A stretch of DNA of 41,745 nucleotides from Megalodesulfovibrio gigas DSM 1382 = ATCC 19364 (GTDB lineage: Bacteria > Desulfobacterota > Desulfovibrionia > Desulfovibrionales > Desulfovibrionaceae): the NCBI RefSeq assembly GCF_000468495.1, contig NC_022444.1, positions 90,485 through 132,229 of the forward strand, read 5' to 3'. Within the stretch, counting starts at the first letter, position 1. Every line of letters starts with the position of its first letter. The translations under genes and the position numbers were made by a program. The notes under the pieces were generated by a model. The model saw only the letters and a program-made list of their open reading frames with translations. It was not told where the DNA came from and made no database searches. This document shows positions 1 to 41,745 of the stretch, piece by piece.

Positions 1-43
1 AAAAGGTTTCCTCTCTCGCAAGTCTCTTTTTTCAAAAAACCCC
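1..43 (+). repeat. dispersed terminator-like repeat, copy A (partial)
   Basis: This is the right-hand end of a repeat family that recurs at 1141-1231, 26173-26280, 31732-31819 and, inverted, at the window end. The shared core is a CTCTCGCAA-type block followed by a T-rich TTTTTTCAAAA arm. It ends directly against the stop codon of the minus-strand radical SAM gene at 44. The left arm lies outside the window, so the hairpin cannot be completed here. A transcription terminator is the likely role. Confidence 0.6.
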
Positions 44-1108
44 TCACTGTGCCTGCTTGCGGGCGTTGACGATGAGCGGGCAGCGCTGGCACACCCGGGC
101 GGCCTGCGCATCGGCAGCGTGCGGATTTTTCAGCAGCCGGCGGGCGGCGCGATAGGCCGGGCCGTTCCAGATCTCCGCAAAGGGCTGCGTCAGGGCATTG
201 CCAAAGTCGTTGGCCAGGGGCCGCACGTCGCTGCAGCAGGGCGAGATACCGCCATCGAAGTTGACAAAGGCCGACCGGTACAGCCAGGAGCAATCCGGCT
301 CCACGTCGGCGGCCTGATCGTCCAGGTTGCGGGGAAACTTGCTGCTCCACCACTGGGCCGGGGCATCTTTCGGGAAAAAGGGCTTGATGAAGCGCACCTG
401 ATCCACGCCCAGCTCCCGGGCCTGTTGTTCGGCCAGGGGAATCTCGTTCTCGTTGAACCCGGTGACGCAGAACTGCCAGTCGATGACCGGCGTGCTGCGA
501 TTGCGCGCCTTTTTCAGGGCCACCAGCCGCCTGATGTTCTCCAGCGCCAGTTCCATGTTCCCCTTGCCCATGAACGTGGCGTAGCTCTCCGGCGTGACGC
601 CGTGGCAGGAGAAGATGAGGACTTCGAGTCCTGAGTCGATGATCTTTTCCGCCAGCAGATCGTCCTTGATATTCATGTTGGACGACACGCCCACGCCGAT
701 GTTCCTGTCCGTGGCGTAGCGGATCATCTCGAAGCCCTCGGGGAACAGAAAGGGCTCGCCAAAGCCGTACATGTTGATCTTGAACAAATACGGCGCCAGT
801 TGATCCACCACATGGCGGAAGTGTGCCGGCTGCATGCGGCCGTAGCCGCGCTCGCCCTCGCTGGGCTGGCGGCGGTTGTCGTAACAGAAGGCGCAATGCA
901 GATTGCAGATGTTGGTGGATTCTATTTTCAGGATGTAGGGGAAGGAGTCCAGCACTTCCGCCTTGCGGCGCATGTTTCGCTCCGTCTTCACCAGATTGAG
1001 CAGCTTGCGCGGCGTGGCGTGACGCAGCACGGCCGCCAGATGGCGCTTGAGGATGCGGAATTTCGTGGCGGCATCCATGCCGCGGGTGGCGAGTCCGGCG
1101 CGAAGCAT
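44..1108 (-). CDS. radical SAM/SPASM domain protein
   Basis: A 354-residue protein, probably a radical S-adenosylmethionine enzyme carrying extra iron-sulfur clusters. The CxxxCxxC motif that binds the SAM-cleaving 4Fe-4S cluster is C68-C72-C75 (CNLHCAFC). A C-terminal SPASM-like region has cysteines near 273, 291, 292, 340 and 343, suitable for auxiliary clusters. The start is supported by AGGAG six bases upstream. SPASM enzymes modify peptides, proteins or small molecules; nothing in the sequence shows the substrate. It lies downstream of a LpxL-type acyltransferase on the same strand, separated by a terminator-like repeat, and close to three more radical SAM genes, so a role in the same pathway is plausible but inferred. 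The 60-residue basic N-terminal extension could mediate membrane or partner contact. Confidence 0.85.
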   Translation of the reverse strand: MLRAGLATRGMDAATKFRILKRHLAAVLRHATPRKLLNLVKTERNMRRKAEVLDSFPYILKIESTNICNLHCAFCYDNRRQPSEGERGYGRMQPAHFRHVVDQLAPYLFKINMYGFGEPFLFPEGFEMIRYATDRNIGVGVSSNMNIKDDLLAEKIIDSGLEVLIFSCHGVTPESYATFMGKGNMELALENIRRLVALKKARNRSTPVIDWQFCVTGFNENEIPLAEQQARELGVDQVRFIKPFFPKDAPAQWWSSKFPRNLDDQAADVEPDCSWLYRSAFVNFDGGISPCCSDVRPLANDFGNALTQPFAEIWNGPAYRAARRLLKNPHAADAQAARVCQRCPLIVNARKQAQ

Positions 1109-1140
1109 AGGCGCTCCTGTGAGTGTTGGCCGTTCGGGCT

Positions 1141-1231
1141 AGGGCACGTTGTTTTTGAAAAGAACTCTCGGGGGAAAACCTTTTGCAAAAGGTCTCCTCT
1201 CTCGCAATGTCCTTTTTCAAAATTCAAATGC
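1141..1231 (+). repeat. dispersed terminator-like repeat, copy B
   Basis: A full-length copy of the dispersed element. It has a central hairpin (ACCTTTTG/CAAAAGGT) and outer arms TTTTTGAAAA and CTTTTTCAAAA that can pair. It fills the gap between the two minus-strand genes and abuts the stop codon of the acyltransferase at 1233. It probably terminates or attenuates transcription from the acyltransferase gene into the radical SAM gene. Confidence 0.65.
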
Positions 1232-1232
1232 G

Positions 1233-2198
1233 CTATGCATCCAGGAACAACGGATCTTCCTTCAGGGCCATGTGCAGGCGAAATGCCAGAAAATACAGAT
1301 AGTGATCCGGCCGTTGCAGGACGTCTTCTTCAAGAATGGAGATGAGCCGCTGCAGATTGCGTTCCAGGACGGCCGTGTCTTTGTCCTTGCGGGGCGACTC
1401 CTCCAGCCTCAGGGCTGGACGAATGCGCAAGGTATTGATGCCCGTGGCCGGGTCCCGCAGCATGGCGCACGGCACCAGGGGCGCGCCGGTGCGCATGGCC
1501 AGGCCCGCCGCGCCGATGGAAAAGAGCGCCCGCCGGCCCAGGAATGTAGCCGGCAACTTGCGCTCGCCGCCGCCGCCATCCACAGCCACGCCCAGCACCT
1601 CCCCGCGCTTGAGGCAGGCGAAGGCTTCCTTCAGATTGCCAAAGATATTGATGTGCTGCACCGGCAGGGAGGCTTCGTGCGCCCAGCGCATCTCCCGTGT
1701 GCGGCGCACCAGGGCGCTGCGGGCCTCGGGCAGGCGCTCGTTGAGCACCCAGGCCGGGGCCGAAAGCTGGCACATGCGGTAGCCCCGGTGGCCGATGGCC
1801 GGCATGATCATCTGGTTGGCCCCGAAGTGTCCGAAGGCCAGGATGACGCCGTGTCCCGCCGCCAGGGCGGCATCCAGGTGTTCCTGCCCCTCCAGCCGCG
1901 TGATGGCCTGGGTCCGCGCCGGGGTGAGCGTGGGAAAGAGCAGCACTTCCACGTCGTTGCAGACAAAGTTCACCGCTGCCTGACGCACCAAGCCCCGCAC
2001 GGTCTCGGGCGGGGTGTTGTTGCCGAGGATGAGCCGCGCGGCTTCCTCCATGCCCCGGCGCTTGCCGCCGGCCACATGATAATAGACGCGGCCCAGCAGG
2101 CGCGCCAGACGCAGGCCCCACGTTGCCGGCAGCAGCCACAGCAGCCGTTTGAACGGGCCCCAGACGGCCCAGAGGGCCATGTCGCGTGCAAGTTTCAT
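1233..2198 (-). CDS. LpxL/HtrB-family acyltransferase homologue, variant active site
   Basis: A 321-residue member of the lipid A biosynthesis acyltransferase family (the lauroyl/myristoyl transferase fold), expected at the inner membrane where such enzymes move an acyl chain from acyl-ACP to a lipid or sugar acceptor. Family features are the hydrophobic basic N-terminus, the GHGVILAFGHFG block and the VDGGGG...FLGRRALF region. The usual catalytic pair is His-x4-Glu/Asp. Here the motif reads HFGANQ, with Gln where the acid should be, so either the mechanism or the substrate differs. The N-terminus is not firmly set because I see no good ribosome-binding site before 2198. The gene is divergent from the B12-radical SAM operon, and a second homologue at 6741 closes that operon, which suggests a shared product. 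Confidence 0.8.
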   Translation of the reverse strand: MKLARDMALWAVWGPFKRLLWLLPATWGLRLARLLGRVYYHVAGGKRRGMEEAARLILGNNTPPETVRGLVRQAAVNFVCNDVEVLLFPTLTPARTQAITRLEGQEHLDAALAAGHGVILAFGHFGANQMIMPAIGHRGYRMCQLSAPAWVLNERLPEARSALVRRTREMRWAHEASLPVQHINIFGNLKEAFACLKRGEVLGVAVDGGGGERKLPATFLGRRALFSIGAAGLAMRTGAPLVPCAMLRDPATGINTLRIRPALRLEESPRKDKDTAVLERNLQRLISILEEDVLQRPDHYLYFLAFRLHMALKEDPLFLDA

Positions 2199-2228
2199 GA
2201 CATGCTGATTTTGATTTGTTTTTTTTGT

Positions 2229-2259
2229 TTGACAACAACCGCCCTTAAGCGCCTATAGT
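2229..2259 (+). promoter_or_regulatory. sigma-70-type promoter of the B12-radical SAM operon
   Basis: TTGACA at 2229-2234 and TATAGT at 2254-2259 are separated by 19 bases inside an AT-rich island in otherwise GC-rich DNA. Transcription would be expected to start around 2265-2267, which is the ATG of the first radical SAM gene. The transcript would therefore be leaderless or nearly so. The spacer is two bases longer than optimal. Confidence 0.6.
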
Positions 2260-2264
2260 GTCGA

Positions 2265-3935
2265 ATGTCGCTCCACTACGCCACCGCGCCCACGGCGTCA
2301 AATGCGGACGGCGCCTCGCCGTCGCCGATGGGTCTTCCGCCGCTGGTCGTCCTTGTCACGCCCACGCCGCCGGATCTGTCCGCCTTCGGCGTGCGCTCCA
2401 TTTCCGCGCACCTGCGACGCAAGGGGCTGCGTACTCGCATCATCTTCCTGCCCGGCAGCCTCGGCCTGCTCAAGCAGGGCGGCACCTTCGTGTATCGATA
2501 CCCCGAGGCGGCCCTGCGCCAGGTGGCGGAACACTGCCGCGGCGCCACGCTGGTCGGCCTCTCCTTCATGACCAACTACCTGGACCGCGCCGCCCAGTGC
2601 ACCCGGGCCATCCAGGAAATCGCCGGCGTCCCGGTCATCTGGGGCGGAGTCCATGCCACCCTGCGTCCTGAGCAGGCCCTTGAATACGCTGACTATGTGT
2701 GCGTGGGCGAAGGTGAAGAGGCCCTGCTGGAGCTGACTGCGGCCCTGACCAGCCAGACCGCCGCCGACGCCATCCCCGGCGTCTGGACCAAGGTGGATGG
2801 CCGCATCCGGGACAACGGCTGCCGGCCCCTCATCGCCGATCTGGACAGCCTGCCCGCGCCGGATGTGTCCAATGTGGAACACTACGTATTGGATCCCATC
2901 CACGAACAAATCATTCCTCTGACCGATGCATTGTATATCGACACCCTGCCCCTGGTGCCATACTACCACAATGCACGCCTGAAAGCCTACCGCATCATGA
3001 CCGACCGCGGCTGCCCGCACCGCTGCAGCTACTGCAATGTGCCGGCGCTGAAAGATAAGTTCGCCGGGGATGCGGTTCCCTATTTCCGGTCCCGCAGTGT
3101 GCCGCACGTCATGGCAGAGCTTGAAGACGCGCTGGCCCGCTTTCCGCAGATCAAGGCCGTACAGTTTTTTGACGACACCTTCTTTGCCCGCCCCGTCACC
3201 TGGCTGCGGGAATTTGCCGAGCAGTATAAAAAACGCATCAAGATGCCGTTCTATTGTCAGGCCAGTCCCACCACATTGACGCAGGAAAAGCTGCGGCTGC
3301 TGATGGATGCAGGCATGGTGTACGTGGAAATGGGCGTGCAGACCGGCTCGCCCCGCATCCGCGCCATGTACGGCCGCAAGGAAAGCAACGCGCAGATTGT
3401 GGCTGGCGCCCGGCTGGTGCACAAGCACGTGCCGCCGCTGCTGCCGCCGCACTATCACGTCATCATGGACAACCCCTGGGAAACCATGGACGATCTGATG
3501 CAGACGGTGCAGCTGCTGCACCAGATTCCCAAGCCCTACGGCCTGGCCATCTCCAGCCTGGTGTTCTTCCCCGGCACGGCCATTGCGCGCAAGGCCATGC
3601 AGGAAGGCATCATCGACGATGAAGAGAAGCAGGTCTTTCGCCAGCCGTTTTACATTCCGCCCACCCGGCATTATCCCGGCTTGCTGCTCTATCTGCAGAG
3701 CTTCATGCACTTTCCGCAGTCCATCATTGCGGTGCTTCTCAGGGAAGGGCCGGTGCGGCGTCTGCTGGAAGGCCGGCCGGCTTGGTTTTATGGGCTGTTC
3801 CACGTGGTCGGGGAGGCCTGCCGCGCGGTGGCCAAGGCCTGGAAACTCATCGCCCGCGGCGACATCTCCCGCATCCGCGCCTGGATAGACCGCCAGCGCC
3901 GGCATGATCCCGTGGTCGCAGGAAGGAAAGGCTAA
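2265..3935 (+). CDS. B12-binding-domain radical SAM protein 1
   Basis: A 556-residue protein with an N-terminal cobalamin-binding Rossmann domain (about residues 25-160, including WGGVHAT and VGEGEEALLEL) followed by a radical SAM domain. The cluster motif GCPHRCSYC places cysteines at 250, 254 and 257. Members of this class (BchE, HpnP/HpnR and P-methylases are well-known examples) do methylations or ring-forming chemistry on unactivated carbon. The DxHxxG corrinoid motif is not visible, as in several members of the class. It is a tandem paralogue of the next gene, with the same domain order and matching motifs. The start is uncertain: ATG 2265 lies at the predicted transcription start with no Shine-Dalgarno site, and ATG 2328 (residue 22) is the alternative. 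The stop overlaps the next start by one base. Confidence 0.9.
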   Translation: MSLHYATAPTASNADGASPSPMGLPPLVVLVTPTPPDLSAFGVRSISAHLRRKGLRTRIIFLPGSLGLLKQGGTFVYRYPEAALRQVAEHCRGATLVGLSFMTNYLDRAAQCTRAIQEIAGVPVIWGGVHATLRPEQALEYADYVCVGEGEEALLELTAALTSQTAADAIPGVWTKVDGRIRDNGCRPLIADLDSLPAPDVSNVEHYVLDPIHEQIIPLTDALYIDTLPLVPYYHNARLKAYRIMTDRGCPHRCSYCNVPALKDKFAGDAVPYFRSRSVPHVMAELEDALARFPQIKAVQFFDDTFFARPVTWLREFAEQYKKRIKMPFYCQASPTTLTQEKLRLLMDAGMVYVEMGVQTGSPRIRAMYGRKESNAQIVAGARLVHKHVPPLLPPHYHVIMDNPWETMDDLMQTVQLLHQIPKPYGLAISSLVFFPGTAIARKAMQEGIIDDEEKQVFRQPFYIPPTRHYPGLLLYLQSFMHFPQSIIAVLLREGPVRRLLEGRPAWFYGLFHVVGEACRAVAKAWKLIARGDISRIRAWIDRQRRHDPVVAGRKG

Positions 3936-5428
3936 TGCGCGTCGTTCTCGTCTCGCCATATCCGGACATCACCAGCTTCGGCCTGCGCTCGCTGTCCGCC
4001 TGGCTGCGGCACCACGGCATCCAGACGCGCTGCATCTTTCTGCCGGACCAGTTCGGCGATGAAGTGGCGGCCCAGCCCGAGCGCTATTCCCCGGCAGTGT
4101 TGCAGGATTTTGTGGAATGCTGCAAGGATGCGGACTTGGTGGGCATCACCCTCATGACCAATTATTTCGACAACGCCCTGCAGCTCACCACGGCCCTGCG
4201 CCAGGCAAGCGCCGTGCCCGTGGTCTGGGGCGGCGTGCATGCCACCATCCGGCCAGAGGAATGCCTGCAGCATGCGGACTTCGTGTGCATCGGCGATGGC
4301 GAGGAAACCCTGCTGGAACTGGCCCAGATCCTGGAGCGCGGCGGGGATCCGTCAACGATCCAAGGCCTGTGGGGCACGCATCAGGGAGACGTCTTCCGCA
4401 ACCCCGTGCGTCCCCTGCCCCCCGGGCTGGACATCTACCCGCCCCCGGACTGGAGCGGGACCGACCATCACATCCTTGCCGGCGACCGTGTGACGCCCAT
4501 GACCGATGACGCCGTGCGCGAGCACCTGACCGGCGGCACCGTTTCAACCTTGCTGGGCAAGATCGGCTATCAGACCATGACTGGTCGCGGCTGCCCCCAC
4601 CGCTGCAGCTACTGCATCAACGACGCCGTGAAGAAGCTCTACGGCGCGCGCAACTATCTGCGCTGGCGCAGCACCAGTCACGTCATGGATGAGTTGGAGT
4701 CCATCATCAGGCAGTTTCCGTTCATCGGCTTCATCTGGATATCAGACGATGCCTTTTTCGGCCGACCCATGCAGGACATCCTGGAATTCTGCCGCGAGTA
4801 CAAGCAGCGCATCGGCCTGCCCTTCACCTGTCTGGCCAGTCCCCTGACCATGCGGGAAGACAAGCTCGCCGCGCTGGTGGATGCCGGTCTTGTGTATCTG
4901 CAAATGGGTGTGCAATCCGGCAGCCCGCATATCCAGGAGCTCTTCAACCGCTCCCGCATGAACAATGCAAAGCTGTTGGAAGCCATGCACATCATCCACA
5001 AATTCCGGGACAGACTGCTGCCGCCGAGCTATGATTTCATCCTGGATGCCCCGTGGGAGACAGATGAAGATCGCCGGGCCTCCCTGGAACTGATCTCTCG
5101 CATTCCAAAACCCTTCAGGCTGCAGCCGTTCTCCCTGGTGCTGTATCCCGGCACGGCCCTGCACGAAAAAGCCACAGCGGAAGGATTGTTGCAAAACGAA
5201 CGGCGCGACGTGTATTCCAAGCACTACACCATGCGCGCGCCGAGCTACTCCAACCTGCTCATTTCCTTATCCAAGACAGGCAAGATGCCCGCCTGGCTGC
5301 TGCGCCTCGCCATCTCCCCCCTGCCCTGGCGCGTGTTCGGATCCCACGCCCTGGAGCCGGTGATCCGCGGCACGTTTCTGGCCCTCAAGCGCCTGAAATC
5401 CATGCTTAAACCCCTCCTCTCCCACTGA
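3935..5428 (+). CDS. B12-binding-domain radical SAM protein 2
   Basis: A 497-residue paralogue of the preceding gene. It has an N-terminal cobalamin-binding domain with WGGVHAT and IGDGEETLLEL at about residues 100-135, then a radical SAM barrel with GCPHRCSYC (C220, C224, C227). Family knowledge points to SAM-dependent methyl transfer or a carbon-skeleton reaction using cobalamin. Its ATG shares a base with the upstream TAA (TAATG), so translation is probably coupled. Differences between the two paralogues are concentrated in the linker between the domains and in the C-terminal 120 residues. This fits successive reactions on one substrate, although that is inference. Confidence 0.9.
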   Translation: MRVVLVSPYPDITSFGLRSLSAWLRHHGIQTRCIFLPDQFGDEVAAQPERYSPAVLQDFVECCKDADLVGITLMTNYFDNALQLTTALRQASAVPVVWGGVHATIRPEECLQHADFVCIGDGEETLLELAQILERGGDPSTIQGLWGTHQGDVFRNPVRPLPPGLDIYPPPDWSGTDHHILAGDRVTPMTDDAVREHLTGGTVSTLLGKIGYQTMTGRGCPHRCSYCINDAVKKLYGARNYLRWRSTSHVMDELESIIRQFPFIGFIWISDDAFFGRPMQDILEFCREYKQRIGLPFTCLASPLTMREDKLAALVDAGLVYLQMGVQSGSPHIQELFNRSRMNNAKLLEAMHIIHKFRDRLLPPSYDFILDAPWETDEDRRASLELISRIPKPFRLQPFSLVLYPGTALHEKATAEGLLQNERRDVYSKHYTMRAPSYSNLLISLSKTGKMPAWLLRLAISPLPWRVFGSHALEPVIRGTFLALKRLKSMLKPLLSH

Positions 5429-5430
5429 CC

Positions 5431-6735
5431 ATGCGCGTACTGCTTGTGCAAAGCTGGCTGGGCGGCGCAGAGCCGCCGGTCTATCCCATCGGTTTGGCCT
5501 GTGTGGCGGCAGCCCTGCCCGGTCACGAGGTGCGCCTGTTTGACCCCAATGTGGAAGGCCCGCCAGACGCACCGTACAGCCCGTTGGACGCCATACTGCA
5601 ACAGTGGAACCCGGACGTGGTGGGTATCTCCCTGCGCAACATCGACTCCACCAACAAGCGTGTGGTGGTATTTTACTATCAGCACTTCCAGGAGTTGCTG
5701 GAATACATCGCCCAGCGCACCAAGGCCCGCATTCTGGTGGGCGGCGCCGGCTTCTCCCTGTTCGCCGAACGCATCATGCACGAGAATCCCGCCATCCACG
5801 CCGGGATCTACCTGGAAGGCGAGCAGACCACGGCTGCGCTGCTGCAGCATCTGGACGCGCCCTGGGCCGTGCCGGGCGTGTACTCCCGGCGCGATGGCAA
5901 AGTCTGCTTCTCCGGACCGCCGGCCAAGATGGACCTGCGCGATTCCCCGGATGTGTTCCGCACCGTCGCCAATGTGGCCCTGTACAACGCCGTGACGCAT
6001 GGCCCGGAGCCCATCGGCGTGGAAAGCAAACGCGGCTGCGCCCTGCACTGCATCTATTGCCCGTACGGGTTTCTGAATGGCCGGGAATACCGCCTGCTGC
6101 CTCCGGAAGATGTGGTTTCGCGCATCGAGACGCTGGTGTCCATGCATGGCATCGACAGATTCACCTTTCTGGATTCCGTGTTCAACATCCCAAAATCACA
6201 TGCGGCGGCCATCTGCGAAGCCATCATCCGCCGCGGCATTCGCGTGCAATGGTCGGCCTGGTTCAGTGAAAAGGAACTGGACAGGGAATTCGCGGAATTG
6301 TGTCTTGCCGCCGGCTGCACCACGTTCATCCTGAGCCCGGACGGCATCACGGACGGCACGTTGCAATCCCTGGGCAAGGTGCAACGTCGGCGCGACATCC
6401 TCAATGCCTGGCGCATGCTGTCCACCCTGGCGCGGGAGCGGGCAGGGTTTGAGGTCAGCTACAATTTCTTCAAGAACCCGCCGGGGCAAACCTGGGCCGG
6501 CTTCCTGCATCTGGTCTGGTTCCTGTTCAGGGCCAAGCTGACGCTGCGCGGCCGCGTGCACTTCGAGGTCAACTCCTTGCGCATCGAGCCCCACACCCGG
6601 CTCTTCGACATCGCCGCGCAGGAAGGCCTGTGCGATGCCTCCACCGATCTGTTGCGCCCGGCCTACTACACGCAACGACGGACTGTCATCATCGAAACGC
6701 TCTGGAACGTTCTCCTCAAGCTCCTTGGGAAATAA
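5431..6735 (+). CDS. B12-binding-domain radical SAM protein 3
   Basis: A 434-residue third member of the operon, more distant from the first two. The N-terminus (MRVLLVQSWLGG...) is a typical cobalamin-binding Rossmann start, and the radical SAM cluster cysteines are C203, C207 and C210 in GCALHCIYC. A B12-domain segment ILVGGAGFSLF precedes it. The gene begins two bases after the previous stop and ends just before the second acyltransferase, so all four plus-strand genes form one transcription unit. Substrate unknown. The SAM-binding GxxxP-type strand and the C-terminal barrel region look complete, so I see no reason to call it broken. Confidence 0.88.
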   Translation: MRVLLVQSWLGGAEPPVYPIGLACVAAALPGHEVRLFDPNVEGPPDAPYSPLDAILQQWNPDVVGISLRNIDSTNKRVVVFYYQHFQELLEYIAQRTKARILVGGAGFSLFAERIMHENPAIHAGIYLEGEQTTAALLQHLDAPWAVPGVYSRRDGKVCFSGPPAKMDLRDSPDVFRTVANVALYNAVTHGPEPIGVESKRGCALHCIYCPYGFLNGREYRLLPPEDVVSRIETLVSMHGIDRFTFLDSVFNIPKSHAAAICEAIIRRGIRVQWSAWFSEKELDREFAELCLAAGCTTFILSPDGITDGTLQSLGKVQRRRDILNAWRMLSTLARERAGFEVSYNFFKNPPGQTWAGFLHLVWFLFRAKLTLRGRVHFEVNSLRIEPHTRLFDIAAQEGLCDASTDLLRPAYYTQRRTVIIETLWNVLLKLLGK

Positions 6736-6740
6736 CCTGC

Positions 6741-7682
6741 ATGCGTACGCGTGAAAGCATTCTGCGAGATGTGCTGCGGCTGTGCATCTGGTATCCCTTC
6801 CGCTGGCTCATCCTGTTGCTGCCACCCATGGCGGGCATATGGTGCATCACCAGACTTGGCGACCTGCACTGCATGCTTTCCAAAGGCAAACAGCGGTGGC
6901 TGCATGACAACCTGACCCGCCTGCAGCCGGACATCGCCCCAGACAAGGCCCGGCAGGAAGTCCGGCGCTACCTGCGCGTGCACTATCTGAACCAGCTGAG
7001 TATCTTTGTGTTTCCCTCCCTCACCCCGGCCGCGCTCGGCAGGCTGCTTGCCTGGCGCGGGCTGGAGCATCTGGAGGCCGCCCTTGCCCAGGGCCGCGGT
7101 GTGGTGCTGGCGCACCCGCACTTCGGACCGGTGCACCTGCCGTTGTTCGCCCTTGGGACATTGGGCTACGCCGTCAAACAGATCGGCAAGCCCAGCGACG
7201 AGGGGCTGTCCTGGATCGGCAGAAATGTCGCCTTCCGCCTGCGACTGCGCTACGAGGGCAGGATGCCTGCGGAGATCGTCCCCGTCGGAAGCGACTACCG
7301 CCGCGTGTTCAGGCATCTGAAGGAAAACAACCTCGTCATGATCACGGCGGACGGCGCGGGAGACATGGCCATGCATGGCCGCCATGAGCCCCTGGAGTTT
7401 TTCGGCCACACCATGCATTTTCCCCTGGGCGCGGCGAGTCTTGCCCTGCGGACAAACGCAGTGCTGCTGCCCCTCTTTGTGCATCCCGGCGCGCACACGC
7501 CGTGGCAATGCACCATTGAAGCCCCCATCACCATGCCCGCCGATGCAGACGCCGCAACGGCAGCCAGCTTCGCCGCACGGGAATTTGTCGCCCGCTACAC
7601 ACCATACGTGGCGCAGTGGCCGGGCTGCATGCATTTTCTGGACACCTTCGCGCCCGGGCTCCACATCATCCCGAAGGCATGA
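6741..7682 (+). CDS. LpxL/HtrB-family acyltransferase homologue 2, variant active site
   Basis: A 313-residue lipid A acyltransferase-family protein with an N-terminal membrane-associated segment (about residues 14-36), then the HFGPVH block and a conserved ADGAGD...FFGHTMHFPLG region. I chose ATG 6741, five bases after the preceding stop, because the alignable family region starts there; an upstream in-frame ATG at 6630 lies inside the previous gene. As in the homologue at 1233-2198, the catalytic His is present but the acid five residues on is replaced, here by His. It is the last gene of the B12-radical SAM operon and ends 10 bases from a convergent glycosyltransferase gene. Function is probably acylation of, or binding to, the product made by the radical SAM enzymes. 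Confidence 0.8.
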   Translation: MRTRESILRDVLRLCIWYPFRWLILLLPPMAGIWCITRLGDLHCMLSKGKQRWLHDNLTRLQPDIAPDKARQEVRRYLRVHYLNQLSIFVFPSLTPAALGRLLAWRGLEHLEAALAQGRGVVLAHPHFGPVHLPLFALGTLGYAVKQIGKPSDEGLSWIGRNVAFRLRLRYEGRMPAEIVPVGSDYRRVFRHLKENNLVMITADGAGDMAMHGRHEPLEFFGHTMHFPLGAASLALRTNAVLLPLFVHPGAHTPWQCTIEAPITMPADADAATAASFAAREFVARYTPYVAQWPGCMHFLDTFAPGLHIIPKA

Positions 7683-7692
7683 TGGCGTCCCG

Positions 7693-8811
7693 TCACGCTG
7701 TGCCAAGCACCTGCGCATAGACGCCAAGCACCTGCGCCGCCATGCCGCTCCAGGGAAATCTGGCTGCATGGGCCAGGCCGTTGGCCGTCATGCGTTCCCG
7801 AAGTGCTGCATCACCGAGTACAGTGCCCATGGCCTGGGCCAGCGCGTCCACATCGTGCGGGTCCACCATGATGCCGGCGTCGCCCACGGCTTCCGGCACT
7901 GCAGTGACGTTGGAGGCGATCACCGGCACCCCGCTGGCCATGGCCTCGGTGATGGGCATGCCGAAGCCCTCGCCATAGCTGGGATACACAAAGGCTGTGG
8001 CGCCGTTGTACAGGTATGGCAGATCCTCCTGCGCCACGCCGCCCGTAAAGATGATGCGCTCATGCTGTCCCATGGCCCTGGTGCTGTGGTAATACTCCGG
8101 CAGCATGGGATCCATCATGCCGGCAATGACCACCTTGCACGGCAATTCACGCCGCTGGTGCAGCAGCAGCGCCGCCTTGATGATCGACTGGATGTTCTTG
8201 CGCGGTTCGATGCGTCCCACGTACAGCAGATAGTCGCCGTCTATCTTGTACTTCGACTTGACCCGCGCCACCTGTGCGGCATCGGTGCGGGGCCTGAATT
8301 CGTCGGATACCCCGGGATACACGACCTCGATCTGCCCGGCAGGCACATTGTACTTCGTCATCACCTCCATCTTGGTGTACTCGGAGAGCGCAATGACCTT
8401 TGCCGCCTTTCGTGCACTGAGGGGATATAGCAGCGACATGAGACGACGGATTTTCCGCGGGTAGAATTGCGGGTACGTCTCGTGCAAGATGTCATGCAGC
8501 GACACGACATACGGCATGGCAAGGCGGAATGGCGCGATGTATTGCACGTGCAGCAGATCAATCCCGCTTCTCTTACACTGGCGGGGAAATGCCGTCACGA
8601 GTCGTTTGATCCGGGACAAGGGCATCGACTCAACAGCAACACGCCCTCCAAAATCATGCTGCGCAAATTCCGCATGCGCTTCTTCGGGGACATAAAAGAC
8701 GAAGTCACCCGCTTGCGAAGATCGCGCAAGGTGCATCGCCATTTGATACATATACGTTTTGGACCCTTGCATGAGATGATGCACCGTATGCAGGTCAATG
8801 CCTATCCGCAT
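7693..8811 (-). CDS. GT4-family glycosyltransferase
   Basis: A 372-residue GT-B fold glycosyltransferase of the group 1 (GT4) family, which transfers sugar from a nucleotide-sugar donor, typically in lipopolysaccharide or exopolysaccharide synthesis at the cytoplasmic face of the inner membrane. Visible features are the N-terminal MRIGIDLHTV start with a glycine-poor acceptor domain, YVGRIEPRKN at the interdomain hinge, and the donor-binding EGFGMPITEAMASG (E-x7-E type) followed by VPEAVGDAG. I chose ATG 8811 because a GAGG lies five bases upstream and homology starts there; a longer reading frame from 8916 is unlikely. The last 15 residues contain a duplicated AQVLG segment encoded by a 15-bp direct repeat. 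Confidence 0.88.
   Translation of the reverse strand: MRIGIDLHTVHHLMQGSKTYMYQMAMHLARSSQAGDFVFYVPEEAHAEFAQHDFGGRVAVESMPLSRIKRLVTAFPRQCKRSGIDLLHVQYIAPFRLAMPYVVSLHDILHETYPQFYPRKIRRLMSLLYPLSARKAAKVIALSEYTKMEVMTKYNVPAGQIEVVYPGVSDEFRPRTDAAQVARVKSKYKIDGDYLLYVGRIEPRKNIQSIIKAALLLHQRRELPCKVVIAGMMDPMLPEYYHSTRAMGQHERIIFTGGVAQEDLPYLYNGATAFVYPSYGEGFGMPITEAMASGVPVIASNVTAVPEAVGDAGIMVDPHDVDALAQAMGTVLGDAALRERMTANGLAHAARFPWSGMAAQVLGVYAQVLGTA
7702..7737 (-). repeat. 15-bp direct repeat at a gene 3' end
   Basis: GCCAAGCACCTGCGC occurs at 7702-7716 and again at 7723-7737. The unit spacing of 21 bases keeps the reading frame, so it is a seven-codon duplication at the C-terminus of the glycosyltransferase. It probably arose by slippage. 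Confidence 0.7.
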
Positions 8812-8996
8812 CGTGGCCTCGCGCAGTGTGAAGGTTGCACAACCAGTCCGCCATGTCCCGACGGCTGCCCCGCGCAACCTAGCACCAGCCGTTGCGGAAA
8901 GGAAGCCTCCCGCCATTTCCGCCCCCTGCTGCGGCGTTTGCTTCCGTCCCGCTTTCTGCTACACCGCCGGGAGACGTCTTCACCGCGGAGCCTTGC

Positions 8997-11900
8997 ATGT
9001 CGTTTGTTCATCTCCATTGCCACACGGAATACTCGCTGCTGGACGGCGCCATCCGGATCAGGGATCTGGTGGCCCAGGCCAAGGCGCATGGCGCGCCGGC
9101 CGCGGCCATCACGGACCATGGCAACCTCTATGGCGCGCTGACTTTTTACACCCAGTGCCAGAAGGAGGGCATCCAGCCCATCCTGGGGTGCGAAGTGTAT
9201 GTGGCCGGCAAGGAGATCGATCATACCAACCGCGATCCCGAGCACGCCCGCAGCCGGCATCACCTGGTGCTGCTGGCCAAGAACGAGACCGGCTGGCAGA
9301 ATCTGGTCAAGCTGGTGTCCATCGGCCACCTGCACGGGTTCTACCACAAGCCCCGGGTGGACCTGAAGCTGCTTTCCCAATACAATGAAGGCCTTGTGGC
9401 GCTTTCGGCCTGCCTGGCCGGGGCGGTGCCCAGGGCCATGCTGCGCCAGGGCATGGACGCGGCCATCCAGACCGCCAGGGACTATGCCGCCATCTTCCCG
9501 GGCCGTTTTTTCCTGGAGGTCCAGGCCAACGACCTCCCCGAACAGGCCCGGCTGAACACGAAGCTCATCGAACTGGCGGACGTGCTCAAGCTGCCGCTCA
9601 TCGCCACCAACGACTGCCACTACCTGACCAAGGAGGATGTGGACGCCCACGACGTCCTCCTGTGCATCCAGACCGCCGCCTGTGTGGACGATCCCAAACG
9701 CATGCGCTTCGAGACGCGGGATCTCTATTTCAAAAGCCCGGAGGAGATGCGCGCCGCCTTCCCGCATTGCCCGGAAGCCATCGAAAACTCCCTGCGCATT
9801 GCAGACATGTGCCATGTGAAGCTGGACCTGAAGAGCCACCACTTCCCGCGCTACGAACTGCCCGAGGGCAGCACCGTGAGCGAGGAATTCCAGCGGCTGG
9901 CCCGGGAAGGTCTGGAATTCCGGCTCAAGCGGATGCCCTATGCCGTGGACCAGGAAGCCTACCGTGAGAGACTGGAAACGGAGCTGCAGGTCATCGGCGG
10001 CATGGGCTTCGAGGGCTACTTCCTCATCGTGCAGGATTTCATCAACTGGGCCAAGGACCACGGCATTCCCGTGGGGCCGGGGCGCGGCTCGGCGGCCGGC
10101 TCGCTGGTGGCCTGGGCGCTGAAGATCACCAACATCGATCCCATCCCGTACAACCTGCTGTTTGAACGGTTTCTGAATCCCGAACGCGTGTCCATGCCCG
10201 ATATTGACGTGGATTTCTGCGAACGCCGGCGCACGGAGGTCATCCGCTACGTCAGCGAGAAATACGGCAGCGATTCCGTGGCGCAGATCACCACCTTCGG
10301 GACCATGAAGGCCAAGGCGGTCATCAAGGACGTGGGCCGGGCGTTGGGCATGAGCTTTGCGGAGACGGACCGCATTGCCAAGCTCGTTCCCGACGATCTG
10401 AAGATGACCCTCAAGAAGGCCCTGGAGCAAAGCCAGGATCTGGCCGCCCTGCAGGCCGGGGATGCGCAGATTGCCCGGCTGCTCAATGTCTCGCAGCGGC
10501 TGGAGGGCCTGTGCCGCCACGCCTCCACCCATGCCGCGGGCGTGGTCATCGGCGACCGGCCCCTGTCGGACCGCCTGCCCCTGTACCGCGGCAAGCGCGA
10601 GGAAATCGTCACCCAGTTCGACATGAAGATGGTCGAGAAAATCGGCCTCATCAAGTTCGATTTCCTGGGCCTGCGCACCATGACCGTCATCCAGGACACC
10701 CTGGACAGCATCGGCCGCCAGGGCGCGCCCGTGCCGGATCTCGACGCCCTGCCCCTGGACGACGCCAAAGAGGAAACCTGGAAGCTCTTTCAGCGCGGGG
10801 AGACGGACGGCATCTTCCAGGTGGAATCCTCAGGCATGCGCAAGTACCTGCGCATGCTCAAGCCCACCTGCTTTGACGATCTCATCGCCATGCTGGCCCT
10901 GTACCGGCCCGGGCCGCTGAACTCGGGCATGGTGGATGAATTCATCAACCGCAAGCACGGCAAGGTGGCCGTCACCTATCCCTGGCCCAGCCTGGAGGAG
11001 TGCCTCAAGCCCACGTACGGCGTTATCGTGTATCAGGAACAGGTGATGCAGATTGCGCAGATCGTGGCCGGGTACACCCTGGGCGGCGCGGATCTGCTGC
11101 GCCGGGCCATGGGCAAGAAAAATGCCGAGGAGATGGCCAAGCAGCGGGCCATCTTTGTGGAAGGCGCGTCCAATAATGGCGTGCCCCAGAAAACAGCCAA
11201 CGAAATTTTCGACTTGATGGAAAAGTTTGCGGAGTACGGCTTCAACAAGTCCCACTCCGCGGCCTATGCCCTGGTTTCGTACTGGACGGCCTGGCTCAAG
11301 ACGCACTACCCGGCCGAGTTCATGGCCGCCCTGATGACCTCGGAACTTGGCAACCAGGACAAGCTGCTGCAGTACATCGCCGCCTGCAAGGACATGAAGG
11401 ACGCCCAGGGCCGGCCCCTGGAGGTGCGCCCGCCGGACGTGAACGCCTCGCGCCGGGAATTTTCCGTGCGAGAGAACGTCATCTTCTTCGGGCTGGGCGG
11501 GGTCAAGAACGTGGGGGACGAAGCCATCAACTCCATCGTGGCCGCCCGCGAGGCCGACGGGCCGTTCACCAGTCTGCTGGATTTCCTCATCCGCATCGAC
11601 CTGCGCAAGGCCAACAAGCGCGTGCTGGAAAGCCTGATCAAGTGCGGGGCCCTGTGCAGCCTGGGCGCCACCGAGCGCGCGCTGTTCGAGTCCCTGGAAC
11701 AGGCCGTCGCCCGGGCCCAGAAAAAGGCCAGGGAGAAGGACGACGCCATCGTTTCCCTCTTCTCCCTCACCCCGGCCACGGAAGCGCCGCCGCCCATGCC
11801 CGGCGTGGGGTTCGACTGCCCCGAGGCCTCCCTGCCGGAGTGGCCGGCGGAAATCCTTTCCCGGTACGAAAAGGAGGCATTGGGCTTCTTTTTGTCCAAC

Positions 11901-12512
11901 CATCCGCTCATGCCCTTCCGCCGCCAGTTGCAGCGCCTGCAACTCACGCCCCTGGAGGAGTGTCGCGGCATGTCGGACCGTCGCCAGGTGCGCGTGGCGG
12001 CCATGATCACCTCCATCAAGGAGCACCTGACCAAAAAGGGCGACAAGATGGCCTTCTGCCAGATCGAGGATCTGGGCGGCTCGGCCGAGGCCACCTTCTT
12101 CCCCCGCACCTACGAGGCCGTGAAGGCCCTGCTGCTGGAGGAAAAGCCCCTGCTCCTCACCGCCCTCATTGACGACAAGGACGGCGCCGCCCAGGCGCAG
12201 GGCGAATCGTCCGATGACGACGCACCCTCGACCACCGTAAAACTCCTGGTGGAGGAAGCGAAGCTCCTGGAACTGGCCGTGGCCGCCTGCACCGAGCCCG
12301 TGCGCCTGCAGTTGCCCGCCAACCGGCTGGAGCACGGCGGCCTGGCCGCCTTCAAGGCCCTGCTCCAGGAACATGAAGGCGACACCCCCGTGCGCCTGCG
12401 GCTGCTGCTGGACACCTGCGTCTGCGACTTTGAACTGGACGATCGCCTGACCGTGGACCCCACCCCGGCCTTCGAACTGGCCATGGACCGATTCTGCAAA
12501 GGACTTTCCTGA
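8997..12512 (+). CDS. dnaE: DNA polymerase III subunit alpha
   Basis: The 1171-residue replicative polymerase catalytic subunit, close to the 1160 residues of the E. coli enzyme. An N-terminal PHP domain starts at once with HLHCHTEYS. The palm carries D402-x-D404-x-D406 (PDIDVDF) and the third metal ligand D555 in KFDFLGL, matching the E. coli positions almost exactly. The finger, beta-binding and helix-hairpin-helix region follows, then a C-terminal OB fold (about 990-1070). ATG 8997 is preceded by GGAG with six bases of spacing and places the PHP motif at the very N-terminus, so the longer in-frame extension to 8892 is rejected. It leads a short operon with queD and dtd. Confidence 0.98.
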   Translation: MSFVHLHCHTEYSLLDGAIRIRDLVAQAKAHGAPAAAITDHGNLYGALTFYTQCQKEGIQPILGCEVYVAGKEIDHTNRDPEHARSRHHLVLLAKNETGWQNLVKLVSIGHLHGFYHKPRVDLKLLSQYNEGLVALSACLAGAVPRAMLRQGMDAAIQTARDYAAIFPGRFFLEVQANDLPEQARLNTKLIELADVLKLPLIATNDCHYLTKEDVDAHDVLLCIQTAACVDDPKRMRFETRDLYFKSPEEMRAAFPHCPEAIENSLRIADMCHVKLDLKSHHFPRYELPEGSTVSEEFQRLAREGLEFRLKRMPYAVDQEAYRERLETELQVIGGMGFEGYFLIVQDFINWAKDHGIPVGPGRGSAAGSLVAWALKITNIDPIPYNLLFERFLNPERVSMPDIDVDFCERRRTEVIRYVSEKYGSDSVAQITTFGTMKAKAVIKDVGRALGMSFAETDRIAKLVPDDLKMTLKKALEQSQDLAALQAGDAQIARLLNVSQRLEGLCRHASTHAAGVVIGDRPLSDRLPLYRGKREEIVTQFDMKMVEKIGLIKFDFLGLRTMTVIQDTLDSIGRQGAPVPDLDALPLDDAKEETWKLFQRGETDGIFQVESSGMRKYLRMLKPTCFDDLIAMLALYRPGPLNSGMVDEFINRKHGKVAVTYPWPSLEECLKPTYGVIVYQEQVMQIAQIVAGYTLGGADLLRRAMGKKNAEEMAKQRAIFVEGASNNGVPQKTANEIFDLMEKFAEYGFNKSHSAAYALVSYWTAWLKTHYPAEFMAALMTSELGNQDKLLQYIAACKDMKDAQGRPLEVRPPDVNASRREFSVRENVIFFGLGGVKNVGDEAINSIVAAREADGPFTSLLDFLIRIDLRKANKRVLESLIKCGALCSLGATERALFESLEQAVARAQKKAREKDDAIVSLFSLTPATEAPPPMPGVGFDCPEASLPEWPAEILSRYEKEALGFFLSNHPLMPFRRQLQRLQLTPLEECRGMSDRRQVRVAAMITSIKEHLTKKGDKMAFCQIEDLGGSAEATFFPRTYEAVKALLLEEKPLLLTALIDDKDGAAQAQGESSDDDAPSTTVKLLVEEAKLLELAVAACTEPVRLQLPANRLEHGGLAAFKALLQEHEGDTPVRLRLLLDTCVCDFELDDRLTVDPTPAFELAMDRFCKGLS

Positions 12513-12513
12513 C

Positions 12514-12906
12514 ATGACGGACACCTGGCGCCTCAGCGTCACCCGCGAATTTGCCGCCTCCCACTGCCTGCGGCACTACCAGGGCAAGTGCGAGCAGCTC
12601 CACGGCCACAACTTTTCCGCACACGTGGTGGTGGAAGGCCACACCCTGGATCCAAAGGTGGAAATCCTCATGGACTTCGGGGATCTGAAAAAGTGCACGG
12701 ATCAGGCCCTCGCCGCGCTGGATCACCGACATCTCAATGAGGTGCCGCCCTTCGACCGCCTGAATCCCTCCTCGGAAAATCTGGCCCGCCACATTTTCCA
12801 CACCCTGACGCCGCTGCTGGCGGCCTTTCCGGTGCGGCTGGTGTCCGTGACGGTCTGCGAAAAACCCGGCCAGTGCGCCAGTTACAGCCCCACGGGCGCG
12901 TTCTGA
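12514..12906 (+). CDS. queD: 6-carboxy-tetrahydropterin synthase (QueD/PTPS family)
   Basis: A 130-residue protein of the 6-pyruvoyl-tetrahydropterin synthase family. QueD converts dihydroneopterin triphosphate to 6-carboxy-5,6,7,8-tetrahydropterin, the first committed step to queuosine and other 7-deazaguanines. Zinc ligands are visible as the His of FAASH and both His of LHGHN. The catalytic Cys is in KCEQLHGH, the Asp-His pair is in LDHRHLNE, and the pterin-anchoring Glu is in CEKPGQ. It starts one base after the dnaE stop and overlaps dtd by one base. No other queuosine genes are in the window, so a different pterin role cannot be excluded. Confidence 0.92.
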   Translation: MTDTWRLSVTREFAASHCLRHYQGKCEQLHGHNFSAHVVVEGHTLDPKVEILMDFGDLKKCTDQALAALDHRHLNEVPPFDRLNPSSENLARHIFHTLTPLLAAFPVRLVSVTVCEKPGQCASYSPTGAF

Positions 12907-13379
12907 TGCGCTTGTTGCTGCAGCGTGTGCGCCACGCCAGCGTGCAGTGCGAGGGCCGGGAAGTCTCGTGCATCGGGCCGGGCCTGCTGGTGCTGGCCGG
13001 CTTCGGCGCGGCTGACGGCCCGGAGCTGCCGGCCACGAAATCCTGGCAGACCATATTGAAAAAACTCGTCAGTCTCCGTATCTTCCCCGATATGGCGGGC
13101 AGGATGAACGAAGACGTGTTGCAGCACGGCGGGCAGCTGCTGGTGGTGTCCCAATTCACCCTGTACGCGGATTTGCGCAGCGGCCGGCGGCCCTCTTTTT
13201 CCAACGCCGCACCGCCCCAGACAGCCCGGGCGCTGTACGACACGTTGCTGACGGATCTGGACGCCCTGGCCCCGGGCCGCGTGGCCGGCGGCGTCTTTGG
13301 CGGCGACATGGACGTGACCCTGCTGAACTGGGGACCGGTGACCATGCAGCTGGATTCCGCCGACTTCGCCGGCCCGTAA
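12906..13379 (+). CDS. dtd: D-aminoacyl-tRNA deacylase
   Basis: A 157-residue DTD protein that hydrolyses D-aminoacyl-tRNAs (and Gly-tRNA-Ala) to recycle tRNA and protect translation. The N-terminus MRLLLQRV, the catalytic SQFTLYAD motif near residues 82-89 and the C-terminal NWGPVT carrying the cis-Pro proofreading dipeptide are all present. Length matches the family (about 145-155). Its ATG overlaps the queD TGA (TGATG), so I reject the longer frame starting inside queD. It is the last gene of the dnaE-queD-dtd operon. Confidence 0.95.
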   Translation: MRLLLQRVRHASVQCEGREVSCIGPGLLVLAGFGAADGPELPATKSWQTILKKLVSLRIFPDMAGRMNEDVLQHGGQLLVVSQFTLYADLRSGRRPSFSNAAPPQTARALYDTLLTDLDALAPGRVAGGVFGGDMDVTLLNWGPVTMQLDSADFAGP

Positions 13380-13424
13380 CCATTATCTGGCCCTGGCCGA
13401 CAAGGATCATTGCACAGGCACGGC

Positions 13425-14696
13425 ATGCACGCACCATCCAGCACGCACCCACCCGGGATGCCGAACACCACCCCGGCCACGGCCAGCGAGGCCGATATCA
13501 GCGTTCTGCTTGTGGATGACTCCAAAGTCATCCGCCTGAGCCTTGCGGCCATGCTCGGCGGGCGCTACCGCGTGCGCGAGGCCCGCAACGGCCGCGACGC
13601 CATTGCCCAGTATCACCTGGAAAAGCCGGACATCATGATTCTGGATGTCAACATGCCCGAGCTGGACGGCTTCGGCGTGGTGGATTACGTGCGCAATGAG
13701 GTCCATGATCAGGAGACGTTCATCCTCGTCCTCACTGCCGAGGACGACCGCACCGTGCGGCCGCGCATCCTCTCCCTGGGCGCCAACGATTTCCTGGCCA
13801 AGCCCTGCGAACGCGTGGAGCTGCTGGCCCGCACCCAGGTGGCTGCCCGACAGATGCGCCTGACCCGCAGCCTCAAGGCCTCCCTGGCCTCCCTGGCCGG
13901 CGAGCTGCACACCGTGGGCCGGCTGCAGCAGATCATGCTGCCCCAGGCCAGCCCGTTCCTCAAGGGTCTGGCGGTAGACAGCCTCTACCGCCCCTCGGGC
14001 CATGCCAGCGGCGACTATTTCGACTATTTCCCCGTGGGCGAACACGTGTTGCGGCTGGTGGTGGCGGACGTCTCCGGCCATGGCGCGCGGGCGGCCTGCC
14101 TTATGGCCATCGTGCGCACCATTTTCCATGTGTCCAAGACCCTGCACATGGATCTGACGCCCACCATGGAACTGCTCAACGATCAGTTCCTGGAAATCCT
14201 CGCCGCCGCGCCGGATCACCTGACCTGCTTCGTGGCCGACATCGACCGCCGCCGCAACACCATCACCTGGTGCAACGCCGGCCATTGCCCGCCCCTGCTC
14301 TTTTCGCCGAATGGCTTCTCCCGCCGGCTGGATCCTACGGCCCCGCTCATGGGCTTTTTCCGCGCGCCCTGGCTCACCCACACCCTGCCCTGGACCCGCG
14401 GCAGCCGCCTGTTCTGCTACACCGACGGCTTCTTTGAATGGCTGCTGCCCGATGCCGACCAGCACATGCTGGGGCTGGACCGGTTTGTGGAGCTGGCGAT
14501 CTCCCTGGAAGCCGCCCGACAGCAGGACGCCTCGCCCGCACGCTTCCTGGAACGGCTGGATCAGGCCCTGAGCCGTCTGGCCAATGCGCTCCCTGTGGCC
14601 GAGTTTCCCGACCCCGCACAGGCCATGCCAGCCGCGCCCCTGGCGCCGACTTTTCGCGACGATTGCACAGCCCTCTGGGTGGAGGCCCTGGAATGA
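13425..14696 (+). CDS. response regulator/PP2C-type phosphatase (RsbU/SpoIIE-like)
   Basis: A 423-residue two-domain signalling protein. The receiver domain (about residues 20-140) has the acidic pocket VDDS, phospho-acceptor D74 (ILDVNMP), Thr in LTAED and Lys in LAKPCE. A linker helix joins a PPM/PP2C serine phosphatase domain with metal-binding SGDYFD, ADVSGHG, NAGHCPP, YTDGFFEW and RDD motifs. Such proteins dephosphorylate STAS anti-sigma antagonists when activated. The three following genes encode exactly the expected partners (kinase and two STAS proteins), overlapping it and each other. Start choice is weak: ATG 13425 has a poor AGG upstream, TTG 13410 sits behind AAGGA with only three bases of spacing, and ATG 13458 is also possible. 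Confidence 0.9.
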   Translation: MHAPSSTHPPGMPNTTPATASEADISVLLVDDSKVIRLSLAAMLGGRYRVREARNGRDAIAQYHLEKPDIMILDVNMPELDGFGVVDYVRNEVHDQETFILVLTAEDDRTVRPRILSLGANDFLAKPCERVELLARTQVAARQMRLTRSLKASLASLAGELHTVGRLQQIMLPQASPFLKGLAVDSLYRPSGHASGDYFDYFPVGEHVLRLVVADVSGHGARAACLMAIVRTIFHVSKTLHMDLTPTMELLNDQFLEILAAAPDHLTCFVADIDRRRNTITWCNAGHCPPLLFSPNGFSRRLDPTAPLMGFFRAPWLTHTLPWTRGSRLFCYTDGFFEWLLPDADQHMLGLDRFVELAISLEAARQQDASPARFLERLDQALSRLANALPVAEFPDPAQAMPAAPLAPTFRDDCTALWVEALE

Positions 14697-15238
14697 ACGC
14701 GCCCCACGGCATCCGCGACGATGCCCCCCCCCGGGACACCCTGCCGCCAAACACGTACCTGCTGCGCTGCCTGGCCCTGCCCGGCCTGAGCCGCCGGCTG
14801 GGCAAGGCGGCCGTGGCCCTGCTGGCCGAAGCCATTGCGGATGCAGACCTGCTCTACAACATCGATCTCGCCCTCACCGAGGCCTGCGCCAATGTGGTGC
14901 GCCACGCCTACCCCCACGCCGGACCCGGGAATCTGGAAATTGTCCTGACCCTGGCCCCGGACAGTCATGTGGAAGTGGAAGTGGCGGACTGGGGCGTGGG
15001 TTTCTCCACCTGGCCGGTGGTGGTGGAAAATGCCCATCCCGAGGCCGAGGGCGGGCGGGGATTGTTTATCATGTCCCGTCTGGCCAGTCATTTTGAATGC
15101 CGCAAAGGCCACCACCGCAACAGCGTCTTCATGCGCATGCAGGTGGCCCCGGAGCAGTGGCACCGCCAGTGGGCACACTCCAACGCCGCCACTTCGTTCA
15201 CTACCCCCGACCAAACGCCCGCGCCGGAGACGCCATGA
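14693..15238 (+). CDS. anti-sigma-factor-type serine kinase (RsbW/HATPase family)
   Basis: A 181-residue GHKL ATPase of the RsbW/SpoIIAB group, which phosphorylates STAS antagonists and binds a target such as a sigma factor. The N-box TEACANVVRHAY (about residues 61-72), G1 box ADWGVGF and G2 box GGRGLFIMSRL are intact, so ATP binding is expected. A proline- and threonine-rich 25-residue tail follows the domain. Its ATG overlaps the phosphatase stop (ATGA) and its own stop overlaps the first STAS gene in the same way, indicating translational coupling. The target is unknown, since no sigma factor lies in the window. Its position next to the stator genes suggests motility or biofilm control. 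Confidence 0.9.
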   Translation: MNAPHGIRDDAPPRDTLPPNTYLLRCLALPGLSRRLGKAAVALLAEAIADADLLYNIDLALTEACANVVRHAYPHAGPGNLEIVLTLAPDSHVEVEVADWGVGFSTWPVVVENAHPEAEGGRGLFIMSRLASHFECRKGHHRNSVFMRMQVAPEQWHRQWAHSNAATSFTTPDQTPAPETP

Positions 15239-15603
15239 GCCACCCGACGGATCCCACGCTCCCCTTTTCCATTGTCCTGGAGGCGGACGTCCTGCGCTGC
15301 CGCATCCAGGGAGAATTCACCCTGGACGCCACCGGCCGCTTTCGCGAGGCTGTGGAGCCGTTCCTGGAAGCCAAACGCTGCGCCATGGCCGTGATGGACC
15401 TGGAGCACGTCCGCTTCATGGACTCCTCGGGCATCGGCTGCCTGGTGGCCCTGAACAGCCGGCTGCAGGCCCTGGGCACCCCCCTGCATCTGCTCAAGCC
15501 CAGCATCCAGGTACGCAGGACGCTGGAACTGGTGCAGCTGACGCGGTTTTTCTCCATGGTGGATGACGCCAGCCAGCTCGGCCTGCCGGGCAGCGCGTCG
15601 TAA
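15235..15603 (+). CDS. STAS-domain anti-sigma factor antagonist 1
   Basis: A 122-residue single STAS domain (RsbV/SpoIIAA type). The phosphorylation loop reads FMDSSGIG with S64 and S65, the expected kinase target, so it should switch between a phosphorylated form and a free form that sequesters the kinase. It is sandwiched by ATGA and TAATG overlaps between the kinase and a second STAS gene. The strand/helix pattern is complete and the length normal. The upstream phosphatase presumably dephosphorylates it. Confidence 0.9.
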   Translation: MSHPTDPTLPFSIVLEADVLRCRIQGEFTLDATGRFREAVEPFLEAKRCAMAVMDLEHVRFMDSSGIGCLVALNSRLQALGTPLHLLKPSIQVRRTLELVQLTRFFSMVDDASQLGLPGSAS

Positions 15604-15974
15604 TGCCAGACAGGACGCCCATGCACCCCCCGCACCTGCGACGGGTCAACGCCTCCCTGCTGGTGATCCTGCCGGATCATCTCCCCGCGGAGACCATCCC
15701 CGCCCTCAAGCGCGAGATGGAGGACGCCGTGGGGCAGGCGTGGCTGGCGCAGGTGGTCTTTGATCTGCAACGGGCCGTCTTTGTGGACTCCTCCGGCATC
15801 GGCCTCATGGTGGCAGCCCGGCATTGGACCAACGCCCGCGGCAAGGAGCTGTATCTGTACAGACCCGGTGTTCACGTCCTCAAGGCCCTGGGACTGGTGC
15901 ACCTGACGGACGCCTTCACCATCGTGGACACATCCCAGGACCTCGACACGCTGCTCGCCTTCGCGCCGCAATGA
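15603..15974 (+). CDS. STAS-domain anti-sigma factor antagonist 2
   Basis: A 123-residue second STAS protein, a divergent paralogue of the one before. It keeps VFVDSSGIG (S63, S64), so it too can be phosphorylated. Two antagonists behind one kinase could respond to different inputs or compete for it; the sequence alone does not say which. The start ATG 15603 shares a base with the previous stop, and an internal ATG six codons later is an alternative. FapA-like DUF342 follows after 12 bases, tying the switch to flagellar genes. Confidence 0.88.
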   Translation: MPDRTPMHPPHLRRVNASLLVILPDHLPAETIPALKREMEDAVGQAWLAQVVFDLQRAVFVDSSGIGLMVAARHWTNARGKELYLYRPGVHVLKALGLVHLTDAFTIVDTSQDLDTLLAFAPQ

Positions 15975-15986
15975 CAAAGGCCCGCC

Positions 15987-17087
15987 ATGCCATACCTCCT
16001 CATGCACCACTTCGACCCCGACTTCGACTACACCCAGCTCAAGCCTCGTCTGGCCGGCAACGGCGGCGTGGATCATTACAATATGGGGTACGTGCAAAAC
16101 GTCCTCGCCGGACAGGTGCTGGCCGAATTCGCCAGCATCCCCCCCGAGCAGGCCGCCGGGCAAACCCGATTCGTGTTCGATCGCCCCGAGCTCCCGGCCG
16201 GCCCGGGCACCCGGCCAGACCCTGCCAACCCCATGAAGCTCCTGGCTGCGGTGAGCGGGTATGTCTTTTATCGGGACGGGCTGATCCGCGTGCACGACCA
16301 GCTCAACATCCGCCGGGATGTGAACTTCCACACTGGCAACGTGGCGTTTGTGGGAGATTTGCGCGTCCACGGCGAAGTGAAGTCCGGCTTTGCCCTCAAG
16401 GCCCGAAATCTGCTGGTGGACGGCACCGTGGGCGGCTCCACCCTGGAGGCCAAAGAGCGCATGGTATGCCGCAGCGGCATCAAGGGCGAAAAAAAGGCCG
16501 TGCTACGGGCAGGGCACGCCCTGGAAGCCGGATTTGCCGAAAATGCGCAACTGGTGGCTGGGAAACTGATACAAATCAAGCATTCCATGCTACATTGTCA
16601 GTGTTACTGCGGCGGGGACATCCGCATCGGTGGACGGTTGCAGGGGGGTTCCACCTATTGCATGGGCAGTCTGCTCGTGGGAAATCAGCTCGGCGGTGGT
16701 GCAGGCACCATCACCCAGGTGGTGCTGGGGCGCAACCCTTTCATGCTGCTCAAACAGGACGCCATTTTCCAGGCCCTGGAAAAAGTGCAGGATGAATTGT
16801 GCTATCTGGCGGAACGCCGTCGGGAAGGGCCGGCATCGGCCCAGGAATTTCTGCCGCGCCAGGAACAGGCCCTGGCCCGCAAGGCGCAGCTGGAACAGCA
16901 ACTTTCCGCCGTGCAGGAACGCCTGGAGACGCCCGAAAGCCTGGCGCAATGCGAATTGGTGGTCCAAGGGACCGTGCGGCCGCTGGTGGAGCTCAGCATC
17001 GGCACGGCGCAACTGATGGTGGACGCTCCCATGGAACGCGTGCGGTTCCGGTTGATCAACGGTGTGATAAGCACCTCGCCGTTGTAA
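15987..17087 (+). CDS. FapA-like DUF342 protein
   Basis: A 366-residue protein of the FapA/DUF342 family. The middle part (about residues 85-250) is the repetitive beta-helix-like region seen in these proteins, with short segments such as GNVAFVGDLRVHGEVKSG and GGDIRIGGRLQGG. A coiled-coil-prone stretch (about 265-310) follows, then a short beta C-terminus. Family members have been linked to flagellar assembly and polar localisation; the biochemical activity is not settled. It sits between the STAS module and motA, supporting a flagellar role. The N-terminal 80 residues are unlike the usual FapA N-terminus and could be a lineage-specific partner-binding region. Confidence 0.8.
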   Translation: MPYLLMHHFDPDFDYTQLKPRLAGNGGVDHYNMGYVQNVLAGQVLAEFASIPPEQAAGQTRFVFDRPELPAGPGTRPDPANPMKLLAAVSGYVFYRDGLIRVHDQLNIRRDVNFHTGNVAFVGDLRVHGEVKSGFALKARNLLVDGTVGGSTLEAKERMVCRSGIKGEKKAVLRAGHALEAGFAENAQLVAGKLIQIKHSMLHCQCYCGGDIRIGGRLQGGSTYCMGSLLVGNQLGGGAGTITQVVLGRNPFMLLKQDAIFQALEKVQDELCYLAERRREGPASAQEFLPRQEQALARKAQLEQQLSAVQERLETPESLAQCELVVQGTVRPLVELSIGTAQLMVDAPMERVRFRLINGVISTSPL

Positions 17088-17143
17088 CCCTGCCGTGCGC
17101 GCGCAACACGGTATACAGACTCTGAACGCAGGACACTGAATCG

Positions 17144-17893
17144 ATGGACATCGGCACCTTACTCGGCCTCATCCTCTGCTTCGTGCTGGTTTTTGGCTCC
17201 ATTGCCATGGGCACTGGGATCGGCGGGTTCATCGACATTCCGTCCATCATCATCGTGGCCGGCGGCACCTTCAGCGTCACCTTTGTCATGTTCCCCATGG
17301 GCGCGGTGTTCGGCTCCCTCAAGGCAGTGATGAAGGCCTTTCTGTTCAAGTCACCGGATCCGCAGGCCAACGTGCGCCAGATCATCCAGCTGGCGGAAAC
17401 AGCACGGCGGGAAAGCCTGGTGGCCCTGGAAAAGGTGAGCGTTTCCGACCAGTTCTTGCAGCGCGGCATCCTTCTGGTGGCCGACGGCACCGAGGAAGGC
17501 ATTGTGCGCGCGGTGATGGAAACGGAAATCGCCAATATGATCAAACGCCACAAAAGCGGGCAAAACGTCTTCAAGGCCATGGGCGTGTATGCGCCAGCCT
17601 TCGGGCTTATCGGCACGCTCATCGGTCTGGTGCAGATGCTCCAGAACCTCAACGATCCCGCATCCATCGGCCCGGCCATGGCCGTGGCCTTGCTGACCAC
17701 GTTTTACGGCGCCCTGCTGGCCAACGTAGTCTTCTCCCCCCTGGCCAACAAACTGGCCGAGCGCAGCGGCGAGGAAAGCCAATACATGGAAATGACCATG
17801 GAAGGCGTGCTGGCCATTCTCAATGGCGAGCATCCCAGCGTGATCAAGGAAAAGCTGGCCTCGTTCCTGCCGCCCAAAGCCCGCGAGAAGTAG
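17144..17893 (+). CDS. motA: flagellar stator protein MotA/PomA
   Basis: A 249-residue inner-membrane stator subunit that, with MotB, converts ion flow into flagellar torque. Four hydrophobic segments are visible (about 4-22, 30-50, 147-170, 182-204), with the large cytoplasmic loop between the second and third. The loop holds charged residues for contact with FliG (RRESLVALEKV, EIANMIKRHK). The sequence is closer in style to the shorter PomA form than to the 295-residue E. coli MotA, so either sodium or proton coupling is possible. It is followed by motB nine bases after the stop. A 56-base gap before it shows no clear promoter. Confidence 0.93.
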   Translation: MDIGTLLGLILCFVLVFGSIAMGTGIGGFIDIPSIIIVAGGTFSVTFVMFPMGAVFGSLKAVMKAFLFKSPDPQANVRQIIQLAETARRESLVALEKVSVSDQFLQRGILLVADGTEEGIVRAVMETEIANMIKRHKSGQNVFKAMGVYAPAFGLIGTLIGLVQMLQNLNDPASIGPAMAVALLTTFYGALLANVVFSPLANKLAERSGEESQYMEMTMEGVLAILNGEHPSVIKEKLASFLPPKAREK

Positions 17894-17902
17894 GCGTCCA
17901 CC

Positions 17903-18652
17903 ATGGCGAAACCAAAAAACTGTCCGCCGCCGAAAAAATGCGCCGAGCAGGAATGCGAGGAGGGGCTGCCGCCCTGGCTGGCGACATTTGCCGACCTTGC
18001 CACCAACATGCTCTGCTTCTTCGTGCTGCTGCTGTCCTTTGCGCAGATGGACGTGCAGAAGTTCAAAGATATGATCGGCTCCATCAAGGAGGCCTTCGGC
18101 GTGCAGACCAGGCGGCCGGACGCCCCCTACTCCGCCTTTTCGCCGTCCAAGCTTGAGCGCAAGGAAGTCAAGATGACCCAGGATGACCGGGCCATGCTGG
18201 GCATGGTGGTCCAGCTCAACACCTTGCTCGATGATGACGATCTGAAAAAATCCACCAAAGTCACCACCGACGACGTGGGCGTGATCATGCGCGTGGACAA
18301 CGACGCCCTCTTCGAGCCCGGCACCGCCACCCTCAAGCCGGGAGCCGACAAGGCCCTGGCCAAGGTCATCGCCATCCTCAAGGAACACAACTACGATCTG
18401 GTGGTCCGGGGCCATACGGACGACCGTCCCACCAGCAACAACCTCTACCCCAGCAACTGGGAGCTCTCCTCGGCCCGGGCCGCCACGGCCCTGCGTTCCA
18501 TCATCGAAAAAGGCGACATCCGCTCCAGCCGGCTCAAGGCTGTGGGCTATGCCGACTCCCAGCCCCTCTTGCCCAACAATTCCGACGAAAACCGCCAGAC
18601 CAACCGGCGCACGGAATTCTTCTTCCATCGCCCGGGAGATCGAAGCTGGTGA
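17903..18652 (+). CDS. motB: flagellar stator protein MotB/PomB
   Basis: A 249-residue partner of MotA. The single N-terminal membrane segment (about 24-46) carries the ion-binding aspartate D31 in WLATFADLATNM. The plug and linker region follows, then the peptidoglycan-binding OmpA domain (about 125-240) with VVRGHTDDRPT and the NRRTEFFF end motif. An odd N-terminus (four cysteines and several lysines in the first 20 residues) precedes the membrane segment. The stop overlaps a GTG start of a glycosyltransferase gene (GTGA), which suggests the stator and glycosylation genes are translated together. Confidence 0.93.
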   Translation: MAKPKNCPPPKKCAEQECEEGLPPWLATFADLATNMLCFFVLLLSFAQMDVQKFKDMIGSIKEAFGVQTRRPDAPYSAFSPSKLERKEVKMTQDDRAMLGMVVQLNTLLDDDDLKKSTKVTTDDVGVIMRVDNDALFEPGTATLKPGADKALAKVIAILKEHNYDLVVRGHTDDRPTSNNLYPSNWELSSARAATALRSIIEKGDIRSSRLKAVGYADSQPLLPNNSDENRQTNRRTEFFFHRPGDRSW

Positions 18653-20325
18653 CAACGGCACGCATCGACCTGTTGCAGCAGGACGGCCAACTGCAGGATG
18701 TGGTCATCACCCAGGAGGGCCGCACCCGGCGCATGGCCGGCCGCCAGGGCCGGGAGCGCGAAGCCGCCCTGGTGCAGGACGCCCTGCCCCCGGCGCGCAG
18801 CCTGCCCGTGCTCCTGGGCGCCGGCCTGGGCGCAGCCCTGGAGGCCGTGCTGCAGGCGCATCCCGGCCCCGTGGCCGTGGTGGACAAGGAGGCGGACATC
18901 CTGGCCGCCACCGGCCTTGTGGCGCAATACCCGCAGGTGGCCTGGGTCCTCGATGCCACCCCCGAAGCCGCCCTCGCCAGCCTGACCCGCTGGCAGATGG
19001 CCCACGGCGGCGCGCCCTTCCATCCCATCGCCCTGCCCTTTTACCTGCGCCAGGACCGCAGCCACTATCAGGTCCTGGCGGACCGCCTCGCCGCCAGCCA
19101 GGTCCACAATTTTTGGGAAAAGGCCCGCCAGCCCCGCTTCCGCAACTGGCCGCCGCGCATCCTGGGCGTCACCAGCCAGTATTTTCTCATGGGCGAGGTG
19201 CAGGCCGCCTGCACCCGGCTGGGCGTGCCCCTGCACTGCATCCACATTGAGGATCAGGAAATCGGCGCCGGCCGGTTCATGGAAGAGCTGCTCACGGCCG
19301 TGCTGGAGTTCAAGCCGGATTTCCTGTTCACCATCAACCACCTGGGCGTGGACCGCGAGGGCGTGCTCATCTCCCTGCTGGAGCAGATGCGCCTGCCCAT
19401 GGCCTCCTGGTTTGTGGACAACCCGCACCTCATCCTGCATCTGTACCAGCAGGTGGTGCATCCCCTCACGGCCATTTTCACCTGGGACCGGGACAACCTG
19501 CCCTCCCTCAAGGCCCTGGGCTTCGAGCACGTCCACTATCTGCCCCTGGGCACGGACGCCCACCGCTTCCGCCCCGGTGCGCCAGCCTGGCCGGGCATGC
19601 CCCGGGCCGGGGCGAGCTTCGTGGGCAATTCCATGGTCTTCAAGGTGGGCCACCGGCTCAGGAAGGCACGGCCGCCGCGGCGTCTGCTGCTGGAATACCG
19701 CAATCTGGCCCGCGAATTCGGTGCGAGCGACTGCCGCGGCGTGCTGGAATTTCTGCAGGAGCAGCACCCGGACCGGTATGCGGACTGGCAGGCCCTGCCC
19801 ACGGCCGAACGCCGTCTGGCCCTGGAAGCCATGCTCACCTGGGAGGCCACCCGGCAGTATCGCGTTGCCTGCGTGGCCGGAATCCTGCCCCTGCATCCCC
19901 TCATCTGCGGCGACAAGGGCTGGCCCATCCTGTTCCGCCACCGTCCCGAACCCTGGACCTGGCATCCGGAGCTGAGCTATTACGACCACCTGCCGGCGTT
20001 CTATCCCGCCCAGGCCGTCAACCTGAACACCACCAGCAAGCAGATGAAGGGCGCGGTGAACCAGCGCGTCTTCGATTGTCCGGCCTGTGGGGCCTTCGTG
20101 CTCACGGACATGCGCGAACAGCTGGCGGATCTCTTTGAGCCGGGCACGGAGGTGGCCGTGTACGAACATCCGGACGAGGTGGAATCCCTCGCCCGTCATT
20201 ATCTGACCCACCCTGCCGAACGCCTGCGCATCGTCGCCGCAGCCAGGGCCCGCGTGCTGGCCGAACACACCTACGACCGCCGCATCCTGGCCCTGTGCGA
20301 ACAGATGCAGGCCACCTTCGGGTAG
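18649..20325 (+). CDS. CgeB-like glycosyltransferase, probable flagellin glycosylation
   Basis: A 558-residue protein starting with GTG at 18649, overlapping the motB stop. An N-terminal Rossmann-like part (about 45-110, LLGAGLGAALE and VAVVDKEADI) recalls the N-terminal region of Maf-type flagellin glycosyltransferases. The middle resembles the DUF3880/CgeB part (FLFTINHLGVDREG). The C-terminus is a group 1 glycosyltransferase donor domain (NLNTTSKQMKGAVNQR, YEHPDEVESLARHYL). Encoded between stator and hook genes in a strain with one short flagellin, it probably glycosylates the filament; this rests on position and fold similarity. It could instead act on lipopolysaccharide together with the next gene. 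Confidence 0.75.
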   Translation: MTTARIDLLQQDGQLQDVVITQEGRTRRMAGRQGREREAALVQDALPPARSLPVLLGAGLGAALEAVLQAHPGPVAVVDKEADILAATGLVAQYPQVAWVLDATPEAALASLTRWQMAHGGAPFHPIALPFYLRQDRSHYQVLADRLAASQVHNFWEKARQPRFRNWPPRILGVTSQYFLMGEVQAACTRLGVPLHCIHIEDQEIGAGRFMEELLTAVLEFKPDFLFTINHLGVDREGVLISLLEQMRLPMASWFVDNPHLILHLYQQVVHPLTAIFTWDRDNLPSLKALGFEHVHYLPLGTDAHRFRPGAPAWPGMPRAGASFVGNSMVFKVGHRLRKARPPRRLLLEYRNLAREFGASDCRGVLEFLQEQHPDRYADWQALPTAERRLALEAMLTWEATRQYRVACVAGILPLHPLICGDKGWPILFRHRPEPWTWHPELSYYDHLPAFYPAQAVNLNTTSKQMKGAVNQRVFDCPACGAFVLTDMREQLADLFEPGTEVAVYEHPDEVESLARHYLTHPAERLRIVAAARARVLAEHTYDRRILALCEQMQATFG

Positions 20326-20334
20326 CCGGCAGCC

Positions 20335-21747
20335 ATGTCCTCCGAGCCTATCCTTGTCCTGCAGATGCAGCGCATGGGCGACCTGCTGCTCACCTTCCCG
20401 CTGCTGCTCTGGCTGACCCGACGCTACCCCGGGCATCCCTTGTGGGTGGTGGCCGAGCGACGCTTCTTCGAGCCCCTCCTGCCCCTGAGCCCCAAGGCCG
20501 CCTATGTGGACTGGACCGAAGCCGAGGGACTCAAGGCGCATCGCTTCAAGATGCTCCTCAACCTCAGCCACCGGCCCGAGGCCGCCTGGCTGGCCGGCGT
20601 GCTCCAGGCCGAAACCCGCCTGGGGCCGGTGCGCACCCCGAATGGCGCCACCTACATTCATGGCGACTGGCAGTTGTATCGCGCCTCCCTGGTGCACAAC
20701 AACCGGCACAATCGCTTCCACTGGGCCGAATTGAACGCCCTGGACTGCGTGCCCCTGCGAGAGATCCAGGCCACCTCCATGCCCTCCCCCCGCACCCCGC
20801 CCCAGGATACGCCTGCCGTGGGGCTGTTCCTGGGCGCGAGCGAAGCGGCCAAGCGGCCGACACCGGCCTTCTGGGCGGCCCTGGCCCGGGAACTGCTGGC
20901 CCGCAATGTGCGGCCTGTGCTCCTGGGCGGTCCTGGGGATGTGGCCCTGGGCCGGGAGGTGCAGGCCGCCCTGGCTGCACCCGTGGCCGATCTCTGCGGC
21001 CGGTTCGACCTGAGCGCCTTCGCCCGCATGGGGCAGACGCTGGGGTTGATGATCACCCCGGATACAGGCCCCATGCATCTGGCCGCCTGGACCGGGCTCA
21101 AGACCATCAACCTGTCCATGGGGCCTGTCAGTCCCTGGGAAACGGGCCCGCACTCGCCGGGGCATCTGGTGGTCCAGGCCGCCATGAGCTGCACCGGCTG
21201 CTGGCGCTGCACCCGCGGCGAATCCCCCTGCTGCCGCGAGGCCTTCCCGCCCACGGCCATCGCCGCCCTGGCCCGACGGTTTCTGGTGACGGCCGATCCC
21301 CTGCAACTGCCCATCCGCCGCCTGGAGCGACTGCGCCTCTTTGCCACCGGCCGCGATGCCCGGGGCCTGTACGCCCTGATCCCCCTGGATCCAACCCAGC
21401 CGCCCCCGGCCCGGGAAGCGCTTTCCGGCCTGTGGCGGGACTTCATGGGCCACGCCTTCGGCCTGTGGGACGATGCCGCCCCCCGCGCCGCCTGGCAGGC
21501 CCTGCAACACGCCCATCCCGTGCTGGGCATGCGCTTCCGCAAAGGCCTTGGCGAGCTGGGCCGATGCCTCTCCCAGGCCCTGCGCACCCGCTCGCCCCTG
21601 GAGGAGGCCTTCTGGGCCGCGCACCCGCCCCTGCTGCGGCCCCTGGCCAGCGTGCTGCAGCTCACCCTCCAGAATCACGACTTCTCCCCCCAGGGCTACG
21701 CCCGGGCGCTCTCCCTCGTGGAACGCGCCCACGGGCTGACCCGCTGA
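20335..21747 (+). CDS. GT9-family (heptosyltransferase-like) glycosyltransferase
   Basis: A 470-residue protein, longer than typical heptosyltransferases (about 350) because of a C-terminal helical extension from about residue 330. The GT9 fold shows in VLQMQRMGDLLLTFP at the N-terminus, VGLFLGASEAAKRP, and the donor-binding TPDTGPMHLAAW near residue 242. A cysteine group C286, C289, C292, C298, C299 follows the donor site, as in many GT9 proteins. Known members add heptose or other sugars to the lipopolysaccharide core. The location before fliK and after a CgeB-like gene suggests a role in glycan for the flagellum, but a general surface role remains open. Confidence 0.82.
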   Translation: MSSEPILVLQMQRMGDLLLTFPLLLWLTRRYPGHPLWVVAERRFFEPLLPLSPKAAYVDWTEAEGLKAHRFKMLLNLSHRPEAAWLAGVLQAETRLGPVRTPNGATYIHGDWQLYRASLVHNNRHNRFHWAELNALDCVPLREIQATSMPSPRTPPQDTPAVGLFLGASEAAKRPTPAFWAALARELLARNVRPVLLGGPGDVALGREVQAALAAPVADLCGRFDLSAFARMGQTLGLMITPDTGPMHLAAWTGLKTINLSMGPVSPWETGPHSPGHLVVQAAMSCTGCWRCTRGESPCCREAFPPTAIAALARRFLVTADPLQLPIRRLERLRLFATGRDARGLYALIPLDPTQPPPAREALSGLWRDFMGHAFGLWDDAAPRAAWQALQHAHPVLGMRFRKGLGELGRCLSQALRTRSPLEEAFWAAHPPLLRPLASVLQLTLQNHDFSPQGYARALSLVERAHGLTR

Positions 21748-21773
21748 GCCTGCTGCATGCCGACCGGCCGCGC

Positions 21774-21789
21774 TGGCACGGCTCTTGAT
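21774..21789 (+). promoter_or_regulatory. sigma-54-like promoter before fliK
   Basis: TGGCACG-N4-TTGAT matches the sigma-54 consensus TGGCACG-N4-TTGCT at the -24 element exactly and with correct spacing. The -12 dinucleotide is GA instead of GC. The predicted start lies at about 21800, just before the AAGGAG ribosome site of fliK (21801-21806), so the leader would be very short. Hook genes are commonly sigma-54 dependent in polar flagellates. Confidence 0.5.
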
Positions 21790-21812
21790 CATGGCAGGGT
21801 AAGGAGCCCGCC

Positions 21813-23693
21813 ATGCAGATTATTCCTTTGAGCAAACAACTGCAGCAGCAGACCGAGTCGCTTTCCAACAACCTGGCGACCGGCCTTGCCACCGGACAGG
21901 ACTTCTCCAGTATTTTAAGTGAGCTGGAAGAATCGTCCACCACGGCCTCCACGTCCTCATCCACAACTGCCTCGCAGGTGCAGGGCCAGTCCGCCTACGA
22001 CATGGACCGCGCCAACGCCTCCACCCTGCAGGTGTCTGCGGAAGATTTTGCCGCATTGACAGAAGATCTGTTCAATGCCGGCCTGTCCAAGTCGGACATC
22101 AGGGATCTGCAAACCCTGGTGGAAAGCGACAGTGGCCTGAGCTGGCAGGATCTGATGCAGCAGGTGAACCAGAAGCTCGACGCCAAGGACACCGAAGGCG
22201 CCGGCAAGGCGTCCCTCACGGACGAGGAATTGCGGGCCCTGCACGGCTTTTTCCAGAAAATCGGCTTCAACCCCACGGAAGCCAAGGACCTGCTGAGCCA
22301 GTTCTCCAATGGCCAGGGCGATGCCGCCTGGCTGCAGATTCAGGCCAAGCTCGCCGGCATGAGCGACAGCAAGACCGTCTCCATGCGCTTTGGCGAACTC
22401 GCCGCCCTGGCCAAGCTCACGGGGCTGGACCCGGCCATTGCCAACAACTTTGCCGGCCTCTTCAACGCCAATGGCGAAGCCCGGCTTGGCCGCAGCGGCC
22501 TGCAGGCCATCACCCTGACCCTGCGCCAGACCGCCGCCGCCACCCATGGGGCACTGGCCCAGCAACTGCGGGACCCGGCCCGCCAGATCCTTAACGACAA
22601 GCTCAAGAGCGCCCTCAACCAGGCCCTGGACGAAGCCCAGCGCGATTCCCTGGCCAGCAACAAGGAAAGCCGCGACGTCCAGTCCCAGCGCTTCAGGATC
22701 AAGGAAGCCGCAGCCCAGAACCATCGCCAGAGCGGCGAGGCCGCGGCAAGCCGCTCCAGCGGCGAAACCATGGACCCCCACGCCCTCAAGGCATCCATCG
22801 CCCAGGCCTCCAAAAAGGAGACTGCCGACCCGGCCGATGCCGACGAGCTGGTCAAGACAGACGCCAAGGCGGACATCAAGGCGGACGTCAAGGCAGTTGA
22901 CCCCGCCAGCAAGGACGCCCTGGCCAATGCCCTGGCGAGCAAAAAGGTCGCCGGCAGCGATGGGTCCGGCCACGGTTCGACCGGCAAGGACTCCTCCCAG
23001 GGGCAGGCCTTTTCCCAAAAAGAACAGCTCTGGCGGGACATGTGGAGCAAGGTGGAGACCGAACCCGCGGGCCGCAAGTCCGTGCGCATCGATCCGCTGC
23101 TGGCCGCCGCCAGGGTTCAGGAAGCGCTGACCGTCACCCAGCAGCAGGCCAAGGCCGCCAAGGGCGATGCCGTGTTCCAGCGGGCAGCCGTGCAGTCGGA
23201 AAAGGTGTTGCAGGCCGTGGAACAGGGCGCGCTGCGCTCCCTGGCCGAGGGATCCAAGCAACTCACCCTGCGGCTGGATTCGCCGGATCTGGGCAAGGTG
23301 ACGGTCATTCTGCAGGTGTCGTCCAACAAGGAAGTTACCGCCAGCCTGCGTCCGGACAACCAGGAAGCCGCCGCCGCCCTTTCCCAACAGCTGACCCAGC
23401 TCAAGCAGAGCCTGGAGCAGCAGGGCCTCAAGGTGGAAAAGCTGGACGTGCAGACCAACCTGGCCCAGGACCAGAATGCCGCCAACTGGCAGGGATCCGG
23501 CCAGCACAATTTTTCCCAGGAGCAGGGCGCACGCATGGCCGAACAGCGCGCATGGGGCTTCCTGCGCCGCGCCGCCGCCCAGGATGCAGCGTTGGCCCGA
23601 GAGATGCAGAATGGTGCAGCAGGGGAAGTTTCTTCCCGCGTGGCCTCCCTGAATGGCGCCGGGGCAGCCGCTGGCATCAACATCATTGCCTAG
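21813..23693 (+). CDS. fliK: flagellar hook-length control protein FliK
   Basis: A 626-residue secreted molecular ruler that controls hook length and switches export specificity. It is hydrophilic, rich in Gln, Ala, Ser and Lys, with a low-complexity Asp-Lys-Ala stretch around residues 345-375. The C-terminal FliK domain (about 475-550) is recognisable from LTLRLDSPDLGKVTV and the LKQSLEQQGLKVEKLDV helix. ATG 21813 is preceded by AAGGAG with six bases of spacing. It is the first gene of fliK-flgD-flgE, behind a sigma-54-like promoter. Its length is typical of the longer FliK proteins of this group. Confidence 0.9.
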   Translation: MQIIPLSKQLQQQTESLSNNLATGLATGQDFSSILSELEESSTTASTSSSTTASQVQGQSAYDMDRANASTLQVSAEDFAALTEDLFNAGLSKSDIRDLQTLVESDSGLSWQDLMQQVNQKLDAKDTEGAGKASLTDEELRALHGFFQKIGFNPTEAKDLLSQFSNGQGDAAWLQIQAKLAGMSDSKTVSMRFGELAALAKLTGLDPAIANNFAGLFNANGEARLGRSGLQAITLTLRQTAAATHGALAQQLRDPARQILNDKLKSALNQALDEAQRDSLASNKESRDVQSQRFRIKEAAAQNHRQSGEAAASRSSGETMDPHALKASIAQASKKETADPADADELVKTDAKADIKADVKAVDPASKDALANALASKKVAGSDGSGHGSTGKDSSQGQAFSQKEQLWRDMWSKVETEPAGRKSVRIDPLLAAARVQEALTVTQQQAKAAKGDAVFQRAAVQSEKVLQAVEQGALRSLAEGSKQLTLRLDSPDLGKVTVILQVSSNKEVTASLRPDNQEAAAALSQQLTQLKQSLEQQGLKVEKLDVQTNLAQDQNAANWQGSGQHNFSQEQGARMAEQRAWGFLRRAAAQDAALAREMQNGAAGEVSSRVASLNGAGAAAGINIIA

Positions 23694-23707
23694 TCCAGGA
23701 GCCGTCC

Positions 23708-24442
23708 ATGATTGTCAATGTGAATGACAGCCTCGGTCTCAGCAGTACCGGCTACACCGTCAAAGACAGCTCCGCCACCGGCTCCGATGAACTGGGCAAG
23801 GACACGTTCCTCACCCTGCTCATCACCCAGTTGTCCAACCAGGACCCGCTGAACCCCATGGCCGACACGGAATTCACGTCCCAGTTGGCCCAGTTCTCCA
23901 GCCTGGAACAGCTGACCAAAATTGCCGACGGTGTGGACACGCTCAACGACGGCACCGAGCGGCAAGATATGCTCAGTTCCGTGAGCTTCATCGGCAAGGA
24001 AGTGGTTGCCGAAGGCAATACTTTCTCCAAAACCGAAGACGGCGTCACCACCCTGTGGTTCGAAATCGAAGAACCCATGGCCAGTGGCTTCGTCAACATT
24101 TACGATCAGTCCGGCGGTCTCGTGCAGACCCTCGAACTGGGCGCCTACCAGGCCGGTCGCCACGAGGTCACCTGGGATGGCACGGACTACAAAGGAAACA
24201 GTCAGCCCAACGGCATTTACGGAGTGGGCATGTCCTGCGAAGGCGTGGATGGCGAACTGGTGCTCGTCAACATGGATGTGGCGGGCGTGGTTTCCGGGGT
24301 CAAGGCAGAAAGCGGCACGTTCTACTTGCAGCTCAAGGACGGCCGCAGCGTGGACTTCGCTTCCATCAAGGAAGTGGTCAGCGACAGCAGCGCGTCTGAA
24401 GACACTGGCGACGACACCGAGGACACCAGCTCGACCAGCTAG
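23708..24442 (+). CDS. flgD: flagellar hook capping protein FlgD
   Basis: A 244-residue scaffold protein that caps the growing hook and guides FlgE polymerisation. The N-terminal FlgD motif is clear (DTFLTLLITQLSNQDPLNPM, residues about 34-53), followed by the FlgD Ig-like/tudor region with VTWDGTDYKGNSQPNGIY. An acidic Ser/Asp/Thr-rich tail ends the protein. I use ATG 23708, 14 bases after the fliK stop and preceded by AGGAG; a longer frame starting within fliK is a shadow. It lies between fliK and flgE, as in many hook operons. Confidence 0.95.
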   Translation: MIVNVNDSLGLSSTGYTVKDSSATGSDELGKDTFLTLLITQLSNQDPLNPMADTEFTSQLAQFSSLEQLTKIADGVDTLNDGTERQDMLSSVSFIGKEVVAEGNTFSKTEDGVTTLWFEIEEPMASGFVNIYDQSGGLVQTLELGAYQAGRHEVTWDGTDYKGNSQPNGIYGVGMSCEGVDGELVLVNMDVAGVVSGVKAESGTFYLQLKDGRSVDFASIKEVVSDSSASEDTGDDTEDTSSTS

Positions 24443-24483
24443 GGCAGCACGATGCATCCAGCAAGAATTCAAGGAGAAAGGCA

Positions 24484-26172
24484 ATGAGCCTGACATCTTC
24501 CCTGTGGACCGGCGTTTCCGGCATGCTCACTCATGGAGAACGCATGACGGTGGTGGGCAACAACATCTCCAACGTCAATACCGTGGGCTTCAAGTCGTCC
24601 CACATGCATTTTGCGGACTTTATGAGCCAGGACTATGTCACCTCCGGCAGCACGCCCGCGCAAATTGGCCGCGGCACCAAGGTGTCGGCCATTTATGGAG
24701 ACTTTGCCCAAGGCTCCTTTGAGACCACCAACGAATCCACGGACCTGGCCATCTCCGGCAACGGGTTCTTCGGCGTCTCCCCCCTGGGTTCGGACGAGCG
24801 GTATTACACCAGGGCCGGCAACTTCCGGTTCGACAAGAATGGCTACCTCAAGGATCCCAACGGGTACGTACTGCAAGGCTGGGGCTTGACCACCCGGACC
24901 CTGGACTCCAGCAGCACGTCTCAGAACTCGGACAGCCTGACCCAGGTGACGCGCACGGGCAGCATCACCAACATCAAGCTGGATGCCGGTGGCGTGGCCG
25001 ACCCGCAGCACACCAGCAACGTGAGCCTCATCACGCAGTTGGATCTGGATGGCGGCGACAACACCAGCGATCCGGCCAACCCGTACTTCTCTTTGCTCAA
25101 CGCCTGGGACGGCTCGCAGGAAACGCCCCTGAGCTCCATGCAGTACGCCTACCAGACCACCCTCAAGGTCTACGACGAAGCAGGCAGCCCGCATACGCTG
25201 ACCGTGTATTACGACCAGGTTTCCAACGCCGAAGGCAAAAACGCCTGGGAATACATCGTCACCATGGACCCCTCCGAGGACAAGCGCTTCTTTGGCGGCA
25301 CCGCCACCGCAGACAACACCGTCGCCGGCACCTCTGCCGCCGGGCTGCTCATGGCTGGCACGCTCACCTTCAATTCGTACGGGCAGATCGAAAGCATGTC
25401 TGCCTACACCCTGCAGGCCGACGCCAACAATACCGACGGCTTCAAAAACCTGGACTACTGGCGGCCCACGAGCATCTCTGACAACGGCTATCCCCAGTTT
25501 GCGGCAAACTTTACCGGGCTGGGCAACGCAAGCTCAGTGGTGAATGCCGACGGCACGCCCATCGATCCGCCGCTGGCCAACGCCTCAGGCAAGCTCATTG
25601 AGCTGAACGTCGGGCTGCAGGCCTCCAACACCCGCACCTGGGTGGACCCCCTGGCCACGGCCGGCGGATCGTCCCGGGCCTCGGACATGGGCAACACCCA
25701 TACCACGGCCGATCTGCCCAGCTTCGGCACCAACGCCACGCGCCATTCGTCTGCCTCCACCAGCTTCGACAGCGCCTCCTCCGACTTGTACCAATCCCAG
25801 GACGGCTACACCTTCGGCTACCTGCAAAACGTGCTTGTCACCAGCGAAGGCGTCATCCAGGGCAATTTCTCCAACGGGGTGACGCTGGATCTCTACCAGC
25901 TGGCGCTGTTCGACTTCAACAACAAGACGGGCCTGCGCCGCGAAGGGGGCAACCTGTTCTCCGAAACGCGCGAGGCGCCCCTGACCAGCTCGCAACCGGC
26001 AGGCACCGGCAGCATGGGCTCCATCTCCTCCGGCTCGCTGGAACTCTCCAACGTGGACCTGGCTGAAGAATTTGTGGATATGATCACCACCCAACGCGGC
26101 TTCTCCGCCAACGGCAAGGTCATCACCACCACGGACTCCATGCTCGCCGAAGTCATCATGCTCAAGCGCTAG
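24484..26172 (+). CDS. flgE: flagellar hook protein FlgE
   Basis: The 562-residue hook subunit. The conserved N-terminus (SLWTGVSGML...NNISNVNTVGFK) and the C-terminal rod/hook helix (DLAEEFVDMITTQRGFSAN, ending in EVIMLKR) form the coiled core. The middle 350 residues are a Ser/Thr/Asn-rich, surface-exposed domain longer than in enteric FlgE (about 400 residues in total). AAGGAGAAAGGCA precedes the ATG. A terminator-like repeat starts right after the stop, ending the fliK-flgD-flgE transcript. Confidence 0.96.
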   Translation: MSLTSSLWTGVSGMLTHGERMTVVGNNISNVNTVGFKSSHMHFADFMSQDYVTSGSTPAQIGRGTKVSAIYGDFAQGSFETTNESTDLAISGNGFFGVSPLGSDERYYTRAGNFRFDKNGYLKDPNGYVLQGWGLTTRTLDSSSTSQNSDSLTQVTRTGSITNIKLDAGGVADPQHTSNVSLITQLDLDGGDNTSDPANPYFSLLNAWDGSQETPLSSMQYAYQTTLKVYDEAGSPHTLTVYYDQVSNAEGKNAWEYIVTMDPSEDKRFFGGTATADNTVAGTSAAGLLMAGTLTFNSYGQIESMSAYTLQADANNTDGFKNLDYWRPTSISDNGYPQFAANFTGLGNASSVVNADGTPIDPPLANASGKLIELNVGLQASNTRTWVDPLATAGGSSRASDMGNTHTTADLPSFGTNATRHSSASTSFDSASSDLYQSQDGYTFGYLQNVLVTSEGVIQGNFSNGVTLDLYQLALFDFNNKTGLRREGGNLFSETREAPLTSSQPAGTGSMGSISSGSLELSNVDLAEEFVDMITTQRGFSANGKVITTTDSMLAEVIMLKR

Positions 26173-26280
26173 AGCAAGTTATCTTTGAAAGGAGTTCTCG
26201 GAGGAAGAACCTTTCTGAAGAAAGGTTCTTCCCCCGAACCCCCTCTCGCAATGTCCTTTTTCAAAATTAAAATGCCCTAA
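26173..26280 (+). repeat. dispersed terminator-like repeat, copy C
   Basis: This copy starts at the base after the flgE stop. It contains a perfect 12-bp stem (GAAGAACCTTTC at 26204-26215, GAAAGGTTCTTC at 26220-26231, loop TGAA), an outer TTTGAAAGG / CCTTTTTCAAA pairing, and a T-rich right end. It probably terminates the hook operon. Confidence 0.75.
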
Positions 26281-26308
26281 CAGCGCATTGCCTCCGAATA
26301 CAATACGC

Positions 26309-26338
26309 GGGGAAAGCATCCTTCCGGGTGCTTTCCCC
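26309..26338 (+). terminator. hairpin between flgE and fliC, first of a pair
   Basis: GGGGAAAGCA at 26309-26318 pairs with TGCTTTCCCC at 26329-26338. The stem can extend by three pairs to a TTCC loop. There is no T-run after it, so a rho-independent terminator is not certain. Confidence 0.5.
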
Positions 26339-26341
26339 GTC

Positions 26342-26399
26342 GCGCATGCAGCACGCCGCCGCATCCCGAAGCTGGGATACGGCGGCGTGCTGCATGCGC
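26342..26399. repeat. 25-bp near-perfect inverted repeat
   Basis: A 20-bp uninterrupted stem (26342-26361 with 26380-26399), one C/A mismatch, then five more pairs (26363-26367 with 26374-26378) and a GAAGCT loop. It begins three bases after another hairpin. The outer arms contain the palindrome GCATGC. It is much longer than needed for a terminator and lacks a T-run. It might be a structured RNA, a processing site or a protein-binding dyad. Confidence 0.7.
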
Positions 26400-26754
26400 C
26401 TGTACGGTGCGGCCCTGGGCGATGCGGTGGCGCATCCGCAATAGCCCGTCCCGGAGTCGCAGCCGCCGTGAGTTGGCCAGCCTCACGGGTTTGGGGAGTG
26501 GCCATCCCGGGAGACCGTGATGAAAAAATCAGCTTATTTCAGGGGCATCACACCAGCATCCCGGCATACTGGGAACAATGCTCCCATGGTCCCGGCGGTC
26601 AGGGGGCAGATCGTGCATCAGGGCGGCGTTTTTTTCCCCAGATCCGGTCCCCGAGGGTCCTGGAGCCCGACGGGATGGGAAAAAATTGACAGTTACTGCC
26701 GCCCTCCGGCGCGCCATCTGGTTAACATACTGAAATACAGCGCAATATCGTTCG

Positions 26755-26770
26755 TGGCACCGTGTTTGCT
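26755..26770 (+). promoter_or_regulatory. sigma-54 promoter of flagellin
   Basis: TGGCACC-N4-TTGCT matches the sigma-54 consensus (invariant GG at -24, GC at -12) with exact spacing. The predicted start is about 26781, giving a 26-base leader with GGAGG at 26794-26798 and the fliC ATG at 26807. Expression would need a sigma-54 activator such as FlrC/FleR, not encoded here. Confidence 0.88.
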
Positions 26771-26806
26771 TATCTCCGCGCAAGCATTAACACGGAGGTT
26801 ATGCAT

Positions 26807-27718
26807 ATGTCCCTGGTTATCAATCACAACCTCATGGCCATGAACGCCGCCCGGAATCTTGGCGAGAGCTATGGACGGCTCTCCACCTCCACGCGGCGTC
26901 TTTCCTCCGGCCTGAGAGTCGGCACCGCGGCAGACGACGCCGCCGGTCTGGCCATCCGCGAACTCATGCGCGCGGACATCGCCACCATGCAGCAAGGCAT
27001 CCGCAACGCCAACGACGCCATCTCCCTGATCCAGACAGCAGATGGCGCGCTGCAGGTCATTGATGAAAAGCTCATCCGCCTCAAGGAACTTGCCGAACAG
27101 GCGGCCACGGGCACTTACAACTCTGACCAGCGTGTGCTCATCGACTCCGAATTCCAGGCGATGATGTCGGAAATCACCCGAATCGCCAACGCCACGGACT
27201 TCAACGGCGTCAAGCTGCTGGACGGCAATCTTTCCGGCGACCCCACGCTTCACCCGGGCGCCACCCACAACGGCGACGGCGTAGTATCCACGGGGCCGCT
27301 GAAGATCCACTTCGGCACAGGCAACGATTCTGCGGAAGACTACTATTTCATCAACATCGGTGCTGCCACGGCATCGGCCCTGGGCTTTTGGAACCCGTTG
27401 ACCGGGGCCAACTACCGCATCGACACCCAGAGCCTGGCCCAGAACATGTTGAGCGTCATCAACCTGGCCATCATTTCCAAGGATACCATCCGCGGCCAGC
27501 TGGGCGCCTTGCAGAACCGGTTGCAGAACACCATCACCAACCTGTCCATCCAGGCTGAAAACCTGCAGGCCTCGGAATCGCGTATTTCCGACGTCGATGT
27601 GGCCACGGAAATGACGGAATTCGTCCGCAACCAAATTCTCACCCAGGGCGCGGTGGCCATGCTTGCCCAGGCCAACAGCCTGCCGCGGCTGGCCATGCAG
27701 CTCATCGGCGGCGGCTAA
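26807..27718 (+). CDS. fliC: flagellin FliC
   Basis: The 303-residue filament subunit. The conserved N-terminal D0/D1 helices (SLVINHNLMAMNAARNL, SSGLRVGTAADDAAGLAI) and C-terminal D1/D0 (RISDVDVATEMTEF, ending LAMQLIGGG) are intact, with only about 100 variable residues between, so the outer domains are reduced. I chose ATG 26807 because it has GGAGG eight bases upstream; the ATG at 26801 is only two bases from it, and the longer frame overlaps the promoter. It is monocistronic, between a sigma-54 promoter and a strong hairpin. Serines and threonines in the centre are potential glycan sites for the upstream glycosyltransferases (inference). Confidence 0.96.
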   Translation: MSLVINHNLMAMNAARNLGESYGRLSTSTRRLSSGLRVGTAADDAAGLAIRELMRADIATMQQGIRNANDAISLIQTADGALQVIDEKLIRLKELAEQAATGTYNSDQRVLIDSEFQAMMSEITRIANATDFNGVKLLDGNLSGDPTLHPGATHNGDGVVSTGPLKIHFGTGNDSAEDYYFINIGAATASALGFWNPLTGANYRIDTQSLAQNMLSVINLAIISKDTIRGQLGALQNRLQNTITNLSIQAENLQASESRISDVDVATEMTEFVRNQILTQGAVAMLAQANSLPRLAMQLIGGG

Positions 27719-27763
27719 GCCGAGCACTGAGTCGTGCCGCGTAGTGATTCATGACCGGGACAT

Positions 27764-27799
27764 CCTCCCCGGCCGGCGCATCGGGCCCGGCCGGGGAGG
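27764..27799. terminator. terminator hairpin between fliC and the convergent small-protein gene
   Basis: CCTCCCCGGCCGG at 27764-27776 pairs with CCGGCCGGGGAGG at 27787-27799, a 13-bp GC-rich stem with a 10-base loop. It lies between two convergent genes and can serve both directions. No long T-run follows on the plus strand. Confidence 0.65.
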
Positions 27800-27825
27800 G
27801 AGCTCGACCCCGCAACTGGTCAGCT

Positions 27826-28059
27826 CTACCCGAAGATGGTCTTCAGATCTTCCTGCACCTTGGGAATATGCAGGTTGGAGGCATACAACTGGTGCAGCTG
27901 CGTAATGCAATCTGCAATGTTCTCTGGTGAAGGGTCTTCCTTCACGGAATGCACCAGCCTTCCAAGCAGCACCTTGGCAGCCAGAAAACGCAATGCATGC
28001 GACTTTCTTCCAGTGACGATGTCCAGCCACTCCTGATTGGTTGCGCTTGGAATTGCCAT
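27826..28059 (-). CDS. small conserved-looking protein, paralogue 2
   Basis: A 77-residue protein I do not recognise. By my count about 50 of 77 residues are identical to the protein encoded at 29205-29438, with no gaps. Shared blocks include MAIPS, DIVTG, FLAAKV, LGRLVH and the C-terminal VQED(M/L)KTIFG. It is predicted to be helical and soluble, with no signal peptide and no Cys pair. ATG 28059 has GGGGAG about eight bases upstream, and its alignment with the paralogue rules out the longer start at 28080. It lies 130 bases downstream of the FIST-like gene and has its own sigma-70-like promoter. It ends close to the fliC terminator. Confidence 0.75.
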   Translation of the reverse strand: MAIPSATNQEWLDIVTGRKSHALRFLAAKVLLGRLVHSVKEDPSPENIADCITQLHQLYASNLHIPKVQEDLKTIFG

Positions 28060-28124
28060 GCAACGCTCCCCGTGTTTCATGCCCGGGTTCCCCGGACATG
28101 CCCCCCGCGTCTGCCCCTTTTGAA

Positions 28125-28153
28125 ACGATAGGCTGATTCAAACGCGGAGTCAA
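28125..28153 (-). promoter_or_regulatory. sigma-70-like promoter before small-protein paralogue 2
   Basis: On the minus strand TTGACT (28148-28153) and TATCGT (28125-28130) are 17 bases apart, the optimal spacing. This would allow the second small gene to be transcribed apart from the FIST-like gene. Confidence 0.5.
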
Positions 28154-28189
28154 CGCGCACTGCCCTCACGCGAACAGGGCTGCGCCTGC

Positions 28190-29191
28190 TTACACGTCGT
28201 GCAATTCCACGTACACCAGCGTCTGATTGAGCAACTGGTATGCGATTTCACCAAAAGTAATCGGCCCGACGAAGGGTTCTGTTTTTTTGCCTTCGAGTTC
28301 CGAATACAGATAGTTAAGGATGCAGTTGCAGGAGAACACCAGCCGCGTATCATCCAACGTGCAATCCTGAGCCAGCTTGTCCTTGAAATCCGTCACATAA
28401 TCCGCCACGGGTTTGGCGTACTTGTAGCGAATGCCGCTGAACACTGGCGCGTAGAAATTCACCACGCCTTTTTCCGCATCCACGCTCTGGAAGCTGATGT
28501 TCACAGAAGCGCCGTAATAGTCCGCCACCAGCGGCAGCTTGGTATCCAGCTGTTTTTCCGTGAGGTAGTGGGCAAAGTTGGTGCGTTTGCCGTTGACAAA
28601 CACGTCCTGGGTGGCAAAGCCGGACTCGGGGAAGGTCAAAGTATCGCCCGCGCCCTGCTCAAACAGGTTCACGATGCCCAGGGAGGCCGCCTTGCCCGCA
28701 GGCAACGTCACCGCCATGACCAGCGCGCCGTCCTCGATGCCCTCGCCGGTTTGCCCATCAAAAACCTTGGGCGTCACCTTGCCCAAGTCTTCCAAATGCA
28801 CGCCGGAAATCCAGCCCACCAGCGGCCGCACCCCGAACTGCTCGTAATTGGGCGCGTTCAGGGCAAACGAAAGGTGCGTGGGGCTGGTGGCAGGAATGAT
28901 GATGAAGCTGAAGCCATTTTCCGGAGCCTTCACATACACTTGCGCCACGCTTTCCGCATCGTACCGCTGCAGTTCCCAGCTGGCGACAATCTCTGTGAGG
29001 TCCGTGGCGAACACCATGTCTTTGGAGGCCAGCCCGCCGAATTTTTTGGACATGAAATACGGGATGGTGCCACCGACCCACGCCCCCTTGGGCAGAGAGC
29101 GCAGCACGGTTTCGTCGCCTGCCAGCAGCAATACGCGCCCGCCGGCAATGGCTGCTTTCGCCTCGTCAACCGTCAAGATGGATTGGCTCAT
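28190..29191 (-). CDS. FIST-like sensory protein (tentative)
   Basis: A 333-residue soluble protein without signal peptide or membrane segment. The C-terminal part (LVFSCNCILNYLY...FVGPITFGEIAYQLL) resembles the FIST_C domain, whose members have a Ser-Cys-Asn motif and a late Gly-x3-FGEI. The N-terminal GAWVGGTIPYF also fits a FIST-like ligand fold. FIST domains are proposed to bind small ligands such as amino acids and are often joined to signalling output domains; here the domain stands alone. It starts 13 bases after a 77-residue small protein gene, and a paralogue of that small protein follows, so the three probably act together. The assignment rests on motif resemblance only; the function is unknown. 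Confidence 0.55.
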   Translation of the reverse strand: MSQSILTVDEAKAAIAGGRVLLLAGDETVLRSLPKGAWVGGTIPYFMSKKFGGLASKDMVFATDLTEIVASWELQRYDAESVAQVYVKAPENGFSFIIIPATSPTHLSFALNAPNYEQFGVRPLVGWISGVHLEDLGKVTPKVFDGQTGEGIEDGALVMAVTLPAGKAASLGIVNLFEQGAGDTLTFPESGFATQDVFVNGKRTNFAHYLTEKQLDTKLPLVADYYGASVNISFQSVDAEKGVVNFYAPVFSGIRYKYAKPVADYVTDFKDKLAQDCTLDDTRLVFSCNCILNYLYSELEGKKTEPFVGPITFGEIAYQLLNQTLVYVELHDV

Positions 29192-29204
29192 AAAGCACCC
29201 CCCT

Positions 29205-29438
29205 TTACCCGAAAATGGTTTTCATGTCTTCCTGTACACTGGGCATGTGCGCGTTCTTCACATACAGTTCATGGAGCTGGTCAACTCCTGCACTGATGTT
29301 TGCAGGCGTGGGGTTCTCCTGCACCGCATGCACCAGCCGCCCCAGCATGACCTTGGCCGCAAGAAATTTGAGTTGGTGTTTTGCTTTCCCGGTAACAATA
29401 TCCGCCCACCCCTTGTTCGTCTTGCTTGGAATGGCCAT
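29205..29438 (-). CDS. small conserved-looking protein, paralogue 1
   Basis: A 77-residue protein of unknown function, first gene of the locus. AAGGAGG lies nine bases before ATG 29438 and immediately abuts an alternative ATG at 29447, so the shorter form is chosen. It matches the protein at 27826-28059 over its full length without gaps. The sequence is amphipathic-helical with conserved Lys, His and Leu and a constant C-terminal TIFG. No domain that I know is visible. The tight spacing to the FIST-like gene suggests a partner or regulator of that protein. Confidence 0.78.
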   Translation of the reverse strand: MAIPSKTNKGWADIVTGKAKHQLKFLAAKVMLGRLVHAVQENPTPANISAGVDQLHELYVKNAHMPSVQEDMKTIFG

Positions 29439-29505
29439 ACTCCACATCCTCCTTATTCATTTGCGTAACAGGATGTCCCCGCTGCACGATCATTCCTGTA
29501 GAATC

Positions 29506-29535
29506 AGTATAATGGCTATTCCCCGCACACGGCAA
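29506..29535 (-). promoter_or_regulatory. sigma-70-like promoter of the small-protein/FIST-like locus
   Basis: On the minus strand TTGCCG (29530-29535) and TATACT (29506-29511) are 18 bases apart, followed by about 65 bases to the first ATG. The -10 element is good, the -35 element moderate. Confidence 0.45.
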
Positions 29536-29723
29536 AGTCAAGCAGGGGCAGACACGGCGAAAACAGAACTCGTGATCGCATCCGCCTGATTCCGCACTGA
29601 CCGATGCATCAATCTATTTATTTGACAATAATGTTGACTGTGAATTTTTCTGGGGGAATGGCAGGTGGTTGCCGGATTCAATGTCTGCTTCAAACAGCAT
29701 AGGTGCTTGAAACACCCATGCCG

Positions 29724-30443
29724 TCAGCCAGTTCCGTCCTGTTCCAACCGGGCAATGGCTGCCTTGGCTGCGGCCTGTTCCGCGCGTTTGAGGCTGGGGC
29801 CCTGGGCCGTGACGGTTTCGCCCGTGGGCAACGTGAGCAGCACGGCAAACACCTTGGCATGCTCTGGCCCGGCGGCTTCCAGCAGCGCATAGCCGGGCCG
29901 CTCCCGGTACAGCCGCTGGGTGAGCTCCTGGAGGTGCGATTTGTAGTCCTTCTCCTTTTTCCGCTCCACATCCGCCGGCCACCGCTCGGCGAACAACGCC
30001 CGTAAAAAAGTCCGCACTGCCTCGAACCCGCCATCCAGAAACACCGCGCCGATGACGGCTTCCATGGCGTCCGCCAGCAGGGAGGCGCGGTCCCGCCCGC
30101 CCTGGCTCTCTTCCCCCTTGCCCAGGCGCAGGCAGGTTTCCAGGCCAATCTCCCGGGCCAGGCCGCTCAAGGCTGGCTGGCTTACCAGCCGGGACCGCAT
30201 GCGCGTGAGCTCGCCTTCGCGCACATGCGGGAAGCGCTCGAACAATTCCTGGGTTACGCACAATTCCAGCACGGCATCGCCCAGAAATTCCAGTCGTTCG
30301 TTGTGCGGCCACTTGCCGCCGTGTTCATTGGCCCAGGAGCTGTGCGTCAGCGCCTGGTCCAGCAACTTGACTTCCCGAAACGGGTAGTGAATACGATGCT
30401 GAAACATGGCAAGCAGTTCGTCCCGGGACGGTTCCGTCGGCAT
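29724..30443 (-). CDS. rnc: ribonuclease III
   Basis: A 239-residue double-strand RNA endonuclease that processes rRNA precursors and structured mRNAs. The signature [14 protein letters not shown] (about 48-61) and the downstream catalytic [15 protein letters not shown] are intact. A C-terminal double-stranded RNA-binding domain (about 160-235) ends with [18 protein letters not shown] 30443 is chosen because AGGGGGAA lies upstream and the family starts there; the frame is open further upstream, but that sequence is unlike RNase III. A sigma-70-like promoter is visible at 30533-30560. It is divergent from the DRTGG-domain gene. Confidence 0.97.
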
Positions 30444-30532
30444 GGCGACATTCCCCCTGTGTGCGTAGCGCCTTGCGGCTGATGAATTTGCGCCGGGCAG
30501 AAACGCCGCACTGCCCGCCCACGCCTCCGCCC

Positions 30533-30560
30533 GGTATACAACCACGCGCCCGGCGGTCAA
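30533..30560 (-). promoter_or_regulatory. possible rnc promoter
   Basis: On the minus strand TTGACC (30555-30560) and TATACC (30533-30538) are 16 bases apart, about 90 bases before the rnc start. The match is fair and the spacing slightly short. Confidence 0.4.
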
Positions 30561-30663
30561 CCCCTGCTTGCTGCCGGGGGATTCGACCCCTCGCCCCTTG
30601 GCTGATTCGATCAATGCTGCTAAAGCCTTCCAAACAGACCTTTCCCGCCTCAAGGAGAACGCC

Positions 30664-31731
30664 ATGGCCGCCGGCATCTATATAGGTTCAACCGAGGGAT
30701 ACTCGGGCAAAAACATGATCGTCATGGGCATGGGCCTTCGGTTGCAAAAGGAAGGCTTCAATGTGGGTTACATGAAACCTGTGGGCGCCATGCCTCAGGA
30801 GATCAACGGCAAGATGGGCGACGAAGACGCCTTCTTCGTCCAGGATGTGCTGGGACTGAAGGAAGATCCCGCCCTCGTCTCTCCGGTGGTGGTGACGCAA
30901 GATTTCAAGGTCCGCGCCTTCAGTGGTCAGGAGCCTGACCGCATGGCCAACATCAAGGCCGCCTACGACACCCTGCAGGCCCAGCGTGATGTCATGCTCG
31001 TGGCTGGCTCCGGCTCCATGTATTCCGGCCGCTATTCCCGGCTGGACGGTGTGCGCGTGGTGCGCGACCTGGGGCTCAAATGCATTGTCATCGACCGGCT
31101 GCGCAAGGAGCTGAACTACGATTATCTGGTGGTTCTGCGAGACACCCTGGGCGATGCCATGGCCGGCTGCATTCTCAACGATATTCCGCCCAATTACATG
31201 AACGAGGTGGAAACCCTCCTCAAGCCGTTCCTGGAAAACAACGGCGTGAAGGTGGTGGGCGTCATTCCCAAGGATCCCCTCATGGGAGCCATCAAGGTGG
31301 GCGAGCTGGCCGAACGCCTGGGCGGCAAGATCATCTCCGCCCACAACAAGGCGGACAAGGTGGTGGAGAACTTCCTCATCGGCACCATGCAGGTGGAAAA
31401 CTTCATGACCCACTTCCGCAAGAACAAGAATTCTGCGGTCATCGTGGGCGGGGACCGCTCGGACGTCCAGCTCGTGGCCCTGGAAGGCGCCTGCCCCTGC
31501 CTGGTGCTCACGGGCAATCTCTACCCCAACGACATCATCCTCACGCGTTCGGAAGTGCTGTCCATCCCCATCATCGTGGTCCGGGACGACACCTTCACCG
31601 TGGCCAAGAAGATGGAAACCATCCTGAGCCGGCACAAGCTCCGGGCCGTCATCAAGATCAAGCAGGGCGCGCAGCTCGTCTCCGCCAACCTGGACTTCGA
31701 ATACATCAAGGGCCAGCTGGGGCTCAAATAG
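30664..31731 (+). CDS. BioD-like/DRTGG-domain phosphotransacetylase family protein
   Basis: A 355-residue protein of the COG0857 type: an N-terminal BioD-like P-loop domain followed by a DRTGG domain. The Walker A motif is [10 protein letters not shown] with K16. The middle carries [10 protein letters not shown] and the DRTGG region (about 210-320) includes [13 protein letters not shown] and [12 protein letters not shown]. These proteins share the N-terminal half of long phosphate acetyltransferases but lack the catalytic PTA domain. In this bacterial group I recall them next to ADP-forming acetyl-CoA synthetase genes; no such gene is here. A regulatory or ligand-binding role in acetate metabolism is therefore possible. 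ATG 30664 has AAGGAG seven bases upstream. A terminator-like repeat starts one base after the stop. Confidence 0.85.
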
Positions 31732-31819
31732 GGCACGTTCTTTTTGAAAGGAGTTCACGGGGGAAAACCGTTCTACCGAAAGGTTCTTCCCCCGCAACGT
31801 CCTTTTTCAACCGTAAAAG
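31732..31819 (+). repeat. dispersed terminator-like repeat, copy D
   Basis: Begins directly after the stop of the DRTGG-domain gene. Its sequence order matches copies B and C: a GGGCACGTT start (as in B), TTTTTGAAAGGAGTTC, an ACCGTTCT/GAAAGGT-type hairpin, and the CCTTTTTCAA right arm. It probably terminates that gene before the convergent YihY gene. Confidence 0.7.
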
Positions 31820-31860
31820 GCGCGCGCCCAAAAAGCCACGCCACACACACCGCCGCAGGC

Positions 31861-31938
31861 ATCAGGCGCGGGGATCAGGCGCAGGCATCAGGCGCAGGCA
31901 TCAGGCGCAGGCATCAGGCGCGGGGATCAGGCGCAGCG
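31861..31938. repeat. 13-bp tandem repeat at the 3' end of the yihY-like gene
   Basis: Five complete units of ATCAGGCGC(A/G)GG(C/G) plus a degenerate sixth and a partial unit on the left. The array straddles the stop codon (31914-31916) of the minus-strand YihY gene, so it encodes the last residues and continues into the downstream region. With 13 bases per unit, gain or loss of a unit changes the frame and therefore the C-terminus. Confidence 0.85.
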
Positions 31939-33254
31939 GAAACCAGCTCGGCCAGGGTCAGGTTGCGTTCGCTCTCCTGCTGCTGCCGCGTCAGGTCCCG
32001 CAGCAGGCTCGTCAGCCGGGGGTTGGCCATGGCCAGCTCGTGCAGCACGCCGGCGCGGCCGGCATCGTCCAGCAGCTCCAGCACCTCCACCACACGCACG
32101 CTCCGGGCAGACTTGATGAGTCCGAAGCGGTCTTCCTTGTCCATGCACACGGGGCTCACCAGATTGGCCTGCCCCAGCACGGTCAGCACGTCCTGCACGA
32201 TATTGGGCGACACTCGCGCCGCCTCGGCCAGGACTTCCAGACTGGGCGGGGGCAGCCGGTCTTCCTGCGACTGCGCCAGCGCCGCCAGACACGCCAGGGC
32301 CACGGCCTTGCGTTCGCCATGGCTCACGTTCTTGTAACGGGCCTCGCGCACGAAGGTGTTGTAATGCTGGAAGGTGAAGCTCATCTCCGCCCCCAGCAGC
32401 ACGATAATCCAGCTAATGTACAACCACACCAGAAACAACGGCAACTGGGCAAAGCTGCCGTAAATGGCGTTGTAATTGGCCGCGCCGAACTGAAAATGCA
32501 CGTAGGCCCACTGCGCCACCAGCCACAAGGTGCCGGCCACCATGCCGCCAAAGAGGGCTGGCAGCGGCCGCACATGCGTATTTGGCAGGTAGATGTACAA
32601 AAAACTCAGGGCCACCCAGACGCTGACAAGGGGCGTGAGCTTGAGCAGGTTGTAATAAAACAGGCTGATGATTTCGTTCTGCAGCAAATGCTGCATGATG
32701 GATGTGCTCTGAAACGTGGTGCTCAGGCTCACGGCCATGACCATGAGCACCGGAAAGATGCAGCTCACGGAAATATAGTCCGCCACCTTGCGCACCATGG
32801 GCCGGCTGCGCGGCGCGCCCCAGATGGTGTTGAACGTGCTTTCCACGTTGGAAAACAGCCCCACCACCGTGACGAACAAAAAGCCCACGCCCACCGCACC
32901 CAGGGTCTTGACGTTGGTCTTGTCGATGTAATCGATGATGTTCTCCACCACGGCCTCGCGGCCGGCGAACACCTTGACGAGCAGATCATTGATGAAAGAT
33001 GTGCGCTGAAAGTCGAAGCCCTTGAGCACGGAAAAGGCCACGGCCAGAAACGGCACAATGGACAGGATGGTCGCATAAGTCAGGGCCGAGGCTCGCAGCA
33101 GCAGCCGATCCTTGGCAATGCTCTGCCACAGGATGTACAGCCAACGCGCCACCACCAGGCCATGGCCCAGCAAGCCGGAATGGGCGGTCTCGCCAATCCA
33201 CAGATCAGTCCGCAAAAACCGCAGCACCCGCTCCATCATCGTGCCCAACTGCAT
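31914..33254 (-). CDS. YihY/UPF0761 family inner-membrane protein
   Basis: A 446-residue protein of the family once named ribonuclease BN, now regarded as a membrane protein of unclear function. About six hydrophobic segments lie between residues 30 and 310, with conserved RASALTYATILSIVPFLAV and YGSFAQLPLFLVWLYISW blocks. A cytoplasmic C-terminal extension of about 110 residues looks like a winged helix (LEVLAEAARVSPNIVQDVLTVL), as in the longer members. ATG 33254 is preceded by AGGAGGAG with good spacing, so the longer frame to 33437 is rejected. The C-terminus is encoded within a 13-bp tandem repeat and may vary between strains. Confidence 0.88.
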   Translation of the reverse strand: MQLGTMMERVLRFLRTDLWIGETAHSGLLGHGLVVARWLYILWQSIAKDRLLLRASALTYATILSIVPFLAVAFSVLKGFDFQRTSFINDLLVKVFAGREAVVENIIDYIDKTNVKTLGAVGVGFLFVTVVGLFSNVESTFNTIWGAPRSRPMVRKVADYISVSCIFPVLMVMAVSLSTTFQSTSIMQHLLQNEIISLFYYNLLKLTPLVSVWVALSFLYIYLPNTHVRPLPALFGGMVAGTLWLVAQWAYVHFQFGAANYNAIYGSFAQLPLFLVWLYISWIIVLLGAEMSFTFQHYNTFVREARYKNVSHGERKAVALACLAALAQSQEDRLPPPSLEVLAEAARVSPNIVQDVLTVLGQANLVSPVCMDKEDRFGLIKSARSVRVVEVLELLDDAGRAGVLHELAMANPRLTSLLRDLTRQQQESERNLTLAELVSAAPDPRA

Positions 33255-33424
33255 GCGCGTCTCCTCCTGATTGCCCAGGGCGCTGACGTGCAAAATCATG
33301 CCCCTCTGCAGATGATGACACAGTTGCCGGGCAGCAGCAACCGCGCCCCACGTGGACACTTTTTCTGCGGGGGATGGAGAGGGTGGCATCCAAGACGGCG
33401 CGCCTGAACGGCGAAACCGTTCAC

Positions 33425-33459
33425 CGGGGAAGGCCACACACGGGGCAGCCTTCCCCGGA
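33425..33459 (-). terminator. hairpin downstream of the H-NOX chemoreceptor gene
   Basis: CCGGGGAAGGC (33425-33435) pairs with GCCTTCCCCGG (33449-33459) around a 13-base loop, nine bases past the receptor stop codon. A second small hairpin (GAACGG/CCGTTC) follows at about 33404-33420. The T-run is poor, so the efficiency is uncertain. Confidence 0.55.
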
Positions 33460-33467
33460 ACATGCGC

Positions 33468-35588
33468 TTACAGAAACCGAATCACCGCCCGACCGGTGGC
33501 AGCGTCCAGCTTTTCCATGCGAATGTCCACGCGGCGCTTAAAGAACTCCGCCGCGCCGCGCAGGATGCCCTCGAAGTACTCCTGGTACCCGCGGCTGGAG
33601 TGATAGGTCATCACCAGGGTGTCGCCCTTGTCCTCATACGTAAACCGCGGCGGCTTGATGCCGGGCATGTCCCGCGTAAGCTGGGCATGGGTCTCGTTCA
33701 TGGTCAGGTAGAATTGCTTCAGGTCCGTGGTTTTGAAATACCGCTTGTACATGCGGTGGAATTCCACGGCCGTGAACTTGCCGAACTCGATGAAGATGTC
33801 ACGGGCCGGCTTCCCCATGGCCCGGGCCACGGTCTCCACCATCTGGTGCATCACCTGGTCCGGGTAACTGGCCGTGGGCAGGAAGGTGACGTTGCCCGTC
33901 TCCTCCTTCACCCGCTCCACCACATGCGGCGGGTACTGCCGCTTGATCCACTCCTGGATCATCTTGGGCAGCACGCCGCGCATCTCGCCCTTGGAGGCGC
34001 GCAGCTTGCGGGCATCCTCCCGTGCGCCGGACAGGGTCTGGGAGAGGGTCAGCAGCTCCATGGCGAGGGTCGCCAGATCCCGCGTGGCAGCCGCCGTCTG
34101 GGTGGCGGCTTCTTCGGCCTCGTTGGCGATGGTGGAGATTTCCTCGATGTTCCGATTGATCTCGTCCGCCGCAGCGCTCTGCTCCTCGGCGGCGGTGGCA
34201 ATCTGGGCCACGCGGCCGGTCATGTCCTGAATGCGGGCGGTAATTTCCTCCAGCGCCGCACCAGCCCGGTTGGAGGAAGCCGTGGAGCTTTCCACCTGGG
34301 TCCGGGTTTCCTTCATGGAGTGCATGGCGTGGCGGGAGCCATCCTGCATGGTGCGGATGGAGGCTTCCACCTCCTTGGTGGCGGCCATGGTCTTTTCCGC
34401 CAGCTTGCGGACCTCGTCGGCCACCACGGCAAAGCCACGCCCGGCGTCGCCAGCGCGGGCCGCTTCGATGGCGGCATTCAGGGCCAGCAGGTTGGTCTGA
34501 TCCGCAATTTCGTTAATGACGTTGATGACGCGGCCAATCTCGCCGGACTGGCTGTCCAGGTCGCTGAGAACCTGTTCCAGCCGCGAGGCGGAGTCGGCCA
34601 CCACATTGATGGACTGCACGGCCTCGCGCACCAGCCCGGCCCCGCGGGTGGCTGCCTGTGAGGCCTCTTCCGCCACATCTGCGGTTTCGGAGGCATTCTT
34701 GGCCACCTCAAACACCGTGGCGTGCATCTCTTCCATGGCGGTGGCCACGGTTTCGGCCTGCGCCTTCTGGTTCTGCGCGCCGGTGGCCTGTTCATCGGCC
34801 GTGGCCGACAATTCCTCGGACGCCGAGGCCACACGCTGGGCCAGCTCGTTCACTCCCGAGCCCTGGGCCAGCAGGTGCTCCAGCTGCCCGCGGACGTTGG
34901 TCAGTTCCTGCTGCAATGCGCCGGCATCGGCCCAGGCCACCACAGCGGTTTTGGCTGCCCCGCCAGTTCCCCCGCCAGTTCCCCCGCCTGTTCCTCCAAC
35001 GGGCGCCGCCGCCACCAGCCATCGGGAGCCGGCGGCATCCGCCAACATGGTGGCCGTTTCGCCGCGCAGCGCCTTGTCCGCCAGCAGGGACGCGCCGGGA
35101 ATGGCATCCAGCAGCGCGGCGGCGGACTTGCCAATGCGATCCGCCGTCCCGCCCGCCGCCCGACTGGCCGCCGCCAAAGTCCGATCCTGTGTCACCAGCA
35201 CGCACGCGAAGGGCAACGCCTCCAGGGCCGACTGCGCCGTGACGGCCGAGGACAGCCGCGTCTGCACCCCAGCCAGGGCGGCAGACAGTCGGGCGGCATC
35301 CCCCCCGCCGGCCGGATTCAGGGTCGCGCCTTTGCCCTGGGCCAGGGACTCGGCAGCATCGATGAGCGGCACAAAGGCCTTGCCGGATCGCCAAAAAAAC
35401 ATTCCCCCGCCGCCTGCGAGGAGCCCCGCCGCCAGCATGAGCCAGGGGAACACGCCGGAGCTGCCGGACTCGCTGGCAGCAGCCGCGGCCATGGCACTAG
35501 AGTTGATGAAAAAAACTGCTGCCAGCGCCAATGCGCCAGGCAATGCCACTGCCGTTGCAGTGCGGAGAAACATTTTTGATGTGTACAT
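33468..35588 (-). CDS. methyl-accepting chemotaxis protein with C-terminal H-NOX haem domain
   Basis: A 706-residue receptor. Two hydrophobic segments (about 11-29 and 46-66) enclose only about 16 periplasmic residues, so sensing must be cytoplasmic. Next come a PAS-like region (about 115-180), a Gly-Thr linker and the signalling hairpin with [22 protein letters not shown]-type tip. Residues 536-706 form an H-NOX domain: proximal haem ligand H634 (MNETHAQL) and the propionate-binding Y662-x-S664-x-R666. Compared from memory with Thermoanaerobacter H-NOX, Y671 aligns with the O2-stabilising Tyr140, while Trp9 and Asn74 are replaced. O2 or NO sensing for taxis is the likely role. In that protein H-NOX is N-terminal; here it is C-terminal. 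The start at 35588 is favoured over 35573, although neither has a good ribosome site. Confidence 0.9.
34960..34995 (-). repeat. 12-bp tandem repeat encoding a Gly-Thr linker
   Basis: Three units based on GCCAGTTCCCCC (plus-strand reading) encode the GGTGGGTGGGTGG segment of the H-NOX receptor, between the PAS-like region and the signalling domain. Whole-unit changes keep the frame, so linker length could vary between strains. Confidence 0.7.
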
Positions 35589-35618
35589 GGAGTGATCCAG
35601 CGTGAAATGATGACGCGA

Positions 35619-36029
35619 TTAATTGCGATACAACGAGCAGTTTCCCTGCCACACCAGCATGAACGGCTTTTCCTTGTGGAACGTTGCCGCCAGGAGCGCT
35701 TCAAGCTGCATGGAAAGGTCCTTCCTGGCCGCCACCAGGAAGGCGCGATGGTCCGAACGATGCAAGCTGCCATCGGCATCGCGATCTCCGCCAGAAGCCG
35801 CCCCCAGCTCGGTATAGCCGCCGGCCAGATCGACGAGCTCCCCCTTGAGCGCCTCGGTGGCGGCCTCCACGCCTTCTCCCTGCGTCGGCACCACGAAGAA
35901 GTGGATGAACGCATTCTGCTGCAGATCTTCTGCCCAGGACGCCGCGGGCCACACCATGCCCAGCGCCGCGCATACGAGCACGCCCCCAAGCACAGCCACA
36001 CGCAAAAACATCATACATGCGCGATTCAT
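35619..36029 (-). CDS. small secreted protein of unknown function
   Basis: A 136-residue protein with a clear signal peptide (basic MNRACMMFLR start, hydrophobic core, cleavage probably after ASWA near residue 33). The mature part of about 100 residues has no domain that I recognise; it contains FIHFFVVPTQG near the start and a central Asp/Ser/His-rich turn (GGDRDADGSLHRSDH). GGGGGAG precedes the ATG. The gene ends 30 bases before the H-NOX receptor gene on the same strand, so they are probably one operon. The product may act in the periplasm alongside that receptor, but the receptor has almost no periplasmic domain, so direct ligand delivery is unlikely. Confidence 0.75.
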   Translation of the reverse strand: MNRACMMFLRVAVLGGVLVCAALGMVWPAASWAEDLQQNAFIHFFVVPTQGEGVEAATEALKGELVDLAGGYTELGAASGGDRDADGSLHRSDHRAFLVAARKDLSMQLEALLAATFHKEKPFMLVWQGNCSLYRN

Positions 36030-36169
36030 GGATTCTCCCCCGTCATTGCAGGGTTGACGATTTCACCGCCGGGTTGTTCGACTCTCTCCATCATTAGCAA
36101 GGGATCTTCAAATGTTCCAGGGAGATTTCAAAAAATTCCGCAAAATGTTTCCGTGCGGCCCGGCCACTG

Positions 36170-36757
36170 TCATTTATATTGCACACAATACAAAACAGTA
36201 GAATTTTTTGGCTCATTCAGAAACCCCTGCCGCAGCACCCGCGCCCGACGCCAGTCCAGGCCGCGGCAGTAGGCCTCCACGGCGGCCCCTTCCTCCGCTC
36301 CGCCGGGATGGCCGAGATAGCACATCACCGTGATCAGTCCGCCCGGCATCATCCAGGATTCCAACGCCTGCAACGCCGCCACGGTGCCTGACGCCCGGGT
36401 GATGACGGCGGCATCCCCGCCCGGCAGATAGCCCAGGTTGAACATGGCCGCCCGCAGCCTGCCCCTGGCCGCGGCGGGCAGATGCTGTGCCAGGTCCGCA
36501 TGGCTGGCCAAATACAGCGTGCAGGCCTGGATCAGGTCCAGGCCTGCCGGGCTGGCGTCGACCAGGCGAGTCCGGGTGCGTTGCAGGGCGATGGGTTGGA
36601 TGTCGAAGGCAAAGACGTGGCCGCCGGGCAGCACGGCCCGGGCCAGGAATTCGGTGTCGCGGCCGTTGCCGGCCGTGGCATCCAGGACAAGATCCCCCGG
36701 CCGCAGGTGCCGGGAAAGCAGGTCGTGGCTGAAGGTCAGATTGTACGGCAGGACCAT
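36170..36757 (-). CDS. class I SAM methyltransferase, YtqB/rRNA methylase-like family
   Basis: A 195-residue methyltransferase of the small rRNA_methylase family (YtqB type). The SAM-binding motif is LDATAGNGRDTEFLA near residues 25-39, followed by the acidic loop FDIQPIAL, and FNLGYLPGGD in the position where the family has NLGYLPGGDK. The C-terminal LQALESWMMPGGLITVMCYLGHPGG completes the Rossmann core. Some family members act on tRNA or rRNA; the target here is unknown. The start is uncertain: ATG 36757 fits the family N-terminus but lacks a good ribosome site. It follows the TolC-like gene by 61 bases on the same strand. Confidence 0.82.
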   Translation of the reverse strand: MVLPYNLTFSHDLLSRHLRPGDLVLDATAGNGRDTEFLARAVLPGGHVFAFDIQPIALQRTRTRLVDASPAGLDLIQACTLYLASHADLAQHLPAAARGRLRAAMFNLGYLPGGDAAVITRASGTVAALQALESWMMPGGLITVMCYLGHPGGAEEGAAVEAYCRGLDWRRARVLRQGFLNEPKNSTVLYCVQYK

Positions 36758-36818
36758 GCCAAAGGTCGATGCAGGCAAGACCGCCGGGAGGAACGTCTGA
36801 TCATGGCGGCTGGTTCGC

Positions 36819-38333
36819 TTACTCTGCGGGCGGCTGCATGATGCTGACCTGCCGGAAGGCCAGCGGCGATTGCGGCACGGCCATGCGGCCGGCCAACAAA
36901 TGCTCAAGGCGGGTTCTGGCCAGCCAGTAGTCCAGCTGGGCAGCAATAAGCGCCCGACGCCGAGCCAGGGCCTCATGTTCGCTTTCCAGCAGGCTCACGC
37001 CGCCGCGCATGCTTTCCAGCCGCCCCACGGCCAGCTGCGGCGCTTTCCGGGCGGCGCGCTGCTGCTCCAGGCGCTCCAGCGTCTGTCGGGCAGCCAGCAG
37101 CTCCTGGCCCGCAGCGCGGGTGGCCGTGCGCACCACCGATGCCATGGCCTGATAGCGCCGCCACTCCCGTTCCTGCGCGGCCTGGGCCGGCGTGCGCGTG
37201 GTGAAGGACGGCGCGAAAAACGGCGCAGGGAACGCCCAGTTGGCCCACGAGGATTGCGCGTCTCCATGCGGCAGCCAGACGCGGACGGTGCCGGACTCGG
37301 TGCTGTTTTCCGGAAGCCCCATGGCAGCCGCCGCGTGGGTGTCATACTTGATCCGCAGAACCTCATGCCGGACCAGCGCCAGGTCCAGGCTGACCTTGAC
37401 CGAACGCTGTTCGGCATCCGTCAGCATGGCCTCATCCACCACAGCCTCCTGCACCGGACGTCCGGGGAGCAGGGGCGGCACGTGCCAGCCGGCGTCGTCC
37501 CCTTCCAGGCTCATACACTGCTGCATGCGCCGCCTGGCCTCGTGCAGGGCGGCCTCTGTGGCGGCAGACTGGCGCTGCGCGATCTCGAATCTGGCCAGGG
37601 TGTCCAGCCGCTGCTGCCCGGCCGGGGATGTGGGTCTGGCCGCGGGCAGGGCCTGCGCCATCTGCCAGGCGGCTTCTGCGGCGAGCAGTTCGTCCATGGT
37701 GGCCACGTGCGCCTGCGAGGCCGCCACCATGGCGTACCAATGTTCGCGCACGTCCAGGATGACATCCAGGGCCGCGGCCACGGCGGAGAGTTCCAATCGG
37801 GCGTCCCGTGCGGCCGGCTGCGTCGCCGCCCCGGCTGAGATCTCGCCCAGCATGCTGCGGACATAATCTTCGGCAAGCGCCCTCGGCCACCCCGGCGCAA
37901 GCTGCGCGTAGCCGAACGGCGTTTCGGAAAAGGCTTCCAGCGCCTCGCCCTGCCCTGGCGGGATGGACTGCGCCCGCAGGCGTTCGCGGGGAACCCCGCG
38001 TTCCATCAGGAATTCCTGCAAGGCGGCGTTGCGGGCCAGACCAATGCGGATGGCCGCCCCCATGGTCAGGGGGCCTGTCCACTCGCCGGGGGCAGGATGC
38101 CGATCCAGCAGCATCACCGTGGTATTGGAAGAAGGACGATGGAAGACGTCGCGGGTGGCGGCGCTGTAGTGCGGGAGGCTGGCAAAGGCCTGCCGGACGG
38201 CCTCGCTGCTGCGGCGCGCGGCCTTGTCCGGGCACATGCCGGCGCACGCTCCCAGGGAAAGCGTCGCCAGGGCGAGCATGCCCAGGGCGCAGCATAGGAG
38301 CAGAATGCGGCGAACCATTGCGTTGAGCGCCAT
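36819..38333 (-). CDS. TolC-like outer membrane efflux lipoprotein
   Basis: A 504-residue protein with a lipoprotein signal peptide: basic start, hydrophobic core and lipobox LGAC with the lipidated Cys at residue 30. Long alpha-helical Ala/Gln/Glu/Arg-rich segments around 175-275 and 370-470 fit the periplasmic coiled coils of the outer-membrane efflux family (TolC/OprM type), with beta-type stretches between. ATG 38333 has GGAG six bases upstream and gives a well-formed signal peptide, so the longer frame to 38489 is rejected. No inner-membrane pump or adaptor gene is adjacent, so its partner lies elsewhere. The family assignment is moderate because the sequence is divergent. Confidence 0.65.
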   Translation of the reverse strand: MALNAMVRRILLLCCALGMLALATLSLGACAGMCPDKAARRSSEAVRQAFASLPHYSAATRDVFHRPSSNTTVMLLDRHPAPGEWTGPLTMGAAIRIGLARNAALQEFLMERGVPRERLRAQSIPPGQGEALEAFSETPFGYAQLAPGWPRALAEDYVRSMLGEISAGAATQPAARDARLELSAVAAALDVILDVREHWYAMVAASQAHVATMDELLAAEAAWQMAQALPAARPTSPAGQQRLDTLARFEIAQRQSAATEAALHEARRRMQQCMSLEGDDAGWHVPPLLPGRPVQEAVVDEAMLTDAEQRSVKVSLDLALVRHEVLRIKYDTHAAAAMGLPENSTESGTVRVWLPHGDAQSSWANWAFPAPFFAPSFTTRTPAQAAQEREWRRYQAMASVVRTATRAAGQELLAARQTLERLEQQRAARKAPQLAVGRLESMRGGVSLLESEHEALARRRALIAAQLDYWLARTRLEHLLAGRMAVPQSPLAFRQVSIMQPPAE

Positions 38334-38487
38334 GCCCGACTCCAAGGAAACCCCATGACTTGCCATGACTTGCGCGTTCGGCCGCCCCCGGGGGCGAACA
38401 GCCGTCCCCTCCGCGCCATCATGCCGCAGCCGGCGCATGGAACCGCTGCGTCTTGATGATTTCATGGTGAAACTGTACAGGAACCAC

Positions 38488-39204
38488 ATGCGTTGTCAAT
38501 ATGCAAAAATTTGCACCACGGCACGGTACATACTCTTGTGCCTGCCCTGGCTGCTGCAGTGGCCGGCACCGGGGCATGCAAAATCGGATCTGCTGGTGGC
38601 CGTGGCGCCGTTGCCCCCCTGGCAATGGATGCAGGCAGGCCAGGGCCGCGGGCCGGATGTGGAATTCCTGGAATTGCTGGCGAAACGTCTTGATTTTTCT
38701 GCCCAATGGGTGCCCCTGGCGGCGGCGGAAAATCTGGCCCCCCTCCAGGAAGGCCGCGCGGAGATCGTGGCCGGCATTGCAGATACCGTGACCCTGCGCA
38801 AGGTGTTGCAATGCTTTCACACGCCCCACCGCGTTCAGGGAGCCTTGCACATCTACGTTCGCAAGGGGGCGGAACATTTTCTGCAGTTTGAAACAGACCT
38901 GACACAATACCGCACCGGCCTGGCCGACGGTGTGCGGCTGCCAGCCGTGGAATCCGAATCTCAGACGCGCATCCCCCGTGGAAGGCTGGCCGATCTGCTG
39001 CCGGCGCTGGCGTCCGGCACCATCGATGCCCTGGCCGCGGAAGCGGTGGCCTGGGAGCGCCACCGCCCCGCCTTGCCGGGCAATGTGGTCAAGGCGCCGT
39101 TGGAAGTCGGCGCCATGCCATTGTTTGTCTGTCTTTCGCGGGCTGCGCCGCTGGTGGTTCGGTTCGACGAAATCGAGCTGCTCTATCAGGATTTGGTGGA
39201 GTAG
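38488..39204 (+). CDS. periplasmic solute-binding protein, family 3-like
   Basis: A 238-residue exported protein. The signal peptide covers about residues 1-32 (cleavage after GHA). The mature domain resembles the SBP_bac_3 fold: the GPDVEFLELLAKRL helix, LQEGRAEIVAGI and a tail segment GTIDALAAEAVAW. Such proteins bind amino acids or act as signal-input domains. No ABC permease is nearby, so a sensory or orphan role is possible. I chose ATG 38488 because AGGA lies five bases upstream and the signal peptide starts there; ATG 38464 is an alternative without a ribosome site. Its 3' end overlaps the convergent EamA gene by 19 bases. Confidence 0.72.
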   Translation: MRCQYAKICTTARYILLCLPWLLQWPAPGHAKSDLLVAVAPLPPWQWMQAGQGRGPDVEFLELLAKRLDFSAQWVPLAAAENLAPLQEGRAEIVAGIADTVTLRKVLQCFHTPHRVQGALHIYVRKGAEHFLQFETDLTQYRTGLADGVRLPAVESESQTRIPRGRLADLLPALASGTIDALAAEAVAWERHRPALPGNVVKAPLEVGAMPLFVCLSRAAPLVVRFDEIELLYQDLVE

Positions 39205-40127
39205 CCGTCTTCCGCCGCGCGTGGCCGCAGCCACTGGCGGCGCAGGCAGAATCCGCCCAGCCTGTCACCAAACAGGGTCAGGGCCACGCCACCCAGCAAC
39301 AGGGCCGCGGCCATGCCTGTTTCCGGCTTCAGGGGTTCCATGCCCAGGCTGACGGCAATGACCAATGTTACCACCGGCACCAGCAGGGAGAACGGAGCCA
39401 CCTGCGGCGCGGCATACTTGCGCAGCAGCCAGGCCCAGGCCCCCCAGCCAATGATGGTGGAGCCCCAGGCCGTGTACAGCACGGCGAATGCACCCATCCA
39501 GCTGATGTGCGACAGCGCTTCCCACTGGCCCTGCTCCGTCCAGAAAGACAGGATCAGGTTGGGGACGATGGGCACCAGGGACATCCAGATGGTCAGACGG
39601 AAGCCGTCCACCTTCATGCCCCCGCCGAGCTTTTTCATCATGATGTTGCCCATCCCCCAGAACAGCGCCGCCAGCAGCACCAGGGCGAAGCCGGCCAGCG
39701 GAGCCAGGTCCAGGGAGTTGCCGGCGGAGAGGTACAGTCCTGCCCCGGCCACCCCCATGCCGCACCACTGCCAGGCCGTGGGACGCTGCCGCAGCAGCCA
39801 CACGGAGAACAGCGCCGTGAACAGCACCTGCGCCTGGGACACCAGCGCCGACAGCCCGGGCGGCATGCCCAGCTGCATGCCCACGAACAGCAGGGAGAAG
39901 TAGCCCACGCCCACCAGCGAACCCGTGGCCAGCACCAGCCGCCAGGGCAGGCCATTGCGGCCGATGATGAACACCGCGGGCACGGCCACCACGGCAAAAC
40001 GCAGGGCGGCGAAGAACAGCGGCGGCCACTCGCCCAGGCCCCAGCGGATAACCACAAAATTCAGACCCCAGATGAACGTCGTCAGCAGGGCCACGGCCGT
40101 ATCCCGACCGGACATACGCGTCTGCAT
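39186..40127 (-). CDS. EamA/DMT-superfamily exporter
   Basis: A 313-residue inner-membrane protein with about ten hydrophobic segments arranged as two EamA repeats (for example TTFIWGLNFVVIRWG at the first helix and ALFWGMGNIMMKK at the start of the second half). Members export amino acids such as cysteine, O-acetylserine or threonine, or other metabolites; the substrate cannot be read from the sequence. AAGGAGGAG precedes ATG 40127. It is divergent from a MocR-type regulator gene 122 bases away, a common arrangement in which the regulator controls the exporter. It overlaps the convergent binding-protein gene by 19 bases. Confidence 0.9.
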   Translation of the reverse strand: MQTRMSGRDTAVALLTTFIWGLNFVVIRWGLGEWPPLFFAALRFAVVAVPAVFIIGRNGLPWRLVLATGSLVGVGYFSLLFVGMQLGMPPGLSALVSQAQVLFTALFSVWLLRQRPTAWQWCGMGVAGAGLYLSAGNSLDLAPLAGFALVLLAALFWGMGNIMMKKLGGGMKVDGFRLTIWMSLVPIVPNLILSFWTEQGQWEALSHISWMGAFAVLYTAWGSTIIGWGAWAWLLRKYAAPQVAPFSLLVPVVTLVIAVSLGMEPLKPETGMAAALLLGGVALTLFGDRLGGFCLRRQWLRPRAAEDGYSTKS

Positions 40128-40249
40128 TGAAACTCCTCCTTCCGCCGGGCCTCATTGCCCGACGCAGGACTGGACATTGCGCCGGAATCTGTCATGTGAA
40201 CAGACACAGAAAATGAAAATTCACCCAGTACAGATGACGAGGTTCCCCC
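40128..40249. promoter_or_regulatory. divergent regulatory region of the EamA/MocR pair
   Basis: This 122-base region must hold promoters for both genes. An inverted repeat TGTC-N9-GACA and overlapping CTGT/ACAG half-sites lie around 40188-40206, with another CAGTACAG nearby at 40227. These are candidate operators for the MocR-type regulator. I see no strong -35/-10 pair. Confidence 0.4.
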
Positions 40250-41710
40250 ATGGCATCGCCCCTGCCGGCGTCTGACGCCCCCCTGTACAAACGCGTGGAG
40301 CAGCGCATTCTGGGCATGATCCAGACTGGATCCATCCCCCCTGGCCGCAAGATCCCCTCCCTGCGCGAGACGGCCTCGGCCATGGGCGTCTCCCTGACCA
40401 CGGTGGTGCAGGCCTACGAATCCCTGGAGCGCATCGGGGTGCTGGAATCCCGGCCGCGGTCTGGGTTCGTGGTCCGCCAGCCGGCCGCCGCCCTGCCCCC
40501 GGCCGGAGCGCCCACCATGGATGCGCCCGTGGCCCGCACGGTGCGGCGGGGCGAAATCGTCCGCCGGGTGCTGGAAACCCTGGGCCGTGACGAAGTGCTG
40601 CCCCTGGGCGTGGCGCAGGTGGATCCGGCCCTGCTCCCGGCCCGGACCCTCTCCCGTCTGCTGGCCGAAGTCAGCCGCCGCGAGCCGGACCGCGTGGCTC
40701 ATTACGCGCCCGTGGCCGGCAGCATGGAGCTGCGGCGGCAGGTGGCGCGTCGGCTGGCCCTGGCCGGAGTGCTGGCCGCGCCCGAGGAGCTGCTGACCAC
40801 CTGCGGCGCAACCGAGGGCATGTCCATCGCCCTGCGGGCCCTCACCCATCCGGGAGACGCCGTGCTCATTGCCTCTCCCACCTATCACTTTTTTTTGCAA
40901 ATGCTGGAGTTGATGGGCCTGCGCGCCGTGGAGGTGCCCTCGCACCCGCACACCGGCATCAGCCCTGCCGACGTGGCAGAGGCCCTGGACCGGTTCGACA
41001 TCGCCGCCTGCGTCCTCACGCCCACCTGGAACAATCCCGACGGCAGTTGCATGCCGCCCGCGGCCAAGGCCGAGCTGGTGCAGCTCCTGAGCAGCCGCAA
41101 CATCCCTTTGGTGGAGGATGATGTGTACGGCGACCTCGTCTTCCCCTCCTCCCAGCCCGGCAATGCGCCGCGGCCGCCGGCCTGCAAGGCCTTTGACGAT
41201 CACGGCGTGGTGACGCTGGTATCGTCCTTTTCCAAGACGCTCACGCCCGGGTACCGGGTGGGCTACCTGCTGCCGGGCAAGGCCGTGGCGACCAAGGCGC
41301 TTGAATTCAAGGGGATGTCTACATTGTCTGGAGCTGCCCCCACGGAACTGGCCGTGGCCGAATACCTGGAGCGCGGCTTGTACGATCGGCATCTGGTCCG
41401 CGTCACCCGCGAGCTGGAGCAGCAGACCGAGGCCATGCGGCTGGCGGTGTCCCGACATTTTCCGGAGGGTACCCGCGCCACCACGCCGCGCGGCGGCTGC
41501 ATCCTGTGGGTGGAGCTGCCCCCGGGCGGTCCCACGGGCGTGGATGTGTTTCTGCGTGCAGCGGCCGAGGGCATCGGCATTTCGCCGGGGCTGCTCTTTT
41601 CCAACAGCGGAGGATTCGAACGGTTTCTGCGGCTTTCCACGGGATTGCGGTTCACGCCGCAGGTGGAGCAGGCCGTGGCCCGGCTGGGGGCCATCGCGCG
41701 GGGGATGTAG
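40250..41710 (+). CDS. MocR-type regulator: GntR HTH fused to PLP aminotransferase-like domain
   Basis: A 486-residue transcription factor. The N-terminal GntR winged helix (about 15-80, with IPSLRETASAMGVSLTTVVQAYESL) is joined by a Pro/Ala-rich linker to a class I aminotransferase fold (about 110-486). The pyridoxal phosphate-binding lysine is K329 in SSFSKTLTPGYRVG; the cofactor contacts TWNNPDG and EDDVYGDL are present, so cofactor binding is expected. Related proteins (PdxR, GabR, TauR, EhuR) use the domain to sense amino compounds or vitamin B6. Divergent from an EamA exporter, it probably controls that gene. GAGG lies eight bases before the ATG. Copy E of the dispersed repeat follows the stop. 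Confidence 0.92.
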   Translation: MASPLPASDAPLYKRVEQRILGMIQTGSIPPGRKIPSLRETASAMGVSLTTVVQAYESLERIGVLESRPRSGFVVRQPAAALPPAGAPTMDAPVARTVRRGEIVRRVLETLGRDEVLPLGVAQVDPALLPARTLSRLLAEVSRREPDRVAHYAPVAGSMELRRQVARRLALAGVLAAPEELLTTCGATEGMSIALRALTHPGDAVLIASPTYHFFLQMLELMGLRAVEVPSHPHTGISPADVAEALDRFDIAACVLTPTWNNPDGSCMPPAAKAELVQLLSSRNIPLVEDDVYGDLVFPSSQPGNAPRPPACKAFDDHGVVTLVSSFSKTLTPGYRVGYLLPGKAVATKALEFKGMSTLSGAAPTELAVAEYLERGLYDRHLVRVTRELEQQTEAMRLAVSRHFPEGTRATTPRGGCILWVELPPGGPTGVDVFLRAAAEGIGISPGLLFSNSGGFERFLRLSTGLRFTPQVEQAVARLGAIARGM

Positions 41711-41745
41711 GCGTTTGGGGGGGACATGTTGCGAGAGGGGAAACC
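41711..41745 (-). repeat. dispersed terminator-like repeat, copy E (partial, inverted)
   Basis: Read on the minus strand, this piece (GGTTTCCCCTCTCGCAA...) matches the CTCTCGCAA core and the flanks of copies A-C. It starts right after the stop of the MocR-type gene and runs off the window. Confidence 0.5.

Follow-up and report, generated by a model that had tools for sequence, protein, structure and literature searches.

What covers the outer membrane of Megalodesulfovibrio gigas DSM 1382 = ATCC 19364 (D. gigas hereafter), a textbook sulfate reducer in which LpxC, LpxK, LptD and a canonical LpxL all went undetected? A compact gene cluster at one end of the 41,745-nucleotide stretch of its genome that we analyzed (the window) offers a concrete, testable candidate for the source of this coat. 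We cautiously favor the reading that the cluster forms the core of a conserved, anaerobic Wzx-type route to a surface glycolipid or glycan that is acylated and radical-modified, based on gene content, conserved linkage, sequence motifs and the lack of detectable lipid A and LPS-export genes in D. gigas.

All seven ORFs first described for positions 44 to 8811 of the window were found at the same positions and on the same strands, with domains assigned by matches above Pfam curated cut-offs (22.3 bits for PF03279):

44 to 1108, minus strand: SPASM-domain radical SAM enzyme (PF04055 and PF13186; CNLHCAFC motif)
1233 to 2198, minus strand: LpxL/PatA-like acyltransferase A, LpxL-A (PF03279, 77 bits)
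2265 to 3935, plus strand: B12-binding radical SAM enzyme a (PF02310 and PF04055)
3935 to 5428, plus strand: B12-binding radical SAM enzyme b (PF02310 and PF04055)
5431 to 6735, plus strand: B12-binding radical SAM enzyme c (PF02310 and PF04055; BzaD/TIGR04072-like, below both cut-offs)
6741 to 7682, plus strand: LpxL/PatA-like acyltransferase B, LpxL-B (PF03279, 72 bits)
7693 to 8811, minus strand: GT4-family glycosyltransferase (PF00534/PF13439; convergent with the operon)

Within the plus-strand unit, the reading frames of a and b share 1 base, b and c are separated by 2 bases, and c and LpxL-B by 5 bases. Across 66 bases, LpxL-A and the SPASM gene diverge from this operon, and the GT4 gene converges on it with 10 bases between them. 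The sequence-only reading had described these seven genes, their positions and their divergent and convergent arrangement correctly; its "fused" operon is indeed tight, but its genes abut rather than fuse, and the functional set, while composed as proposed, runs past the window. B12-binding and radical SAM domains are present in all three enzymes of the operon, with the CX3CX2C motif reading CPHRCSYC in both a and b—paralogs of each other at approximately 43% identity—and CALHCIYC in c. The neighbor past the GT4 gene (within 8892-12512) resembles dnaE by sequence and starts an apparently unrelated stretch.

The core of LpxL-A, a, b, c and LpxL-B recurs across five Desulfobacterota families, two of them with more divergent acyltransferases. 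Neighborhoods that we read hold all five genes together in G350 and G309 (family f90), G414 (f58) and G446 (Desulfovibrionaceae), and much of the set, with the more divergent acyltransferases, in G067 (f10) and G423 (f49). A profile search with a and b recovered the two genes side by side in distant Desulfobacterota families, and gene b is 51-57% identical between families. Within the Desulfovibrionaceae, the cluster is present in 17 of 288 genomes, comprising two from genus g1, one from g41 and 14 from g25, where all 14 species examined carry it; G546 (genus g10), with only a B12-radical SAM paralog at 32% and no acyltransferase, was left out of this count. An all-against-all comparison of 17 genomes found a/b-type and c genes in every one and acyltransferases in 16. 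In the several g25 genomes whose neighborhoods were read, the b-c-LpxL-B unit is kept and gene a usually lies several kb off, with LpxL-A at a locus of its own in G025 and G057; in most loci read, c comes immediately after b. GT4 orthologs (39-44%) lie inside the cluster of G446 and near those of G645, G653, G648 and G642.

The nearest named relative, Desulfovibrio MAG W18, shows identical gene order at 66-90% identity, and the hits of a contig scan with gene a were limited to the sister MAG and two remote loci carrying B12-radical SAM paralogs. In a tree of b and c, the Desulfovibrionaceae copies group together with support of 0.915. Distance correlations from gene to gene are mixed (r 0.05-0.85), so the argument for co-inheritance rests on gene order, and the recurrence of this order in other genera and families indicates that the cluster is more than a chance assembly. 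The co-occurrence check proposed along with the sequence-only reading thus found a set conserved beyond close relatives, in several families, and this retention across families and in every g25 species examined argues for a surface glycolipid or glycan pathway.

The acyltransferases are PF03279 proteins, as their earlier label of "LpxL-type" implied, but are PatA-like variants without the HX4(D/E) acid rather than enzymes of the lipid A type. Their best score against curated LpxL/LpxM models was 53 bits, against a cut-off of 248. Their best NCBIfam match was the PIM acyltransferase (PatA) model NF005919 (57.8 and 76.6 bits, below the cut-off of 209), and mycobacterial PatA (phosphatidylinositol mannoside acyltransferase, PDB 5F2T/5OCE) was the best solved-structure match of both. 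The motif acid is replaced in LpxL-A (HFGANQ) and LpxL-B (HFGPVH); whereas 12 of 12 canonical LpxL proteins from the family carry an HxGxWE-type motif, cluster copies read HFGANQ, HFGPVH, HFGPTQ or similar, none with the acid. H124 and D207 are invariant here and align with H126 and E200 of PatA. The HX4D acid of PatA (D131) has a structural role, with an alanine mutant retaining 37% activity, and H126 and E200 form the catalytic relay, as its authors suggest is likewise the case for HtrB and MsbB (PMC4792965). Because this relay is matched by H124/D207, activity without the HX4(D/E) acid is plausible, and from sequence we regard LpxL-A and LpxL-B as plausible acyltransferases. An AlphaFold2 model of LpxL-A from two sequences reached a mean pLDDT of 49, and no claim is based on it. 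The D. gigas enzymes share with PatA the histidine and an acid at the E200 position, but differ from it in carrying Gln or His at the D131 position, in scoring below the family cut-off, and in lying at a locus where no PIM pathway was seen.

We strongly disfavor, as exceedingly improbable, the idea that these are LpxL/LpxM enzymes of lipid A synthesis and that the cluster modifies LPS: both are PF03279 proteins, but they fall far below the LpxL/LpxM cut-off, no cluster copy carries the HxGxWE motif of canonical LpxL, and LpxC, LpxK and LptD went undetected in D. gigas. The missing acid, in a genome with no detectable lipid A genes, indicates that LpxL-A and LpxL-B are not lipid A enzymes, and the missing LpxC, LpxK and LptD led us to reject the cluster as a lipid A locus.

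Searches of the D. gigas genome that covered LpxC, LpxK, LpxJ (PF04028) and LptD among the lipid A and LPS-export genes returned no match to any of the four, and its only two PF03279 proteins are LpxL-A and LpxL-B. LpxJ, considered as a replacement acyltransferase, was rejected given this absence. Strong LpxC, LpxK and LptD matches in most sampled relatives indicate that the models work in the Desulfovibrionaceae. LpxC occurs in 160 of the 288 family genomes and in none of the 17 with the cluster (Fisher p of 5e-7 counted by genome and 0.012 by genus; shared ancestry inflates both). Within this family, the cluster is confined to bacteria that seem to have lost their ordinary endotoxin (LPS) genes. 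The searched literature, which subscription papers mostly fell outside, held nothing relevant on LPS-less Desulfovibrio, and the genome paper of D. gigas ATCC 19364 never mentions LPS (PMC4287179).

These patterns raise a stronger form of our preferred reading, in which the product replaces lipid A as the main outer-leaflet glycolipid of LPS-less Desulfovibrionaceae. We consider this possible but doubtful. LpxC, LpxK, LpxJ, LptD and canonical LpxL are all undetected in D. gigas, all 17 cluster-positive genomes of the family are LpxC-negative, and several g25 clusters are joined by HldE, epimerase and SIS protein genes resembling those of heptose activation. Against this, cluster-positive members of other families (G350, G309, G414, G067 and G423) keep both LpxC and LptD, approximately 111 LpxC-negative Desulfovibrionaceae, some of them incomplete genomes, are without the cluster, and the association rests on few independent lineages in 3 genera. 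The cluster is therefore not simply "the" LPS replacement, and we rejected a strict replacement as the best explanation given its presence together with LpxC and LptD in other families; it is a candidate replacement in the cluster-positive Desulfovibrionaceae lineages only. We put forward only tentatively, as something that would more probably prove wrong, that D. gigas and its g25, g1 and g41 relatives have given up lipid A and LPS export in favor of a surrogate of a new chemical class, made by a radical SAM pathway with five radical SAM enzymes and two PatA-like acyltransferases.

Partner genes outside the window bear on the surface glycolipid or glycan reading more generally. Directly upstream in D. 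gigas, across approximately 820 bases of N, lie genes for a Wzx-type flippase (PF01943) and a type I phosphodiesterase (PF01663), orthologs of which are found near gene a in G645 and G642. In G025, the SPASM enzyme and an FAD amine-oxidase-like domain form a single fused protein, and the two are encoded by neighboring genes in G057, G446, G645, G644 and G653. A second locus of D. gigas (C2:3175.5 kb) carries its FAD oxidase ortholog (47-48%) and, after it, genes for a DUF362 ferredoxin and an AMP-ligase; WbaP-, Wzy-, GT2- and phosphodiesterase-type genes are close by. Among relatives, several g25 genomes have the AMP-ligase 1-2 kb away from gene b, and in L053, L055 and L058 an HpnJ-like B12-radical SAM enzyme, B12d, comes after DUF362. 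B12d itself (58%) is found at a third D. gigas locus (C2:3105 kb), next to genes for a Wza-type lipoprotein (Poly_export/SLBB) and a protein that matches Wzz weakly, below the Pfam cut-off; a pair of this type also lies near LpxL-A in G057. GT4 and acyltransferase genes repeatedly lie near cluster genes in the neighborhoods read, and GT9 genes join the cluster in other families. Counting the SPASM enzyme, a, b, c and B12d, D. gigas has at least five radical SAM enzymes of the set across three loci, and because of this split the membership of the second and third loci rests on linkage in relatives.

Each of these linkages—the upstream flippase and phosphodiesterase, the SPASM-FAD oxidase fusion and the adjacency of FAD oxidase, DUF362 and AMP-ligase near polysaccharide-type genes, B12d beside export genes, and the recurrent GT4 and acyltransferase genes—argues for the surface glycolipid or glycan pathway, as does the match of the His/Asp dyad to PatA H126/E200. 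The sequence-only reading had proposed an acylated, possibly glycosylated envelope lipid or a small lipid natural product. Its link to acylation and glycosylation holds, now accompanied by export genes, and since export-type genes lie beside several members, a surface product is favored over a diffusible one. A diffusible small lipid natural product would suit the patchy distribution of the cluster, and multi-radical-SAM gene sets are common in natural product clusters, but the nearby Wzx, phosphodiesterase and Poly_export genes and the retention of the cluster throughout g25 make it decidedly unlikely.

For the proposed surface pathway, the nearest known counterparts are Wzx/Wzy-type polysaccharide systems, with which it shares a Wzx flippase, glycosyltransferases and WbaP-, Wzy-, Wzz- and Wza-like genes. 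It differs from them in adding five radical SAM enzymes, an FAD oxidase, DUF362, an AMP-ligase and two PatA-like acyltransferases, and in being scattered over three loci. All Wzx/Wzy-type parts (flippase, initiating transferase, polymerase/ligase and outer-membrane export lipoprotein) are present in D. gigas over these loci, and may serve a common product. The polysaccharide genes near the second and third loci could instead serve an unrelated capsule; the split loci, mixed distance correlations and sub-cut-off Wzz match also weigh against the reading.

We infer the following chemistry, including every step, the substrates and the product. The AMP-ligase would activate an acid, probably a fatty one, while a lipid-linked sugar would be built by the GT4 enzyme of the window together with the GT2 and WbaP-like transferases encoded elsewhere. 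The two PatA/LpxL-like enzymes may then esterify sugar hydroxyls through the His124/Asp207 relay, the B12-radical SAM enzymes may act on unactivated carbons in the sugar or the acyl part, by methylation or rearrangement, and the SPASM enzyme and FAD oxidase could carry out a coupled redox step. Moving and releasing the product would fall to the Wzx-type flippase and the phosphodiesterase, and its extension or export to Wza/Wzz/Wzy-type proteins. To our knowledge, few bacterial membrane or surface lipids require several radical SAM enzymes, and a conserved set of five, linked with acyltransferases and export-type genes, suggests that a class of anaerobic lipids or glycans has so far gone unseen. 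The searched literature, again mostly without subscription papers, yielded no described pathway of this composition, in line with what the sequence-only reading had stated.

The known relatives of the B12-radical SAM enzymes suggest two further readings. The best curated match of gene c is BzaD of B12 lower-ligand biosynthesis (TIGR04385; 278.5 bits, below the cut-off of 450); no other bza gene was seen at the locus. Compared with hopanoid-associated HpnJ (TIGR03471, cut-off 577.6 bits), B12d of L053 is similar but under the cut-off at 411 bits, and a and b (83) and c (34) lie far under it. A hopanoid-linked pathway, in which the enzymes would modify the head group of a bacteriohopanepolyol in the manner of HpnJ, would account for this HpnJ-like B12d, which in other families occurs with a GT2 gene and DUF362; we think it unlikely given the sub-cut-off scores of B12d and of a and b, and neither squalene-hopene cyclase nor any other hpn gene turned up in the loci read.

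Gene c also matches the ladderane-associated model TIGR04072 (217 bits, under the cut-off of 360). B12-radical SAM enzymes of this kind have been linked with phytoene-desaturase-like FAD proteins and fatty-acid synthases (Rattray 2009, PMC2649909), and the fatty-acid clusters of Kuenenia and Desulfotalea share with D. gigas-type loci a B12-radical SAM enzyme, an amine-oxidase-like FAD protein and a radical SAM gene. They differ in that neither the ketosynthase nor the dehydratase of L092 gave a tblastn match in the cluster loci, which also showed no MMPL match. A ladderane or polyunsaturated-hydrocarbon type of fatty-acid pathway thus seems very unlikely despite the likeness of gene c and its FAD and radical SAM companions, and the same lack of ketosynthase, dehydratase and MMPL genes in the loci argues for the surface glycolipid or glycan. 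A separate cluster in G016 combines a ketosynthase, three B12-radical SAM genes and an LpxL-like gene.

Across all 288 Desulfovibrionaceae genomes scanned, 128 gave no match to the lipid A gene LpxC, and when the family was restricted to its good genomes LpxC likewise went undetected in 86 of 205. In the LpxC-negative genomes that we sampled, LptD (LPS export) and full-strength LpxK were usually missing as well. Loss of LPS thus seems to be widespread in this family and, for the most part, to occur without the radical-SAM/acyltransferase cluster.

B12-binding radical SAM genes were also found in other settings. A separate cluster in L092 (G016:C27:18001-38000) combines them with an LpxL-like gene, with a further example in L091 (G010), and this combination resembles aryl-polyene or ladderane-type clusters:
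L092 3420-13129, ketosynthase, three B12-binding radical SAM genes, GT2, LpxL-like gene, and apparent MMPL and LolA-type genes
A Candidatus Fermentibacteria MAG (L031 6648-13123) carries three a/b-type genes in tandem plus a fourth B12-binding radical SAM gene, with acyltransferases absent nearby. Several B12-binding radical SAM genes lie amid glycosyltransferase-type genes in L093 (G005:C92:50001-70000), a locus of a relative that is negative for LpxC and has no PF03279 protein.

Within the cluster-positive genus g25, a CheX-like gene adjoins gene a or b in eight genomes:
L026 7834-8448, CheX-like gene
L100 6836-7444, CheX-like gene
further g25 clusters, CheX-like gene

Upstream of the D. gigas SPASM gene, about 820 bases reaching the window's left edge (L003 11666-12485) are N in the genome sequence, and a small gene or element could therefore be hidden there. 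A short element (TTTTTGAAAA ... GGGAAAACCTTT) is repeated in D. gigas intergenic gaps, and it is frequently taken up into spurious ORFs that run across it:
window 1152-1190, element copy
L003 5303, 11610 and 13637, element copies
L089 16174 and 17431, element copies
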